The position numbers were made by a program, and so were the translations under genes. The notes below the pieces were generated by a model. It was not told the DNA's origin. It did no database searches and was given only the letters and a program-made list of their open reading frames with translations. Positions 1-64,000 of a stretch of 64,000 bases of DNA are shown piece by piece. Position 1 is the stretch's first letter, and each line of letters begins with the position of its first letter. Origin of the DNA: Lactobacillus sp. CBA3605 (GTDB lineage: Bacteria > Bacillota > Bacilli > Lactobacillales > Lactobacillaceae); NCBI RefSeq assembly GCF_002970915.1, contig NZ_CP027190.1, forward strand, positions 1,426,001 to 1,490,000, read 5' to 3'.

Positions 1-77
1 CTAATGAAAACCAAGCTGATCCATTTGCCAATAATGGGGATCAAATTGATATTTCGGATGATGATTTACCATTCTAG
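1..77 (+). CDS. ssb: Single-stranded DNA-binding protein, C-terminal end (partial)
   Basis: Only the last 24 codons are in the window; the gene starts upstream. The fragment ends in the acidic tip DDDLPF, the hallmark of bacterial SSB tails, which docks RecG, PriA, RecO and other replication and repair partners. The preceding residues (NENQADPFANNGD) are a typical flexible, Asn/Gln-rich linker. The stop lies 35 bases before rpsR, and rpsF-ssb-rpsR is the usual operon in Firmicutes, which supports the identification. SSB coats single-stranded DNA at replication forks and repair intermediates. The oligonucleotide-binding fold itself cannot be judged from this window. Confidence 0.9.
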   Translation, partial: NENQADPFANNGDQIDISDDDLPF

Positions 78-112
78 CAGACTAGCTGCAGATATCGAGG
101 AGGGAAATACTA

Positions 113-349
113 ATGGCACAACAAAGAAGAGGTGGCCGTCGTCGTCGTAAAGTCGACTTCATCGCCGCTAACCACATCGAATACATCGATTATAAAGATA
201 CTGACTTATTACGTCGTTTCGTTTCAGAACGAGGCAAGATTTTACCTCGTCGGGTAAGTGGGACTAGTGCAAAGAACCAACGTTCTTTGACTATTGCTAT
301 CAAACGGGCTCGGATTATGGGCTTATTACCATTCGTTTCTGAAGAATAA
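113..349 (+). CDS. rpsR: 30S ribosomal protein S18
   Basis: A 78-residue basic protein of normal S18 length. It opens with an Arg-rich run (RRGGRRRRK) and carries the conserved segments [18 protein letters not shown] and [10 protein letters not shown]18 binds the platform of the small ribosomal subunit next to S6 and helps hold 16S rRNA. A strong ribosome-binding site (GAGGAGGG, 97-104) lies eight bases before the ATG. It is the last gene of the rpsF-ssb-rpsR operon, because a terminator hairpin begins 14 bases after the stop codon. Confidence 0.97.
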
Positions 350-362
350 TTCAGATCATACT

Positions 363-394
363 AGACCATGGCTAACCAGCTATGGTCTTTTTTT
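363..394 (+). terminator. Rho-independent terminator after rpsR
   Basis: The arms AGACCAT (363-369) and ATGGTCT (382-388) pair perfectly and run into a T tract. The hairpin closes the ssb-rpsR operon. Confidence 0.85.
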
Positions 395-953
395 ATTCGA
401 TTTTTGGGTGATTCTTAACTATACCAATTGTTTTGGCAGCGGAGAAAGTATCGATGACGAAATGATTAATAGTTAAGCCTAAAATAAGACTATGAGGACA
501 AAATTAGTGAATACCCAAAGAAATAAGCAATAAATAGTTATCCAATTATTGATAATTTTTAATTCAAAACTAAATATTATGCCCAGACCAATTTTGCCGT
601 CACTTAATTTTCTTAAGTGACGGCAAAATTGATAATAAGCATTTATTATACTGAGTAATGATTGATTATTATGAAAAACACGTGTACATTCTTGAGATGT
701 GTTGGATTATGTTAAGGTGCTAAAGCGTGCCATAGTACCTTATCTAATACCTTCACTTGTGATTGCAAACGGTGAAAAAGCCGTGAACTAATCGCTTAGG
801 CGTTATTTAGTAGTATTACTGAATGTAATACGCCAAAAAGGCGTCACTAACTTTAGTTACGAATCAGTGCAAAACCCACGTTAACGTTAGCAAGGTTAAT
901 AGTGACTATGGTAAACTATCAATAACATATAAACAAAAGGGGATATCTCAATT
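395..953. other. Intergenic region upstream of the WxL cluster
   Basis: About 560 AT-rich bases with no convincing gene; a 60-codon frame starting at 294 merely runs on from the rpsR region and is not credible. The only clear structure is the 18-bp perfect hairpin at 590-630. A second, imperfect dyad (GGCGTTATT ... AATACGCC, around 798-836) lies closer to the WxL gene and could belong to its regulatory region. No promoter stands out with confidence. Confidence 0.5.
590..630. repeat. Perfect 18-bp inverted repeat
   Basis: Arms at 590-607 and 613-630 are perfect reverse complements around a 5-base loop (TTTTC). GC-rich cores are flanked by A/T runs on both outer ends, so it could terminate transcription in both directions. 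It is not attached to any gene I can see; a remnant of a mobile element is an alternative. Confidence 0.7.
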
Positions 954-1676
954 ATGAAAAAAATTATTGGAAGTTTACTATTATCTGGGGCACTTTTAGT
1001 ATCAGTCGCATTACCAACGGTCGCACACGCCGCTGAAAGCCGCGATGGGAGTACAGACGTTACTGCAACGTTTACGGCTGGGAATACAGACGTAACCCCC
1101 GTTGACCCAACTGATCCTGATACACCAAGTACTGGCGGTGATGGTAATAACGGTGGGACTGCTGGTAGTGGCTTATCACTTATCTATGTCACGAATAAAT
1201 TAGACTTCGGCTCACATGCTATTGATGTTTTGAACTCAAATACTTACGCAGCTAACTACACTAATGCTGAAGATGCAACGACCAATGCCAATACAAGTGC
1301 CTTATGGGGCAACAAGGCTGTCATTGAAGTCTCAGATACCCGTGGGACTAATGCCGGCTGGTCTTTACAAGTTTCTGGTTCAGCACTAAAATCAGAAAGT
1401 GGTGATACCATTGAGGGCGGCACCTTAGCTTTACCAGTTGGGGATGTTACGAACTCCGGTTCTAATGGCGCTAATGGTGCTAAATCAGTTGCAGTTACGA
1501 ATGCATTAGGAACCGCTACAAATGTTTTGACTGCTGCTAATACAATGGGTGCTGGGGTTACTGTTGATCAATTAGATCCATCAGATGTTAAATTAACGGT
1601 ACCAGCTAACACGGCTAAAGCCGAAGCTTATTCAACCACTGTTAACTGGTCATTAACTGACACACCAGCTAGCTAA
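954..1676 (+). CDS. WxL-domain cell-surface protein
   Basis: A 240-residue secreted protein. It has a Sec signal peptide (MKKIIGSLLLSGALL, cleavage near AHA-AES at about residue 27) and a short Pro/Asp/Thr/Gly-rich linker. The C-terminal WxL domain has both motifs: W-S-L in AGWSLQVSG and W-S-L in VNWSLTDTP just before the stop. WxL domains bind peptidoglycan non-covalently and are displayed on the wall of lactobacilli and enterococci. The ribosome-binding site AAAGGGGA precedes the ATG. A terminator follows, so it may be transcribed separately from, and more strongly than, the next three genes. By position and size it corresponds to the small WxL (CscB-type) member of a csc cluster. Confidence 0.9.
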   Translation: MKKIIGSLLLSGALLVSVALPTVAHAAESRDGSTDVTATFTAGNTDVTPVDPTDPDTPSTGGDGNNGGTAGSGLSLIYVTNKLDFGSHAIDVLNSNTYAANYTNAEDATTNANTSALWGNKAVIEVSDTRGTNAGWSLQVSGSALKSESGDTIEGGTLALPVGDVTNSGSNGANGAKSVAVTNALGTATNVLTAANTMGAGVTVDQLDPSDVKLTVPANTAKAEAYSTTVNWSLTDTPAS

Positions 1677-1695
1677 AAACAAAAACGCACAAAAT

Positions 1696-1730
1696 AAGAT
1701 GGTCATTGTGCAAACAGTGGCCATCTTTTC
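1696..1730 (+). terminator. Terminator between the first WxL gene and the rest of the csc cluster
   Basis: AAGATGGTCATTG (1696-1708) pairs with CAGTGGCCATCTT (1715-1727) through 13 positions, two of them G-U, around a 6-base loop, followed by a short T run. It would reduce read-through from the first WxL gene into the next. Confidence 0.7.
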
Positions 1731-1762
1731 TTACATAATTAGGTTGAAGAGGGAGTAAGCAA

Positions 1763-2836
1763 ATGAATAAATTTATGAAACGTTGGTTATTAATGTTAGT
1801 AACGGTGGGGGCCGTTTGGGGTGGGGGCGCTAGTCAAAGTGTGCAAGCCGCTAATAGCAGTAGTAGTAGTTCGTCTGCCAGCAATAACATCGGCTATAGC
1901 GTGGCAGCGGAAATCCCTAAAAATCAAATCAATAAGAAGAATTCTTTCTTTGATTTAAAAATGACGATGGGACAGACTCAGACGTTAAAAGCTGTTTTGT
2001 ACAATTCGTCAGATAAAGAGTTGAAAATTGCAACGGCCATTCACACGGCTTATACCAATAGCAATGGGTTAATCGAATACATCAACACGACTAAGACTTA
2101 TGACCAGTCGTTAGAATATAAGATGAGTACTATTACAAAACTAAATACCAAAACGGTAACGGTTCCAGCCAATGGTTCAAAAGTTGTGAGTGCCCAAGTT
2201 ACAATGCCTAGTGGGAACTTTAACGGCGTAATTTTAGGTGGTTGGTATTTCAAACGCATCGACGATAAAGTAACCGGCTCAGTTAAAGGGTCCATGAATA
2301 TTAAGAACGAATATTCATATGTTATCGGGATGAAGTATACCGTGGGTAAGACGGTGACACCGAACATGAAGTTGACTAAGGTTAAAGCGGGACTAGAAAA
2401 TTATCATAAAGGGATTTTTCCTTACTTACAAAATCCAACCGCTGTTATTATTCCGAACTTAACGATTAATTCGACGATTACCAACACGAACACTGGAAAA
2501 GTTGTTAAGACAGCAAAGAAGACGGGCGTGCAAATGGCGCCAAATTCAACGTTCCGGTATCCCTTACTCTTAGGTAAGACGGAATTACAGGCTGGAAAGT
2601 ATCACATTAAGATGGTGGTCAAGAATACGGATCACACCTGGACTTTCAATAAAGATTTTACGATTTCTCAAAATGATGCCAAAACATACAATAAAAAAGC
2701 GGTGGATAATTCTGGAATTAACATTTGGTGGTTAATCGGGTTAGGCGCGTTAGCAATGTTGATTATTATCATAATTATTGGGTTGATTATTTACTTCATT
2801 GTTAAGAAACGACGCCAAAAAAAGTCTGACGACTAG
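1763..2836 (+). CDS. WxL-interacting protein (DUF916/DUF3324), CscA-type
   Basis: A 357-residue type I membrane protein. It has a signal peptide (to about residue 30), a Ser-rich spacer, a DUF916 peptidoglycan-binding-like domain (starting IGYSVAAEIPKNQ, about residues 43-170), and a DUF3324 host-binding-like domain (about 180-315). A single transmembrane helix near residues 321-345 precedes a basic tail (KKRRQKK). Proteins of this family (WxLIP) pair with WxL proteins in extracellular complexes. The start is supported by GAGGGAG ahead of the ATG. It is followed 35 bases later by the sortase-type gene, so the three downstream genes form one unit. Confidence 0.88.
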   Translation: MNKFMKRWLLMLVTVGAVWGGGASQSVQAANSSSSSSSASNNIGYSVAAEIPKNQINKKNSFFDLKMTMGQTQTLKAVLYNSSDKELKIATAIHTAYTNSNGLIEYINTTKTYDQSLEYKMSTITKLNTKTVTVPANGSKVVSAQVTMPSGNFNGVILGGWYFKRIDDKVTGSVKGSMNIKNEYSYVIGMKYTVGKTVTPNMKLTKVKAGLENYHKGIFPYLQNPTAVIIPNLTINSTITNTNTGKVVKTAKKTGVQMAPNSTFRYPLLLGKTELQAGKYHIKMVVKNTDHTWTFNKDFTISQNDAKTYNKKAVDNSGINIWWLIGLGALAMLIIIIIIGLIIYFIVKKRRQKKSDD

Positions 2837-2871
2837 GTAAGACCATCAACTGTTGGGGGAAGGTGATCGTG

Positions 2872-3261
2872 ATGAAACGTCTCATATTGAGTGTACTAAT
2901 TGGATTAGGGTTAGGATTTATTAGTGTGGCACCAGTGAGCGCAACAACGATTAATGGTGGTAGTATGGCCGTCAATATTGATTTTTATCAAGCGAAAACG
3001 ACAGCGAGGACCTATGCTGATGTCATTGATATCCCAGATGGTCAAACACCATACTTGGTTAAGACTCAACTCATTAAAGCACAACCTGTAACGGCAGCGA
3101 CCTTAATTAAGCAGGTCAAACAGCTACAATTACCACAAACTAACGAAGTTGGCACGATTCTTACAACCATTATCGGTGTATTACTATTATTGGGGTTATT
3201 AATATATCGATTAAAACGGCGGGGATTAGCTGGAGAAAAGTATCGGGTGAATGAGCAATGA
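2872..3261 (+). CDS. Small cell-wall-anchored protein of the csc cluster, CscD-type
   Basis: A 129-residue protein with an N-terminal signal peptide (cleavage near SA-TTING), a short exposed region, the sortase-like motif LPQTNE, a hydrophobic helix (about 17 residues) and a basic tail (RLKRRG). LPQTNE departs from LPxTG by Asn in place of Gly, so either a variant sortase substrate or simple membrane anchoring is possible. I chose the ATG at 2872 because GGGGGAAGG (2855-2863) is eight bases upstream; a GTG at 2863 lies inside that site. Its stop overlaps the next start (ATGA), which implies translational coupling. Clusters with this gene set are the csc clusters of Lactobacillus plantarum and relatives. 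Confidence 0.8.
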   Translation: MKRLILSVLIGLGLGFISVAPVSATTINGGSMAVNIDFYQAKTTARTYADVIDIPDGQTPYLVKTQLIKAQPVTAATLIKQVKQLQLPQTNEVGTILTTIIGVLLLLGLLIYRLKRRGLAGEKYRVNEQ

Positions 3262-4826
3262 GAAGACAAAAGATAATTTGGCAGTTAGGCGTAGGATTAT
3301 TGATGTTAGTTGGCGTTGTATTTGGTGGCCGGGTCGTTGGACAGGCTGCAGATGCGGATACGTTTGTTGATGTGACAGCGGATACTAGTTTTAAGAATGG
3401 TGTCAATAAAGTGTTGCATAGTTATGGAGATACGTTTAGCGTCACGTCGTGGCCAACTGTCACGGCGGTTAGTGCCAATTATACCCTCGATGGTAAAATT
3501 ACTAATCGGACCACGAAAATTAAAGTGACTTATCGTGGGACGTTTACAATTGGCGGTAAAGGTTGGTTTACCAGTGTGTATGGTGAAATAATGAGTGCCG
3601 ATGGGACCATTTTGGGTACCGATGCGAATTTTGATGGCGGCGATACTGAAAACATTTTCGGAGCGCTCGGACATAAAGCAATTGATCAATTGTTGAGTTT
3701 TAGCATGGATACATCGAATGTGCAAAATATCGGGATTAGTTGGGGAACTGGAACCAAAAAGTGGAACGGTACGACCCCATTATATATCGCCTTGAAATTC
3801 CCAACGAGTAATGCGCCTACTGATGCTGGTGCGATTGGGCTAGCTGAGATTGATGATTATAAGGCGTGGCCAGCGGATGCTAATCCAACGATTACGAATA
3901 CGCTAACCACTAGTTCAACCACGATTAAAGGTAAGGGGACCACTGCTGGCGATGTCATTAGTAGTGACGTTAACGGCGTCACAACGACAGTTGGCAGTGA
4001 TGGCACCTATACCCTGAATTTAGGTACAACGTTAGCTGGTAAGAGTACCGTCACGGTGACAGAAAAAAATAGTGTCGGTGATGCTGGGACTGCTAGTGCT
4101 ACTGTCACCAAAGATTTAACGATTGCAGCTGATAAAACCAGTTTGAATTTAGATGCGGATGATGTGGTGGCGTTAAAAGACAAGTCTGATAGTGATATGA
4201 TAAGTTGGATTGTAAAACAAGCTGGTATTACCGCAAAAAGTGGCTCTGGTGGGACACCAACATTTACTGCTGACGAGACTGGTTTAGCAGCGACTATTCA
4301 AGCCTTAGCTGAAAATGGTAGTACGACAGTTAATATCTACGCTAAAAATGGTGCTGACGTTTCTGATAAAGTGGCGGTGTCATTGATTAAGGAACCGACA
4401 ACGTTGACTTTCGGCACGTTATCAGCGGATATTAGTTTTGGATCGACAACGGTACCGAGTAAAGAAATGGTGATTAGTCCAACCAGTAACTTTGACATTA
4501 ATGTTGAAGATTCACGAGCGACTGGGTCGAAATGGTATGTCTATGCGACGGCCACGGCACTAACAACGGGGACTGGAACGACTGCGCACACGTTAAAAGG
4601 TAATTTGATTTATAAAACAAGTAGTACGGACCAACAGAATCTGACTAATACGAGTACGTTAGTGGGGTCGGGGACTAAAGTTGCCGGGACTACTGATACT
4701 AAGGTAACTAGTGATTGGGATAGTTCTAAAGGTATTGGTATCTTCTTAGAAGCACTGCCAGGTATTTATGCGGGTGATTATACTGGCCAAATTAATTGGA
4801 GTTTACAAGATACGCCAACTGAGTAG
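3258..4826 (+). CDS. Large WxL-domain surface protein, CscC-type
   Basis: A 522-residue secreted protein. It has a signal peptide (about residues 1-31, ending GQA-ADA), an N-terminal beta-rich region (about 32-205), and an immunoglobulin/bacterial-adhesin-like module (about 210-290, with NPTITNTLTT and GSDGTYTLNL). A C-terminal WxL domain carries the motifs KWYVYA and INWSLQDTP, the latter close to the stop. The first motif is W-Y-V rather than W-x-L, a common variant. The start codon overlaps the preceding stop by four bases (ATGA). It probably assembles with the DUF916/DUF3324 protein and the small WxL protein on the wall; the ligand is unknown. Confidence 0.87.
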   Translation: MRRQKIIWQLGVGLLMLVGVVFGGRVVGQAADADTFVDVTADTSFKNGVNKVLHSYGDTFSVTSWPTVTAVSANYTLDGKITNRTTKIKVTYRGTFTIGGKGWFTSVYGEIMSADGTILGTDANFDGGDTENIFGALGHKAIDQLLSFSMDTSNVQNIGISWGTGTKKWNGTTPLYIALKFPTSNAPTDAGAIGLAEIDDYKAWPADANPTITNTLTTSSTTIKGKGTTAGDVISSDVNGVTTTVGSDGTYTLNLGTTLAGKSTVTVTEKNSVGDAGTASATVTKDLTIAADKTSLNLDADDVVALKDKSDSDMISWIVKQAGITAKSGSGGTPTFTADETGLAATIQALAENGSTTVNIYAKNGADVSDKVAVSLIKEPTTLTFGTLSADISFGSTTVPSKEMVISPTSNFDINVEDSRATGSKWYVYATATALTTGTGTTAHTLKGNLIYKTSSTDQQNLTNTSTLVGSGTKVAGTTDTKVTSDWDSSKGIGIFLEALPGIYAGDYTGQINWSLQDTPTE

Positions 4827-4851
4827 CATAGTTGATAGTGATTGGACTGCC

Positions 4852-4886
4852 AAACGGAATTCATTGATAATGATGAATTCCGTTTT
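4852..4886 (+). terminator. Terminator after the csc cluster
   Basis: AAACGGAATTCAT (4852-4864) pairs perfectly with ATGAATTCCGTTT (4873-4885) around an 8-base loop, ending in TTTT. Confidence 0.85.
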
Positions 4887-4952
4887 ATGCTATCTGGATA
4901 GAAGGCGTCAGGTCAGTCACTTAACCTGAAACTAAAATGAAAGCGCGGTTTG

Positions 4953-4961
4953 TGATAGAAT
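4953..4961 (+). promoter_or_regulatory. Extended -10 promoter of gdpP
   Basis: TGATAGAAT combines the TG of an extended -10 with the hexamer TAGAAT at 4956-4961, about 35 bases before the gdpP start. No good -35 is visible, as expected for this promoter class. Assigned by inspection only. Confidence 0.5.
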
Positions 4962-4996
4962 ATAACTATTACTGAGAACTCTTGAGGGAATTTCAA

Positions 4997-7009
4997 ATGA
5001 AAAAATTTTTTTCGCGCGAAAACATTCCATTTTTCTTACAAAATCAACCGCTACGCCTATTGTCGTTAGTCATTTTGGGCCTATCGCTGATTACGCTAGT
5101 GACTGGTTTTTTAGTGAACTGGATTTTTGGTACCATTATCTTAGTCCTAATTATTATGGCCGGTATCCTGTCTTACAACACATTGATTGAACTAAGTTCG
5201 AGTGCTAATGAATATATATCAGATTTATCCTATCGCATTAAGCGTGGCGAACAAGAAGCCTTGATCCAAATGCCGATTGGGGTCATGATTTTTAATGCGG
5301 ACCAAACAATCGAGTGGGTTAATCCATACCTACAACGTTACTTTGGGCAACAAGACGTCTTGGGCTACCGGCTAGTTGATCTCGATAAGGAACTGGCGGC
5401 GGCAGTTAGCGCCCACCAAGATGAACCGGCGACGATTCGGTGGCAGGACTATCAATTTGATTTACGCGTGCAACAGAGCACTAATACGTTATATATGATG
5501 GACGTCACCAAATATGCTGAGTTAGCCAATCAATTTGAGGATGAGAAGTTAGTCATTGGGCAAATCTTTTTGGATAACTATGATGAGATTACACAGTCAA
5601 TGGCCGATACGGATATTTCTAATCTAAATAATTATGTGACCAACGAACTGTCCAAATGGACGCAAACGTTTGGGATGTATTTGAAACGGTTAGATGATGA
5701 CCACTTTTTCTTATTAGGCTATGCCAATAGTTTACGCCGGGTGGAAGAAAATAAGTTTCGGATTTTAGACCGAATTCGTGAGTCAACTTCGAAGCAAAAC
5801 TTCCCTTTAACATTGAGCATTGGGATTGCGTATGGTGAACGTAATATGAATAACTTGGCTGATTTAGCGCAAAGTAATATGGATTTGGCGCTTGGCCGGG
5901 GTGGCGATCAAGTCGTGGTTCGGGCTGAAGATGAACCTGCTCGTTTCTACGGTGGGAAGACCAATCCAATGGAAAAGCGGACCCGAGTCCGAGCCCGGAT
6001 GATTAGTCAAACGCTCCAAGAATTGATGAATCAATCGGACCAAGTCTTTGTGCAAGGACACCATCAACCGGATATGGATGCGGTGGGCGCTTGTTTAGGT
6101 ATTCGGCGGATTGCGGAGATGAATGGCAAGCAATGTTGGATTGTTTTAGATGAACAAAACCTACATTCGGATATTCAACGTCTTTTGGACCAATTGCGGT
6201 CGGATGAGACGATTGAAGCGGCTATTATTTCACCAGCAGAGGCGCTTGAGAAAGCCACTGATCAAAGTTTATTAGTGATGGTTGATCATTCAAAACCCAG
6301 CATTTCGATGTCACAACCGCTCTATGAACGGTTGGAAAACCGCGTGATGATTATTGATCATCATCGGCGAGGCGAAGAATTTCCTGAAAACCCAGTTTTG
6401 GTTTATATTGAACCGTATGCCTCATCAACGTGTGAGCTGATTACTGAAATGTTTGAGTATCAGTCACATGATGCAGAAGCAATTAATAAGATTGAAGCCA
6501 CGGCGATGTTGACTGGGATTGTCATTGATACGAAGTCCTTCTCACTGCGTTCTGGATCGCGGACCTTTGATGCGGCCAGTTACTTACGGTCGGCCGGTGC
6601 AGATAGCTTATTAGTTCAACAGTTCATGAAGGAAAATGTCGATAGTTATTTACAGCGTAATCATTTAATTGAATCCGTTGAATTTGTTAATCAGGATATG
6701 GCGTTATGCGTCGGCGAAAATGACCAAGTGTATGATCCGGTCACGGCCGCCCAAGCCGCTGATTCGTTGTTATCTATGTCGGGGGTTGATGCCTCCTTCG
6801 TGATTACACGACGTGAAGATGGTCGGGTTGGCATTTCAGCGCGTTCTTTAGGTGAGATTAATGTCCAAGTTTACATGGAAAAATTGGGTGGTGGTGGTCA
6901 CTTGTCGAATGCCGCAACTCAAATTGAAGGCCAGTCCGTTGATGAAGCGAAACAAACTTTGATTGACTTACTGACTGCAACTGATGATGAAAATCCAGAA
7001 TCTAATTAG
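4997..7009 (+). CDS. gdpP: Cyclic-di-AMP phosphodiesterase GdpP (DHH family)
   Basis: A 670-residue membrane protein of normal GdpP length. Two transmembrane helices (about residues 16-55) are followed by a PAS-like domain (about 80-150), a degenerate GGDEF domain (about 170-300) and a C-terminal DHH/DHHA1 phosphodiesterase. The catalytic part shows GHHQPDMDAVGA and IIDHHRRG, which bind the metal ions, and the Gly-rich GGGGHLSNAAT near the end. GdpP hydrolyses c-di-AMP and so sets potassium and osmolyte balance and wall homeostasis. I chose the ATG at 4997, which is preceded by GAGGGAA; a TTG at 4982 lies before that site. It is followed closely by rplI and dnaB, the usual Firmicute order. 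Confidence 0.95.
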   Translation: MKKFFSRENIPFFLQNQPLRLLSLVILGLSLITLVTGFLVNWIFGTIILVLIIMAGILSYNTLIELSSSANEYISDLSYRIKRGEQEALIQMPIGVMIFNADQTIEWVNPYLQRYFGQQDVLGYRLVDLDKELAAAVSAHQDEPATIRWQDYQFDLRVQQSTNTLYMMDVTKYAELANQFEDEKLVIGQIFLDNYDEITQSMADTDISNLNNYVTNELSKWTQTFGMYLKRLDDDHFFLLGYANSLRRVEENKFRILDRIRESTSKQNFPLTLSIGIAYGERNMNNLADLAQSNMDLALGRGGDQVVVRAEDEPARFYGGKTNPMEKRTRVRARMISQTLQELMNQSDQVFVQGHHQPDMDAVGACLGIRRIAEMNGKQCWIVLDEQNLHSDIQRLLDQLRSDETIEAAIISPAEALEKATDQSLLVMVDHSKPSISMSQPLYERLENRVMIIDHHRRGEEFPENPVLVYIEPYASSTCELITEMFEYQSHDAEAINKIEATAMLTGIVIDTKSFSLRSGSRTFDAASYLRSAGADSLLVQQFMKENVDSYLQRNHLIESVEFVNQDMALCVGENDQVYDPVTAAQAADSLLSMSGVDASFVITRREDGRVGISARSLGEINVQVYMEKLGGGGHLSNAATQIEGQSVDEAKQTLIDLLTATDDENPESN

Positions 7010-7021
7010 GAGTGAACACAG

Positions 7022-7474
7022 ATGAAAGTTATTTTTTTAAGTGATGTCCGTGGTAAAGGTAAACGGGGCCAAATCAAAGAGGTTCCTGCTGGTTATGCCC
7101 AAAACTTTTTGATTAAAAAAGGGTTAGCTAAAGAAGCGACCAAAGTAGCTGTTAATACCCTAAAAGCTGAACAAAAATCCGAAGCTAGTCGGGCTGCTGA
7201 AGAATTAGCTGCCGCTAAAGTTAAAAAAACTGAATTAGAATCTGACGCTACGGTTGTTGAATTAACTGCTAAAGCTGGAACTGATGGCCGCTTATTTGGG
7301 TCAATTCCTAGTAAGCAAATTGCGACGGCGTTAGCTGATCAATATCAAGTCAAGTTAGATAAACGCAAGATCGAATTACCAGAACCAATCCGGGTGTTAG
7401 GGTACACAAATGTGCCAGTTAAGCTACACGCGGAAGTAACGGCGAAGATTCGTGTCCACGTTGTCGAAAAGTAA
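7022..7474 (+). CDS. rplI: 50S ribosomal protein L9
   Basis: A 150-residue protein of normal L9 length. It begins with the conserved [30 protein letters not shown] N-terminal rRNA-binding domain, has the long Ala/Lys/Glu-rich connecting helix (about residues 40-75), and ends in the C-terminal domain ([13 protein letters not shown] ... VKLHAEV). L9 stabilises the large subunit near L1 and limits frameshifting. It sits 12 bases after gdpP with its own site (TAGGAGTG) and 15 bases before dnaB, so the three are one operon. Confidence 0.97.
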
Positions 7475-7489
7475 AAGGACGGATCGCGC

Positions 7490-8917
7490 ATGAACAATGA
7501 TGGGTTAGATCAAACACCACCACAAAATATTGAAGCTGAAAAGGCGGTCCTCGGTGCCGTTTTCTTAAATAGTGATGCGTTAGTCGAAGCGATGGAATTC
7601 GTGGAAGCACAAGACTTTTATCGCCGGGCCCATCAAATTATTTTTGCATGCATGGTCACATTAAATGATCGTGATGAAGCCATTGATGCAGTGACGGTCA
7701 GTGATTTATTGACGGCGCAAAATCAATTAGATGATGTTGGCGGGATGAGCTATATTGCTGAACTCGCGGGGTCCGTACCAACGGCGGCCAATGCGGGTTA
7801 CTATGCCAAAATTGTCGCACAAAAAGCCACGGTCCGGCGATTAATTAAGACGGCCACGGAAATTACGACTAAGGCCTATACTGAAAATGACGATGTGACC
7901 ACCCTACTAGATGATGCGGAACGAGACATTATGAATGTCTCAGAACAGCGTAATCAGAGTGGATTTAAATCAATTTCGGACGTGTTAAATTCATCAATTG
8001 AAGAAATCGATCGGTTATATCAAAATGATGATGATATTACGGGGTTACCAACCGGCTTTACGGAATTAGATAAGATGACAGCGGGCTTGCAACCGGATAA
8101 CTTGATCATTTTAGCAGCGCGACCGGCCGTTGGTAAAACGGCCTTTGCGTTAAACATTGCGCAAAACGTTGCAACTAAGACGGATACCACCGTGGCCCTT
8201 TTTAGTTTGGAAATGGGCGCTGAATCCTTGGTTAACCGGATGTTGTGTGCAGAAGGCAGTATTGATGCTGGGCATTTGCGGACGGGTCAATTGAATGAAG
8301 AAGAGTGGGAACACTTGGTGGTGGCGATGGGGAGTCTCTCCAAAGCTAGCATTTATATTGATGATACGCCGGGAATCAAAATGTCTGAAATCCGGGCGAA
8401 AAGTCGACGATTAGCAAAAGAACAAGGTAACCTCGGCTTAATTGTCGTGGATTATTTACAGCTAATCGAAGGTGGTAATAACGAAAGTCGGCAACAAGAA
8501 GTTTCCGAAATCTCACGTCAAATGAAGAAGCTGGCTAAAGAATTAGGTGTCCCGGTGATTGCCTTATCTCAGCTATCACGGGGCGTGGAGCAACGGCAAG
8601 ATAAACGACCGGTGCTATCCGATATTCGTGAATCTGGGTCAATTGAACAGGATGCCGACATTGTCGCGTTCTTATATCGGGAAGATTATTATGATCGCGA
8701 AGGCGACGATGATGATAGTGGTGGTAATTTCGGCGGTGGCGGTAACTTCAATGGTGGCGATCCACGTGAACAGGATGCCTCTGAAGATGTCGGTGAAGTC
8801 GAAGTTATTATTGAAAAGAATCGGGCCGGGGCGCGTGGCACCGTGAAATTATTGTTTGTTAAACCATTCAATAAGTTTTCGTCGGTCTCCTATGCGCAAG
8901 ACCCACAACAAGCGTAA
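7490..8917 (+). CDS. dnaB: Replicative DNA helicase (DnaB family)
   Basis: A 475-residue protein with the N-terminal DnaB domain (about residues 8-110, beginning QNIEAEKAVLGAV) and the RecA-like ATPase domain. Walker A is RPAVGKTAF near residue 210, Walker B LIVVDYLQLI near 320, and an arginine-rich region LSRGVEQRQDKRP near 365. It unwinds the parental duplex at the fork as a hexamer. A Gly/Asp-rich insertion (about residues 403-428: DDDDSGGNFGGGG) separates the last core motifs; related lactobacilli carry such low-complexity loops. It is named dnaB in most species and dnaC in Bacillus. A terminator follows, closing the gdpP-rplI-dnaB operon. Confidence 0.96.
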   Translation: MNNDGLDQTPPQNIEAEKAVLGAVFLNSDALVEAMEFVEAQDFYRRAHQIIFACMVTLNDRDEAIDAVTVSDLLTAQNQLDDVGGMSYIAELAGSVPTAANAGYYAKIVAQKATVRRLIKTATEITTKAYTENDDVTTLLDDAERDIMNVSEQRNQSGFKSISDVLNSSIEEIDRLYQNDDDITGLPTGFTELDKMTAGLQPDNLIILAARPAVGKTAFALNIAQNVATKTDTTVALFSLEMGAESLVNRMLCAEGSIDAGHLRTGQLNEEEWEHLVVAMGSLSKASIYIDDTPGIKMSEIRAKSRRLAKEQGNLGLIVVDYLQLIEGGNNESRQQEVSEISRQMKKLAKELGVPVIALSQLSRGVEQRQDKRPVLSDIRESGSIEQDADIVAFLYREDYYDREGDDDDSGGNFGGGGNFNGGDPREQDASEDVGEVEVIIEKNRAGARGTVKLLFVKPFNKFSSVSYAQDPQQA

Positions 8918-8936
8918 CTAATTAATCATGATGAGT

Positions 8937-8969
8937 AGAGTTTGGTAGTTAAATGCCAAGCTCTTTTTT
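8937..8969 (+). terminator. Terminator after dnaB
   Basis: GAGTTTGG (8938-8945) pairs with CCAAGCTC (8956-8963), with one G-U pair, and is followed by TTTTTT. Confidence 0.85.
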
Positions 8970-9079
8970 AGCATCGAAATTTCACTAATTACCCTGTGGA
9001 ACCAGCCGGCGTGCCCTGTTATTTTAAATTGAGTTTGCTATGATGGGAGTAAGGCTTTAAAAAGGATGGGGATGCAGAT

Positions 9080-10279
9080 ATGACACGTAAACAAACCATT
9101 GGCATACCATGGTTAATTGTTGGGCAGTTTATGAATAATATCGGAATGAGTTTTATTTGGCCATTAACGACCATTTATATGCATAATGTATTGGGAAAAT
9201 CATTGACGGAAACGGGAATCGTGTTATTGCTTAATTCTGTGGCGAATGTATTAGCGAGTACGATTGGCGGGCGGGTCTTTGACCGTGGTAACCCGTATTA
9301 TCTCCTGTTAATGGGAATTCTCTTGAATGGCGGGGCTAACTTCATGTTGATTTTTTATCACAGTTGGCCATGGTACCCAATGTTGCTCGTAGTGACTGGC
9401 TTTGCTAGTGGTTGGCTGAATACGATGTTCAATGCACTAGCTGCAAGTGTTCCCCGTGAAAAAATCCGACGCACCTTTACGTTTATGTATTTAGCCGCTA
9501 ACTTGGGCGTGGTTTTTGGCACGATGTTTGTGGGTATTGTCTATAGCTCGGGCATGGCGTTGTTATTTTCAATGACTACGGGACTTTATGTGATTTTTCT
9601 AGTGATTGCATTATTTAAGTACAACGTTGATTCTTCGAACGTCACGGGGGTGGATCCGCGGCAAGCACGGGCAATTCAGTTACCACGGGCTAATTATCGC
9701 ATTATTTGGACGTTTTTTATTAGTTTATTTATTATTTGGCTATTATACGAGCAATGGGTCAGCAATTTATCGGTTTACATGACTAATTTAGGGATGCCAT
9801 TGAGGAACTATAGCTTTTTATGGACGGTCAATGCCGGGCTATTAGTGGTTATTCAAAGCATCTTAAGTTTGCTAGGCAATCGGGTTAAGAATCTTTACTA
9901 TCAATTTTTCTTTGGCATGTTTTTTGTGGGCTTATCTTTCCTGTCACTAGTGATTGCTCATGATTATCCACATTTTATCTTTGCCATGATTCTGTTAACG
10001 ATTGGGGAAGCAACTTGGTCACCGGCAATTCCGACACTAGTCAGTCAATTATCACCGGTTCGGTCAAAAGGACGCTATCAAGGCCTTGTGCAAGCATTTT
10101 GTGCTTTGGGTCGATCGTTTGGCCCGTTATTTGGCGGCGTGATTATTGATAATTGGTCATATAAGAGTTTGTTTTTATTGGCTTTTGGCGTTTTACTGGT
10201 AGTCTTAGGTATTAATATGGTGGTGGTTCGGACGAATCACCAAAAAGCGGTCAATTACATGGATGGTCCGGTTAAATAA
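9080..10279 (+). CDS. Major facilitator superfamily transporter
   Basis: A 399-residue polytopic protein with about twelve hydrophobic segments in two halves, separated by a cytoplasmic loop near residues 185-205. The loop-2/3 motif appears as GGRVFDRGNPY, the position of the MFS signature G-x(3)-D-R. MFS proteins of this group move drugs, sugars or metabolites by proton exchange; the substrate cannot be told from the sequence. The start ATG follows AAAGGATGGGG. It stands alone between the dnaB terminator and proB, with a parS site four bases after its stop. An efflux role is a guess based on resemblance to multidrug MFS proteins of lactobacilli. Confidence 0.85.
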   Translation: MTRKQTIGIPWLIVGQFMNNIGMSFIWPLTTIYMHNVLGKSLTETGIVLLLNSVANVLASTIGGRVFDRGNPYYLLLMGILLNGGANFMLIFYHSWPWYPMLLVVTGFASGWLNTMFNALAASVPREKIRRTFTFMYLAANLGVVFGTMFVGIVYSSGMALLFSMTTGLYVIFLVIALFKYNVDSSNVTGVDPRQARAIQLPRANYRIIWTFFISLFIIWLLYEQWVSNLSVYMTNLGMPLRNYSFLWTVNAGLLVVIQSILSLLGNRVKNLYYQFFFGMFFVGLSFLSLVIAHDYPHFIFAMILLTIGEATWSPAIPTLVSQLSPVRSKGRYQGLVQAFCALGRSFGPLFGGVIIDNWSYKSLFLLAFGVLLVVLGINMVVVRTNHQKAVNYMDGPVK

Positions 10280-10282
10280 AAA

Positions 10283-10298
10283 TGTTTCACGTGAAACA
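10283..10298. promoter_or_regulatory. parS centromere site 1
   Basis: TGTTTCACGTGAAACA is a perfect 16-bp palindrome identical to the parS consensus bound by ParB/Spo0J in Firmicutes. Chromosomal parS sites cluster around oriC, where ParB loading organises the origin and recruits SMC. This copy lies in the short gap between the MFS gene and proB. Confidence 0.92.
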
Positions 10299-10324
10299 AA
10301 TCAGTTAGAGGTGGGTGCCAAATC

Positions 10325-11122
10325 GTGAGTGATAAACGAAAAATTCGCGCAAAACGCGTGGTGATTAAAGTTGGGACGAGCACGCTAGTCTACCCAGATG
10401 GGGCAATTAATCTGCGGGCAATTGATCAATTGGCATTTGTGATTAGTGCAATGCAGCATCGCGGCCGTGAAGTTGTCTTGGTGTCTTCGGGGGCAATTGG
10501 TGTCGGACTCAATTATATGGGACTTACGAAACGCCCAGCGGCTATTCCAGAACAACAAGCAATTGCGTCAATTGGGCAGACTGAACTGATTGCAATCTAT
10601 AAAGAACGTTTCGCTATTTATGAGCAAAAAATTGGGCAATTATTATTAACGCGCGATATTTTTGTTTACCCGACCAGTCATCATAATGTCTTGAATACGT
10701 TTGAAGCGTTACTAGCCGAAAAGGTGGTCCCAATTGTGAATGAGAATGATACGGTCGCAGTTGATGAGTTGGATCATGAGACTAAATTCGGTGATAATGA
10801 TCAATTGTCAGCAATTGTAGCGACTAATATTGGGGCGGATTTATTAATTATGTTGTCAGATATTGATGGGTTTTATGATGGCAATCCCAAGGACCCGGCG
10901 ACGCAACTGGTGCCCCATATTGCGCAAGTTGACGACCAGATTTATGCGTTGGCTGGTGGTAGTGGCAGTCGTTTTGGCACGGGTGGCATGGTAACCAAGT
11001 TAAAAGCGGCTGAACGGATGATTGCGGCCCATGGTCAAATGATTTTGGCAAATGGGGCAGACCCAACGGTGATTTTTGACTTACTTGATGGTGAACCGCT
11101 CGGAACGTTATTCGGGCGTTGA
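10325..11122 (+). CDS. proB: Glutamate 5-kinase
   Basis: A 265-residue amino-acid kinase, the short form without a C-terminal PUA domain. Recognisable segments are VVIKVGTSTL (phosphate binding, near residue 12), VSSGAIGVG (near 54), NENDTVAVDE (near 140), FGDNDQLSAIVA (near 158) and GTGGMVTKLKAAE (near 219). It phosphorylates glutamate to glutamyl-5-phosphate, the first step of proline synthesis. The start is a GTG; a purine-rich site (AGAGGTGG) lies about ten bases upstream. proA follows after 19 bases, so the two form the proBA operon. No T-box leader was found in front of it. Confidence 0.95.
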   Translation: MSDKRKIRAKRVVIKVGTSTLVYPDGAINLRAIDQLAFVISAMQHRGREVVLVSSGAIGVGLNYMGLTKRPAAIPEQQAIASIGQTELIAIYKERFAIYEQKIGQLLLTRDIFVYPTSHHNVLNTFEALLAEKVVPIVNENDTVAVDELDHETKFGDNDQLSAIVATNIGADLLIMLSDIDGFYDGNPKDPATQLVPHIAQVDDQIYALAGGSGSRFGTGGMVTKLKAAERMIAAHGQMILANGADPTVIFDLLDGEPLGTLFGR

Positions 11123-11141
11123 ATTAAGGAGGAAGCGGCAG

Positions 11142-12386
11142 ATGGCAACAGTTAATTTAGACCAATTAGGGGCGCAAGCCCAAGCAGCAAGTTACACCTT
11201 AGGATTATTAACAACAACTAAAAAGAATGCAGTTTTACGGGCAATGGCGACGGCACTGACGACTCATCAAGCTGATATTTTGGCGGCTAATGCCAAAGAC
11301 TTAGCTAATCCGCAAATCCCAGCAAAATTTATTGATCGGTTGACGCTAACAGCCGAGCGGATTGCTGCGATGGCAACTGGTCTGGAACAAGTGGCAGCGT
11401 TAGCGGATCCGATTGGCACGGTTGATCGTGGTTGGCGGAATGCGGCTGGTCTGCTGATAACCAAGGAACGGGTACCGTTAGGGGTGATTGGGATGATCTT
11501 TGAAGCCCGGCCGAATGTGACGATTGATGCGTCGGCGCTATGTTTTAAAACGGGGAATGCTGTCATTTTGCGTGGCGGTAAAGAGGCCTTGCATTCTAAT
11601 CAGGCTTTAGTGACAATTTTACGAGATGTATTGGCGGCGATGGCAATCGATCAGAATGCGATTCAATTAATTCAAGATACGTCGCATCAGACGGCTGCAG
11701 CCTTCATGCAATTGACGGATTATGTGGATGTGTTGATTCCCCGTGGGAGTGCCCGCTTAATCCAAACGGTCCTGGCAACAGCGACGGTGCCTGTAATCGA
11801 AACCGGCGCTGGCAATTGTCATGTGTATGTTGATCAAGCGGCACAATTACCAATGGCGACAGCGATTGTCGTGAACGGGAAAGTCCAACGGCCATCCGTT
11901 TGTAACGCAACTGAAAAATTATTGATTCATCGGGCAGTGGCAGCTGACTATTTGCCAACGATTATCAAAGCACTACGAAAACATCATGTGGAGGTCCGTG
12001 GTGATGCAGCGACGCAAGCCATTGTGCCAGATGTTAAGCCAGCGACGGCGGCTGATTGGAGTACCGAATATAATGATTTAATCATTGCGATTAAGGTGGT
12101 TGATTCGGAAGCCGCCGCAATTACGCATATCAATCATTATAATACGCAGCATTCTGAAGCAATTGTGACGGATGATTATCAAGCTGGCAAAGTCTTTCAG
12201 CAACGGGTAGATGCGGCATGTGTTTATATTAATGCTTCCACACGATTCACGGATGGTTTTGAATTTGGGTTTGGTGCCGAAATCGGAATTTCAACGCAAA
12301 AATTACACGCACGTGGGCCAATGGGCTTAGCTGAATTAACCTCATATAAGTATGTGATTGACGGCAATGGCCAGACGCGGGCTTAA
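11142..12386 (+). CDS. proA: Glutamate-5-semialdehyde dehydrogenase (gamma-glutamyl phosphate reductase)
   Basis: A 414-residue aldehyde-dehydrogenase-fold enzyme of normal ProA length. It reduces glutamyl-5-phosphate with NADPH to glutamate-5-semialdehyde, the second step of proline synthesis. It carries VPLGVIGMIFEARPNVT near residue 115, RGGKEALHSN near 145 and the catalytic-cysteine segment QRPSVCNATEK near 255; the C-terminal FGAEIGISTQKLHARGPMGL is also typical. I chose the ATG at 11142 because TAAGGAGGA lies eight bases before it; longer in-frame starts run into proB. A GC-rich dyad (CAGCAGGC ... GCCTGCTG) soon after the stop may end the transcript but lacks a T run. Confidence 0.96.
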   Translation: MATVNLDQLGAQAQAASYTLGLLTTTKKNAVLRAMATALTTHQADILAANAKDLANPQIPAKFIDRLTLTAERIAAMATGLEQVAALADPIGTVDRGWRNAAGLLITKERVPLGVIGMIFEARPNVTIDASALCFKTGNAVILRGGKEALHSNQALVTILRDVLAAMAIDQNAIQLIQDTSHQTAAAFMQLTDYVDVLIPRGSARLIQTVLATATVPVIETGAGNCHVYVDQAAQLPMATAIVVNGKVQRPSVCNATEKLLIHRAVAADYLPTIIKALRKHHVEVRGDAATQAIVPDVKPATAADWSTEYNDLIIAIKVVDSEAAAITHINHYNTQHSEAIVTDDYQAGKVFQQRVDAACVYINASTRFTDGFEFGFGAEIGISTQKLHARGPMGLAELTSYKYVIDGNGQTRA

Positions 12387-12555
12387 ATTAAGATGCCAGC
12401 AGGCCTTAAGCGGGACAGATTGGACGTTCAAAGCCTGCTGACGCCATTCTAATGGTTGGTTTGAATAACTAGTCGGTTAAAATTAAACAACGGTTATTGC
12501 GGCTGTAATTGAGAATTGTAAAGAAGTTTACATATTTTTTACAATAACGTGCTAG

Positions 12556-12695
12556 TTGCTTAGCTGGGATAGCGCTATATTATGGGTGTACTTCTTAATC
12601 AGCACCCCGCGATTAGTCATTAAGAAGTATCCCCGTCGATCCTTAAAGACGTAAAATTAGGTCATGACTTCCTTGATTGGTCATGGCTTTTTTTT
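12556..12695 (+). ncRNA. Candidate small RNA with its own promoter and terminator
   Basis: The gap between proA and the HAD gene (12387-12796) holds no reading frame, but it has the layout of a short transcription unit. TTGCTT (12556-12561) and TATTAT (12578-12583), 16 bases apart, could be a promoter starting near 12590. The transcript would open with an 11-bp stem, TACTTCTTAAT (12589-12599) against ATTAAGAAGTA (12619-12629), with a C-rich loop containing CACCCCGCG. It would end about 105 nt later at a strong terminator (12661-12695). C-rich loops are typical of Gram-positive regulatory RNAs that pair with Shine-Dalgarno sequences, but that role is inference. Alternatively it is a leader ending in an attenuator upstream of the HAD gene. 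Confidence 0.45.
12661..12695 (+). terminator. Terminator in the proA-HAD gap
   Basis: GTCATGAC (12661-12668) pairs with GTCATGGC (12680-12687), with one G-U pair, and is followed by eight T residues. It lies about 60 bases before the downstream ribosome-binding site. Confidence 0.8.
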
Positions 12696-12796
12696 GTTTT
12701 CTAACTGGGTTGAGACCGGTGCTTTTTGGCTAAGCGGGTTATACTTAAGCGGACATGAACTTCAAGGTGATGGTTTTTCATAAGGGGGAATTCAAC

Positions 12797-13564
12797 GTGT
12801 ATCAAGCAGTGGTGTTTTTTGATTTAGATGGGACCCTAATGCGGGACGACAAAACAGTGGCTCCTAGTAGCGTGCAAGCGATTCAACAGTTGCGGGCCAA
12901 CCAGATTTTACCGGTCATTGCGACTGGCCGTAATGTGTTTGAAGTAGCGTCTATTATGCGCCAAACGCACATTGATTCAATCGTGAGTGCTAACGGGAGT
13001 TATGTGCAATATCAAGGGCAATTTTTAGCGGCGCATGAATTGGATAAAGACCTATTAACGGATATCACGCACTTTGCGAATCAGCGCGGAGAAGCCTTGG
13101 CCTACTACAACAACGCCGGTTTTGCGCTAAGTCATCAAGATGCGTTAACGGTTCATAACTATCACAGCTTACAACAAGCGGTTCAGGTTCGTCCGAATTA
13201 CTATCGGGATCACCATATTAACTTTTTACTTATTTTTAATACGCATGCTGCCGAACAATATCAGCAACGGTATCGAGGGCGTTTGAGCTTAGTTCGTAAT
13301 AATCCGCAGGCGTTAGATACGATGCAATGGGGTGTTTCAAAAGCAAGTGGGATTGATGATATCTTAAGGACAGCGCAGTTAACCCAGGTGCCCACGTATG
13401 CGTTTGGTGATGACTTAAATGATATTGAGATGCTTCACCGCGTGCAGTATCCTGTCGCAATGGACAATGGCAATCCGCAAGTTAAACGCTTGGCACGTTA
13501 TGTGACCGCTGATAATGAGCATGATGGCATCAGACAAGGGCTGCAACATTTTGACTTGATTTGA
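12797..13564 (+). CDS. HAD-superfamily phosphatase, Cof/YidA type
   Basis: A 255-residue hydrolase. Motif I is FFDLDGTLM at residues 6-14 (nucleophile Asp followed by acid/base Asp), motif II is VIATGRN near 42, and motif IV is FGDDLNDIEM near 202 (magnesium-binding Asp pair), with a type C2B cap between. Enzymes of this class remove phosphate from sugar phosphates, pyridoxal phosphate or nucleotides; the substrate here is unknown. I chose the GTG at 12797 because AAGGGGGAA lies seven bases before it and the protein then begins directly with the core strand. A longer ATG start at 12755 has no ribosome-binding site. Confidence 0.85.
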   Translation: MYQAVVFFDLDGTLMRDDKTVAPSSVQAIQQLRANQILPVIATGRNVFEVASIMRQTHIDSIVSANGSYVQYQGQFLAAHELDKDLLTDITHFANQRGEALAYYNNAGFALSHQDALTVHNYHSLQQAVQVRPNYYRDHHINFLLIFNTHAAEQYQQRYRGRLSLVRNNPQALDTMQWGVSKASGIDDILRTAQLTQVPTYAFGDDLNDIEMLHRVQYPVAMDNGNPQVKRLARYVTADNEHDGIRQGLQHFDLI

Positions 13565-13587
13565 GTTTTGATCAATTATTGGAACCT

Positions 13588-13623
13588 AAAAAAGTGTTCG
13601 AGGATTATTCCCGAACACTTTTT
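13588..13623. terminator. Bidirectional terminator between HAD gene and pgmB
   Basis: AAAAAGTGTTCG and CGAACACTTTTT are reverse complements flanking a short AT-rich loop. With A runs on one side and T runs on the other, it can stop transcription from both convergent genes. Confidence 0.85.
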
Positions 13624-13634
13624 AGCTGGTAGGG

Positions 13635-14306
13635 TTAAGCCATGGCAGCTTTAATGTTGGCTAACGTGAGCTGAGCGGTGGTGGCAAAATTAATGTCAGC
13701 TGCGGCGAGCACGGTTGCGTCACCAATCCCAATTGAAGTCTCACCGGCGCCATTAATTGATTGCACGCCAGCAGCGGCATCTTCGACCCCAATGCATTGT
13801 TGCGGATCCAAGTTGAGAATTTCAGCTCCACGACGGAAAATCTCAGGATCGGGTTTCCCATGAGTTAAACTCGTGGGGTCAATTGATTTCGTGAAATAAG
13901 CTTCTAAGCCCAAGTGTTTTAAAACGAGTGGTGAATTTTTTGAAGCTGAAGCTAGTGATAGTAAGTAACCATGAGCCTTTAAATCTGCTAAGAATGGTTT
14001 AATGCCAGGGAGAATATTAGCCGGCGTCATTTGGGCGACTAATTTTAAGTAATTCTCATTTTTTTGCGTTGCTAGCGTTGTTTTTTCAGCAAGTGTAAAG
14101 TCATTTTCACGATGGTCATGCGCTAAAATCAGATTTAATGAATCCATGCGACTAATGCCTTTTAAAGCATCCGCCAAGTGGTCGTCCCACTTGACGCCGA
14201 CTTGATCTGCCACTTGATGCCAAGCCTGGCTATGAAAAATCGAAGTATCCGTAATCACCCCATCTAAATCGAAAACAAAGCCTTTAATATCAGAAAATTT
14301 TGCCAT
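13635..14306 (-). CDS. pgmB: Beta-phosphoglucomutase
   Basis: A 223-residue HAD enzyme. The nucleophile motif is FVFDLDGVITDT at residues 10-21, the cap contains the SRxxSLxxIL-like segment ISRMDSLNLIL, and later motifs are LASASKNS near 117, GKPDPEIF near 148 and GVEDAAAGVQSI near 170. It interconverts beta-glucose-1-phosphate and glucose-6-phosphate in maltose or trehalose phosphorolysis. AGGAGG lies eight bases before the ATG. In lactobacilli pgmB normally follows a maltose phosphorylase gene; here only a 3' tail of such a gene precedes it, and the promoter ahead carries a perfect cre box. The enzyme may therefore have lost its partner in this locus. Confidence 0.95.
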   Translation of the reverse strand: MAKFSDIKGFVFDLDGVITDTSIFHSQAWHQVADQVGVKWDDHLADALKGISRMDSLNLILAHDHRENDFTLAEKTTLATQKNENYLKLVAQMTPANILPGIKPFLADLKAHGYLLSLASASKNSPLVLKHLGLEAYFTKSIDPTSLTHGKPDPEIFRRGAEILNLDPQQCIGVEDAAAGVQSINGAGETSIGIGDATVLAAADINFATTAQLTLANIKAAMA

Positions 14307-14318
14307 TGTAAGAGCCTC

Positions 14319-14447
14319 CTAATTTTCGGCATCGGCCACCGTTAGTGGTTGATTGGCCTGTAAATGGTGCATTTTAGCCGTAAGTTGACTCGTGGGTTGC
14401 TGGTCAGTAGTCACCGTGATACCCAGATGAATGCTTTCAGTACGAGT
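14319..14447 (-). pseudogene. 3' remnant of a GH65 glycoside phosphorylase gene (probably maltose phosphorylase)
   Basis: In the frame whose stop (14319-14321) overlaps the pgmB ribosome-binding site, 42 codons are open. They end ESIHLGITVTTD ... QANQPLTVADAEN, which resembles the short beta-sandwich C-terminal domain of GH65 phosphorylases, whose last strands often read hitV...plsV. The context supports this: maltose phosphorylase directly precedes pgmB in many lactobacilli. The rest of the gene (over 2 kb expected) is gone, and a promoter with a cre box sits right upstream, as though the body was deleted. Family assignment is by resemblance and position; a search could overturn it. Confidence 0.5.
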
Positions 14448-14478
14448 TCAGTGTTTGTAAATGCTATTGGTCAAAGTC

Positions 14479-14515
14479 ATTATACCGACTTACACCGTTA
14501 TTGACAACGCTTTCA
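14479..14515 (-). promoter_or_regulatory. Sigma-A promoter overlapped by a cre (CcpA) site, reading into pgmB
   Basis: On the minus strand, TTGTCA (14507-14502) and TATAAT (14484-14479) are spaced by 17 bases, nearly the ideal promoter. TGAAAGCGTTGTCA (14515-14502) fits the catabolite-responsive element TGWAANCGNTNWCA at every position and covers the -35 hexamer. CcpA bound there would block RNA polymerase when glucose is present, as expected for a maltose operon. Confidence 0.82.
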
Positions 14516-14616
14516 TTAATTTTGGAATGAAGTTGTAATAATCCTGAAAAGTTGATGGGAATGGTGACTGTTGGTCATTTTCTAATCTGGGTGTTTTGCT
14601 TCGTGGTGGCTTAGTC

Positions 14617-14655
14617 AAAAAAACGCCCGCAGACCTGTTGGCCGTGAGGGTGTTA
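14617..14655 (-). terminator. Terminator of the PNPOx-like gene
   Basis: Reading the minus strand, AACACCC and GGGCGTT plus an inner GGCC-AACA-GGTC stem fold into one interrupted hairpin, followed by TTTTTTT. The hairpin starts within the stop codon of the gene. Confidence 0.65.
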
Positions 14656-15105
14656 ATTGGGGTTAAGACTAGTCCATTCAGCAGTATTAGCGACGCGCTC
14701 AAGATGATCAATGGTCATGGCTTGACGAATTTTAATCGTTTGGGTTTGAAAGCGTAGGATAACGGGATCTTTATAAGCCAATTGTTGCTGAAAGGTAGTG
14801 AGCTCCGGTTGCCAAGTGGGGCCTATTTGTTCGGGACTGCTGAGTGTTAGATGTCCTTTGAGCATTAAAGACGCATAGTCGGCCAGATGATAACAAAATA
14901 ATGTCGCCCGGCGATTATGCTGAATATTTTGGGCTGTCATGGTTTGACGGCTGGTATAGAAAAAGAGCTGTTCGAGTGTCCGGTGAGTCGGTAATGGACT
15001 TAATGCAACCAGCGTTGGAAATCCAGTTGTATCAACGGTTGCTACGGTAAAGACCGGTGTTGTTTGAATCATTTGCAGAGCGGCCTGACGGGTCGTATGT
15101 TGCAT
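14653..15105 (-). CDS. Pyridoxamine 5'-phosphate oxidase-like flavin-binding protein
   Basis: A 150-residue split-barrel protein of the PNPOx-like family. The N-terminal barrel segment FTVATVDTTGFPTLVALSPL aligns with the usual (A/V)-T-x-D-x-x-G-x-P pattern, followed by LFFYTSRQTMTAQNIQHNRRATL, the typical flavin-phosphate contact region with K/N-x-x-N-x-x-R-A. Proteins of this size usually bind FMN, F420 or heme and are often stress-induced; the reaction is unknown. It is preceded by AAGGAGGGGG and stands alone between two terminators. Confidence 0.8.
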   Translation of the reverse strand: MQHTTRQAALQMIQTTPVFTVATVDTTGFPTLVALSPLPTHRTLEQLFFYTSRQTMTAQNIQHNRRATLFCYHLADYASLMLKGHLTLSSPEQIGPTWQPELTTFQQQLAYKDPVILRFQTQTIKIRQAMTIDHLERVANTAEWTSLNPN

Positions 15106-15290
15106 TTGAACCCCCTCCTTTTTTGAAACTAGCTAATGCTAGTATGCCGGAAGGGGGTGCGGTTGTCATTTGATTTGCTTTGGGGAATCTGAGCCATGGA
15201 AAGTGCTAATTTCGATGACATATTTAATTTTTTTAAATTTAAATGGTGTATCCTTTGAAGTAATAAAAACATATTGAGGTCATTTAGCAT

Positions 15291-15989
15291 ATGAAAAAAA
15301 CAATATTACTAGTAGAAGATGAACCAGGACTGGCTGACTCATTAGCAACTGAATTTCAATTTGAAGACTACGAGGTTATTAAGGCTGCGGATGGTTTGCA
15401 GGCAGTAACGCTGTTTCATGAAAATCAAAATGAAATTAATTTAATAATTCTTGATTGGATGTTACCAAAGTTAGATGGATTGGGCGTATTGCGGCGTATT
15501 CGGCGTCAAAGTCTAACCGTTCCTGTAATTATGTTAACTGCGCGCGATTATGTTGGGGATAAAGTCGCAGGACTACAAGGCGGTGCTGATGATTATGTAA
15601 CGAAGCCATTTGATATTGAAGAATTGTTGGCACGGATGCAAGTGGCATTACGGCACCAAGAAAATCATGTGGATGATAGTCAGTATTACCGATTAGCTGA
15701 TTTAAATTTAGATGTTAAAACGAAACAAGTGAGTCGACATGAGCAGAATATTCAATTAACGCAAAGAGAATTTCAGTTGTTGTTAGAATTATTTAAGCAT
15801 AGTGGTGAGACCTGTACGCGTGAAGAATTGTTGAATGCAGTTTGGGGCATTGACTTTGAAGGGCAGCCAAATATCGTAGACGTGTATGTCAGATATTTGC
15901 GGAATAAAATTGATTGTAATCCGCATGAGATCAAGCTTATTCAAACAGTGCGTGGCGTGGGATACGCTTTAGCGACTAACTATAGCTAG
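15291..15989 (+). CDS. Response regulator, OmpR/PhoB family
   Basis: A 232-residue DNA-binding regulator. The receiver domain (about 1-118) has the acidic pair VEDEP, the phospho-acceptor Asp in IILDWMLPK near residue 55, the Thr in MLTARD near 84 and the Lys in VTKPF near 106. A winged-helix DNA-binding domain (about 132-228, with LTQREFQLLLELF and VDVYVRYLRNKI) follows. Its partner kinase starts 15 bases downstream. The pair ends at a strong terminator just before the surface-glycosylation cluster, which makes that cluster a possible target. It is distinct from WalR, found 8 kb further on. Confidence 0.93.
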   Translation: MKKTILLVEDEPGLADSLATEFQFEDYEVIKAADGLQAVTLFHENQNEINLIILDWMLPKLDGLGVLRRIRRQSLTVPVIMLTARDYVGDKVAGLQGGADDYVTKPFDIEELLARMQVALRHQENHVDDSQYYRLADLNLDVKTKQVSRHEQNIQLTQREFQLLLELFKHSGETCTREELLNAVWGIDFEGQPNIVDVYVRYLRNKIDCNPHEIKLIQTVRGVGYALATNYS

Positions 15990-16004
15990 TGAGGAAAATG
16001 ACGA

Positions 16005-17363
16005 ATGAAAATACAGGTTAAACAGAATAATGCTTCAATCATGTTGCGAAATATGATTTTTATGGTGGTTGCAATAACGTTATTATTAGGATTAACAACA
16101 GTTGTTGCTGTTGGGCATCAGTTGCTAGAAGTCGCTAATGAAAATTCTGTTAACATTGTGAAAAGTCTGGAAAAAACGGTTATTGATGGTAATCATGATT
16201 GGAAAAATTGGCGGCGAAATAGTACTTTAGATACAAGTACCAGCTATGTTCATGTTCAGAATATGCGGGTACATGCGAAAACCAAAAACTATTATTCACC
16301 AGATACGATTGATTTGCTGAAAGTTAGTCCTAAAAAGGTGCCATTAATTAAGAACTTATACTATCGTAATCATGTTGGATTTTTATATATGGTCCATGGT
16401 CACGCTCACGGTATCCACTATCAATTATGGGTAAAATTGAACAATCAATTGGAATTGCTCATGCGAGTTATTGAAGTAATGATTGTTATTTTAGGATTAA
16501 CATTACTGGTGAGTCCGTTCTATATTCGATTGGTTGCTAAGCGATTGACGGCGCCTTTAACAACGTTAACTGCGGCTGCACAAGTGGCTGTAACTGATAA
16601 TAATGATCAGCTGATTAAATTGCCGGTTCCTGATAAACCAACTGAAGTGCAGACCTTAGCGCTTAGTTTTAATGATTTATTGGCCGAAGTCTATCAACAA
16701 ACAGAACGAGAAAAAAATTTTGTGATGAATGCAGCACATGAGTTACGGACGCCAATTGCAACTATTAAAAGTAATGCACAGTTGGTATTACGCCGTAGTA
16801 AAGCCCATCCAGAAATTATTGAAAAATCACTTGGTTATATTAATGAAGAGTCGCAGCAAATGCAAACTTTGGTAGATGAACTTTTGGTTTTATCACGGGC
16901 GGATAAGGTGGTACTACCACTAGCTCCGTATGATATCAGTGCATCATTGACTGAATTAGCACAGCGCATGCAGCCAGTTTTAAGTCAAAAATTAAAATTA
17001 GTGATACCAGCAGCCATTGAAGTTACGGCTAATCAAGACAGTGTTAATCAGATTGTCACTAGTCTCCTGACGAATGCCGGCAAATATACACCGGCTGAAA
17101 GTTTACTGGAATTGCGATTGCAGGTGGCTAATAATAGTGAACTATTGGTGCAAGTCGTAGATGTTGGCCCAGGAATTATAGCCGCTGATAAGACCAAAGT
17201 TTTTGATCGTTTTTATCGGGGTGCGGATGTGCGGGGAACGACCAATGGGACCGGGTTAGGTTTAGCTATTGCCAAGCGCTTAGCCAGTCTAAATCATGCC
17301 ACCTTAACTGTTACTGATAATCAACCGCAAGGGAGTATTTTCACACTAGCTTTTAAGCATTAA
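16005..17363 (+). CDS. Sensor histidine kinase
   Basis: A 452-residue membrane kinase. One transmembrane helix lies near residues 17-40 and a second near 152-175, bracketing an extracellular sensor of about 110 residues. HAMP (about 175-230) and HisKA follow, with the phospho-acceptor His in AAHELRTPIAT near residue 243. The ATP-binding domain has an N-box NQIVTSLLTNAGKYT, a G1 box VDVGPGI and a G2 box GTGLGLAIAKR. It would phosphorylate the regulator encoded just upstream. The sensor has a His-rich stretch (VHGHAHGIHY, near 129-138), suggesting metal or pH sensing, which is inference. GAGGAAAATG precedes the start. Confidence 0.92.
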   Translation: MKIQVKQNNASIMLRNMIFMVVAITLLLGLTTVVAVGHQLLEVANENSVNIVKSLEKTVIDGNHDWKNWRRNSTLDTSTSYVHVQNMRVHAKTKNYYSPDTIDLLKVSPKKVPLIKNLYYRNHVGFLYMVHGHAHGIHYQLWVKLNNQLELLMRVIEVMIVILGLTLLVSPFYIRLVAKRLTAPLTTLTAAAQVAVTDNNDQLIKLPVPDKPTEVQTLALSFNDLLAEVYQQTEREKNFVMNAAHELRTPIATIKSNAQLVLRRSKAHPEIIEKSLGYINEESQQMQTLVDELLVLSRADKVVLPLAPYDISASLTELAQRMQPVLSQKLKLVIPAAIEVTANQDSVNQIVTSLLTNAGKYTPAESLLELRLQVANNSELLVQVVDVGPGIIAADKTKVFDRFYRGADVRGTTNGTGLGLAIAKRLASLNHATLTVTDNQPQGSIFTLAFKH

Positions 17364-17382
17364 TGCGGGTTAAATCATTATA

Positions 17383-17426
17383 AAAATAAGCTTCAAAAAA
17401 TGATGCCATTTTTTGAAGCTTATTTT
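17383..17426. terminator. Strong terminator after the two-component system
   Basis: A 20-bp perfect stem (17383-17402 with 17407-17426) around a four-base loop, flanked by A and T runs on either side, so it may work in both directions. It separates the regulator/kinase pair from the membrane cluster downstream. Confidence 0.9.
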
Positions 17427-17593
17427 AGTGCGTATTCTGAAAATATCTCAGAAATGACCCGCTTTGAAAGTGGGATTGGCAGGCATTGCGTTTTTAAACT
17501 AAAAAAATTTCATAATTAGTTTATCAAACCTAACTTTTTATCAACAGCCTTAATGAGTATGCTATAGCTATCCTAAAAACCGAGGTGAATGAG

Positions 17594-18331
17594 TTGCAAC
17601 AGCGATTTGAGTTACCCAAGGTTCCTAATTTCGGGGTTGCTTTTTGGCTGACGGAATTGACGATAACCGGTCTAGGTAGTTCCGTGACGGCAACTTTAAT
17701 GACAATTATTTCACAGCCAGCGACTTTATTAATTGCGTGTGTTGCTATGGGCACCTTGTTGACCTCACAATGTCAAAATGAGGATTACCAGCCGGGATTT
17801 TATTGGGCCACCGTGACGTCATTAGTAGTTATGGAGACAGCGTTCATTGACTTAATGGTGGCCGGATTAGGTATTTCTGATGAGGGGTTGTTGATGATCG
17901 CCGGTGGTAGTGGAAGTGTGATTATTTGGCGCTGGCGAGCATTGAAAGAATCGTTAACTGTTACTAGGATTGTCACGGCTCAAGCTGAAAAGGATTATTG
18001 GTTAATAACGATAGTGAGTTTTTTATTCGGCAGTGCGACTAATAGCTGGGTTACAACGGTATTCCAATTGGCGAGGGTGACACAATTAATTAGTTTGAGT
18101 GGCTTGTTATTAGTCAGTGTTTTCGGGTATCAAATGAGTCATCAACGGTTGGTAAAATTGATTGCCTTTATTGGGGCCACTAGCTTGCTGCAACCGGTCG
18201 GAATGACAGCTGCAACTTATTTGGCATTAGGTCAACCAGCGTTAGGTTATCAATTAGTCGATTTACTATGGCTAGGAGCCCTAAGCGTACTAATAATTTA
18301 TGGTTTTAAAAAACGTGATGTTAAAGCTTAG
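17594..18331 (+). CDS. Multi-spanning membrane protein, DUF347-like
   Basis: A protein of about 245 residues with roughly seven hydrophobic segments. It begins with KVPNFGVAFWLTELTITGLGSS, which resembles the repeat KVP.....FW..k...T..GE of the DUF347 (COG4705) family. A second, more diverged copy appears at KDYWLITIVSFLFGSATNSWV near residue 135, fitting the family's internal duplication. The family has no firmly established function. GAGGTGA precedes a TTG at 17594 by five bases; a GTG at 17585 would overlap that site, so I prefer the TTG. It begins the membrane cluster and is 53 bases ahead of dedA. Confidence 0.6.
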   Translation: MQQRFELPKVPNFGVAFWLTELTITGLGSSVTATLMTIISQPATLLIACVAMGTLLTSQCQNEDYQPGFYWATVTSLVVMETAFIDLMVAGLGISDEGLLMIAGGSGSVIIWRWRALKESLTVTRIVTAQAEKDYWLITIVSFLFGSATNSWVTTVFQLARVTQLISLSGLLLVSVFGYQMSHQRLVKLIAFIGATSLLQPVGMTAATYLALGQPALGYQLVDLLWLGALSVLIIYGFKKRDVKA

Positions 18332-18384
18332 TGATTATGCAAAACTAATTTGACGAAGACGTAAGGAAAATGAGGAGAATGACG

Positions 18385-19034
18385 ATGTTAACAACCCTAG
18401 CAGCTTCAATTTTAAATCTGAATACTTTATTACCAAATCTAATTTCGCAATATGGTAGTTTGATTTACATCGGTTTGTTTTTAGTTATTTTTATTGAAAC
18501 TGGTCTAGTAGTCACACCATTTTTACCAGGTGATTCGCTATTGTTTTTGTGTGGATCGATTGCAGCATTGACGACGCACTCACTTAACCTAGCGCTCTTA
18601 ATCATACTGTTAAGTATTGCAGCAGTGTTAGGTGACAGTGTTAATTTTGAAATTGGCCGCTCGTTTGGTCAACGGTTAACCACAAGTGTGCGTGGACGTC
18701 GTTGGCTGAAACCAGCCCATTTACAATTAACGCAACGTTTTTTTAAACGATATGGAAGTGGTGCAATTTTTTTAGGCCGATTTATGCCAATTGTGCGAAC
18801 TTTAATCCCTTTTATTGCGGGTATCAGCAAGATGAATTATCGCAAGTTTGTGCTGTATAACATCATTGGGGGATTTGTTGGGTGAATGTAGCAGTGTTAG
18901 CCGGTTATTTCTTTGGCAATATTCCCATGGTTCAAGCACATTTTGAATTAATCATGTTAGCAATCGTCATTATTTCGCTGTTGCCAACCATCATTATTGT
19001 ACTTAAAAGAAAACTTTCAAAGGGACTGATTTAA
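18385..19034 (+). pseudogene. DedA-family membrane protein, broken by a one-base deletion
   Basis: Residues 1-166 read as a normal DedA protein: FIETGLVVTPFLPGDSLLFLCG near residue 35, GDSVNFEIGRSFG near 80, and the signature FLGRFMPIVRTLIPFIAGISKM near 130. The frame then stops at 18883-18885. Shifting by one base at about 18879 restores a matching C-terminus (WVNVAVLAGYFFGNIPMV ... VLKRKLSKGLI) ending at 19034, so one T is missing from GTT(T)GGG. DedA proteins include the undecaprenyl-phosphate translocase UptA. The rebuilt protein would be about 220 residues, the normal size. I chose the ATG at 18385, seven bases after GAGGAG. The next gene starts immediately at the restored stop, which argues that the intact frame is the natural one. 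Confidence 0.85.
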
Positions 19035-19721
19035 TTGAAAACAAGTCATCGTAATGATTGGCTAATAGTTGGCATGATATGTACAGTGTTGTTTATCAGT
19101 TTAGCCGGGATGGTAGCTATGAATTGGCCGCTTGGCTTGGCACAATTTGATACTAGCATTCAATTGGCAATCCAGCCACTGGTTACTAGCCAAACGACAT
19201 GGTTCTTAACCTTAGCTGCCATGACAGGAAGTCCTGTCGTGGTCATTATGCTAGTGATGGTCATGGTTGTTTGGTATTTTTGTCGAGATGAACGGGTATT
19301 AGCAATTTGGTTAGGCGGAACGCTTCTAGGTGGCGAAGGGCTGGCCTTCATGTTCAAAGAAGTGATTCAGCGTGCCCGACCAACGCAACAATTAGTTGCC
19401 GAAAGTGGGTTTAGTTTTCCTAGTGGGCACGCATTTAGTGCGGCCTTATTAGTTTTAATTGTTATTTTCGTAATTGTACCGCAATTTAAAAATCCGGAAG
19501 TTCAATTAATTGTTATCCTGACTGCCGGGGTTTGGTTTTTAGTAATTGCTTTTTCACGAATCTATCTAAGAGCCCATTTCCCATCGGATATTATTGGCAG
19601 TGTCTTACTAGCACTTGCTTGGTGGAGCGGTATGTTAGGTTTTAAGCAACGTTATACACGCATAATTGCGCGATTAGTTGGTGAAGACTCAAAAAATAAG
19701 AAGGTCGATAGTCATGAATAA
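19035..19721 (+). CDS. PAP2-family phosphatase (undecaprenyl-pyrophosphatase-like)
   Basis: A 228-residue membrane protein with about six hydrophobic segments and all three phosphatase motifs: KEVIQRARP near residue 113, PSGHAFSA near 131, and SRIYLRAHFPSDIIGS near 176. The catalytic His are those of PSGH and of the third motif. Relatives (BcrC, PgpB) remove phosphate from undecaprenyl pyrophosphate or lipid phosphates at the outer membrane face. The start is a TTG directly after the restored dedA stop, with AAAGGGA ten bases ahead. The end overlaps the next gene by eight bases, showing tight coupling in this operon. Confidence 0.88.
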   Translation: MKTSHRNDWLIVGMICTVLFISLAGMVAMNWPLGLAQFDTSIQLAIQPLVTSQTTWFLTLAAMTGSPVVVIMLVMVMVVWYFCRDERVLAIWLGGTLLGGEGLAFMFKEVIQRARPTQQLVAESGFSFPSGHAFSAALLVLIVIFVIVPQFKNPEVQLIVILTAGVWFLVIAFSRIYLRAHFPSDIIGSVLLALAWWSGMLGFKQRYTRIIARLVGEDSKNKKVDSHE

Positions 19722-20655
19722 ATTGGCAATTGTTGTGCCGGCTTTTAATGAAGCGGCTGTATTCCCAGTATCAGTTAAGCGGTTAATCCGAGTTTTAGAT
19801 GACTTAACGAAGCAACAACAAATTGCACCTGATTCAGAATTAGTATTTGTTGATGATGGGTCTAGTGACCAGACTTGGGAATTAGTTACGGCACAGCATA
19901 CCAAGGATTCTCGGGTTAAAGGGATTAAGTTTAGTCGGAATTTTGGCCATCAAAATGCGTTAATTGCTGGTATGACAACGGTCGTTAAGACAGCAGACAT
20001 GGTTGTTACAATTGATGCTGACTTACAAGATGATCCTAACGTTATTGCCGAGATGGTCACTAAATTCAATACAGGTACAGATATTATTTATGGTGTTCGA
20101 AATAATCGTGATACCGATACTTGGTTCAAACGTAATACGGCACAATTCTTTTATCGAAGTCTTAACTTTTTAGGCGTTGAGTTGGTTCCCAATCATGCTG
20201 ATTTTAGATTAATGTCAAAACGGGCGATTATGACATTTTTACAATATCATGAACGTAATATGTTTATTAGAGGTGTTATTCCAATGCTAGGTTTTAGGAC
20301 TGAGAAAGTCTACTATAAACGAGCACCGCGCATGGCTGGAGAGTCGAAGTATCCATTGAAAAAAATGTTGGCTTTTGCATGGGATGGGGTAACTTCATTT
20401 ACGATTGCACCCGTTCGATTAATTCTGGCGATTGGTTTAGCAGCAGGATTATTAGGTGTATTCATGTTAATTTATACGTTCACGGTTAAGTGGCTAGGAT
20501 TAGCCGTGCATGGTTGGTCATCATTGATGATTTCGATTTGGATTCTAGGGGGGCTACAGATGGTTAGTTTAGGTATTATTGGTGAGTATATAGGAAAGCT
20601 AACTGCTGAAGCCAAGCACCGACCGCGGTACACGATTGAAATGGTCCTAAAATGA
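19714..20655 (+). CDS. Polyprenyl-phosphate glycosyltransferase, GtrB/DPM1 type (GT2)
   Basis: A 313-residue enzyme. The GT2 catalytic domain (about 1-220) has the start strand LAIVVPAFNEAAVF, VDDGSSDQTW near residue 46, and the metal-binding TIDADLQDDP near 97. Two C-terminal transmembrane helices (about 230-255 and 267-292) follow, the layout of GtrB, CsbB and YkoT. Such enzymes move a sugar from a nucleotide donor to undecaprenyl phosphate on the cytoplasmic face. The ATG at 19714 follows AGAAGGT and lies inside the end of the PAP2 gene. Its stop overlaps the next start (ATGA). The sugar cannot be inferred. Confidence 0.9.
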   Translation: MNKLAIVVPAFNEAAVFPVSVKRLIRVLDDLTKQQQIAPDSELVFVDDGSSDQTWELVTAQHTKDSRVKGIKFSRNFGHQNALIAGMTTVVKTADMVVTIDADLQDDPNVIAEMVTKFNTGTDIIYGVRNNRDTDTWFKRNTAQFFYRSLNFLGVELVPNHADFRLMSKRAIMTFLQYHERNMFIRGVIPMLGFRTEKVYYKRAPRMAGESKYPLKKMLAFAWDGVTSFTIAPVRLILAIGLAAGLLGVFMLIYTFTVKWLGLAVHGWSSLMISIWILGGLQMVSLGIIGEYIGKLTAEAKHRPRYTIEMVLK

Positions 20656-22603
20656 TACAACGAACGTTAATAACACGATTATTTATGTTGATTTTATGGA
20701 TCAGCCTATTAATTGGTATCATTTCAAATATTATTGAACCGCTAAATCTTAGTCTTAGTTTGATAGTTATGGCCGTCGTTATTTTAGGCTTAACAGGACT
20801 ACCGTGGTTGAATCGGTGTGTGAATCACTTAACCAATCGGCAGATGAAATTTTTAATCTGGATTGGTTTTGTTGTTATTGTTATTATTCAAGTCTTGCGG
20901 TTACAGTTTTTTCCAGTAACAATTTATCATGATCCATTCCGTTTGTTAGCGCAAGCTGAAGTGTTATGTACGGGCAGTCATAATTGGGGGATAAGTACTT
21001 ATTTTTGGCGATATCCTAATAATGTCCCCTTAGTTGTCGGGATGACGGCATGGCTAAAATTAATGTCAATTTTTCATCTTTCAACTAATTGGGCTTTGCA
21101 AGTATTATCGCTGCTTTTTTTAGATGGTTTCATAATCATTATCCTAAAATTAATCCAGCAACAAGGCCGGCGTAATGGATACACCTTGGCAACACTACTG
21201 TTTTTTGTTATCAGTCCATTTGCTTATACGTATTATTTACAGGTTTTTTACTCTGACATGCCAAGTCTTTTCCTACTAGCAAGCTTGGTCGCTATTTTGA
21301 TGAGCTGGCCCACATTAACCGGGATTAAAAAGGGGTTAGCAGGGCTAGGATTGTTTTTGACAACTTTAGTAGGACAGTTAATCAAACCAAATTTAATTGT
21401 TTTACTAGTAGCGATTATAGTAGTGATCGGTATGTTGGCTAGCTATGATCTGCGGTTACTAGTGAAATGGTGGTTACCGTGGCTTATCATTGGTATGGGG
21501 TTTATTGCGACGGTGCCAACGAAATCAGGATTGATGCAAGTTGTTCAATTTGAAACGAAATCTAGGTATGAATTGCCGACTAGTTCATGGATTCTGATGG
21601 GGTTTAATGCCAAATCGGCCGGCAGTTATTCGAGTACAGATGTTGATAAACTTAACCAACTTAAAACAAAGCAAGCCCGACAAGCATATATTAAACGAGA
21701 ATTACCCAAGCGCCTGGAGACGTTGGGAATTAAAGGCATTTTGATGCAATGGTTGACCAAACTTGTTAAATTATTAAATGTTAGTTCGATTCAACAAGCT
21801 TACACGGGTGGCTATCAAGTGGCACCAACATTTTATCAACGGTATGGTGTGTTTTTCAGTACGCTGGGGTCACTGATTTTTCGAGTGTACTGGATTTTAT
21901 TAGCCATTATGGTGATTAAACGAAGTCGATTGCTAAGCAAGTTAGCACGAATACCAGTATGTTTTGAATTAATCGTGATCTTAATTCTGGGTTATTTGGC
22001 TTTTCACACGTTATTATGGGAAGCTGAAAGTCGGTACGGGCAAATCATTTTCCCATTACTATTAGCTCTTAATAGCTTTGCGATTCCGGTAGTTGGTCCG
22101 CCACAACGACAGCAAGCTAAAAAAACTTGGCTGCGAGGGTTAAGGATAGTGTTGCTGCTAATGATTCTTGGTATAGCTATCAGCTGGGATATCATGGACA
22201 GCCGCAACCGCAGATTGTGGCTGCGCAGCGAAGTCAATTGTCAGCCCAGTATGGTGCAGCTAAAACGGCGATTAAGCCAAGGACAACGGTTACCCAAATA
22301 ATTCAATTAAACCACGTTGCGACTCGGGTTGAATTGAGTTTGCCACGACACTCAAAAATCAAGGGGCAATTAATCAACGTTACCACTGGTCAGCGTATGA
22401 CCCTTAATACCAAGGGACGTCTAATTAAGCCACAAAAATTAGTTTCGGGTCGATATCAAATCAAACTTGAGAATACGACCAAGCAAGTTCAATTTTTATG
22501 GATTCAGCGCACCCGTAACTTTGTCTTAGCCCCACAACCGCTTGTAATCAACGGGCGAACTTATGACCATCGCTCGTTGATCTATCAATTTATCGATTTT
22601 TGA
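20652..22603 (+). pseudogene. GT-C-type membrane glycosyltransferase with an apparent frameshift
   Basis: The first frame (20652-22301) encodes about 500 residues of a protein with ten or more membrane helices and an extracytoplasmic HDPFRLLAQAEV segment after the first helices, the position of the catalytic acidic residue in GT-C transferases. It then ends in an unnatural Arg-rich tail (SRNRRLWLRSEV). The other frame is open from about 22127 to 22603 and encodes a soluble beta-rich tail (QLSAQYGAAKTAIK ... IYQFIDF) that has no ribosome-binding site or start of its own. Joining them near 22140-22200 by a one-base deletion gives a protein of about 650 residues with the usual outer C-terminal domain. 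The partner role would be to transfer the lipid-linked sugar to a surface polymer. Two overlapping genes remain a possible alternative. Confidence 0.65.
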
Positions 22604-22831
22604 CCAGTAGCAATTGAGGCTTTGTAGGTTCTATAAATAGTCAGCATCAACGGTGAGAAGCCATTAATACCAACTATTCATAGCGCCTTTTTTGATTGTT
22701 CGGATTTTTAAAGATGCTTATACTACTGGTAAAATGAAGCTTGCTTAGTTTACCTCGTATAAAAGTGATCATTTAATACTTACGGTCGGTAAATATCATT
22801 ATATTTACAATGCGAAACATTTTATGACAAC
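22604..22831. other. Intergenic region between glycosyltransferase and tRNA
   Basis: About 230 AT-rich bases. I see no gene, no clear terminator for the glycosyltransferase and no repeat here. Confidence 0.4.
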
Positions 22832-22880
22832 AAAAAAATCAGCTCTCACGGTGGATTATCACGGCGTGAAAACTGATTAG
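22832..22880 (-). terminator. Terminator after tRNA-Lys
   Basis: On the minus strand AATCAGTTTTCACG pairs with CGTGAGAGCTGATT, apart from a small internal mismatch (TTTT against AGAG, partly G-U), and leads into TTTTTTT. It lies about ten bases beyond the tRNA 3' end. Confidence 0.8.
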
Positions 22881-22890
22881 TGGTTATGGA

Positions 22891-22963
22891 TGGGCAGTCA
22901 GGGGATCGAACCCTGGACCCACGGATTAAGAGTCCGTTGCTCTGCCAGCTGAGCTAACTGCCC
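22891..22963 (-). tRNA. tRNA-Lys (anticodon CTT)
   Basis: A 73-base cloverleaf: a 7-bp acceptor stem (GGGCAGT with ACTGCCC), a D arm, an anticodon arm ACGGA-CTCTTAA-TCCGT giving anticodon CTT, a variable loop of five bases and a TTCGATC T-loop. The discriminator base is A and CCA is not encoded. It stands alone, convergent with the glycosyltransferase operon. Confidence 0.96.
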
Positions 22964-23283
22964 ATAACTCAACAAAAAATATAATATCATGAATTCGGCC
23001 ATCTGACAATACTATTTTGAAACTTTTTTCAAAAAAAGGGTATTTTCTTGAAAACGGTCACGTCAAAAAGCATGATTAGCTGCCAGATATTTCCCGGGAA
23101 ATACTGATATCATGCGGGTTAGCATTCAAAGAAAGCCCCGGTTATTTGTGATATACTAAAACAGTGTTGAAAGAGGACTTCAACCCGCCTGACGCAGGCT
23201 GTGATCGTTACGGCGCTGTATTATTCGATGGATTTAATAAAAAATTGACTTAACTTGATTTTCCCCTAAGGAGGAAGCTGTGT
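22964..23283 (+). promoter_or_regulatory. walR upstream region with an extended -10 promoter and a structured leader
   Basis: TGATATACT at 23149-23157 is an extended -10 (hexamer TATACT), giving a start near 23164 and a leader of about 120 nt. The leader can form small stems, for example GTTGAA/TTCAAC around 23164-23182 and GCCTG-ACG-CAGGC around 23187-23201, before the strong site TAAGGAGG. Whether the stems regulate anything is unknown. Confidence 0.5.
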
Positions 23284-23991
23284 ATGAAAAAGATTTTAGT
23301 TGTTGATGATGAAAAACCGATTTCCGATATTATGAAGTTTAATTTGACGAAGGAAGGGTATGAGGTCCACGTGGCCGCAGATGGCGAAGAAGCCATTCAA
23401 AAAGTGGATGAGGTCCAACCAGACCTGATTCTCTTGGATTTAATGTTACCTAAAATGGATGGGTTAGAAGTAGCCCGTCAAGTCCGTAAAAACTACGATA
23501 TGCCAATTATTATGGTCACGGCTAAGGATTCAGAGCTCGATAAAGTCTTGGGCTTGGAACTGGGGGCCGATGATTATGTGACTAAACCTTTCTCTAACCG
23601 GGAATTGGTGGCACGAGTCAAGGCGAACTTACGTCGACAAGGGGCCCCAGCGGCACAACCAGCTGAAGAAGAAGCCAATTCCGATATTGAAGTCGGTGAT
23701 TTAGTGATTCATCCGGATGCTTATATGGTCTCTAAACGAGGTGAGAGCATTGAACTCACCCACCGTGAATTTGAATTATTACACTACCTAGCCCAACATA
23801 CCGGTCAAGTCATGACGCGGGAACATTTACTCCAGACTGTTTGGGGATATGACTACTTTGGTGATGTGCGGACAGTTGATGTCACAGTCCGGCGGTTACG
23901 AGAAAAAGTTGAAGATAATCCGAGTCATCCAAAATGGCTCGTGACTCGGCGAGGCGTCGGGTACTATCTTCGCAATCCTGAAAATGAGTAG
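23284..23991 (+). CDS. walR: Response regulator WalR (YycF)
   Basis: A 235-residue OmpR-family regulator. The receiver domain has VVDDEKP at the start, [13 protein letters not shown] around the phospho-acceptor Asp (residue 53) and [23 protein letters not shown] at its end. An Ala/Glu-rich linker and a winged-helix domain ([26 protein letters not shown]) follow. WalR controls cell-wall hydrolases and is essential in most low-GC Gram-positives. The ATG follows TAAGGAGGAAG, a near-perfect site. It heads walRKHIJ, whose complete order here confirms the identity. Confidence 0.98.
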
Positions 23992-24004
23992 AGGTTGTTA
24001 GGTC

Positions 24005-25879
24005 GTGTTGAGATTTAAACGAAAGAATTTTTTAAAATCAATTAATTTTAAAATTGCGTTGGTCTTTGCGTTACTACTATTAATCACGTTAGAAATTGTT
24101 GGTGCCATTTTTGTGCGGCAATTAGAAACTCAAAATTTACGGCAGTTTAAGACGCAAGTACAAATCCCAACGTATGTTGATAATTCGTTAGCGGAACAAT
24201 TATCAGCAGGCAGTGCGTCGAAAGCGAACGCTAAGATTAAAACGATTCTGTCAGACTATAACAATGCTAATATTGATGAAATTCGGATTATTGACAGTAA
24301 AGGGACGATTCGCGGGACAAATGATGTTAACGATCAAACGATTGTCGGCCAAAAAACCACGGATCGTAATGTTAAAAATGCAATCTATAATAACCGGTCC
24401 TATACTAAAAATACTTATGATACCCAGAATAACGGCCGGTATTATATCTCAATTGTTCCGTTGTATAATTCGAATGCGACTGGGAATAATAATCAGTTAG
24501 TTGGCGTTTTGTATGTCCGGGCGAATTTGAAGTCCGTCTACAATACGATTAATTCAATTATGAGTATTTTTGCGTTGGCGTCGTTAGTGGCAATGGCGTT
24601 GGGCTTAGTGATTGCAATTGTGATTGCGCGGGCGATTACACGGCCAATTGAGGAAATGAAACAGCAGACGCAACGGATTGCACGCGGCGATTATGCTGGG
24701 CAAGTCCGCGTTTATAGTGATGACGAACTAGGTCAACTAGCTGGGGCCATTAATAATCTATCCATTCGGGTGGAAGAATCGCAAGAATCCACGGAAGCCG
24801 AACGTCGTCGGTTGGATAGTGTCTTAGCCCATATGAGCGACGGGGTGATTGCGACGGATCGACGTGGGAACATTACGATTATTAACGAAACGGCTTCAGA
24901 ATTTGTGGATGTCAGTGCAGAAAAGGCCATCGGTAATTCAATTCTAGACATGCTTCAGATTCGCGAGACGTATTCGTTGCGGGATTTAATTGAAAATCAA
25001 GATGAACTTACGTTAGATTTTTCATCGAATGATCGAGATTTAATTTTAAATGCTTATTTCTCGTTGATTCAACGAGAATCTGGCTTTATCAGTGGTCTAG
25101 TTTGTGTGTTACACGATGTGACGGAACAACAAAAGATTGATAATGACCGGAAGCAATTCGTCTCGAACGTGTCACATGAATTACGAACGCCGTTGACCAG
25201 TTTAAGAAGTTACATTGAAGCGTTGAGTGATGGCGCTTGGAAAGATCCAGAAGTTGCGCCAGGGTTCTTAAAAGTGACCCAAGAAGAAACGGATCGCATG
25301 ATTCGGATGATTAATGAGCTATTAAGCTTGTCGCGGATGGATTCAGGTACAACTCGGGTTGATATGGAACTTGTTAATATCAACGAGTTGTTTAACTATG
25401 TGTTGAATCGCTTTGATATGATTTTGAAAAAAGATGATAATCCAGCGAAGTATTACACGATTAAACGAGAATTCACCAAGCGCGACTTATGGGTTGAAAT
25501 TGATACCGATAAGTTCACGCAGGTACTGGATAATATTATGAACAATGCCATTAAGTACTCGCCTGATGGTGGCGTCGTGACCTGTCGGCTATTAGAGACC
25601 CATAACCAAGTGATTATTAGTATTAATGACCAAGGTTTAGGGATTCCACGCGCTGATTTGGGTCATGTGTTTGATCGGTTCTTTCGGGTTGATAAAGCTC
25701 GTTCCCGTGCTCAAGGCGGGACTGGACTGGGCTTGGCAATTTCGAAAGAAGTCGTTCAAATGCTAGGTGGTCGGATTTGGGTAGATAGTGTCGAAGGCCA
25801 AGGGTCAACGTTCTATATCTCATTGCCGTATGAACCTTATGAAGAGGAGGACCTTTGGGATGACGACTCACAAGTTTAG
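24005..25879 (+). CDS. walK: Sensor histidine kinase WalK (YycG)
   Basis: A 624-residue kinase of normal WalK length. Two membrane helices (about 14-35 and 185-207) flank an extracellular PAS-like sensor, followed by HAMP (about 208-260), a cytoplasmic PAS (about 268-370), HisKA with SNVSHELRTPLTS around residue 385, and an ATP-binding domain with NNAIKYSPDGG, DQGLGIPRAD and GGTGLGLAISKEVV. It senses the state of the wall or division site and phosphorylates WalR. The start is a GTG with only a weak upstream site, so coupling to walR is likely. Its last 20 bases overlap walH. Confidence 0.97.
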   Translation: MLRFKRKNFLKSINFKIALVFALLLLITLEIVGAIFVRQLETQNLRQFKTQVQIPTYVDNSLAEQLSAGSASKANAKIKTILSDYNNANIDEIRIIDSKGTIRGTNDVNDQTIVGQKTTDRNVKNAIYNNRSYTKNTYDTQNNGRYYISIVPLYNSNATGNNNQLVGVLYVRANLKSVYNTINSIMSIFALASLVAMALGLVIAIVIARAITRPIEEMKQQTQRIARGDYAGQVRVYSDDELGQLAGAINNLSIRVEESQESTEAERRRLDSVLAHMSDGVIATDRRGNITIINETASEFVDVSAEKAIGNSILDMLQIRETYSLRDLIENQDELTLDFSSNDRDLILNAYFSLIQRESGFISGLVCVLHDVTEQQKIDNDRKQFVSNVSHELRTPLTSLRSYIEALSDGAWKDPEVAPGFLKVTQEETDRMIRMINELLSLSRMDSGTTRVDMELVNINELFNYVLNRFDMILKKDDNPAKYYTIKREFTKRDLWVEIDTDKFTQVLDNIMNNAIKYSPDGGVVTCRLLETHNQVIISINDQGLGIPRADLGHVFDRFFRVDKARSRAQGGTGLGLAISKEVVQMLGGRIWVDSVEGQGSTFYISLPYEPYEEEDLWDDDSQV

Positions 25880-27182
25880 AGGCCTAATATTACCAATTAT
25901 CCTCATTGTTTTAATTGTCCTCAGTGTGGGCCTATCCATGTACATTTGGACGAATCCGGCCCGGTATGAACGTGAAAATAAGGTTAGTACCACGTCGTCT
26001 GGCTCCACGTTAACACGGACGATTGATGACATTTATTTACCGACGCAATTAATTCGCACGGATGCGGCTGGTAAGCAGACCCTCTTGTTGAATAAAAGTG
26101 TTAGTTTAGTTGAACAATTCAAAGCCCAAATCAGTAAATGGGACGCGCGCAGTATTTCGAAGGTACGTGTCACATCAGCTAAAAGTTATGCGGCGTTGCT
26201 AAATGGGCAAGATTCGTACGTCTTGAACTTTCCGGATAGCGTGACGGTTAGTCTATTTAACACGACTTTTAATCAGCAACTGAAAAATTTTCGGTCGTCA
26301 GAATTTAGCCGCATTGTGATTCCAATCAATGATACGAATCATCTCTATCTGTTGAATGATAATCAACATCAAATTTATAGCGTTCGGTTGAAAAAGAAGT
26401 CATTAAAGTCAGTCCAACAAGTCTTACAGGCGGATAAGGTAACGGCGATTGCGGTTAAGATGACTTATACGAATGGGGCCACCTATTTGAATTATACGCA
26501 GCCGGTTAAAATGCAACATTATAGTTATTTAATGAACAAATTAGCGGCGAGTGAATTAGCGAACCGTTTGTTGGATGCGGATGGTAATTCGAGTGTTTCA
26601 GTGCATAATCGTAAGGACAGTCAAGAATATACCACGGGTTCATTTAAACGGATGACGGTGAACAAGAAATTGGGGACCGTTTATTTTGAAGACTATAGCG
26701 ATTCTGGAGATACTCGTGATCTCTCGTTTACGAGTCAATTAAAGAAGAGTTACAATCAATTGACGACTTTAGGGGTGCCGATGGATAACATTCGGTATTA
26801 TGGTTATGATACGACGAGTAGTAGTGTGATTTATCGCAGCTACGTGGAAGGTTTCCCGATTTTTAATCAAACGGAAAACGGGGATGTGCGGATTCAAATG
26901 ACCGCCAATGGCCTAGATCGCTATTATTTCTCGTTATATAGTCTACAAGTTCCAGTTCCCACTACGAGCAAACAACAAACGGTCACGCTACCAAGTTCTA
27001 GCAGTGTGTTAAAACAGTTAGTGGCTGCGGGGTATAAGGAAAATAAGATTGGTTCAATCGAGTTAGGCTATCAGTGGTCACAGAATAAGTCGTCGAAGCT
27101 CGTGATTGACTTAACCCCGACGTATTACGTCTACTATAATAATGCTTGGCGGACGTATACGTCGCTGCTAAGCGGATCGTAA
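25860..27182 (+). CDS. walH: WalRK regulator WalH (YycH)
   Basis: A 440-residue protein with one N-terminal membrane helix (about residues 9-30, FRGLILPIILIVLIVLSVGL) and a large extracytoplasmic region. It belongs to the YycH family, which with WalI holds the WalK kinase in check from outside the membrane (activating it in some species). I chose the ATG at 25860 because GAGGAGG lies nine bases before it, inside walK; longer starts are only overlap. The family diverges quickly, so position in the operon is the main support for the name. Confidence 0.9.
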   Translation: MTTHKFRGLILPIILIVLIVLSVGLSMYIWTNPARYERENKVSTTSSGSTLTRTIDDIYLPTQLIRTDAAGKQTLLLNKSVSLVEQFKAQISKWDARSISKVRVTSAKSYAALLNGQDSYVLNFPDSVTVSLFNTTFNQQLKNFRSSEFSRIVIPINDTNHLYLLNDNQHQIYSVRLKKKSLKSVQQVLQADKVTAIAVKMTYTNGATYLNYTQPVKMQHYSYLMNKLAASELANRLLDADGNSSVSVHNRKDSQEYTTGSFKRMTVNKKLGTVYFEDYSDSGDTRDLSFTSQLKKSYNQLTTLGVPMDNIRYYGYDTTSSSVIYRSYVEGFPIFNQTENGDVRIQMTANGLDRYYFSLYSLQVPVPTTSKQQTVTLPSSSSVLKQLVAAGYKENKIGSIELGYQWSQNKSSKLVIDLTPTYYVYYNNAWRTYTSLLSGS

Positions 27183-27196
27183 GGGGGGCGGCCACA

Positions 27197-28060
27197 ATGA
27201 ATTTTCGAAGAATTGAGTGGATCTTTATCGTCGCATTTGTCGTATTAGACATTTTCTTGGCGTACATGTTTGTCCAGACGAGCTCAAGTGATTCCAATAA
27301 TAAAACCGCCAGTGATACGACGACAATGGTGATTCGCGAGATGCACGAGGATAATATTAGCTTTAGTAATCCGAGTGCGCAGCAAGGCACTGGATACTAT
27401 ATTGCTGGGAGTAATGATAGCGGGCTCAAGCAACACCTCAGTCAATTAACTGGTCAGGTAACGAAGTTTCAAAGTGATGGTAAGTTAACAAGCACATTAC
27501 GGCGTACGGTTACGGTGGATGAAAGTCATCCGCAAGCGGCGTTGGATCAATTTGTGCATCAGTCGACTAATGTTATTCATGGCAAACAATATGTGTATAG
27601 TGCGTCGCTGTCATCTAAAGGATCCTACGTCTACGTCCAAAAAGTGGCGGATGGTGAGATTCTAACTAACACGGGTCAATTGCATTTGCTGGTTAACAAG
27701 AATAATCAGTTAGTAAGTTATACGCAAGCGTACGTGAATAACGTGAAAACGTTACGAGAAAAAGCGGTGACGATTAGTGAAAAAAAGGCGTTAGTGGCGC
27801 TATATCAATATAATCAAGTTTCTAATAATTCGCGGATTGTCTGGCGGAAGTTAGGTTATTCACGCTTATTGAAATTAAAAGATAGTAGTGTTTACGTGCC
27901 AACTTGGGTCTTTGCGGTGCGGAGTAAGAATAGTTCCAATGTTAGTGTACATCGGATCAATGCCTTTACAGGGGCAGCGATGAAGGCTAGCAATACGAGT
28001 GCGACTACTGGTACTGCGGCCAGTGAAACGACGGCTGGTATGGTGTGGAATGTTGAATAG
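27197..28060 (+). CDS. walI: WalRK regulator WalI (YycI)
   Basis: A 287-residue protein with a single N-terminal helix (RIEWIFIVAFVVLDIFLAYMF, about residues 5-25) and an extracytoplasmic domain, which is the YycI layout. It forms a complex with WalH and WalK in the membrane. The start ATG at 27197 follows AAGGGGGGC. A terminator 12 bases after the stop ends the walRKHI message, so walJ is probably transcribed mainly from its own promoter here. Confidence 0.93.
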   Translation: MNFRRIEWIFIVAFVVLDIFLAYMFVQTSSSDSNNKTASDTTTMVIREMHEDNISFSNPSAQQGTGYYIAGSNDSGLKQHLSQLTGQVTKFQSDGKLTSTLRRTVTVDESHPQAALDQFVHQSTNVIHGKQYVYSASLSSKGSYVYVQKVADGEILTNTGQLHLLVNKNNQLVSYTQAYVNNVKTLREKAVTISEKKALVALYQYNQVSNNSRIVWRKLGYSRLLKLKDSSVYVPTWVFAVRSKNSSNVSVHRINAFTGAAMKASNTSATTGTAASETTAGMVWNVE

Positions 28061-28071
28061 TCCATTTTAGG

Positions 28072-28100
28072 AGTTTGGGTTTTGTACCCAAACTTTTTTT
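28072..28100 (+). terminator. Terminator after walI
   Basis: AGTTTGGGT (28072-28080) pairs perfectly with ACCCAAACT (28086-28094) and runs into seven T residues. Confidence 0.9.
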
Positions 28101-28196
28101 ATTGGGACGGTGGCACTCGTTGACTTTTCAAGGCCAGTAAAAGCGTGTATCATAATAAGGTAGAATCTGATTTCAGAGATGGGAAGAACCTAAATA

Positions 28197-29012
28197 ATGG
28201 TATTAAAGTTAGCAACGGATCAAATGCAAGTGAGTATCTTAGCTTCAGGGAGTACTGGCAATGTGACTTATATCGAGACACCGGAACACAAAGTGCTAGT
28301 GGATGCGGGGTTGAGTGGTAAAAAGATTGCCAATTTGATGACCTCGATTGGTCGTGACATTAACGAAGTCGATAGTTTGTTTGTGACGCATGAACATACA
28401 GATCATTGTAAAGCTGCGGGGATTTTAGCGCGTAAGTATGGGTTAGATATCTATGCAAATCAGGGGACTTGGGATGCCATGGCGCATACTGTTGGTAATG
28501 TACCAGCAGAATTGCAGCACGTCTTTGCCCCGGATACGAGTTTAGACTTAGGTGACTTAGATATTGAGTCATTTAGTGTGTCGCATGATGCCGCTGAACC
28601 GCAATTCTATGAATTACACCATGCAGGAAAATCCTTTGTTGTGATTACGGATACGGGGGTCGTTTCCGACCGTGTTGAAGGGGTCATTAAGGATGCGGAT
28701 GGTTATTTATTTGAATGTAATCATGACTTAGAGATGTTGCGAATGGGCCGCTATCCATGGCCACTAAAGCAACGAATTTTAGGTGATGAGGGTCACTTGT
28801 CAAATGAAGATAGTGCCAATGCTTTGATGGATGTTATCGGAACGCGGACTAAGCGTATTTATTTGGGGCATCGTAGTCAGGATAATAATATGAAGACGTT
28901 AGCGCATTTAACAGTCGCTTCAATGATGAAAGAACACGATTTTGGTGTCGAACATGATTTTCAGTTGTTCGATACCGATCCTGAGACGGCGACGCAATTA
29001 GTGACCCTCTAG
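28197..29012 (+). CDS. walJ: Metallo-beta-lactamase-fold exonuclease WalJ (YycJ)
   Basis: A 271-residue MBL-fold protein. It has the opening SILASGSTGN, the metal-binding motif THEHTDH near residue 64, a further Asp in ITDTGVVSD near 150 and a late His in LGHRS near 225. YycJ proteins are 5'-3' nucleases linked to mismatch repair and replication. The start at 28197 has GGGAAG ten bases upstream; an internal ATG at 28224 is possible. The gene follows walI in the standard order but is separated by a terminator. Confidence 0.93.
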   Translation: MVLKLATDQMQVSILASGSTGNVTYIETPEHKVLVDAGLSGKKIANLMTSIGRDINEVDSLFVTHEHTDHCKAAGILARKYGLDIYANQGTWDAMAHTVGNVPAELQHVFAPDTSLDLGDLDIESFSVSHDAAEPQFYELHHAGKSFVVITDTGVVSDRVEGVIKDADGYLFECNHDLEMLRMGRYPWPLKQRILGDEGHLSNEDSANALMDVIGTRTKRIYLGHRSQDNNMKTLAHLTVASMMKEHDFGVEHDFQLFDTDPETATQLVTL

Positions 29013-29097
29013 GTTAGATTTAAGTGTTCCACAAGGATTCAGTCATAGAAAAATCACATTTTTTCGGTAAACTAAACTTAAAAATTGATACTAGGTA

Positions 29098-29128
29098 GGG
29101 AGGGATCGCGTTTCGACGCGAAATTATG
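29098..29128 (+). promoter_or_regulatory. htrA ribosome-binding site with a hairpin between it and the start codon
   Basis: The only good Shine-Dalgarno sequence, GGGAGGGA (29098-29105), ends 20 bases before the htrA ATG, much too far. The bases between include CGCGT-TTCG-ACGCG (29107-29120), a 5-bp stem with a TTCG tetraloop. Folding it out leaves about six unpaired bases between the site and ATG, a normal spacing. No alternative in-frame start lies nearer to the site. Confidence 0.65.
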
Positions 29129-30400
29129 ACAAATCATTCATTAGTCAAAGTTGCTGTCACGGCGCTGGTTGCTGGATTATTAGGTGGCGGGATTGCTTAC
29201 GGCGGTATTAGTTACTTCGGTAATAACAATGTCACCACGTCGTCAACCAGTGTGCCGACTGGCTCCAATAAATCTGGTTCGACTGCGACCACGAACGTTA
29301 AAGTTAATGTGAGTTCCCAAGCCACCAAGGTCTTCAAGAATAATAAGGCTGCGGTCGTCTCCGTCATTAACTTACAAAAACAAAGTTCTGCTAGCAATAG
29401 TTGGAGTGGGATTTTGGGTGGTGACGATGGGTCATCATCTAGTAGTGATAGCTCCAGTTCCAGCTCGAATTCTTCCAGTAGTAAACTTGAAGAATATAGT
29501 GAGGGCTCTGGGTTAATTTATAAAAAGAGTGGCAATGTTGCTTATATCGTCACTAATAATCACGTGGTGAGTGGTTCAAATGCCGTTCGCGTGATTATGA
29601 GCGATGGGACTAAGCTCTCCGCAAAGCTGGTTGGGACTGATTCAGTGACCGACTTGGCCGTCTTGAAGATTAATGCTGATAAAGTAACCAAGACCGCAAG
29701 TTTTGGTAATTCCGATAATATCGAAGTTGGTGAAAATGCGTTAGCGATTGGATCACCATTAGGGTCTAGTTATGCGACAACACTAACTGAGGGGATTATT
29801 TCTGCGAAGAAGCGGACGGTCGCCACGACCAATACATCTGGACAACAGACAGGTTACGCGTCTGTTATTCAGACGGATGCCGCGATTAACCCTGGTAATT
29901 CTGGTGGGCCGCTCTTTAACTTAGCAGGCCAAGTCATCGGGATTAATTCGATGAAGTTGTCTTCCGATAGTTCTGGGACGAGCGTTGAAGGGATGGGCTT
30001 TGCCATTCCAAGTAACGAAGTCGTTAAGATTATCAATGAATTAGTTAAAAATGGTGAAGTTGTCCGGCCAGCGTTAGGCGTGGCAACGTACAATGTATCA
30101 AGCATCCAAGCTAGTGATCGTAAATCTGTCTTGAAATTGCCAACTAATGTGACTAATGGGGTCGTTATTATGAAGACCTACACTGGGTCACCGGCGAAAA
30201 CCGCAGGACTAACGAAGTATGATGTGATTACGAAGTTAGGTAATACCAAGGTTACTAGTCTGGCAACACTGCGGACGGCGTTATACGAACATAGCGTCAA
30301 TGATACGGTTGCTGTGACGTACTATCATGAAGGTAAGCTAAAAACGACCAACATGAAGTTAACGGAAACGACCAAAACGTTGAATAAACAAGCCAATTAA
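29126..30400 (+). CDS. htrA: HtrA/DegP-like membrane-anchored serine protease
   Basis: A 424-residue protein with an N-terminal membrane anchor (about residues 8-30), a long Ser/Thr/Asn-rich linker (SSSSSDSSSSSSNSSSS near 101-117), a trypsin-like domain and one PDZ domain (about 310-405). The catalytic triad is visible as His in TNNHVVSG (near 147), Asp in SVTDLAVLKI (near 175) and Ser in NPGNSGGPLF (near 256). HtrA degrades misfolded and secreted proteins outside the membrane. It is normally next to walJ in lactobacilli. Its initiation region has an unusual hairpin-spaced ribosome-binding site. Confidence 0.96.
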   Translation: MTNHSLVKVAVTALVAGLLGGGIAYGGISYFGNNNVTTSSTSVPTGSNKSGSTATTNVKVNVSSQATKVFKNNKAAVVSVINLQKQSSASNSWSGILGGDDGSSSSSDSSSSSSNSSSSKLEEYSEGSGLIYKKSGNVAYIVTNNHVVSGSNAVRVIMSDGTKLSAKLVGTDSVTDLAVLKINADKVTKTASFGNSDNIEVGENALAIGSPLGSSYATTLTEGIISAKKRTVATTNTSGQQTGYASVIQTDAAINPGNSGGPLFNLAGQVIGINSMKLSSDSSGTSVEGMGFAIPSNEVVKIINELVKNGEVVRPALGVATYNVSSIQASDRKSVLKLPTNVTNGVVIMKTYTGSPAKTAGLTKYDVITKLGNTKVTSLATLRTALYEHSVNDTVAVTYYHEGKLKTTNMKLTETTKTLNKQAN

Positions 30401-30419
30401 ATGAAGTAGTTTTCATAAG

Positions 30420-30457
30420 CGTCCTGCAACGGTAATTGCGTTGCGGGGCGTTTTTTT
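30420..30457 (+). terminator. Terminator after htrA
   Basis: CGTCCTGCAACG (30420-30431) pairs with CGTTGCGGGGCG (30439-30450) with two G-U pairs, followed by seven T residues. Confidence 0.88.
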
Positions 30458-30611
30458 GTAGTTTTGAGCTGACCGATTGAAAAAGCGAACGAATGAGTTT
30501 CAAAACAGGGCGTTAGGTCTTAAGCTTGGTAGTCTGAGGATGGCAAAACCGAACAAATTCAGCTCAAGCGCAGTGAACCATTTATAACTCGAATGGGTGG
30601 GAGTGCAAAAC

Positions 30612-30925
30612 GGTGGATAACTTCGGGGATAACTTTTAAGGTTAGGTGGGACAATTTATTAACAAGCGTTAAATCGGCAATTCGGGCGGTTGAAAAGTTA
30701 TCCACAAGTGGGGTGCGGGGCTGTGGACTAAATTTAAAAAATATATTTTAAATTGCGGCAATTGTTGATATAATAGGTTTTGTAACCGTCGTCTGCGAAC
30801 AAACGTTGCTGTGGAAAACTGTGGATAAGTCGGAGGCCCCTTGACAAAAGCGGGTGAAATAAATGTTGTGGCAAACGTATGTTCAACACAATATATAGAT
30901 AAATTAGTTATACCCCTGTGGATAA
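30612..30925. promoter_or_regulatory. DnaA-box cluster upstream of rlmH
   Basis: The 500-base gap between htrA and rlmH has no gene but carries DnaA boxes (TTATCCACA). Perfect copies lie at 30698-30706 (+), 30820-30828 (-) and 30917-30925 (-), a one-mismatch copy at 30612-30620 (-), and weaker ones at 30626-30634 and 30722-30730. An AT-rich stretch (30731-30751, AAATTTAAAAAATATATTTTA) lies in the middle. DnaA could bind here to be titrated, to regulate rlmH, or to influence origin firing. The proper oriC is expected beside dnaA, a few kilobases left of this window. Confidence 0.75.
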
Positions 30926-30958
30926 CTTTGTTAATAACTTGTGTAAAGGTGGTTAATT

Positions 30959-31438
30959 ATGAACATCAAAATTATCTGTGTCGGTAAATTAAAGGAAAAA
31001 TACTTCAAACAGGGCATTGCGGAATATGCCAAACGGATGAGTAAATTCGCTAAATTCCAAATTGTGGAGGTCCCGGATGAAAAGGCTCCTGAGTCATTAA
31101 GTAACGCAGAGATGGAAAATGTGATGGCAAAAGAAGGGCAACGAATTCTCGACAAGATTAAAGATCGCGATTATGTGTACGCATTAGCCATTTTAGGTAA
31201 AGAGCGCTCCAGCGAAGAATTCGCAACGGAAATCGATAAGTTAACGACGTATGGCCATAGCGATATTGATTTTGTGATTGGTGGTTCATTAGGCTTGGCA
31301 CCAGAAGTTTTGCAGCGGGCCGATACCCAAATTTCGTTTGGCCGTTTTACGTTACCACATCAGTTGATGCGGTTAGTGTTGACAGAGCAAGTATATCGGG
31401 CATTTATGATTAACGTCGGTAGTCCTTATCATAAGTGA
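30959..31438 (+). CDS. rlmH: 23S rRNA (pseudouridine-1915-N3)-methyltransferase RlmH
   Basis: A 159-residue SPOUT methyltransferase of exactly the family's usual length. It has [15 protein letters not shown] at the start, [14 protein letters not shown] (S-adenosylmethionine knot) near residue 103, and a C-terminal [28 protein letters not shown]. It methylates pseudouridine 1915 in helix 69 of 23S rRNA. AAAGGTGG lies eight bases upstream. Its promoter region is the DnaA-box cluster. The CRISPR leader begins right after its stop. Confidence 0.98.
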
Positions 31439-31633
31439 TAGGTAGTATGGGGTGTTTTGTGTTTTAATGAGAATTGGTTGTGCTGGTATTTTCAGAGTAC
31501 AAAGTTGTGACTAGTTACTATGCAGTAGGTTGGTTTTAAGATGAGCCATTTTTTATGGACAATTTAAAACCAAGTTAATGTAAATCAAGGTTTTTAAGAA
31601 TTAGGAACGTTGCTATATCAAGGATTTTTTAGT
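31439..31633 (+). promoter_or_regulatory. CRISPR leader of array 1
   Basis: A 195-base AT-rich, gene-free stretch immediately before the first repeat, the position of a type I-E leader. It contains a long dyad, TTGGTTTTAA (31530-31539) with TTAAAACCAA (31564-31573), and inside it GCCAT ... ATGG, which together could form a cruciform or be bound by an integration factor. Array polarity is set by the repeat orientation and by the degenerate final repeat of array 2, which carries the same repeat in the same direction. Confidence 0.75.
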
Positions 31634-32515
31634 GTATTCCCCACGCATGTGGGGGTGATCCCTCGTATAGCCCATTCATTTGCTCTTCAACGCTGTATTC
31701 CCCACGCATGTGGGGGTGATCCTTTGACTGACCCATCCGTCCCATTTATGATTAGGTATTCCCCACGCATGTGGGGGTGATCCAAGGGACCGCACTAAAA
31801 ACCTGTGATATCAGTAGGTATTCCCCACGCATGTGGGGGTGATCCCTAACCGTCCTAAATATGTGGTCGACTGGGTCTGTATTCCCCACGCATGTGGGGG
31901 TGATCCTTACTTGCTTACTACTTATATACTACTACCCCTGTATTCCCCACGCATGTGGGGGTGATCCCGTCAGAATTAAGTTCATCCGTAATCTCCACTG
32001 GTATTCCCCACGCATGTGGGGGTGATCCCCTTATACCTATACTACTACTGTTACTACTAGGGTATTCCCCACGCATGTGGGGGTGATCCTAAGTATCTGC
32101 CAACTTTTTTGACTGAAAAACCGTATTCCCCACGCATGTGGGGGTGATCCTATAGAAGCTTCTAGTGAGTTAGCCAGCTCATCGTATTCCCCACGCATGT
32201 GGGGGTGATCCATTACACTGACGTCAAAACACGAACCGCATTTAGTATTCCCCACGCATGTGGGGGTGATCCTCACACCACGTGCTTTTAACATTTTGTG
32301 AAATTGTATTCCCCACGCATGTGGGGGTGATCCTTTAACCTACAGAGCCCGGCCATGGACGGAATGTATTCCCCACGCATGTGGGGGTGATCCCCTTAAG
32401 GACGACTACCTTTATCTAAGCCTAAAGTATTCCCCACGCATGTGGGGGTGATCCTTGCAGTTCCCGTCTTCGTCTCGCTCAATCAAAGTATTCCCCACGC
32501 ATGTGGGGGTGATCC
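31634..32515 (+). CRISPR. Type I-E CRISPR array 1 (15 repeats, 14 spacers)
   Basis: Fifteen 28-bp repeats begin at 31634, 31695, 31756, 31818, 31879, 31940, 32001, 32062, 32123, 32184, 32245, 32306, 32366, 32427 and 32488. They look identical (start GTATTCCCCACGC, end GGGGGTGATCC) and contain the hairpin CCCCAC-GCAT-GTGGGG, where Cas6 cuts. Spacers are 33 bases except one of 34 and one of 32. The base after each repeat varies, consistent with a 29/32 arrangement in which the last base derives from a variable PAM position. The perfect repeats suggest an active, recently growing array. Two spacers (31907-31939 and 32029-32061) share TATACTACTAC. Confidence 0.98.
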
Positions 32516-32549
32516 CGATGTACAATAACATAAAAAGGGGGCAAACACG

Positions 32550-32939
32550 ATGATAACTTTAGCAAACGAAACGATTAAAACTAGTTATGCTAGAAAGCAA
32601 CAGCGATCCGATAAATTTGTTGATCAACTCGTAGAACACGAAATAATCATATATATATTATATGGACTAATAACCTTTATCCAATTTTTTTTCTGGGTAT
32701 CGTTTAACGGAACCTGGTTTGCAGAACACTATGCAATATTTGTGCTAATTTATATCGGCACATTCTTATTCAGACGCACTGCAATCAAAGAACAGCTAGT
32801 TTTCAAAAATCCTTTTAAAGCCAGTTTGTTTTTAGTAACAGACATTATTTTAACGTTAACACTTACCCCAATTGTATTTTTCCGAAGCATCCCATGGGCT
32901 GTAAGAACAATAATAAATTTACCAAAATATCAAAAATGA
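32550..32939 (+). CDS. Small membrane protein between the CRISPR array and cas genes
   Basis: A 129-residue protein of unknown family. A basic N-terminus (SYARKQQRSDK) precedes three hydrophobic segments (about residues 32-53, 60-73 and 90-110), with Phe-rich FIQFFFWVSFNGTW in the first. AGGGGG lies ten bases before the ATG, and the start is only 34 bases after the last repeat, so its transcript probably comes from the array leader. A strong terminator overlaps its stop codon. It may be an accessory protein of the locus or an unrelated gene trapped there; I recognise no motif that decides. Confidence 0.7.
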   Translation: MITLANETIKTSYARKQQRSDKFVDQLVEHEIIIYILYGLITFIQFFFWVSFNGTWFAEHYAIFVLIYIGTFLFRRTAIKEQLVFKNPFKASLFLVTDIILTLTLTPIVFFRSIPWAVRTIINLPKYQK

Positions 32940-32973
32940 TGTACATGATTTTATCATGTACATCATTTTTTTT
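32934..32973 (+). terminator. Terminator after the array 1 unit
   Basis: AATGATGTACATGAT pairs perfectly with ATCATGTACATCATT around a three-base loop (32950-32952) and runs into T8. It ends the transcript that would contain array 1 and the membrane-protein gene. Confidence 0.9.
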
Positions 32974-33952
32974 ATCGTGTACATAATAAGCCACGCATTC
33001 CTTAAAAATTAACGTTTTTATCTTATTTAGCATGGACATGAAAATTTAAAATCATGACAATCATCCAACGATTTAGTATGAATAATTTTCAATACATACA
33101 CATACCATATTCAGTAAGAATTCCTATTCAAAGATAATTACATAACACATTGAAATTCGTGGCTACACTGGGTCTACAAAATACTTACAAATATTGTTCG
33201 TGTTTAAAAAGACTATTAAAACGGCATTCAGAGCGGAAAAGTTCTAAGTCAGTCCAGACTACTTTGTTGCCAAAAAAGAGAATAGTGGCTACAAATCGAT
33301 AGCATACGCAAAAACAAATTGGCTCAAAAATGAATGTGAAATCACTTCCTGGAATTAAATTTTCTGAAATAATGAACATTTATTTGAATATTGTGCTTTA
33401 TCCATAATGAAATCCAATTAATATGACTACAATAGACACATAGTAGCCATATAGGAAAAATTAAAACAATCAGCTAATATCGCTACTAATTAAGGCTTTT
33501 AACCTGATTTCTATTTAGATAAAAAAATATGTAGCCACTTGTAGCCATCTGTAGCCACAGCCGCTTAATCCCATATAATCAGTGTTTAAGAGCTTAAATA
33601 CTATATTAATTCTATTAAAAATTAAAAATAAACTCTTAATATCTATTAAATAAATAGTCGAACAAAATTATTTATTAGACGCTTTTGATAATTATGTCTA
33701 TAAGTATCAATGATATAGAGAACTGTTTACACAAACTAAAAAGTTTATGACAAACATAAATACCCGAACAATCAAACAAAACACTCACACACAATTTTTG
33801 TGACTTGTTTTTTTAATACTTTTATTTTTTGTACTAGATTAATTTTTTCGAATGGTAGTTCCCTAACTACTAATTTGGTGTTAATCGTCATAACACATTT
33901 TTCAAAAAATATTTGAGTTGCATTAAGGTAAAGTGAATTACCGACTAACTTT
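32974..33952. other. AT-rich gene-free gap between array 1 and the cas operon
   Basis: Nearly 1 kb with strong AT bias and no convincing gene; a 64-codon minus-strand frame at 33185-33379 has no ribosome-binding site and no family resemblance I can see. The motif TGTAGCCA recurs: inverted copies at 33159-33167 and 33285-33293, a direct copy at 33442-33449 and three tandem copies at 33530-33558. The region may be the scar of a lost mobile element or a binding region. Confidence 0.5.
33530..33558 (+). repeat. Three tandem 10-bp iterons (TGTAGCCA)
   Basis: TGTAGCCAC, TGTAGCCAT and TGTAGCCAC start at 33530, 33540 and 33550, exactly ten bases apart and so on the same face of the helix, a common arrangement for a cooperative binding protein. 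Two inverted copies lie 240-370 bases upstream. Confidence 0.65.
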
Positions 33953-33981
33953 TTGACTCAATCAAATTATTAGCTTTTAAT
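33953..33981 (+). promoter_or_regulatory. Predicted cas operon promoter
   Basis: TTGACT (33953-33958) and TTTAAT (33976-33981) are spaced 17 bases apart, giving a start near 33988 and a leader of about 187 nt before cas3. The leader would contain the two degenerate CRISPR repeats and the 26-codon reading frame. The sequence just after the -10 is the partial match to the pseudo-spacer. Confidence 0.6.
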
Positions 33982-34007
33982 TCCTTATCATATTTGCTAA
34001 TATTGAT

Positions 34008-34083
34008 ATGTTCCCCATACATGGGGGTGATCCAATGATTAGGAAGGTCTGATCAGTGTTCCCTACAGATGTGGGGGTGAATT
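34008..34083 (+). ncRNA. CreR/CreA-like guide: two degenerate CRISPR repeats around a 22-nt pseudo-spacer
   Basis: Pseudo-repeat 1 (34008-34033) keeps the 3' handle GGGGGTGATCC of the array repeat and a hairpin shortened by one base pair on both sides (CCCCA-TACA-TGGGG). Pseudo-repeat 2 (34056-34083) keeps a hairpin with one T-G pair (CCCTAC-AGAT-GTGGGG) but has lost the handle. This is just what is needed to release one guide RNA: handle from repeat 1, 3' processing at repeat 2. The pseudo-spacer (34034-34055) is 22 nt, not 33. From its second base, it matches the minus strand at 33991-33981 in 10 of 11 positions (ATGATtAGGAA against ATGATaAGGAA). The mismatch is at position 6, and the target is flanked by AAT, which fits the AAN PAM known for a related type I-E system. 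The target covers the start region of the predicted cas promoter. Autorepression by Cascade is inferred from the known CreA/CreR principle. Confidence 0.65.
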
Positions 34084-34107
34084 ATGAGGGTTAAAGTGGG
34101 GGCACTA

Positions 34108-34188
34108 ATGAATACGGTTACAAAAGTTTGCCTTAAGGTTGAATCGTTTAAGCAAACAAAGGAGGAGCGTGGTTATGAAACTATCTAA
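34108..34188 (+). CDS. Possible 26-codon leader peptide overlapping the cas3 start
   Basis: ATG at 34108 follows a G-rich stretch (GTGGGGG). The frame encodes 26 residues (MNTVTKVCLK ... ERGYETI) and stops at 34186-34188, fourteen bases inside cas3. It would pass ribosomes across the cas3 ribosome-binding site, so it could couple or interfere with cas3 translation. There are no tandem rare arginine codons of the kind described for CreT toxin RNAs. It may be chance. Confidence 0.3.
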   Translation: MNTVTKVCLKVESFKQTKEERGYETI

Positions 34189-36922
34189 ACAAGCCGGCGC
34201 TTTATGGGCCAAAAAGCAATCGAAAGACGGTCAACAAGCGTGGCTACCACTGATCGTACATTTAATTGATACTAAAAATACCATTAACTGGTTATTTAAT
34301 CATTGGCTGAGTGCTGGTCAACGGCAGTTATTGCAGGGGACATTATCCGAGGCGGAAGCGCAGCAGCTGGTTGAACTAGTGGGCTTTATCCATGATATTG
34401 GAAAAGCCACCCCTGCTTTTCAAACTAAAAAGTCGTATGACCGCGATGACGAATTGGATGACCAGTTAAAGGCACAGTTAGCGTACAGCGGGTTTCTTGA
34501 TTTAGATAAGTTATGCTTGGCATCACCGAATAAGTCGCTGCATGCTCGCGCAGGTGAAGTGATTGTTGATGAGCTTGGGCTACCAACCGCAATTGGCGCA
34601 ATTATTGGTGGTCATCATGGCAAGCCAGAAAGTAGTCGGCCATTTGAACAATTGGAAGCTTATACAGCCAATTATTTTCAAAGTGATAATGACCCTGAAT
34701 TACAGGCCCCCTGGCGGCAGGTTCAAAAAGACTTATTTGACACGGGGCTAGCATCGGCAGGTTATCACTCAGCAACTGAAGTGCCCACGATTAAGCAACC
34801 GCAGGCGGTTATCTTAGAGGGGGTACTCATCATGGCTGATTGGTTAGCCTCTAGTGAGTATTTAGATTACGAGCAAACCATACCACTCTTTCCGCTAATT
34901 CCGCTAAATCAGTCTTGGCAATCAATCAATCTAACCACGCGGTTTCAAGCCGCTATCAGTGCTTGGGACCTGAGTGACGAGTGGGACCCACAGCGTGTTC
35001 AGCTAGAGCATGCTTATCAACAACGGTGGGGTTATGAGCCGCGGCCGGTTCAAAAAGTGATGACTGCGGCAATCGGTGCACTCACTGATCCCGGGATGGT
35101 TATTGTGGAGGCACCCATGGGATTGGGAAAGACTGAAATTGCCCTAATTGCGGCTGAAGAGCTGGCGTATAGAACGGGTAGTGATGGGGTTTTTATCGGG
35201 TTACCTACGCAAGCGACCACCAATGCCATGTTTGAGCGGGTCGACGATTGGTTACGCTTTTTAGCGCAACAGCAAGATAAAAATTTGGCTATTAAGTTAA
35301 TGCACAGTAAATCGCAATTCAATCAAACCTATCGAGAATTGCCCCATGCAGCGAATATTTATATGGCCGAAGACGATGCGGGTGCAGTGGTGGTTAATGA
35401 TTGGTTTGCTGGGAAAAAGTCTATTTTAACGAAGTTTACGGTTGGGACGATTGATAATCTATTACTGATGGGACTGAAACAAAAGCATTTATTCCTGCGT
35501 CATTTAGGTTTCAGCGGCAAGGTTGTTATTATTGATGAAGTCCACGCCTATGACATTTATATGGATCAGTACCTCTATAAAGCCATCAGTTGGTTAGGTG
35601 CCTACCATGTGCCAATTGTGATTTTGTCAGCGACGTTACCAAAAGCCAAACGAAAAGCGTTATTAGAGGCGTATTTGGTTGGCAAATATGGTCGCAAATA
35701 TAAAAAACAATTAGTTGCACCAGCAAACTGGGCCGAAACGCAAGCGTATCCGTTGTTAAGTATGCTGGATGGTTGTGAAATCAAACAAGTTGAAGACTTT
35801 CCAGGTCAGAGTGACCAACCGCCGATGAAGGTACAAGTCAAACAGTTAATTGGCTCGGATGAGGAACTGATGTCACAAGTGACGGCCAAGATAGCGGCTG
35901 GTGGCGTTGCCGGGGTGATTGTTAATACCGTAAAACGTGCGCAAACATTGGCGCAGTTAGTTCCGGCGGATATTAAATTAATGGTTTTACATTCGGCTTT
36001 TTTAGCAACGGATCGAACAGCGCAGGAAACGGCTTTACAGGCGGCGATTGGGAAGCAGGGTGACCGGCCGACTAAATTAATCGTGATTGGGACCCAAGTG
36101 CTAGAGCAGTCTTTGGACATTGATTTCGATGTTTTATACACGGATATTGCACCGATGGATCTTATTTTACAACGGGTTGGGCGGCTACATCGTCATCAAA
36201 TTGAGCGCCCACAGGCCTTGAAAGTGCCGCAAGTATTTATTATGGGGATTCAAGACCAAAATGATTATGGCGCTGGGAATGAAGCAGTTTATGGCAAGTA
36301 TTTGCTGATGAAAACCGCGCATTTTCTGAAAAACACGCTGACGTTACCAACTGATATTTCACCATTGGTTCAGCAAGTTTATGATTCGCAAACGGATGGT
36401 GAAGTTGCTGATATTGAGACCGCTAAGCAAAAATTTGATACTGATTTGGCACAAGAAAGTAAAAAGGCAAATGTCTTTCAAATTGCTAAGCCTAACCTTA
36501 GAGCTGAAGCCACAATCCATGATTGGTTAGGGCGTAATCTGGGTCGTGTTGATCAAGATGAGCAAAAGGCTAGTGCGGCGGTGCGCGATATTAAGGAAAC
36601 TTTGGAAGTTATTTTGGTGCAGCAGACAAGTGCCGGTAAGTTCTTGTTAGATGGGCGACCGCTAGACAGTGTGCCGGAACAAGTCATTGCGCAACAGGTC
36701 ATCCGATTGCCAAACGCAGTAACGCCACGGATTGATCAGGCTATTCAAACCTTAGAAACGTTAACTAGTCACTACTTTTTAGGCTGGCAAAATAACGTCT
36801 GGCTGAAAGGGGCTTTGGCACTACCATTGGATCAAAATTTAGCAACCGATTTTGAGGGCTGGCACTTATCGTATACGCCAACTCTGGGTCTGAGCTATAT
36901 AAAGGAGGATGAGCATGAATAA
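34175..36922 (+). CDS. cas3: CRISPR-associated nuclease-helicase Cas3
   Basis: A 915-residue fused HD nuclease and superfamily 2 helicase. The HD domain has GFIHDIGKATPAF (near residue 72) and GGHHGKP (near 145). Helicase motif I is APMGLGKTEIAL near 313, motif II IIDEVHAYD (DEVH) near 452, motif III LSATLPKA near 487, and motif VI QRVGRLHRH near 667. Cas3 is recruited by Cascade bound to target DNA and unwinds and degrades the displaced strand. I chose the ATG at 34175, eight bases after AAAGGAGGA; a TTG at 34139 would include that site. The stop overlaps cse1 by eight bases. Confidence 0.97.
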   Translation: MKLSKQAGALWAKKQSKDGQQAWLPLIVHLIDTKNTINWLFNHWLSAGQRQLLQGTLSEAEAQQLVELVGFIHDIGKATPAFQTKKSYDRDDELDDQLKAQLAYSGFLDLDKLCLASPNKSLHARAGEVIVDELGLPTAIGAIIGGHHGKPESSRPFEQLEAYTANYFQSDNDPELQAPWRQVQKDLFDTGLASAGYHSATEVPTIKQPQAVILEGVLIMADWLASSEYLDYEQTIPLFPLIPLNQSWQSINLTTRFQAAISAWDLSDEWDPQRVQLEHAYQQRWGYEPRPVQKVMTAAIGALTDPGMVIVEAPMGLGKTEIALIAAEELAYRTGSDGVFIGLPTQATTNAMFERVDDWLRFLAQQQDKNLAIKLMHSKSQFNQTYRELPHAANIYMAEDDAGAVVVNDWFAGKKSILTKFTVGTIDNLLLMGLKQKHLFLRHLGFSGKVVIIDEVHAYDIYMDQYLYKAISWLGAYHVPIVILSATLPKAKRKALLEAYLVGKYGRKYKKQLVAPANWAETQAYPLLSMLDGCEIKQVEDFPGQSDQPPMKVQVKQLIGSDEELMSQVTAKIAAGGVAGVIVNTVKRAQTLAQLVPADIKLMVLHSAFLATDRTAQETALQAAIGKQGDRPTKLIVIGTQVLEQSLDIDFDVLYTDIAPMDLILQRVGRLHRHQIERPQALKVPQVFIMGIQDQNDYGAGNEAVYGKYLLMKTAHFLKNTLTLPTDISPLVQQVYDSQTDGEVADIETAKQKFDTDLAQESKKANVFQIAKPNLRAEATIHDWLGRNLGRVDQDEQKASAAVRDIKETLEVILVQQTSAGKFLLDGRPLDSVPEQVIAQQVIRLPNAVTPRIDQAIQTLETLTSHYFLGWQNNVWLKGALALPLDQNLATDFEGWHLSYTPTLGLSYIKEDEHE

Positions 36923-38624
36923 GCAAACGTTTAATTTAACTACGGCGCCATGGATTAAAGTCATTGAAAGGCAGACTAATCAAACACGAACGGTTTCTTT
37001 GATTGATTTATTTGAACATGCCCAAGATTACCGGCAATTAGCCGGCGAGATGCATGCCCAAGATTTGGCAATCTTACGTTTTTTACTCGCAATATTAACC
37101 ACCGTGTATTCACGATTTGATGCCGATGATGAGCAATATGATTGGTTAGTACCCGGTCCAGATTCGGCGCAATCATTAGTGGTCGATGAAGAGGCAGATG
37201 GGCCTGATATTCAGGAAGACTTGTTAGGCACCTGGCGACAACTCAATCAATCTGGTCATTTTTCCGCTGCAGTTACGACATATTTAAAACAACAAACTAA
37301 ACGGTTTGACTTTTTTGGGGAACGGCCTTTTTATCAAGTAACAACGAAAGATTATGATGCCTTAGTCCCTAAAAACAAGCAGATTGCGGCGGGAAAAGGG
37401 CAGGTTGCGCTTAAACAACTGAATCGCCGCATTTCGGAAAGTAACAATACACCAGCCCTTTTTTCACCAAAGGCGGGGGAAACTAAGAATGAATTAGCAT
37501 TGGATGAATTAGTCCGTTGGGTTATGACCTATCAGAATTTTACTGGGGTAACGGATAAAACCAAAGTCGTAACTGATGAAAAGTTTTCTAATTCAGCAGG
37601 ATGGCCTTATCGGCTTAATCCGGTTTTTGCCAAAGGAACGTCCCTGTTTGAAACGTTAATGTTGAATTTAATCTTAGTTAATAAACGGGATGAAATGGCC
37701 CCATATACGTTACAAAGACCAGTGTGGGAGTACCCGACAGTCAGTGCCTATATTGATGAACGAAAGCAACAGCTGCAGCCAGATAATTTAGCCGCGCTGT
37801 ATACTACTTGGTCCAGAATCCTACATATTGAGTGGGATGCAGCTGGACAGCCGACTATTTTTAGTGCGGGAATTCCAATCTTTGCCGCCGATAATGCCTT
37901 AATTGAACCGATGACAACTTGGCGATTGGATAAGAAAACCAATGATTATCGGCCGGCGGTTAAGGGATTACGATCATTAGGGATTGCGATGTGGCGTAAT
38001 TTTGGTCAGTATGTCAAAGTCAGACAAGCGGATGATAGTCATGAACCGGGGATTGTAATTTGGCTACGGACGCTAAAAGAAAAAGAGATAATTTCTCATA
38101 ATAAACCGTTGATTCTGAATTCGGTAGCTTTAATTAGTGATGGGAATGCAACCTCGCAGGCACCGGCAGTTGAAGTGGTCGATGATATGCAACTGCAAGC
38201 CGATGTCTTGTTTGATCCAGAAAATGTTGACTATTGGCCGCTGCGAATTGAAGACACGATTGAATTAACCCAAATTATTGGCACTGATTACTATCATTTC
38301 GCTAGCGATGTTGGTCGCATTCGTAATTTGGATGTGCGCACATTTGCCAACGGAATGAGTGCTAAATTTTACGAAGCGTTAAACGAACCGTTCAAGGCCT
38401 GGTTGGCCGACTTAACGGGAGACGATAATCGTGAAGAAAAAATTAATTTGTGGAAGCAAACCTTGGAGAGCATTGTGGTGCAGGCGGTTGATGAGACGTT
38501 ACAAATCAGCTCACCACGCGATATTAAAGGTATCAATACGGAACATGGCATTTTAAACATCTTTACCGCAAAGAATCGTCTCATGTACAACTTACGGCAG
38601 CATCTCAAGCCACAGAAAGGGTGA
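36915..38624 (+). CDS. casA: Cascade large subunit Cse1 (CasA, Cas8e)
   Basis: A 569-residue protein starting FNLTTAPWIKVIE, the usual Cse1 N-terminus (fNL...pWIpv). Other typical parts are GEMHAQDLAILRFLLAIL near residue 42 and FFGERPFYQV near 137. The C-terminal four-helix bundle spans about 420-565. Cse1 recognises the PAM, helps DNA melting and recruits Cas3. The ATG at 36915 follows AAAGGAGGA directly, so I prefer it to the ATG at 36909. The gene lies in the standard type I-E order, overlapping cas3 and 10 bases ahead of cse2. Confidence 0.95.
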   Translation: MNKQTFNLTTAPWIKVIERQTNQTRTVSLIDLFEHAQDYRQLAGEMHAQDLAILRFLLAILTTVYSRFDADDEQYDWLVPGPDSAQSLVVDEEADGPDIQEDLLGTWRQLNQSGHFSAAVTTYLKQQTKRFDFFGERPFYQVTTKDYDALVPKNKQIAAGKGQVALKQLNRRISESNNTPALFSPKAGETKNELALDELVRWVMTYQNFTGVTDKTKVVTDEKFSNSAGWPYRLNPVFAKGTSLFETLMLNLILVNKRDEMAPYTLQRPVWEYPTVSAYIDERKQQLQPDNLAALYTTWSRILHIEWDAAGQPTIFSAGIPIFAADNALIEPMTTWRLDKKTNDYRPAVKGLRSLGIAMWRNFGQYVKVRQADDSHEPGIVIWLRTLKEKEIISHNKPLILNSVALISDGNATSQAPAVEVVDDMQLQADVLFDPENVDYWPLRIEDTIELTQIIGTDYYHFASDVGRIRNLDVRTFANGMSAKFYEALNEPFKAWLADLTGDDNREEKINLWKQTLESIVVQAVDETLQISSPRDIKGINTEHGILNIFTAKNRLMYNLRQHLKPQKG

Positions 38625-38634
38625 TTAAAAACTT

Positions 38635-39231
38635 ATGACAGGAAAAATAGCAACAACGACCGCACGGATTATTAAGACGCTTTATCGTAATGGTGAACCC
38701 AATAAGGCAGTATTAGCTGATTTAAGAAGTGCTGCTACCGTGACGAGTCAACGTGCTCAAGGGGTTTGGCCAATTATGATGGCGAACTTAGAACGCTATC
38801 AACTTAGTCGCGATGGTGTGCCAACTTCAGCCGAAGTTGCGGTATATGCGGCACTACGGTTCTATGCCATACAGCAACAGGGACAAACACAGTTAGTTTA
38901 TGAATCGGCGGAAAATGGCAATAGACAGGCATTCTTTTCGGCTTTAGCGCAGTTAAGGGCTCAAGAAGAGACCCGGGTGGCATTAGATCGACGGGTACAA
39001 CCGCTGTTAGCGACGACGAATCCGACCAGTGTGATTAATGGATTGGCCCAATTGGTTAAAATATTAAAGGCTAATGATAGACAGCAAAAAATTGATTATG
39101 CTTGGTTAGCACAAGATTTATATGGGCTACAGGCCAGCTATGAGCAAGCTAATCGGGTGCGTTTACGCTGGGGACAACAGTATTTTTGGATTAAGCAAGC
39201 AACCACTAAAAACGAAGGAGCACAAAACTAA
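38635..39231 (+). CDS. casB: Cascade small subunit Cse2 (CasB, Cas11e)
   Basis: A 198-residue, mainly helical and basic protein. It contains ADLRSAATVTSQRAQGVWPIMMANL near residue 26, matching the Cse2 pattern LR.a....... wp, and a late RLRWGQQYFW segment. Two Cse2 subunits form the belly of Cascade and steady the displaced DNA strand. The gene has GAAAGGGTGA before its ATG and ends with TAATG, which shares one base with the start of cas7. Confidence 0.93.
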   Translation: MTGKIATTTARIIKTLYRNGEPNKAVLADLRSAATVTSQRAQGVWPIMMANLERYQLSRDGVPTSAEVAVYAALRFYAIQQQGQTQLVYESAENGNRQAFFSALAQLRAQEETRVALDRRVQPLLATTNPTSVINGLAQLVKILKANDRQQKIDYAWLAQDLYGLQASYEQANRVRLRWGQQYFWIKQATTKNEGAQN

Positions 39232-40304
39232 TGACGAGTAAAAATTTATATATTGATTTGAATGTGTTACAAACCGTGCCATCATCAAATATTAACCGTG
39301 ACGATACTGGGGCACCGAAAACGGCCCTTTATGGTGGTGTCATGCGGGCTCGGGTTTCTTCTCAAAGTTGGAAGCATGCAGTTCGGAAGGAATTTAAAAA
39401 TGACAATGTTTCGGTTGGAACCCGGACTAAAACGGCGCCGACTTTACTAGCGACTGAGCTACAAAAATGTGATGCAACCTTAGATGATGAAGCAGCCATG
39501 AAAAAAGTGACCGAAATTTTTAAAGCCGCTGGCATTAAAATCAATAAAGATGGCGAAACCGGCGCACTCTTATTAATTAGTCATGGTCAACTTAGCAAGT
39601 TAGCGCAATATGCCATTGATAATGAAGAGCTAGACAAAAAAGAACTGAAAAAAGTGTTAAAAGGCGATCAGTCATTGGATTTGGCGTTGTTTGGCCGCAT
39701 GGTGGCAGATAACCCTGAATTGAATGTGGATGCCTCAGCACAGGTGGCCCATGCGATTTCGACCCATGAAGTTGTGCCAGAATATGATTATTTCACGGCA
39801 CTGGATGATGAACAACAAAAAGATACTGCTGGTGCAGCAATGTTAGGAACTATCGACTTTAACTCAGCAACACTCTATCGTTATGCTAATTTGAACATGA
39901 CTGAATTAAGCCATAATCTCAATGAAACTGATGCGATTCAGGGGGCCACGGCCTTTATTAAAGATTTCTTGTTGTCAATGCCAAGTGGTAAGCAGAATAC
40001 ATTTGCGAATAAGACGTTGCCTAGTTATGTGATGATTACGTTGCGGACGGACACCCCAGTTAACTTAGTATCGGCCTTTGAAGAACCAGTTACTTCCAGT
40101 AAGGGCTATGTTGCACCGTCAATCAAAAAACTTGAAGCTGAATATACAGCTACGCGTCAATTTTTGGCACAACCACTCGAAAATTTAATTTTGAGTAAAA
40201 CTGAGTCACAGGTTGGAAAACAGGTCACAAACCTCGATGAACTTTTGGCGCAGGTTACCGAGGCTTTATCAAAGGCGGTTCAGGATGAAAACACTAACGA
40301 TTAA
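39231..40304 (+). CDS. cas7: Cascade backbone subunit Cas7 (Cse4, CasC)
   Basis: A 357-residue RAMP protein. It begins YIDLNVLQTVPSSNINRDDTGAPKTALYGG, the typical Cse4 N-terminus (h.l....psn.NRd..G.pK...yGG..RaR.SSQ), followed by VMRARVSSQSWKHAVR. Six copies coat the crRNA in Cascade and hold every sixth guide base flipped out, which is why position-6 mismatches are tolerated. The start overlaps the cse2 stop by one base, and the end overlaps cas5 by 20 bases. Confidence 0.96.
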   Translation: MTSKNLYIDLNVLQTVPSSNINRDDTGAPKTALYGGVMRARVSSQSWKHAVRKEFKNDNVSVGTRTKTAPTLLATELQKCDATLDDEAAMKKVTEIFKAAGIKINKDGETGALLLISHGQLSKLAQYAIDNEELDKKELKKVLKGDQSLDLALFGRMVADNPELNVDASAQVAHAISTHEVVPEYDYFTALDDEQQKDTAGAAMLGTIDFNSATLYRYANLNMTELSHNLNETDAIQGATAFIKDFLLSMPSGKQNTFANKTLPSYVMITLRTDTPVNLVSAFEEPVTSSKGYVAPSIKKLEAEYTATRQFLAQPLENLILSKTESQVGKQVTNLDELLAQVTEALSKAVQDENTND

Positions 40305-40968
40305 ATTAACGGCGCCGTTACAGTCATATGGTAACGAAGCGAGTTTTTCACGGCGTACCACGACGCATTATCCGACCAAAAGTGCTGTGATTGGAATGGT
40401 TGCAGCAGCTTTGGGTTATCGGCGATCGGATCAGCGAATTTTAGCACTCAATGATTTGAGTTTTGCAGTCAGGATTGATCAAGCTGCTAAAATACTCACG
40501 GATTATCAAACGGTTGAATGGAAAAAGGATACGAGAAAGATTACGTATCGAGACTATCTTCAAGATGCGGTGTTCATGGTCGCACTCGGTAGTCAGCAGA
40601 ATCAGTTAATTGATGAGATTCAGGATGCTTTACGTCATCCCCATTTTCAATTGTTTTTAGGGCGGCGTTCAAATGCTCCGGCTGGTGTTCTTCAGTTACA
40701 GGTGTTCACAGAGACCACTCCGCTTGCGGTATTAGAACAGGTTGCTTGGCAGGCAGCGCCATGGTATCAAAAAAAGAATCAAGTGCGCACGTTAGATATT
40801 GTTGCGGATGCTAATTTAATACCAACGGCTCAAGGTGCGATGATTAAAGACCAAGTTGAGTCGTTTGACCAACGTGATCGGCGATATGGCTTTCGAGCGA
40901 TTGCTAAGACCAGCGTCAGCTTGAACCAGCTAGGTACTCAGGCACATGATATTATGGGATTTCTCTAG
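40285..40968 (+). CDS. cas5: Cascade subunit Cas5 (CasD)
   Basis: A 227-residue RAMP protein beginning TLTIKLTAPLQSYGNEASFSRRTT, followed by the signature PTKSAVIGMVAAALGYRR near residue 32. Cas5 caps the crRNA 5' handle and contacts Cse1. I chose the ATG at 40285, which lies within the last codons of cas7 and follows GGTTCAGG; the longer in-frame start at 40213 is only overlap. AAGGAG for cas6 follows the stop at once. Confidence 0.95.
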   Translation: MKTLTIKLTAPLQSYGNEASFSRRTTTHYPTKSAVIGMVAAALGYRRSDQRILALNDLSFAVRIDQAAKILTDYQTVEWKKDTRKITYRDYLQDAVFMVALGSQQNQLIDEIQDALRHPHFQLFLGRRSNAPAGVLQLQVFTETTPLAVLEQVAWQAAPWYQKKNQVRTLDIVADANLIPTAQGAMIKDQVESFDQRDRRYGFRAIAKTSVSLNQLGTQAHDIMGFL

Positions 40969-40980
40969 AAAGGAGCAAGT

Positions 40981-41652
40981 ATGTATTTATCAAGAGTTGA
41001 AATTGATTATAACAATCGGTATAAAATCAAAGATTTAACACATCTTGGGGCCTTTCATAATTGGGTTGAACAGAGTTTTCCAGCTGAATTAGTCGCAGAA
41101 CAACGGAATCGGCATTTATGGCGGCTTGATGAATTGGCTGGCAGAAAATATTTGTTAGTGTTAAGTGCCGATAAGCCCGATTTAGACTTGCTGGTGAAAT
41201 ACGGTGTGCCTGGAACGGCGATAACGAAATCGTATGATCAATTCTTAGACAAGCTACAAGTGGGGCAGTTGATGCGGTTTCGGCTAACGGCTAATCCCAC
41301 GCATACCATCAGTCAACCAGGTAAAGCGCAAGGTCGAGTGGTCCCACATATTACGATTGACCAACAACGAAAATGGTTAATGGATCGTGCTGAAAAATCA
41401 GGCTTTCAGTTAAGCACGCCAGTGGCAGCTGATGTATCGGACTTACAGGAGTCGCTAACCTTCGATATTGTTAGTCGAGAATGGCCCGTCTTGCATCGCA
41501 AAGCTGGTCGGGGTGTCCGCTTGAGTCGGGTGACTTTTGAGGGCGTCTTAAGAATCACTGATGTGGCTGATTTTAAGCAAACCTTGATTAAAGGACTTGG
41601 TCGTGAAAAAGCCTTTGGAATGGGCTTAATGACGGTTATCCCGGAGGATTAG
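40981..41652 (+). CDS. cas6: CRISPR pre-crRNA endoribonuclease Cas6 (Cse3, CasE)
   Basis: A 223-residue Cas6e protein. It begins MYLSRVEIDYNNRYKIKDLTHLGAFHNWVEQSFP, where the His in the L.H..... W..... fP pattern corresponds to the catalytic His. Its C-terminal Gly-rich loop is LIKGLGREKAFGMGLMTV. It cuts at the base of the repeat hairpin to leave the eight-base 5' handle. AGAAAGGAGCAAG precedes the ATG. Confidence 0.95.
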   Translation: MYLSRVEIDYNNRYKIKDLTHLGAFHNWVEQSFPAELVAEQRNRHLWRLDELAGRKYLLVLSADKPDLDLLVKYGVPGTAITKSYDQFLDKLQVGQLMRFRLTANPTHTISQPGKAQGRVVPHITIDQQRKWLMDRAEKSGFQLSTPVAADVSDLQESLTFDIVSREWPVLHRKAGRGVRLSRVTFEGVLRITDVADFKQTLIKGLGREKAFGMGLMTVIPED

Positions 41653-43499
<1,847 letters not shown>

Positions 43500-43526
43500 G
43501 AACCGCGGTATAACAGTGATTTTTTA

Positions 43527-43798
43527 GTATTCCCCACGCATGTGGGGGTGATCCCACATGATTGATCGTAATATTGATCGTAAAGAAGTATTCCCCACGC
43601 ATGTGGGGGTGATCCTACAGTCAAAAGTAGAGTGACCGGTGCATGGAAGTATTCCCCACGCATGTGGGGGTGATCCCGTATCGGCTGCAATCCCTTTGAT
43701 ATCATATTGGTATTCCCCACGCATGTGGGGGTGATCCTCATATCACATAAAGTTGCTTTGGCAAGAAAATGTATTCCCCACGCATGTGAGGGTGATCC
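43527..43798 (+). CRISPR. Type I-E CRISPR array 2 (5 repeats, 4 spacers)
   Basis: Repeats start at 43527, 43588, 43649, 43710 and 43771, with 33-base spacers. The first four equal the array 1 repeat. The last has one change (GTGAGGG instead of GTGGGGG), as expected at the trailer end. The array has no AT-rich leader of its own, only 27 bases after the cas2 stop, so it is probably transcribed with the cas operon and may no longer take up spacers. Confidence 0.97.
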
Positions 43799-43941
43799 TC
43801 AATGGCATTGATGTACTAAAGCAGATTTTTTTGCTCTCGGCGCCCAAAAATCAATTTGTAGACAAAACAGTTAGTTTTTAATACGAGTTAAGTTAAAATT
43901 TAAAATGAAAAAAATTTTAAATTCAGATGGAGGTTAATATC

Positions 43942-44238
43942 ATGCCTAAAACAACTAAAGAACAAACTACCTATACCATCAAGATGTCACGCCAAGGACA
44001 ATTCACGATTCCTGCCGAATTACGTCGCGAATTAAATATTCAAGGAGGCGATGAAATGTTAATCAGAGAAGACAAGAACAGTAATCTTGTACTAGAGAAA
44101 AAACCAACTGCTACTGATTGGGAAAACGCAGTCGCCGGGCTTCCAATTGAACGCGTTGTACTCAATGAAGATGGCTCAGTTAATGCTAAAAAATCTCCCT
44201 TCTTTGCAAACTGGATGAAAGAGGATGACTACAGTTAA
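43942..44238 (+). CDS. AbrB/MazE-type antitoxin
   Basis: A 98-residue protein with a swapped-hairpin AbrB-type DNA-binding domain (about residues 10-52): KMSRQGQFTIPAELRRELNIQGGDEMLIRE, including the conserved G-x-(F/I)-x-(I/L)-P. The C-terminal 45 residues would wrap the toxin. It binds its own promoter, probably the AT-rich TTTAAAATGAAAAAAATTTTAAA dyad region near 43897-43921. I chose the ATG at 43942, eight bases after GGAGG. The gene overlaps the following toxin frame, the usual MazEF arrangement, but that frame is broken. Confidence 0.85.
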   Translation: MPKTTKEQTTYTIKMSRQGQFTIPAELRRELNIQGGDEMLIREDKNSNLVLEKKPTATDWENAVAGLPIERVVLNEDGSVNAKKSPFFANWMKEDDYS

Positions 44239-44445
44239 TACTGACGCTTTCGCACATCTACGACCACAAAATATTGTATTAATCAACTCACTAATGATGG
44301 ACTACCCGCACATTTTATTCGACCAGCCTTAGTCATCGCTCTTAAAGAAGACATGGCCATTGTATTTAGACTTACCAGTAAAGACAAATCTCTATATATG
44401 AGAGCCGGACTTCACCTTATGAAAAATAGCGAGAAAGCGGACTAA
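44225..44445 (+). pseudogene. MazF/PemK-like toxin, frameshifted
   Basis: The frame starts at 44225, overlapping the antitoxin end, and reads 21 residues ending FAHLRPQNIVLIN before the family pattern is lost; it stops at 44333-44335. One base back the family continues as TNDGLPAHFIRPALVIALKEDMAIVFRLTSK ... KNSEKAD, stopping at 44443-44445. Restoring one T after AAC near 44288 would give INFTNDGLPA, which fits the (I/V)-x-(V/I)-(N/D)-F pattern of MazF-like RNases. The joined product would be about 73 residues, short for MazF. An intact antitoxin with a dead toxin is plausible, as is a sequencing error. Confidence 0.7.
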
Positions 44446-44774
44446 CTAAGGCTTTTTTGAAATCAACTATATATCTTTCACAGCATATAACCATTTTTAG
44501 GAGAAATTGTTTCACGTGAAACAGCCATACTTTTGCAGGTATGAAAAAACAGGAAATTAATAATTGGTATTATTCTAAAAATTTATAGAGGGTAGTTTAC
44601 ATTTCAGTGCTGTTCATCTAAACTAGAATAAGGCAGATTTTAATAATACATTCCTTATCATGTTAATTTAAACGTTGTGTTTCACACGTCGATTGACGAG
44701 TTAAGGATTATTAATGAGTAGCCTGAGTCCAAATACTGATGACTTTAAAAGCTGATCGTACTTGGAGGATTAGA
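44446..44774. other. Intergenic region containing parS site 2
   Basis: About 330 AT-rich bases without a gene. A perfect parS lies at 44508-44523. The last bases hold the ribosome-binding site of the zinc-ribbon gene (TTGGAGG). Nothing else recognised. Confidence 0.5.
44508..44523. promoter_or_regulatory. parS centromere site 2
   Basis: A second perfect TGTTTCACGTGAAACA, 34 kb from the first and 2.1 kb from the third. It lies in a gene-free stretch, typical for ParB loading sites. Confidence 0.92.
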
Positions 44775-45164
44775 ATGGAAGAGACAACAAGATTTTGTTT
44801 TAAGTGTGGGGAGAAAATTTCTATTAATGCTGATTTTTGTCCAAAATGTGGCGCAAAACAACCTAATAATCAGGAACAAAATACAGTAACACCACAGCCT
44901 GCGGCTACACAAACGGTTAACAATTATCAAGAGCCAGTTCAAGCGAAAGCTGATGAAAAAACTGGTTGGTTAGTATTCTGGGGCTGGGTTTCAGCCGTTA
45001 TTTCACTTTTTGTTCCAATTATTGGCGTGATTTCAATTGTTTTAGGCGCTATGGTGATTAAAAAGCACCGAACTGTTGCAGGGACGGTTTTAATTGTTTT
45101 TGCTATTATTTTTATTATTCTAGGGTTAACCGGATTTTCTGAAGGATTCTTTGGTGCAATTTAA
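44775..45164 (+). CDS. Zinc-ribbon membrane protein
   Basis: A 129-residue protein with an N-terminal zinc ribbon (CFKCGEKISINADFCPKCGAK: two CxxC pairs, residues 8-29), a Gln/Asn/Pro-rich linker (about 30-65) and two membrane helices (about 72-95 and 103-125). Proteins of this layout are common in lactobacilli; their role is unknown, and the zinc ribbon would face the cytoplasm. The ATG at 44775 is six bases after TTGGAGG. A 13-bp hairpin follows the stop. Confidence 0.8.
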   Translation: MEETTRFCFKCGEKISINADFCPKCGAKQPNNQEQNTVTPQPAATQTVNNYQEPVQAKADEKTGWLVFWGWVSAVISLFVPIIGVISIVLGAMVIKKHRTVAGTVLIVFAIIFIILGLTGFSEGFFGAI

Positions 45165-45191
45165 GTTTAAAAATAATTATTAAATATAAAA

Positions 45192-45231
45192 TAGGCCCCT
45201 AAGGTTGAACAAAATTAGCCTTAGGGGCCTA
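45192..45231. terminator. Hairpin after the zinc-ribbon gene
   Basis: TAGGCCCCTAAGG (45192-45204) and CCTTAGGGGCCTA (45219-45231) are perfect reverse complements. The T run on the plus strand is poor, while the minus-strand flank is AT-rich, so its strength as a terminator is uncertain. Confidence 0.6.
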
Positions 45232-45502
45232 CTTCACAATTTCTGTTAATTGGTAATGTTATGCAAGCGATGTGGTTTACATATAGCAGCATTAATATGT
45301 GATAGAGAAAATTAGTAGGGGTGAATTTTCTTCAATTTACGTCTAACTCAGAAGATGATTCAAATAGATTTATTTTTTTCTAGTTTAGTTTAACCCTAAC
45401 CCATAGCTTATAATATAAGTTTATTATAGACTAAAGAATGAAGTTGGCGGGTACGCTAAACGATAGCTTAAAAAAATTTTATTTTATGAGAGGATTTTTG
45501 CC
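45232..45502. other. Upstream region of the 357-residue unknown gene
   Basis: AT-rich, gene-free. TATAAT at 45409-45414 is a good -10 about 90 bases before the start; a matching -35 is weak (TTTAGT, 45384-45389). No other structure was seen. Confidence 0.4.
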
Positions 45503-46576
45503 ATGTTTCCTGATGAAGCGAGCTTTAACAAAATGTATGGTGAACCAGAACCAATAAGGATTGCAGACTTTTTTCAAAATTCTCCGGTTATTTTACAAGA
45601 CGCTACAATCACGCCTTTTTTCACACAGCCACAATATAATGTTATTGATTTTAATAGGTTTATTGACCAAATTGCAGCAAAACATAGTCCAGCTCAGTTA
45701 CAGCTGGCGTATGCCTTTTTTATGGAGAAAGACGACATACTTGGTCATATTTTACAAGCGGCTGATGATGTCGATGGTCTTAAGCTAACGGAACAGGCAG
45801 ATGATGATATTGCTTTTAGATTTTTTATTTGTTGGATATTTGCCAAGCGATTAAACATGACAGCAATTATTGATTTGGCAAAGGTATTTCATTTGCTACT
45901 AAAATTCATGCTAGACAATCAGTTGCTTAATGCCCAAGCATACGCTGTTGTTCAGCGAATTGGCAATCAAGCTTTAATCGGCGTAGTCAAAGCTCGGCAG
46001 GCTGATAATCAGAATTTTAACCAAGAAATGATGTTATTCAGTCAAGGGCGCAAATTAGCTGACGAAATTTTTACTAAACCGAATTATACAATTGATGTCG
46101 GTAAGGCAAGAGTAGTCTTAGCTAAAATGGGACAACCGCAACCAGCGATGGCTACCTTTGTACCTCAGAAACCGTTAAAATTAAAAAAATATTTGGATCA
46201 GCATCAGTTAGACTTAGAACTGAAGCAAGCCCATCGCTTACTTAATAACTTTCAAATGGCGGTTAAAGATAAATTAGCACTATCAGATTGGACAGTTTAT
46301 GAATCATGGATTTTACAAATTCATCATAATATGGTGGTGAACTATAATCGACGATTACGACAATGGACACAAGAAAGCTTGCTGGCTTGTCTGATTAACA
46401 GCTATCAAGAAAACAGGACGCTTGATGCAACCCCAGCTGTTTTTCGTCTTTTCCAGCTCTATCTATTTTCGATTGAGGATCAAGGCGCCATTCAGAATGG
46501 TGAGCGCTTATTTATGGCTTTAGAGAATAGTTACAAGTATTACGTGACTAGTAGTACTAACGCGTTAGCGCACTAG
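45503..46576 (+). CDS. Protein of unknown function between two parS sites
   Basis: A 357-residue soluble protein with no signal peptide or membrane helix and no family I recognise. It is largely helical, rich in Gln, Leu and Phe. It has segments such as ADDDIAFRFFICWIFAKRLN near residue 103, LELKQAHRLLNNFQMAVKDKLALSDWTVYESWILQIHHNMV near 235-275 and RLFQLYLFSIEDQG near 315. GAGAGGATTTTTGCC precedes the ATG. It is monocistronic and flanked by parS sites 1 kb upstream and 55 bases downstream. A link to chromosome organisation would be speculation. Confidence 0.75.
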   Translation: MFPDEASFNKMYGEPEPIRIADFFQNSPVILQDATITPFFTQPQYNVIDFNRFIDQIAAKHSPAQLQLAYAFFMEKDDILGHILQAADDVDGLKLTEQADDDIAFRFFICWIFAKRLNMTAIIDLAKVFHLLLKFMLDNQLLNAQAYAVVQRIGNQALIGVVKARQADNQNFNQEMMLFSQGRKLADEIFTKPNYTIDVGKARVVLAKMGQPQPAMATFVPQKPLKLKKYLDQHQLDLELKQAHRLLNNFQMAVKDKLALSDWTVYESWILQIHHNMVVNYNRRLRQWTQESLLACLINSYQENRTLDATPAVFRLFQLYLFSIEDQGAIQNGERLFMALENSYKYYVTSSTNALAH

Positions 46577-46611
46577 CGTCATGTTTTTAGGTCAAAATGA
46601 CAATTGAAATC

Positions 46612-46665
46612 TGATACTCAAAGTGACAATTGTTTCACGTGAAACAATTGTCACTTTGAGTATCA
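46612..46665. repeat. Perfect 54-bp palindrome centred on parS site 3
   Basis: Bases 46612-46638 are the exact reverse complement of 46639-46665 without a spacer, and the 16 central bases (46631-46646) are TGTTTCACGTGAAACA, the parS consensus. The 19 extra bases on each arm (outer half TGATACTCAAAGTGACAAT) are not part of parS. In RNA the element would be a 25-bp hairpin and could end transcription from the upstream gene. In DNA it could extrude as a cruciform. Confidence 0.95.
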
Positions 46666-46799
46666 GGTAGTCAATACCGTAAAAGTTCGATTAAAACCAT
46701 GAGTGATTTTTAAGAAATACCAACCTAATCAATTGCAGTTAATGTTAAAATAATAACTGGATTATGTCATTTTAAATAAAAGGTTGGGGAAATTAACTC

Positions 46800-48290
46800 A
46801 TGAAACTTAAGAAACAAGTGTTATTAGCAATTGTCATGATGGTCGGGTTACTGGTTGGAACGGGACTCAACGGGCAAGCAGCGACGACGTATCAACGGTC
46901 AAAAATCACTAGCTTTGCGACCAGATGGTATTATTCAACGAATAGAACGGCTAAAGTTTATCAGATTAGTGGGGCTGCTAAAAAGACGAAGTTACGTGCT
47001 AACCATGCGTTGAAAAATTATACGCAGACTAACTGGAAAGCAACCAAACAAATGACCCTCAAACGAGGGAAGAAGTCATACCATTACTATTACGTGCAAA
47101 ATTCGAAACATGGTAAGGTGACGGGCTGGGTGTTAAGCAATAGCTTGAAGTCAGCTTTTGGCCGCTCGCTTAAGACGGGGACTAGTAACGGCATGACCCA
47201 ATATAAAGTTGATGGGATGAATTTATCTGCTTATTCAACACGGGCTTTTTCGACGGTGAAGATTGGCAATTATATGATGGGCCCCATCAAGTACCAATAC
47301 ATGTCCTCATATAAAAGGCTCGGTAGTTTTCAAACGAATCCTGAAACGTTAGGATTATTACGGCGCACGCGTGACAGTACTAGTCGCTATACGCTTAAAA
47401 CAAGCATGTATTTGCCAATTGATTATAAGAGTACACCGACTAATCGATTTACCAGCAAGAGTGTGCTTGGTAATCCCCAAAGTGCCACGTTCTCGAAAGA
47501 TGATCGTTATTTATACGTGATGTATACCGACAATACGAAGGCGAATAATGATAGTCAGCCAGGCTGGGTGATTCGCTATGACTGGAATCGATTAACTAGC
47601 TTAGGTGCCTCAAAAGCCGGTCGGATGGATATGTTGCGGCGGGCAACTAATCGGTACTGGCATGGGACAACGACGGCCTTTGATCGGCAAGTTTTAGCCT
47701 GTATCAAAGTTGGACCACGGTTTGCAACCGGCCATGCGCAGTCGTTGGCGTTAAATCCAAAAACCAATGAATTGTGGTTTATTAAAGCTTACAAGAATGG
47801 GTATCAAGCGACGGCGGAGCGGTTAAATGCGAACACGTTAAAGCCGAATGCCGCTGTGAAATTTCAATTAAAATCTAATGTTCACATGGGAAGTGTTTTA
47901 ACCTTTGATGATGCTGGCAATGCTTATTTCTGGGCACAAATGAAGACGGCCTGGCCCAAAGCGGGTGTCAATTCGGTTAAGATTTACCAAGGGAAATTAA
48001 GCACCAGCAATGTGCATTTTAAACTCGTGATGCAAGGGATTAATAAAGCTCCCGGTCAAGTCTTGCAATCGATGAGCTATAATACGAGCAATCATCGCCT
48101 TTACCTAGCATCGGATGAAAGTATTTTCTCGATACCGACAAATCGACTCGGTAAATTGCGAACGAACGATGTGAGTGCCAGCAATTTTAAGGGGAATCGT
48201 GAATTTGAAGGTTTAGTCTTTAAACATCGGTCCTCAACAGGTTATGTGCTAACTAATAAAGGACCCGAAATGATGCAAATGATGCGCTAA
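46800..48290 (+). CDS. Secreted protein with an SH3-like N-terminus and a propeller-like repeat region
   Basis: A 496-residue exported protein. Its signal peptide spans about 1-28 (cleavage at GQA-ATTY). A basic Tyr/Lys-rich domain (about 40-115, TAKVYQISGAAKKTKL ... KSYHYYYVQ ... GWVLSNSLK) resembles wall-binding SH3-like modules of lactobacilli. A long region (about 140-496) has recurring strand pairs such as PQSATFSKDDRYLYVMYTDN, AQSLALNPKTNELWFIKAY and LQSMSYNTSNHRLYLASDES, suggesting a beta-propeller. Such proteins are probably loosely wall-attached; the function is unknown. It lies 135 bases after the parS palindrome and ends at a terminator. Confidence 0.75.
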   Translation: MKLKKQVLLAIVMMVGLLVGTGLNGQAATTYQRSKITSFATRWYYSTNRTAKVYQISGAAKKTKLRANHALKNYTQTNWKATKQMTLKRGKKSYHYYYVQNSKHGKVTGWVLSNSLKSAFGRSLKTGTSNGMTQYKVDGMNLSAYSTRAFSTVKIGNYMMGPIKYQYMSSYKRLGSFQTNPETLGLLRRTRDSTSRYTLKTSMYLPIDYKSTPTNRFTSKSVLGNPQSATFSKDDRYLYVMYTDNTKANNDSQPGWVIRYDWNRLTSLGASKAGRMDMLRRATNRYWHGTTTAFDRQVLACIKVGPRFATGHAQSLALNPKTNELWFIKAYKNGYQATAERLNANTLKPNAAVKFQLKSNVHMGSVLTFDDAGNAYFWAQMKTAWPKAGVNSVKIYQGKLSTSNVHFKLVMQGINKAPGQVLQSMSYNTSNHRLYLASDESIFSIPTNRLGKLRTNDVSASNFKGNREFEGLVFKHRSSTGYVLTNKGPEMMQMMR

Positions 48291-48300
48291 CTTAGTGATT

Positions 48301-48337
48301 AACACGTTGGAAAGTAAAAATTTCTAGCGTGTTTTTT
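48301..48337 (+). terminator. Terminator after the secreted protein gene
   Basis: AACACGTT and AGCGTGTT pair (one G-U) around an A/T-rich loop, followed by a T run. Confidence 0.7.
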
Positions 48338-48422
48338 TAATGACCAGTTTAAAGGGACACATCTTTATGAACACCGTAGTATGATAGTTGAGATGAGTGA
48401 AATGAGAAAGGAGTCCTGAACA

Positions 48423-50384
48423 ATGGCAACAGTAGTAGCCGGGATTATTGCCCATGTGGATGCTGGAAAAACGACGCTTTCAGAGGCAATGTTGTATCAA
48501 GCGGGGGCGTTACGACAATTAGGTCGGGTTGATAAACGTGATGCCTTTTTGGATTCGGATGAGCTTGAAAAGCAACGAGGCATTACGATTTTTTCGCATC
48601 AAGCGAATTTACATTATCGAGAATTAGATCTCACGTTATTGGATACCCCCGGACACGTGGATTTTGCCACGCAAACGGAACAAGTTTTGAGCGTTTTAGA
48701 TATGGCGATTTTAGTAATTTCAGCCACAGATGGCGTCCAAGGCCATACCCGGACTTTGTGGCGGTTACTGTCACATTATCACGTGCCGACGATTATTTTT
48801 GTGAATAAAATGGACGCGCCAGCGACGGATCGTACGGCCATTCTACAACAATTGCAACAAGAATTGGCAGCCGGATGTGTTGATTTTGGAGATAATGACT
48901 TAACGACGGCGACTTATGAAACAATGGCCATGCAAAATGACACGGTGTTAGCTGATTATTTGGAGACGGAGCAACTCAGTGATGTCACCGTCCGAAAAAT
49001 GATTCAACAGCGTGAAGTTTTTCCCTGTTACTTTGGAGCAGCGCTTAAAACGACGGGGGTTACTGACTTACTCACCGGGCTTGATCACTGGACACAGCCG
49101 GTGACGTATCCTGAAAAATTTGGCGCACGGGTCTTTAAAATTTCACATGATGCCCAGGGTGAACGGCTGACGTGGCTACGGTTGACGGGCGGGACCTTGG
49201 CGACTAAAGCCCTACTTTTAGGTGATCAGAAAGTGAACCAACTGCGCGTTTATAATGGGACTAAATTTAAGAGCTTACCGACTTTATCAGCTGGAATGGT
49301 AGGTGTCATTCCAGGCTTGACCGGGACGTATCCGGGACAAGGCTTAGGCACTGAACCAGCTGGGCGGCCGCCGGAAATTCAGCCAGTCTTGAACTACACA
49401 CTTGATCTTAAAGGCCGTGATAGTCATGAATGTTTGCGGATTTTACGTCAGCTAGCTGATGAAGATCCCCAATTACATGTGGTTTGGTCCGAACAGCTCC
49501 AATCAATCCGGTTGCAACTCATGGGTCCGGTTCAACTTGAAATTCTGCAACAATTACTACACGATCGCTTTAATTTGGATGTTGGCTTTGATGAAGGCCA
49601 AATTCTTTATAAGGAAACGATTACTCATGCGGTGGAAGGGGTTGGCCATTTTGAACCCTTACGGCACTATGCGGAAGTTCATTTATTATTGGCGCCCACC
49701 GCACCTGGTAGTGGATTAACAGTGGCGTCACAATGTGATTTGGAAGTATTAGGTCGCAACTGGCAACATCAAGTTTTGAGTAATCTACAGGCCAAAACTC
49801 AGCTCGGGGTATTGACTGGGTCACCGTTAACCGATTTGAAAATTACACTGGTTAGTGGTAAGGCTAGCAATGTCCATTCAGTTGGTGGCGATTTTCGAGA
49901 AGCAACCTGGCGCGCGGTTCGGCAAGGTTTGATGATTTTGCAAACCACGGATCAATGTCAATTACTTGAACCGTGGTATCGTTTCAGCTTAGTAATTGGC
50001 ACCGACCAAGTGGGACGAGCATTGACGGATATTCAACGCATGAGCGGAACGTTTGACCCGCCGGAAGCTGGTCATGATGCAACTTTAACGACAATTACAG
50101 GGATGGCGCCAGTGGCCGAAATGCAAGCTTATTCGCAGGTGGTCCAAGCGTATACGCATGGTCAAGGACAACTGGACTGTGTCGTTGATGGCTATCGCCC
50201 TTGTCATAATGCTGCCGCAGTTATTGCAGACATGGCTTATCAACCAGTGGCGGATTTAGAAAATACACCAGATTCAGTTTTCTGTACGCATGGTGCTGGC
50301 TATCCTGTCTCTTGGGATGCGGTGCCGGCAATGGCACACGTGCCTTATACTTATACAGCCACTGATTTAGAAAAATTGAGCTAA
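48423..50384 (+). CDS. TetM/EF-G-like translational GTPase
   Basis: A 653-residue elongation-factor-like GTPase. G1 is AHVDAGKTT at residues 10-18, G2 EKQRGITI near 51, G3 DTPGHVDF near 77, and G4 VNKMDAP near 130. Domains II-V follow, with HECLRILRQLADEDPQLHV and FREATWRAVRQGLM in the C-terminal half. Length and motifs fit ribosomal-protection proteins (TetM, TetO, OtrA) rather than EF-G, which is longer. Chromosomal relatives are widespread in lactobacilli and do not always confer tetracycline resistance. AAAGGAGTCC precedes the ATG. It stands alone with terminators on both sides and has no mobile-element neighbours that would suggest recent transfer. Confidence 0.82.
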   Translation: MATVVAGIIAHVDAGKTTLSEAMLYQAGALRQLGRVDKRDAFLDSDELEKQRGITIFSHQANLHYRELDLTLLDTPGHVDFATQTEQVLSVLDMAILVISATDGVQGHTRTLWRLLSHYHVPTIIFVNKMDAPATDRTAILQQLQQELAAGCVDFGDNDLTTATYETMAMQNDTVLADYLETEQLSDVTVRKMIQQREVFPCYFGAALKTTGVTDLLTGLDHWTQPVTYPEKFGARVFKISHDAQGERLTWLRLTGGTLATKALLLGDQKVNQLRVYNGTKFKSLPTLSAGMVGVIPGLTGTYPGQGLGTEPAGRPPEIQPVLNYTLDLKGRDSHECLRILRQLADEDPQLHVVWSEQLQSIRLQLMGPVQLEILQQLLHDRFNLDVGFDEGQILYKETITHAVEGVGHFEPLRHYAEVHLLLAPTAPGSGLTVASQCDLEVLGRNWQHQVLSNLQAKTQLGVLTGSPLTDLKITLVSGKASNVHSVGGDFREATWRAVRQGLMILQTTDQCQLLEPWYRFSLVIGTDQVGRALTDIQRMSGTFDPPEAGHDATLTTITGMAPVAEMQAYSQVVQAYTHGQGQLDCVVDGYRPCHNAAAVIADMAYQPVADLENTPDSVFCTHGAGYPVSWDAVPAMAHVPYTYTATDLEKLS

Positions 50385-50386
50385 CT

Positions 50387-50425
50387 AAAAGCGTGGGACA
50401 ACTTGATTTTTGTCCTACGCTTTTT
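50387..50425. terminator. Bidirectional terminator between the GTPase gene and nth
   Basis: AAAAGCGTGGGACAA pairs with TTGTCCTACGCTTTT, with one mismatched position, around a short loop. A and T runs on the outer sides allow use by both convergent genes. Confidence 0.8.
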
Positions 50426-50437
50426 AACTTATCCGAC

Positions 50438-51088
50438 TTAGACTTCAGCCTCATTTTCTTCGTTTAATTTATCGCAATCAATAATTAACTGGCAAACTTC
50501 TTTAGCTGGTGTTAATTTCATGGAGTATTTGCGACCATATTCAATCATGGTATGGTGCGCTTGATGCAATTCCGCTGGTGCTAGTACCCCGACAATCTTA
50601 TTTTCGACCTGCAAAGGTGAGGCGGATTGATCGACAAAGTACAAGCGTTTGGCGATAGCTGAAACATGGGTATCCACTGCGAAGGTAGGTTGTTCAAAGA
50701 CGTCGCTCAAAACGACATTAGCGGTTTTTCGGCCGGCGCCGGGTAACGCCATCAGGTCTTTGCGGGTGGTTGGGACGACGTCATGCAAGTCTTCGTGTAC
50801 GATTCGCGCTGTTTTGATAATGTTTTTGGCTTTATTACGAAACAAGCCCACACTTCTGATGATGTCTTCAACGGCGGTGACATCCGCTACCATTAAGTCC
50901 TTTGGGGTTGGGTAAGCCGCAAACAAACGCGGTGTTACCTTGTTAACGGAAACGTCCGTCGCTTGAGCGCTTAAAATTACGGATATCAGGTATTGAAACG
51001 GGGTACGCGAATCTAATGATGGTCCCACTGGTCCAATCTCAGCTTCCATTTGATGAATTGCCCAAACAATCTGGTGGTCTTTTAACAT
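50438..51088 (-). CDS. nth: Endonuclease III-like DNA glycosylase/AP lyase
   Basis: A 216-residue protein with the helix-hairpin-helix motif LMALPGAGRKTANVVLSD (catalytic Lys in GRKTA, near residue 117) and the catalytic Asp in FAVDTHVSAIAKR near 135. It removes oxidised pyrimidines and cuts the abasic site. Endonuclease III normally ends with four Cys holding a 4Fe-4S cluster (C-x6-C-x2-C-x5-C). Here the tail reads GRKYSMKLTPAKEVCQLIIDCDKLNEE and keeps only two Cys, so the cluster is probably missing. I chose the ATG at 51088, just after AGTGGGG; a GTG at 51100 is an alternative. Confidence 0.93.
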   Translation of the reverse strand: MLKDHQIVWAIHQMEAEIGPVGPSLDSRTPFQYLISVILSAQATDVSVNKVTPRLFAAYPTPKDLMVADVTAVEDIIRSVGLFRNKAKNIIKTARIVHEDLHDVVPTTRKDLMALPGAGRKTANVVLSDVFEQPTFAVDTHVSAIAKRLYFVDQSASPLQVENKIVGVLAPAELHQAHHTMIEYGRKYSMKLTPAKEVCQLIIDCDKLNEENEAEV

Positions 51089-51283
51089 ATTAATCCCCAC
51101 TTCTTTCCACTTTTGATGGTCCTACTATCTGTTATCATACAATCTTTAATGAGTTAAGGCTATAATTATCTAAGTGTGAAAATTTAAATAAAAATCAGCT
51201 AACTGAACAAATGCGATTTGGCTATCATAACTAGACCAGTCGTGGATTTAAGTTACTGGTTATAGTTGCTTAAAATTAGTTAG

Positions 51284-51314
51284 TTGCCTTAAAGTTTACT
51301 TTAAGGGGTACACT
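51284..51314 (+). promoter_or_regulatory. MerR-type promoter and operator of the alcohol dehydrogenase gene
   Basis: TTGCCT (51284-51289) and TACACT (51309-51314) are 19 bases apart, the over-long spacing used by MerR-family activators. Between and overlapping them lies the perfect dyad CCTTAAAGT-TT-ACTTTAAGG (51287-51306), resembling operators of AdhR/NmlR-type regulators, which respond to aldehydes. No MerR gene lies in this window. Confidence 0.72.
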
Positions 51315-51344
51315 TAATTATATTAATAAGTTGAGGAGTGATTA

Positions 51345-52388
51345 ATGATGAAAACAGCAGTATTTATTGAACCTGGTAAAATGGTGGCACAAGATTTACC
51401 TAAAGCGACGATTAAAGCGCCAACAGATGCCGTCTTAAAGGTGGTCCGGGCCTGTGTCTGTGGTTCCGACCTTTGGTGGTATCGGGGCCTGGCCAAGCGA
51501 CCAGCTAATAGTCCCGCCGGCCACGAAGCGATTGGGATTGTTGAAAGTGTTGGGGCTGAAGTGACGAATGTGCAACCTGGTGATTTTGTGATTGCACCAT
51601 TTACCCATGGTTGTGGACATTGTGCTGCTTGTCTAGCTGGTTTTGATGGTGATTGCCAAAATAATACCGATTCAGAAGTTGTCGGTTACCAAGGTGAATA
51701 TTTACGGTTTACGAACGCTAATTGGGCTTTAGTCAAGATTCCCGGCCAACCCGCTGATTATACTGATGACCAATTAAATGATTTATTAACGTTATCCGAT
51801 GTGATGGCGACGGGTTATCATGCGGCTATTAGTGCGGAAGTTAAGGCTGGTGATACCGTAGTCGTTATGGGTGATGGTGCCGTTGGCTTATGTGGGGTGA
51901 TTGCGGCTAAATTATTGGGTGCTAAGCGGATTATTGCGATGAGCCGGCATGCTGATCGTCAACAATTAGCGCAAGAATTTGGCGCGACTGATATTGTTGC
52001 CGAACGCGGAACTGACGCAGTTGACCGGGTCATGGCGTTAACTGCTGGTGCCGGCGCTGATGCTGTTTTGGAATGTGTTGGAACGGCGCAATCAGTTGAT
52101 ACGGCAGTCAAAGTGGGCCGAGCCGGCGCAGTTGTTGGTCGTGTTGGGGTACCACAAAAAGCTGAGATGAATACGAATAACCTTTTTTGGAAAAATATCG
52201 GCTTACGTGGTGGGATTGCCGCAGTAACGACCGCTGATCGGCAAGTCTTATTAGACGCTGTTTTAAAGGGCGCCATTCATCCGGGCAAGGTCTTTACACA
52301 ACGCTTTGATTTAGACCATATTCAAGACGCTTATACAGCGATGGACCAACGAACGGCCATTAAATCATTGTTAGTGATTAGTGACTAA
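51345..52388 (+). CDS. Zinc-dependent medium-chain alcohol dehydrogenase
   Basis: A 347-residue MDR enzyme. Catalytic zinc ligands appear in ACVCGSDLWW (Cys near 38) and PAGHEAIG (His-Glu near 60). The structural zinc lobe is CGHCAACLAGFDGDC (four Cys, about 89-103). The nucleotide-binding motif VVMGDGAVGLCGV is near 175. It oxidises or reduces alcohols and aldehydes with NAD(P); the substrate is not determined. The site GAGGAG precedes two adjacent ATGs (51345 and 51348). The MerR-type operator upstream suggests induction by a reactive aldehyde or similar electrophile, which is inference. Confidence 0.9.
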   Translation: MMKTAVFIEPGKMVAQDLPKATIKAPTDAVLKVVRACVCGSDLWWYRGLAKRPANSPAGHEAIGIVESVGAEVTNVQPGDFVIAPFTHGCGHCAACLAGFDGDCQNNTDSEVVGYQGEYLRFTNANWALVKIPGQPADYTDDQLNDLLTLSDVMATGYHAAISAEVKAGDTVVVMGDGAVGLCGVIAAKLLGAKRIIAMSRHADRQQLAQEFGATDIVAERGTDAVDRVMALTAGAGADAVLECVGTAQSVDTAVKVGRAGAVVGRVGVPQKAEMNTNNLFWKNIGLRGGIAAVTTADRQVLLDAVLKGAIHPGKVFTQRFDLDHIQDAYTAMDQRTAIKSLLVISD

Positions 52389-52427
52389 TTGAATTATCTC
52401 ATCAAAGAAGTAAAACATTGCCAATGG

Positions 52428-52511
52428 GAGTTAAATCATTGTCCTAAAAGGGTTCTTGGCTATCGTATGCCAGCAGAGCTTTTATTCGACAAAGTGTTGC
52501 ACTTGGTTTAA
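52428..52511 (+). pseudogene. 3' remnant of an IS30-family transposase
   Basis: One frame reads ELNHCPKRVLGYRMPAELLF-DKVLHLV and stops at 52509-52511. This is the typical end of IS30-family transposases (LN.RPRK.LG..TP.E.F....LHL). Only about 27 codons are left. The following TTGCACTTGG-rich sequence may include the old terminal repeat. The body and the other end are absent. Confidence 0.7.
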
Positions 52512-52580
52512 CCATTCGTCGTACAAAACAAAAGGCGCTTTATCACGTCCTTAAAAGAACGTGTTTCTTCACCTAATCTC

Positions 52581-52630
52581 AAAAAATAGTCTGGTTTAAT
52601 CAGGATTCTGATTAAACCAGACTATTTTTT
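52581..52630. terminator. Bidirectional terminator at the end of yaaA
   Basis: A 23-bp perfect stem (52581-52603 with 52608-52630) around a four-base loop, with A6 and T6 at its outer ends. The yaaA stop codon (52624-52622) lies inside the stem. Confidence 0.92.
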
Positions 52631-53371
52631 ATAGCAAAAGACGAGACGGGTAGCTGTTGAATGGGCCGAATCAAAATAGTAGTCAGGATGATCGAACTGC
52701 TGAATAGTGGCAATGTCAGTCACTTGGTGTTCGGCAAGAAAGCGCACCATTGCGCCACGGGCCATTTTGGCCAAGGTGGCTTTAGTCTTTAACTTGCCGT
52801 TAACTAAGCTGGCAAAGACAATCGTGATAAAGGGTTGTTGCGGCTGCATGTAAGGGTAGATGGCCTTAGCGTACTCTTCAGAGGCTAAGTTAATTACGGG
52901 CTCAGTTGGCCCCAATTGTAAGGCTTGATAGAGGCGGTCACCCCAAAAATCATAAAGATTGTTAGTTCCCGCAACCGACAATTTGGCTTGAAATTCCAAC
53001 CGATAGGGTACGACGCCATCAAAGGGGCGTAGGCTGCCGTAGAAACCAGACAAGAGCCGTAAGTTTTCCTGACAATAAGCTAAGGCCGGAGCCGTAAAAA
53101 TGTCTGGAGCCATATACTGATACTGAATACCGCTAAAGCTGAACAGGGCGGGCGTCAAGTTCTGAGTTAGTTCTAAGTGTTGCAGCCAGTCGTAGTTGAT
53201 TTGGGCGAGCCGATCGCTACAATGCCACAGGGTTTTGGCAGCTGGATAGGATAAGCGGCGTAAAGCCTGCAAGATAAGTTGGGTGTGGGTTAAATACAGC
53301 GGTAAGGCAGCAACGGCAAAGGTGTCGGTATCCACGAGCATCTTTTTAGCGGGCGCAATAATAATTTTAAT
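52622..53371 (-). CDS. yaaA: Peroxide stress protein YaaA (DUF328), apparent ATT start
   Basis: The protein has the family signatures FSGIQYQYM near residue 80, LSGFYGSLRPFDGVVPYRLEFQAKL near 107, LYDFWG near 139 and FITIVFASLVNGKLKTKATLAKMARG near 181. YaaA lowers free iron and protects DNA from peroxide. YaaA proteins start MKIIIAPAKKM. Here the codons for KIIIAPAKKM are all present, but the place of Met is ATT (53371-53369), seven bases after a good site AGAAGG (53384-53379). The first standard start codon is the internal ATG at 53341, which would remove this conserved strand and has no site of its own. I therefore give the ATT start (249 residues). A point mutation of ATG is the alternative. 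Confidence 0.85.
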   Translation of the reverse strand: MKIIIAPAKKMLVDTDTFAVAALPLYLTHTQLILQALRRLSYPAAKTLWHCSDRLAQINYDWLQHLELTQNLTPALFSFSGIQYQYMAPDIFTAPALAYCQENLRLLSGFYGSLRPFDGVVPYRLEFQAKLSVAGTNNLYDFWGDRLYQALQLGPTEPVINLASEEYAKAIYPYMQPQQPFITIVFASLVNGKLKTKATLAKMARGAMVRFLAEHQVTDIATIQQFDHPDYYFDSAHSTATRLVFCYKK

Positions 53372-53632
53372 AACGAGGCCTTCTTTCAGAGATAATCAGG
53401 CCTTAAGTTTAGCATAGGATCAGCGTTGACACCGTAAATAAATCTGACCATGTGAAAAATGTACATAATTTTGGCCCAAACACTGTAGCTATTGTCCCTT
53501 ATCCAAAGACAATGTAAGTGTTACCATATAGGCGTAGTAAGGAATAACTAGTTATTGTCATTAACATCGTCATCATTAAATATAATTAAATCATTCACAA
53601 TCAAGACTGTTTCATCAAGGAGGTTATTTTTC

Positions 53633-54493
53633 ATGAAAGATTTTAAAGATAAGGTCATGTTTATTACCGGTGCGGCCCATGGGTTCGGACAAGTGATCGC
53701 TGAAGCTGGTGCTAAACGTGGGATGCGTCTCGCAATGGTTGATATTGACGAGCCTGCTTTAAAAATAACTTATCAAGCTGTTACGGATGCTGGGGCCACT
53801 GCGATTATGATTGGCGCAGATGTCACCAAAGAAGATGACGTGAATGCGGCCGTCGATCAAACTATGGCTAAATTTGGTCAGATTGATTTATTGGTTAATA
53901 ATGCCGGTATTGCATTACCCGGGCGGATTTGGGAATTACCAACTCGCGATTGGGAATGGATTATGCATATTAATTTGATGAGTCAAGTCTATGCAATGAA
54001 ACGAATTATTCCAATTATGCTGAAACAAAAGACCCATGCGGATATTTTAAACGTGGCGTCCATTGCCGGGTTGGTTGATACGCCAGGTATGCCGTCGTAC
54101 CATGCCAGTAAGTTTGCCTCAGTGGGGATGACCGAAGCGACAGCATATGATTTACAACGGATTAAAGCGGATATTGATATGCATGTGATGTGTCCTGGTT
54201 TTGTTCAGACGGACCTCTATCACACGGAAAGTCATCGGCCTGATCAATATCGGGATGATACCGATCCATACTATCAGAGTGAAGCTTACTTAAAAGGGCA
54301 ACAATTTGCGAAATATGTGATTACAACTGGGAAGCCAATTGACACGATTGCGGCGACGGTTTTTAAGGCGCTCGAAGATAATCGATTCTATATCCTGACG
54401 CATCCTGAATTTAACCCGTTGATTGCAGATCGAGTTGATCGGATTGTCCATGATGGTGCACCCGATGTGCACGTTATGGACGGGCTCATGTAA
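53633..54493 (+). CDS. Short-chain dehydrogenase/reductase
   Basis: A 286-residue classical SDR. The cofactor motif is TGAAHGFGQ near residue 12, LLVNNAGIAL is near 85, the catalytic Ser lies in NVASIAG near 140, and the Tyr/Lys pair is YHASK near 156. An acidic residue after the second strand (MVDIDE) favours NAD(H). The substrate is unknown. I chose the ATG at 53633, preceded by AAGGAGG. It leads a three-gene run with the decarboxylase-like and nitroreductase genes, all followed by a PucR-type regulator, which suggests a small catabolic or detoxifying pathway. Confidence 0.88.
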   Translation: MKDFKDKVMFITGAAHGFGQVIAEAGAKRGMRLAMVDIDEPALKITYQAVTDAGATAIMIGADVTKEDDVNAAVDQTMAKFGQIDLLVNNAGIALPGRIWELPTRDWEWIMHINLMSQVYAMKRIIPIMLKQKTHADILNVASIAGLVDTPGMPSYHASKFASVGMTEATAYDLQRIKADIDMHVMCPGFVQTDLYHTESHRPDQYRDDTDPYYQSEAYLKGQQFAKYVITTGKPIDTIAATVFKALEDNRFYILTHPEFNPLIADRVDRIVHDGAPDVHVMDGLM

Positions 54494-54523
54494 CGTTTTA
54501 GAATTAAAAAGGAGTGTTGAATA

Positions 54524-55369
54524 ATGGCTAGTTTTATTGCAAGTAATGACGATATGAAAAACTTTTTAAATCTGCCAAGTATGAATGATCAAGCTGGGAT
54601 TGGCTTTGCCTATGCAACGGATGAGACTCTATTGAAAAAATTAATTCCGGCACCGCTAAAATTATTAGCGCCAGTGGTTTGTGGTTACGTCGTTCACATG
54701 GGAAAACCGACATTTAGTGCCCCATATCTGGAACAAAGTTTATTTGCTTTGGTGAGCTACAAAGACAAGATGATGGGTGCCTATCCAATCTCGTTACTAC
54801 TGCACGGTCCTGGTGCTGAAAGTGGGGTTATCGCTGGTCGTGAAGGTGCCGGGATTCCTAAAAAGTTAGCCGATGCCATTGAATTACGCCGCAACGATAA
54901 TTCTGCGACAGCGACCGTCAAACGCCACGGCAAAACATTGCTAGATGTGTCATGGACGGCTGGCGAACTAAACGATCCATCAATCATGCAACAATTTGCG
55001 GGTCAATTGGCATTGGGTAAGGAAGCAGAAATGAATAGTTTCTTCTACACCTATGATTTAGATCAGCATCCCGATGGCTCCAATCATTTCACGAATGTTG
55101 AACTAGTGGCAACGCAATTACGGTCGTTAGCTGATCAAGTTGAACCTGGAAATTTGACGATTACCATGAATTCGACGGATGATGATCCGTTTGGCGAGCT
55201 AAAAGTTTTGAAACCACTTGGGGCAGCCTGGTTCCACTTTGACACTTCAGTCATGTTCAATACGTTGAAGTTAGAAACGGTTGATGCTGATGTGACGATG
55301 CCAAAATTATTAACTAGTCGCTATGATCGGACGTTCTTCAATCCGAAAGCGACCACATATACGATTTAG
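54524..55369 (+). CDS. Acetoacetate decarboxylase family protein
   Basis: A 281-residue protein with the family core ESGVIAGREGAGIPKKLADAIEL near residue 103. The Lys pair of IPKK corresponds to the Schiff-base Lys and its neighbour in acetoacetate decarboxylase. Members of the family include true decarboxylases and other Schiff-base lyases or aldolase-dehydratases, so the reaction here is open. AAAAGGAGTG precedes the ATG, 30 bases after the SDR gene; it ends 35 bases before the nitroreductase. Co-transcription with an SDR suggests a keto-acid or keto-ester substrate, which is inference. Confidence 0.88.
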   Translation: MASFIASNDDMKNFLNLPSMNDQAGIGFAYATDETLLKKLIPAPLKLLAPVVCGYVVHMGKPTFSAPYLEQSLFALVSYKDKMMGAYPISLLLHGPGAESGVIAGREGAGIPKKLADAIELRRNDNSATATVKRHGKTLLDVSWTAGELNDPSIMQQFAGQLALGKEAEMNSFFYTYDLDQHPDGSNHFTNVELVATQLRSLADQVEPGNLTITMNSTDDDPFGELKVLKPLGAAWFHFDTSVMFNTLKLETVDADVTMPKLLTSRYDRTFFNPKATTYTI

Positions 55370-55404
55370 TAGTGCGTTAAAATTAATGAAAAGAAGGGTT
55401 TAAT

Positions 55405-56064
55405 ATGACACAAACCAGACCTACAATGGTCAATAATGATTTTTCAGATGTCGTTTTTAATCGCCACTCAGTACGGGATTTTGATCCTGAAGTTAAGATT
55501 CCACGTCCCGAACTGCAAGCAATGATTGCGGAAGCAGCAAAGGCACCATCTGCTTGTAATTTACAATCATGGCATTTTGTGGTTATTGATACGCCAGCCG
55601 CTAAGGCTAAATTCAAGGAGTCAGTCATGAGCTTTAACTATCCGCAAGTTGATAGTGCAGCGGCGATTGTCTTTATTGCCGGTGATACGCAATCCCATTT
55701 CGTTTATCGAGATGTCTGGAATCAAGTTTATAAAGCCGGTAAAATTACTAAAGAACGTTTGGATCAAATCTTAGGGACGTTCCTGCCAATGTATGAACAT
55801 GCAACACCTGATTTTTTGAAATTTGATGCGACCATTGATTGTTCCATCGTTGGGATGCAGCTTTTATTGGTAGCTCGGGCTCACGGCTATGATGCGAATG
55901 CCTTTTCAGGGATTGATTTTGAACATATGATTCCGACGTTAGGCCTTGATCCAAAACGTTACATTCCGGTCATGGGGGTTGCACTTGGTAAGGCTGCGAC
56001 CGAACCATTGCAGACGGATCGTTATGATGCTAAGACCTTAACCGACTTTTTGTCAGTGGATTGA
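55405..56064 (+). CDS. Nitroreductase family oxidoreductase
   Basis: A 219-residue FMN enzyme. The FMN-phosphate motif is NRHSVRDFDP near residue 15, followed by AKAPSACNLQSWHFVVID near 48, and a C-terminal YIPVMGVALGKA. These enzymes use NAD(P)H to reduce nitro groups, quinones or flavins; the natural substrate is unknown. AAGAAGGG lies before the ATG. It is the last gene of the SDR/decarboxylase run and ends at a strong terminator. Confidence 0.9.
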   Translation: MTQTRPTMVNNDFSDVVFNRHSVRDFDPEVKIPRPELQAMIAEAAKAPSACNLQSWHFVVIDTPAAKAKFKESVMSFNYPQVDSAAAIVFIAGDTQSHFVYRDVWNQVYKAGKITKERLDQILGTFLPMYEHATPDFLKFDATIDCSIVGMQLLLVARAHGYDANAFSGIDFEHMIPTLGLDPKRYIPVMGVALGKAATEPLQTDRYDAKTLTDFLSVD

Positions 56065-56103
56065 ATTTGAAGCTGGTTATTGATGGTGGTTAACTACCGA
56101 ATT

Positions 56104-56136
56104 AGAATTTGGGATAAAACCCAAATTCTTTTTTTA
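56104..56136 (+). terminator. Terminator after the nitroreductase gene
   Basis: AGAATTTGGG (56104-56113) pairs perfectly with CCCAAATTCT (56120-56129), followed by T8. Confidence 0.92.
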
Positions 56137-56233
56137 TTACTGGGATTGGATCACTTTGTTTTATGGCCCTTTACAACAGCGCTTACATTGCCTATGATGA
56201 AGGCAATGAAGTCCGTTCATCTAAGGAGCCGAT

Positions 56234-57769
56234 ATGAAACTTAAACAAGTTATCCAACGCTTAGCGGCTAAGTTTGAAGTCACGACTAGCTTAACGACTG
56301 CGACCGCAGCATTAGTCATTAACCAAGCGCAATTTGAAAATAAGGGACGACCACCAATTGATGCCCAGACGTTATTATTACAGTTGCCAGTTGACCAGCA
56401 AGTTCGTTTAAGTTGCGATATGCAAGGTAGCTGGCAGGTTGTGGCGACTATTCAATTAGGTCCCAAGCAACTGACGGTTGCCCAAACACAAAATCAACTA
56501 TTAAAATTACTTTTTATGCTTGGACAGATATTGCAGCCCGTCACGACTGGCTTAACGACGCTTAATGATTTAGCGATTGATGCGATCACAGCTGACTTTG
56601 ATCCGATTTTTGACCGGGCGGTGCGATTAGTTCAAAATCCATTAGCGATTATTGATTTAAACGGGCAAGTCTTGTCTCGATCACATATGACAAAGCTAAA
56701 CGGTGCGAGTATACAAGCGGCGGTAGGTAACAATCAGATTGGGCGCTGGTTATTGGAGCGGGGATTTGCCCCGGAAAAGTTAGATTTTTTGACGCAAATC
56801 TATGTGGCCTCAGATCAGCTTTCGGCGGTCCCGATGTTAGTGACGCCACTGGCTCACCGGCAAGAACCCTTAGGCTATCTGGTGATGCCTGCATTGACGA
56901 CACCGTTAAACACACAGCATGCCTTACTGATTAATAGTTTAAGTAAAATTATTGCAGGTTCTTTAGTTAAGAATCAAATTATGACAACCGCAGCTTCTCA
57001 ACGAGACCGGCTACTTAATATGTTATTAACTGAACGTCAAAGTGCGACTTTTGATGCCCAATTTAAAGAACAAAATGCTAAGTTGCCAACTGAAATGGTC
57101 CTCATTAAGTGTGAGCCCTTAGCTGAGCAGGCGCCAATGATTTTGCAACAACGGCTCCAATATTTATTACGACCATTATTTGCGCAAAGTTTAATTTCGG
57201 TTTATCGGCAACACTGTTTGGCGCTGGTGACCATTAGTTTGGCAGCCTATAATAGTTTGGAATTTAAGGCGCAACTGCAGCAGATTACGAAGCAAGCTGA
57301 TTGTCGCTTGATTGTTTCAAATTATTATAACCAGCCGGAAGATACTGCGGCGGCCTATCTGGTGTGCAGCCGCACGGCCAAGTTAAAGACGATTCACAGT
57401 CGCGTGGTCTTTTGTGAAGATGAGTTTTATAACTTAGCGTTGGCGCGAGTTAATCATATTGAGATTTTACCGTTTTTCGTGAACCCGGCCTTAAAAGCGT
57501 TAATCAGCTATGATGCTAAGAATAAGACGACGTTAGTACCGACCTTGGATGCTTATTTAGTAGCGACGTGTAATTTAACGCGGACGGCTAAAAAGCTTTA
57601 CGTGCATCCGAATACGCTACGGAATCGGTTGAAAGCAATTACAACGATTACAGGGTGTGATTTACGTGATGCTGAGACTTGTTTTAAGTTGGCGTCAGGC
57701 TTTAAGTTACAGCGATTTTTGATTGATAATAACGATAGTCTGGCAACGAAGTCGATCCAACCAAATTAA
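56234..57769 (+). CDS. PucR/CdaR-type transcriptional regulator
   Basis: A 511-residue protein. It ends with a PucR-type helix-turn-helix (about residues 430-500): LDAYLVATCNLTRTAKKLYVHPNTLRNRLKAI. The central part contains a PAS/GAF-like sensing region (about 130-240, NPLAIIDLNGQVLSRS) and a diverged GGDEF-like middle domain. Such regulators usually activate neighbouring catabolic genes on binding a substrate. Its likely targets are the three-gene cluster just upstream, although a terminator separates them. TAAGGAGCCG precedes the ATG. A partial cre-like sequence lies about 60 bases before the start. Confidence 0.8.
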   Translation: MKLKQVIQRLAAKFEVTTSLTTATAALVINQAQFENKGRPPIDAQTLLLQLPVDQQVRLSCDMQGSWQVVATIQLGPKQLTVAQTQNQLLKLLFMLGQILQPVTTGLTTLNDLAIDAITADFDPIFDRAVRLVQNPLAIIDLNGQVLSRSHMTKLNGASIQAAVGNNQIGRWLLERGFAPEKLDFLTQIYVASDQLSAVPMLVTPLAHRQEPLGYLVMPALTTPLNTQHALLINSLSKIIAGSLVKNQIMTTAASQRDRLLNMLLTERQSATFDAQFKEQNAKLPTEMVLIKCEPLAEQAPMILQQRLQYLLRPLFAQSLISVYRQHCLALVTISLAAYNSLEFKAQLQQITKQADCRLIVSNYYNQPEDTAAAYLVCSRTAKLKTIHSRVVFCEDEFYNLALARVNHIEILPFFVNPALKALISYDAKNKTTLVPTLDAYLVATCNLTRTAKKLYVHPNTLRNRLKAITTITGCDLRDAETCFKLASGFKLQRFLIDNNDSLATKSIQPN

Positions 57770-57782
57770 AAGATGAGGATTT

Positions 57783-57839
57783 AAAAAGTGTTTGGTTTTT
57801 TGTGGGGTTTTCCTGCATTCAGCCCAAACGCTTTTTTTT
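57783..57839 (+). terminator. Terminator after the PucR-type gene
   Basis: AAAAGTGTTTGG pairs with CCAAACGCTTTT (one G-U) around a long loop and ends in T8. Confidence 0.8.
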
Positions 57840-58368
57840 AGTAAGTCGATTAGCCTAAAGATGAGACACAGCACGTTTAAAACAGTTCTTAAACTTTAAG
57901 AATAAAACTAAATTGCAAAAAAAAAATAAAAAAAATAAAAATCAAAAAAATGATAAAAAAATTAATGGAAGCGGGTTCATTTTAACGTGAAAGTTGTTAA
58001 ATTAAATCGATCCATTAACCAAAATATACCGGGTGAATACATAATTAGTTGAGTCGGTTGATAAACTAATCACGTCAGTTTGATACTGCGGCCATCAGTT
58101 TTATAACGCATATTAGATATAAATTATTAGAACCATAATCTTGATTTAACGGCTAAAAACGCCTGTGACAGTAGTTTTTGATTCTGTGCAAGTAAAGTGA
58201 CTTTCACATTTATATCCTGCAGGTCGATAAAGGTTAACGGGATTAATTATCCCCACGTATCAATAAATTGATGATACAATGTAGTTTGTCAATGACGATT
58301 AATGCATTGAATCAATTAAATAAAATTATATTTTGATACTTTTAAGATTTGTGAAAGAGGGCATAATT
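57840..58368. other. Long AT-rich upstream region of the giant surface protein
   Basis: About 530 bases with no gene. It has an A-rich tract near 57911-57962 (runs of eight to ten A separated by single T or C bases), a likely bent upstream element. The ribosome-binding site GAGGG is at 58357-58361. I see no clear promoter hexamers. The length suggests an elaborate regulatory region or a long untranslated leader. Confidence 0.5.
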
Positions 58369-61300
58369 GTGAAATTCTTGAGGAATACGGCTTTTAAAGG
58401 CGATCCTAAATTGCGATACAAGATGTTTAAAGTTGGCCGTTCTTGGGTGTTTACCACCATGGCGACTTTCGCTTTAACTGGTGGGATGCAATTAGCAGCC
58501 CATGCCGAGACGACAACTAATAATGAAACAACGGCGAGTGTGACTGCCACCAGTAGTGCGACGACTACTCACACTACCGTTGCGGATACTGATGATGCGT
58601 CAGCAACGGCATTGGCGGCTGCTACCAGTGCAGCAACAACGACAACCAGCAGTAGTACCAGCTCCAGCGCCACTGATGCAGCGTCATTAGCTGCAGCAAT
58701 GGCGACCGCTGCCAGTGGTAGCAGTAGTGTCGCTAGCAGCGATGCAACCAGTAGTAGTGCCACGGCTAGTACGAAAGCCAGTTCTACAACTTCATCAGCT
58801 GCAAGTAGCACCGCAACTAGTAGTAGCAGTACCGCTAGTGCAACCAGTAGCACTGCAGCTAGTGATGCGACGACGACCAGTGCAAGTAGCAGTAGCGCCG
58901 CGACCAAAACCAGTAGTGCGACTAGTAGCAGTACTGTAGAAACTAGCAGTGCCGCCAGTAGCACGGCAACAACCAGTTCAACGACAACTTCCACTGCGAG
59001 CTCAGCTGCAACTAGCAGTAGTACAACGGATACTGCTAGCGCCAGTGTTGCAGCAGTAACGAGCACTGATAATACCGTCACAGCAACTAGTGATGCGGAC
59101 AAACTGTCTTCGTCAGTCAGCAGTGCGGCGACTAATCAGAATTTAACGAGTCAAGCCACCGCTGATATTACTGATGAAGCTGCCGTTGCGGCTGCTCAGG
59201 CTAAAGCAGCTCGTAATGCTGCTAGCAAAGGCAATAACACCGATAGTAGTGCCGCCAATGCTGCAAATTCAGCTGCAAATTTGGCCTCTTCATATGCGGT
59301 TGCCGCTAGTAGTTACGCGAGCTTAGTTAATAATTTACAAACACAGAGTGCTTATAGCTCTGCCCAAAGTGCTTACCAAGAAGCCTTGAAGATGGCAGAT
59401 TTAGCTAAACATTATAATAGTTTGGCGAATATGTATTTAGATGCCGTTGATGATGGGGTGGGGACACCTTCAGACAACGCATTGAGTTACGCTGATGCCA
59501 TTAAGGCTGCTCAATCAGCTGCAACCGCCGCAGCTGACTATGCCACGACCGCTTCTTCAGCAGCCGAAACCGCGCGTAGTGCTGCAACTCAAGGTTTAGC
59601 TAGCATGGCAAGCAGTACATACGCTGTTGCCAGCGATGCTGCTAAAGCTGCCGAAGCTGCTGCTAGTTCAGCAGCTGATGCGGCCAATAGTGCTTATTTA
59701 GCAACACAATATGATAAAAATAGTTCCTCCGTTGCCGCTGCCTATAACACGGCAACGAGTAATGCTGCAGCCGCTTCAACTGCTGCAATTAATGCTAAAT
59801 CTGCTGCACAACAAGCTTCAGTCGCTTATGCCAATGCTGTATCAGCAGCGGCAGCCGATGATTATGCTGCTGGAAGTACCGCTTATTCAAGCGCTACGGT
59901 AAATATGACCACCACGGTTAATCAAAAGAATATTGCGACTGCGGCCAATTCAACCGCACAGTCAGCAGCTAGCACAGCCACAAGTATCTCAATTAGTGAT
60001 ACGGCCTCGTCAGCAGCTAAAGATGCGACGACTGCTAGTACCGCTAGTATTTCAGCAGCCAAACAAGCTAGTGAGGCAGCTAATTATGTTGGGACGCAGG
60101 CTTCACAATATGCGAGCTTAGCTAATTCAGCAGCATTGGCTGCGGCAGCCGCCTATGCGACGGCTAGCTTAGCAACCGCTGAGGCAGCTACAGCTACCAC
60201 CGCTAAAGATGCGAACTCGTATGCTCGAATCGCAGCTACTGCGGCGGAAGAAGCCAATAGTTACGCTGCAATCGCAGCAACGAACGCTACGTTAGCTAAA
60301 AAATTCAGTACGGATGTTTCTAATGAACAAACGGATGCTGATGGTGCAGTTCTGACAACTTCGGTTACTAATGAGACGATTAATGTCGGTAGTTCGGTTA
60401 ATCTAACCACTGATCTTTCAGGAATAGGGACCGGTTATACGACTTCTGGGAAAACCTATGTTTGGTACATGTCAACTGATGGTAAGACTTGGACCATTAT
60501 TAGCGGTGCCACGGCAGCTAGTTACAGTGCGTCAATGAATGTCGCTGGGACTTACTATTTCCAAGCTGTGATTTCTGGGTCGAAGACATTAGTTCTTTAT
60601 ACCACTAAATTTAAAGCTGCATCGAATGTTATGACAGTTGTGGTTACTGATCCAGCTGGAACGTACGCTGATCAAGCTAGCAGTTCTGCTAATGTTGCGT
60701 CAGACTACGCTAATGGTGCCAATTCAAATGCCAATGCAACTAGTGATGCGATTAAAAATGCCAGTTCTTCAGCTAACTTGAATGGATCTTTAGCTAGCTT
60801 TTATGCTAGTCAAGCCAATTCTTCTTACAAAGTTTCAAGCTCTTATGCAGCATTAGCTGCTAGTGCTGCTAGTGCCGCCAATGCTGCGCAAGCTAGTGCT
60901 GCAAGTTATGAAGCTAGTGGAAATTATGAATTGGCTAGCTCATATGCTGTTAATGCGGCTAGTTACGCTAACGATGCGAATTCATATGCAACATTGGGCT
61001 CAACCGCTGCTTCAGCAGCGATGGCTGCACTAAATACGGCGCTAGAAAAAGCGGTCAGTGAAACTGAAGATAACGCCGCTGCTGACTATTTAGCCTCAAG
61101 CTATGCCGCCGCCGCCGCCGCTGCCGCTTCTTCAGCGGCCAAGCAAGCTAGTTTAGCGGCCTCCAATGCCAACAATGCCAACAATGCTTATACTGCTTCA
61201 CCTAACTTCAATAATGGAACGGCCAGCTATTCTTCTGCTGCCGCTTCCGCCGCTTCCGCCGCTCAATCTTATGCGGCTGATGCTAGTGCCGCTGCCAGCT

Positions 61301-64000
61301 TGGCGCAATCATATGCAGCAACAGGTGATTATAGTAACGCTTCCGTGCAACAGGATTTAGCGGCATTACGATTGGTTTATGCCACTAATGAGTTGAATGC
61401 TGCGCAAAGTGCGGCTAACATGGTGACTTCAACCATTGTTCAAGCACAAAGCACGTATTATAACTCCTTAGCTCAAGATGCTAAAAACGCTGCTGCAGCC
61501 GCGAGTTCAGCTGCAAGTTCAGCTGCATCAGTTGCCAACTCGTTATCAGCGAAGTATGCCAGCAATACAGCTTTAGGCTCATCATATGTTGCTGATACCA
61601 AGGGTTACGCTGAAGATGTTTATAGCGCCGCTGCTGCTGCCAATTCGGCTGCAGCGATGGCCGTTCAATATATGAGCATGGCCACTTCTGCAGTTAATGC
61701 CGGGAACTTTGCCGATGCAAGTTCTTATGTCACTAGTGCGGATCGTGCTTACGCTGATGCGAGTTCTTATGCGGCAATGGCAACCGCTGCTGCTAATTCA
61801 GGGAGTGTTGCTGCTGATTCCGCAGTTGCTTTCTCCAATAATTTGGGAAGCAAGCAATCGAATAAAACAGGAAATGCTGGTACGGTCTTTGGCGTAGTCG
61901 TTGTCGGTGGGATGACCTCTCAACCAGCCGCAGTGACGTCAACGAAATCCGGGAATACCTTCACCTTGTCAGCTTCGTCTTCATTAGGATTAGGCGTTCC
62001 AGCAATTGGGGTTACGAATACCTGGTATGTCCAAATTAATGGGACTTGGATGACCGTTGCGGCCGCAGTAAAGGCTGGCTACTTTGTTAGTGCGACGGCA
62101 GTCGGTAATGATAGTGGTTCCTTGGTAGGGCTGGCTTCAACTGGCCGGAGTGCCTTGACTGTCAAATTAAGCGATTCATTTACAGGGTCATTAATTTTCC
62201 AAATGGTTACAACGTTTAAAGACTTAGGTATCACAACGGCAACTTATGCCAGTGATTTAGCGCAAGTGAACGTTTATGATAGTGATATTCCAGCAACTGG
62301 CGTTGAAATTAGCGGTGATGACTATATCGTAATTTCGACGGTTGGTGGTGACGATGATGCGACGACCGGTCAATACGTTGTTACAACTAATCCAGGCAAT
62401 GCAACCGGTGAAATCACTTGGTCAAGTAGTGATGAAAGTGTTGCTACTATTGATAATGCCGGTTTAATTACGGTAGTTGGTAGTGGGACTGTCACGATTA
62501 TGGTTACGATTACTAATGCGGATGGTAGCACCTACTCAACTTCTAAAGTCATTACTATCGGTAATGGTTTAGATGATAAAGAAGTTAATGCTGGTGACAC
62601 AATTGAGTGGATTCCAGATGGTGGTCTTGGCGATGCCGGTGATGACATTAGTTACCAATGGTATTACTCCAAGACTCAAGATGGCACTGGTACTGCTATC
62701 AGTGGTGCTAATGGTGCTACGTTAAACAAGGATGATATTTCAGTTAATGATTCTGGTTACTATTACCTTGTGATTACTGGAACTTCAACTGCTGATGATG
62801 GTACTGTCACAACTCAGACGGTTACGCTTGGTAGTGCTTATCTAACGGTTAATGCGATCCAAACTTCAGCAGCTGAATCTTCAGCCAATGAAGCCAGTGA
62901 AGCAGCAGATGATGCTTCAGTCTATGGTAGTATTGCTGGATCATATGCCAACATTGCTGATGAATATGCGGATGGTAATAGCGCTGCTAGTTCATATGCA
63001 CAACAGGCTGCGGATGCTGCTGCAACAGCACAACAAGCTACAGAAGATGCTAAAAGTGCTGCTGCTGCTGCTAAGGAAGCGCAAGCTAATGCTGATTCAG
63101 CAGAAGCTGCTGGTCAAAATTCGGCTGCGTCAAGTTATGCTAAAAAAGCGCAGGAAGCTGCTTCAAGTGCTGCAGAGGCCAAGAAAAAAGCTGCGCAAGC
63201 AACCGATGATGCTGGTTATTACGCCGCGTTAGCTGCAGATGCGTTGGATACTGATACGGATACGGATACGGATACCGACACAGATACCGATACTGATACT
63301 GATACCGACACAGATACCGATACTGATACTGATACCGACACAGATACCGATACTGATACTGATACCGATACGGATACCGATACGGATACCGACACGGATA
63401 CTGATACCGACACAGATACCGATACGGATACTGATACGGATACCGATACCGATACGGATACCGATACTGATACTGATACGGATACGGATACGGATACCGA
63501 TACGGATACGGATACGGATACCGACACCGACACAGATACCGATACGGATACTGATACCGACACCGATACGGATACTGATACGGATACCGATACGGATACT
63601 GATACCGATACCGACTCAGATACTGATACCGATACGGATACCGATACCGATACCGATACCGATACCGATACCGATACCGACACCGATACGGATACCGATA
63701 CTGATACGGATACCGACACCGATACTGATACTGATACTGACACGGATACCGACTCAGATACTGATACCGATACCGACACCGATACCGACACCGATACGGA
63801 TACCGACACGGATACGGATACTGATACAGATACCGACACGGATACCGATACCGACACGGATACCGATACTGACTCAGATACCGATACCGACACAGATACT
63901 GATACCGACACAGATACCGATACTGATACCGATACCGATACGGATACTGACACGGATACTGATACCGATACTGATACTGACTCAGATACGGATACCGACA
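58369..64000 (+). CDS. Giant repetitive cell-surface adhesin (partial; runs off the window)
   Basis: An open frame of 1,877 codons from a GTG, seven bases after GAGGG, without a stop before the window end. Its signal region has the KxYKxGKxW-type motif KMFKVGRSW (residues 19-27), a hydrophobic segment and AHA-ET cleavage near residue 46. After it come a Ser/Thr-rich part (about 50-250), long Ala-rich helical repeats such as SAAKQAS and AASSYA (about 265-640, 770-1170, 1495-1620), and three Ig-like modules (about 665-760, 1185-1290, 1400-1490). A BIG2 module (ITWSSSDESVATIDN near 1345) is followed by Asp-Thr repeats from residue 1627 onward. Proteins with this signal type are serine-rich adhesins, often glycosylated and exported by the accessory SecA2 route; no such genes lie here. 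An LPxTG anchor would be expected beyond the window. Confidence 0.9.
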   Translation, partial: MKFLRNTAFKGDPKLRYKMFKVGRSWVFTTMATFALTGGMQLAAHAETTTNNETTASVTATSSATTTHTTVADTDDASATALAAATSAATTTTSSSTSSSATDAASLAAAMATAASGSSSVASSDATSSSATASTKASSTTSSAASSTATSSSSTASATSSTAASDATTTSASSSSAATKTSSATSSSTVETSSAASSTATTSSTTTSTASSAATSSSTTDTASASVAAVTSTDNTVTATSDADKLSSSVSSAATNQNLTSQATADITDEAAVAAAQAKAARNAASKGNNTDSSAANAANSAANLASSYAVAASSYASLVNNLQTQSAYSSAQSAYQEALKMADLAKHYNSLANMYLDAVDDGVGTPSDNALSYADAIKAAQSAATAAADYATTASSAAETARSAATQGLASMASSTYAVASDAAKAAEAAASSAADAANSAYLATQYDKNSSSVAAAYNTATSNAAAASTAAINAKSAAQQASVAYANAVSAAAADDYAAGSTAYSSATVNMTTTVNQKNIATAANSTAQSAASTATSISISDTASSAAKDATTASTASISAAKQASEAANYVGTQASQYASLANSAALAAAAAYATASLATAEAATATTAKDANSYARIAATAAEEANSYAAIAATNATLAKKFSTDVSNEQTDADGAVLTTSVTNETINVGSSVNLTTDLSGIGTGYTTSGKTYVWYMSTDGKTWTIISGATAASYSASMNVAGTYYFQAVISGSKTLVLYTTKFKAASNVMTVVVTDPAGTYADQASSSANVASDYANGANSNANATSDAIKNASSSANLNGSLASFYASQANSSYKVSSSYAALAASAASAANAAQASAASYEASGNYELASSYAVNAASYANDANSYATLGSTAASAAMAALNTALEKAVSETEDNAAADYLASSYAAAAAAAASSAAKQASLAASNANNANNAYTASPNFNNGTASYSSAAASAASAAQSYAADASAAASLAQSYAATGDYSNASVQQDLAALRLVYATNELNAAQSAANMVTSTIVQAQSTYYNSLAQDAKNAAAAASSAASSAASVANSLSAKYASNTALGSSYVADTKGYAEDVYSAAAAANSAAAMAVQYMSMATSAVNAGNFADASSYVTSADRAYADASSYAAMATAAANSGSVAADSAVAFSNNLGSKQSNKTGNAGTVFGVVVVGGMTSQPAAVTSTKSGNTFTLSASSSLGLGVPAIGVTNTWYVQINGTWMTVAAAVKAGYFVSATAVGNDSGSLVGLASTGRSALTVKLSDSFTGSLIFQMVTTFKDLGITTATYASDLAQVNVYDSDIPATGVEISGDDYIVISTVGGDDDATTGQYVVTTNPGNATGEITWSSSDESVATIDNAGLITVVGSGTVTIMVTITNADGSTYSTSKVITIGNGLDDKEVNAGDTIEWIPDGGLGDAGDDISYQWYYSKTQDGTGTAISGANGATLNKDDISVNDSGYYYLVITGTSTADDGTVTTQTVTLGSAYLTVNAIQTSAAESSANEASEAADDASVYGSIAGSYANIADEYADGNSAASSYAQQAADAAATAQQATEDAKSAAAAAKEAQANADSAEAAGQNSAASSYAKKAQEAASSAAEAKKKAAQATDDAGYYAALAADALDTDTDTDTDTDTDTDTDTDTDTDTDTDTDTDTDTDTDTDTDTDTDTDTDTDTDTDTDTDTDTDTDTDTDTDTDTDTDTDTDTDTDTDTDTDTDTDTDTDTDTDTDTDTDTDTDTDTDTDTDTDSDTDTDTDTDTDTDTDTDTDTDTDTDTDTDTDTDTDTDTDTDTDTDSDTDTDTDTDTDTDTDTDTDTDTDTDTDTDTDTDTDTDTDSDTDTDTDTDTDTDTDTDTDTDTDTDTDTDTDTDTDSDTDTD
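63247..64000 (+). repeat. Asp-Thr dipeptide-coding repeat (GAY ACN)
   Basis: At least 251 codons alternate Asp and Thr, with Ser replacing Thr at single codons at 63616, 63754, 63874 and 63982. Both codons vary freely at third positions (GAT/GAC, ACG/ACC/ACT/ACA), so the protein sequence rather than the DNA unit is conserved. It is a hexanucleotide tract prone to recombination and assembly collapse, and continues past the window end. Confidence 0.97.

Follow-up and report, generated by a model that had tools for sequence, protein, structure and literature searches.

The window, by which we mean the whole stretch of 64,000 nucleotides analysed here (C1:1426001-1490000 of a 2.55-Mb genome), comes from a Lactiplantibacillus host and contains a complete type I-E operon (cas3, cse1, cse2, cas7, cas5, cas6e, cas1, cas2) between two CRISPR arrays, one of 15 repeats and one of 5. 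In the arrays the repeat reads GTATTCCCCACGCATGTGGGGGTGATCC, with a period of mostly 61, and a pattern search located a third array, of 32 handle sites, elsewhere in the genome. Open frames with Pfam matches account for all genes from cse1 to cas2, the last of which carries a fused exonuclease domain according to the same kind of match, and cas3 can be read from an ATG at 34175 preceded by AGGAGG, its longest open frame beginning at 34139. The features of the locus, in window coordinates, are the following.

31634..32515, plus strand: CRISPR array 1, 15 repeats
33953..33981, plus strand: promoter-like TTGACT-17-TTTAAT of the cas leader, the top-scoring promoter-like site
33981..33991, minus strand: putative target in the cas promoter, opposite guide positions 1-11, read from the sequence and identical in the sister species
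33992..33994, minus strand: flank AAT, PAM-like and read from the sequence (the sister species has AAC)
34006..34033, plus strand: psi-R1, a degenerate repeat (28-mer in the sequence) with a hairpin and an intact GTGATCC handle
34034..34055, plus strand: pseudo-spacer of 22 nt in the sequence, with the guide starting at 34035
34056..34083, plus strand: psi-R2, a degenerate repeat that in the sequence has lost the handle (GTGAATT)
34175..36922, plus strand: cas3
36909..43499, plus strand: cse1, cse2, cas7, cas5, cas6e, cas1, cas2
43527..43798, plus strand: CRISPR array 2, 5 repeats
44648..44664, minus strand: second match of the guide, AAC plus ATGATAAGGAATGT, reaching position 14 with mismatches only at 6 and 12
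44775..45164, plus strand: gene of a zinc-ribbon protein (129 aa, hydrophobic stretches, likely a membrane protein), downstream of the second match

Around these features, an 18-bp terminator-like hairpin (32932-32970) marks the start of the AT-rich 1-kb gap that precedes the cas leader, a MazE/AbrB-like antitoxin gene (43927-44238) lies 3' of array 2, with no frame of at least 40 residues listed directly 3' of it up to 44739, and one motif, which we take to be parS-like, is present in three exact copies at 10283, 44508 and 46631. An Rfam scan of 33000-34300 gave zero matches, as did a search of plasmids with the cas leader. When phages were compared with the spacers, the matches of array 1 formed a single imperfect group, in Lactobacillus phages (with an indel and no AA flank in the one phage in which the match was read) and array 2 gave weak matches only, to unrelated phages; the exact repeat of the window was not found in viral contigs.

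The cas leader holds two degenerate repeats around a 22-nt pseudo-spacer directly 5' of cas3, just as a preliminary description of this DNA had proposed. That description was right about the existence of the upstream repeat but had placed it at 34008-34033, and the full 28-mer is 34006-34033. It had also seen a processing hairpin in each repeat, one of them preserved through a matched loss on both arms, and the GTGATCC handle in the upstream repeat alone; both points hold in the sequence, psi-R2 reading GTGAATT. What is found is a degenerate-repeat mini-CRISPR beside an intact cas operon, as expected of a type I-E CreR, and in its own genome it matches only itself (1 match). The predicted fold of psi-R1 by itself is a 6-bp stem, and the pseudo-spacer (34034-34055) is predicted to form an 8-bp hairpin of its own that takes up much of the seed (z -4.4); when the whole unit is folded, psi-R1 is predicted to pair with psi-R2, with the seed partly buried in the pseudo-spacer hairpin. 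Counted across the family, such hairpins were present in 7/20 pseudo-spacers at p<0.05, as compared with 6% of 250 array spacers, and then in only 1 (at 33 nt) of 10 further loci, and because of this last count we rejected the hairpin as a general trait of the family. In the window, it might conceivably weaken the guide in competition and hence turn it into a sensor of crRNA load. A 34-codon reading frame (34084-34188, GGGGGTGAATTATG) runs from the psi-R2 end and overlaps the start of cas3; by eye, it is also open in the sister species.

In what follows, the score of a match is the number of matched positions before the first mismatch, with every sixth position skipped; only sites flanked by AA on the protospacer strand count. 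The guide, ATGATTAGGAA from 34035, matches the minus strand at 33991-33981 (ATGATAAGGAA) in 10/11 positions, pairing at positions 1-5 and 7-11 with the mismatch at position 6, and the 5' flank of the target is AAT; the AA is a scan requirement and hence no independent test of the PAM. The sequence confirms this match as it had first been described, together with the overlap of the target with the -10/start of TTGACT-17-TTTAAT, which in our own scoring ranks first among the promoter-like sites within the 640-nt leader and is not listed at 33953-33981 by a stricter consensus promoter scan. Relative to the predicted transcription start, the target spans about -7 to +4. The guide has the PAM-flanked partial complementarity to the cas promoter that is expected of a CreR (AA being assumed as the PAM and the promoter being predicted), and it is not the spacer unrelated to its own cas leader that would mark the end of an ordinary array. 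It scores 10, and among 73 other leaders only that of the sister species reaches 10, the next best scoring 9. This match is the shortest among the 25/28 accepted loci (see below) that score at least 10, and since a score of 10 also arises in three loci judged to be chance, one such match is not decisive alone; seen within its mini-CRISPR and alongside the pattern across the family, we find it convincing. The degenerate repeats and the shortness of the match at one locus are also what might be seen in a functionless remnant of a decaying CRISPR array that resembles the leader by chance, and the results on conservation and on the family bear on this explanation.

The sister species (L037), whose Cas3 is 95% identical to that of the window, differs at 13/199 positions of the leader (33940-34138), none of which lies in the seed, the target, the -10, psi-R1 or the AA of the flank. 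One -35 base differs, and the changes nearest to target and guide are at the free third PAM base 33992, at 34005 and at 34067 (in the psi-R2 loop). Guide-target pairing is kept while the free PAM base changes, so that guide and target are co-conserved in this relative, and the identity of seed, target and handle speaks against a remnant. Guide and target differ together at matching seed positions in four related pairs (L046/L047, L070/L073, L085/L087 and L096/L097); with targets chosen by match, mirrored seed differences are partly built in, and they count for little outside these four pairs.

For the family-wide survey, a cas3 search (E<=1e-50) found 12/21 genomes of the genus and 73/397 of the family, and the 73 regions were oriented by cas3 and searched upstream for repeat-like pairs, making 74 loci with the window. 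Guides between a handle-intact and a handle-less repeat numbered 42, in 38/74 loci (window included), and their scores were bimodal: two scored 7, 17 scored 8-15, and 23 scored 2-6, these last matching the leader no better than chance, as decaying remnants would. The maximum for 88 inner array spacers was 7, and when the 42 guides were swapped onto other leaders, a score of at least 10 was reached in 4/3066 cases (two of them the window/sister pair) and one of at least 12 in 0/3066. A wider scan took in every handle-like site that follows a stem, in 101 loci (27 in addition to the 74), nearly all from Lactobacillales; L141 and L153 were kept although titled as other bacteria, and nine loci (other phyla or a cas3 fragment) are excluded from the 101. 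Here, scores of at least 11 amounted to 22/5576 for own leaders versus 7/66212 for swapped ones. A score of exactly 10 was shared in this loose scan by the window, the sister, L067, L106 and L109, of which L067 and L106 lie within arrays and L109 lacks a true repeat; these three were judged to be chance and excluded, and L084, L085, L093 and L150 (scores 12, 8, 9 and 8) were added by hand. The accepted loci with a mini-CRISPR guide matching their own cas leader came to 28/101, 25/28 of them scoring at least 10, and 73/101 loci lack such a guide by these scans; in 10 loci taken from the scans, a second element resembling a repeat can be seen by eye after the guide, though this was not a search criterion. 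Accepted loci include those of Lactiplantibacillus plajomi, Levilactobacillus suantsaiihabitans, Levilactobacillus acidifarinae, Loigolactobacillus bifermentans, Lentilactobacillus rapi, Lentilactobacillus parabuchneri, Lentilactobacillus raoultii, Secundilactobacillus odoratitofui, Limosilactobacillus mucosae and Lactobacillus equicursoris, and five (L194, L197, L199, L201, L202) belong to another family of the order. In 14/28 accepted loci the target touches the one promoter-like site that scores best in its leader, the expected number being 2.8. The target lies downstream of the guide in 19/28 loci and upstream of the mini-CRISPR in 9/28, the window among them, and in the latter one promoter would therefore drive both the guide and the cas genes.

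Mismatches in these pairs are not evenly distributed. The preliminary description had assigned the mismatch at position 6 to a flipped-out base and, in agreement with this, those of the family cluster at 6 and 12, Cascade being described in an excerpt of PMC5904413 as flipping out every sixth crRNA base. For each guide we took the best AA-flanked site by a plain 16-position count, and 22/31 candidate guides passed 12/16; the others were 3 near-duplicates and 6 below 12, including the window (10/16), for whose guide the plain count picks another site, with an equal count of 10. In the 22 guides, mismatches amounted to 0/110 at positions 1-5, 13/22 at 6, 5/110 at 7-11, 18/22 at 12, 0/22 at 13, 2/22 at 14, 5/22 at 15 and 8/22 at 16. 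Because the sixth-skipping score, which favours mismatches at 6 and 12, had supplied some of the 31 candidates, the count was redone on 17 loci chosen for their repeats only, of which 11 pass: 0/55 at 1-5, 5/11 at 6, 3/55 at 7-11, 9/11 at 12 and 0/11 at 13, with L107 in this subset possibly a chance site. Judging from these sequences, we take the pattern at 6 and 12 to be the footprint of Cascade. The period-6 mismatches and the excess of matches across the family argue against a functionless remnant, an explanation that we regard as very unlikely, and for an element that is, in all likelihood, functional in the window.

We consider it highly probable, from what the sequences tell, that the element is the CreR gene of this type I-E system and serves cas autorepression: very probably, a short guide RNA from the mini-CRISPR directs Cascade to the cas promoter, which the complex would occupy without cutting it. 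Against this speak the shortness of the match in the window, the 73/101 loci without such a guide, the chance scores of 10 in the loose scan, the changed -35 base in the sister, the predicted fold of the whole unit and the better fit of the guide to a second site, described below. A Cascade-guided feedback loop on the cas operon had been suggested from the start, and it gains support from the family-wide matches, the period-6 mismatches and the conservation in the sister species; its steps, namely transcription, processing, Cascade loading, binding and repression, we infer from the observed parts, match, conservation and family pattern. In the proposed model, the promoter at 33953-33981 would transcribe the leader with psi-R1, the pseudo-spacer and psi-R2 and continue into cas3, and Cas6e would cut both hairpins to leave an RNA in which the GUGAUCCA handle is joined to a short stretch of guide, the predicted product being an GUGAUCCA-AUGAUUAGGAAGG RNA that ends in psi-R2. 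Once loaded, Cascade would pair with the promoter at guide positions 1-5 and 7-11, the AA flank adjoining, and this pairing would be too short for Cas3 cleavage, so that the result would be a block on transcription, which would affect the cas operon and the guide alike. In line with this, an excerpt of PMC5904413 states that 5 bp can suffice for Cascade binding and that interference needs >18 bp. Repression would ease whenever Cascade is scarce, inhibited or occupied by other crRNAs.

The closest mutational parallel is the CreA of H. hubeiense, for which the accessible part of PMC8501985 reports that positions 1-5 and 7-11 are needed and 6 and 12 are free. Haloarcula CreA resembles the window element, on the same partial account (PMC8501985), in its two degenerate repeats, its seed (1-5 and 7-11, with 6/12 free), its position upstream of the cas operon and the repression of one promoter by its own guide, and differs in belonging to type I-B and in repressing an RNA toxin. 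Since creTA of H. hubeiense is likewise described there as lying directly upstream of the cas operon and using the same seed, and since the 34-codon frame 34084-34188 begins at the psi-R2 end, the promoter repressed in the window might be thought to make a small toxic RNA. Yet the small frame sits after psi-R2, no small toxin RNA gene was found under the repressed promoter, and the window leader, unlike CreTA, has no room for a toxin between promoter and psi-R1, with only ~20 nt from the predicted start to psi-R1. In 15/28 loci, moreover, the target lies either beyond the point where cas3 homology begins or no more than 70 nt before it, which leaves little room for a toxin RNA. We thus hold a toxic RNA to be most improbable, and autorepression of the cas operon by a CreR to be the better account.

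CreRs, reportedly presented by Liu et al. in 2023 (Cell Host Microbe), are said to be cas-regulating RNAs of types I-B, I-E and V-A. The available portion of PMC13131331 gives the same three types, and CreR is also described in what could be consulted of PMC12737573 and PMC12948488. As portrayed in these excerpts, CreR shares with the window element a mini-CRISPR RNA with a guide partly matching the cas promoter, and cas autorepression, which in the window is a prediction; the predicted second target of the window guide is a difference. CreR-type autorepression of type I-E has, on these partial sources, already been reported, and the window element is in all likelihood a further example of that kind. 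Among the entries and abstract openings listed in our literature searches, none dealt with CreRs of Lactobacillus or Streptococcus, which says little about the subscription literature. In type II systems, Cas9 autorepression takes its guide from the long form of the tracrRNA, not from a mini-CRISPR. It is similar to the case of the window in that the effector represses its own expression (PMC13131331, in part).

The second match of the guide (44648-44664), 10.7 kb from the target in the cas promoter, is the longest in the 30 kb scanned, with 12 informative bases versus 10 at the leader. It pairs at guide positions 1-5, 7-11 and 13-14 and scores 12 in both the window and the sister, and foreign guides gave 6 sites scoring at least 9 in 502 locus scans. 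A promoter-like TTTACA-17-TAAACT, the same in both species, has a predicted start that would lead to the gene at 44775, and the second site would lie ~17-33 nt downstream of that start. The zinc-ribbon protein encoded there (44775-45164) has no KilA-N match in Pfam. Its homologues at E<=1e-10 in the large set are three, from the sister, L. bifermentans (53% identity) and L. otakiensis (shorter), and a close homologue (95-100% identity) is present in 2/21 Lactiplantibacillus genomes, only those of the window and the sister, with G003 showing a 33% match that has an internal stop. The gene is CRISPR-linked in the window, the sister and L. otakiensis, and the L. bifermentans copy is on another contig than cas. 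We put forward tentatively, as a possibility, that one guide represses the cas operon and, more strongly, the promoter of this clade-specific zinc-ribbon membrane protein. Such dual targeting would be the surprising part, autorepression itself being of a known kind. If true, Cascade loss (e.g. through an anti-CRISPR) would raise cas expression and release the zinc-ribbon protein at once, the roles of CreR and of CreA/CreP would be joined in one RNA, and cas autoregulation and Cascade-guarded genes could share one RNA. CrePA, as depicted in part of PMC12737573, is alike in that a crRNA-like guide shuts a protein-coding promoter through the Cas effector; the CreP described there typically bears a KilA-N domain, whereas the window has a zinc-ribbon protein and a guide that also targets cas.

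The RNA might even be mainly antitoxin-like, in the role of CreA, with 44648-44664 as its primary target and the cas promoter as a secondary or additional one. The better match at the second site than at the leader and the scarcity of foreign-guide sites in the 502 scans would fit this, as would the limitation of the close homologue to the same two species and the location of the site within 21 nt (44647-44667) that the sister has letter for letter, between flanks that show an indel and substitutions. However, the same 340 bp around the site contain seven other identical runs of at least 15. Of the 14-letter AANATGATNAGGAA pattern the genome has four copies, one of them in the leader, one at 44651-44664 of the window and two in other places, and the sister genome has counterparts of all four sites plus one more, the two remaining ones being thus conserved likewise. 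The two targets share the PAM type and 12 bases, including the unmatched guide positions 6 and 12, and because of these guide-unmatched bases it is possible that both sites are part of a protein operator common to them. To this must be added that the zinc-ribbon protein is without known toxicity, that the L. bifermentans guide has no match in 3.4 kb around the homologue gene, that none of the handle-preceded guides of L079 matches upstream of the L. otakiensis homologue, and that the scan of 21 other mini-CRISPR loci gave no second site above score 9. We therefore judge a mainly antitoxin-like RNA to be rather unlikely, and keep cas autorepression as the principal role.

Taken at face value, the sequences would place RNA-guided cas autorepression in lactic acid bacteria. 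The 28 natural guide-promoter pairs, with mismatches at the bases flipped out by Cascade, offer ready material for testing seed rules, and whoever builds editing tools from the native type I-E systems of lactic acid bacteria would have to allow for the feedback.

The handle plus the window seed is present in 3/397 genomes of the family. One genome of the same genus (G001), in which neither a Cas3 nor a Cas7 match was detected, carries an orphan mini-CRISPR with this seed (L210 1500-1590, G001:C1:52578-52665), in the order TATAAT, psi-R1, 33-nt pseudo-spacer, psi-R2. The first 14 bases of its guide are those of the window, and the two pseudo-spacers share the seed plus CTGAT, the other hairpin arm, the hairpin in G001 being weaker (z -1.9, p 0.06). 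This orphan may be the relic of a lost locus. On plasmids, 21 from Lactiplantibacillus match array 1, among them NZ_CP023773.1, which at 55147-55185 (L205 1501-1539) carries a single copy of the window's CRISPR repeat, after which comes a terminator-like hairpin. We discarded the idea that this copy mimics the cas-targeting guide, its own guide having no AA-flanked match that scores at least 8 in the leaders or in the one plasmid taken whole. The copy adjoins partition genes and, by eye, transposase-like sequence (the DNA was read in one plasmid and the gene table in two), and it could be a relic or, alternatively, an RNA anti-CRISPR.
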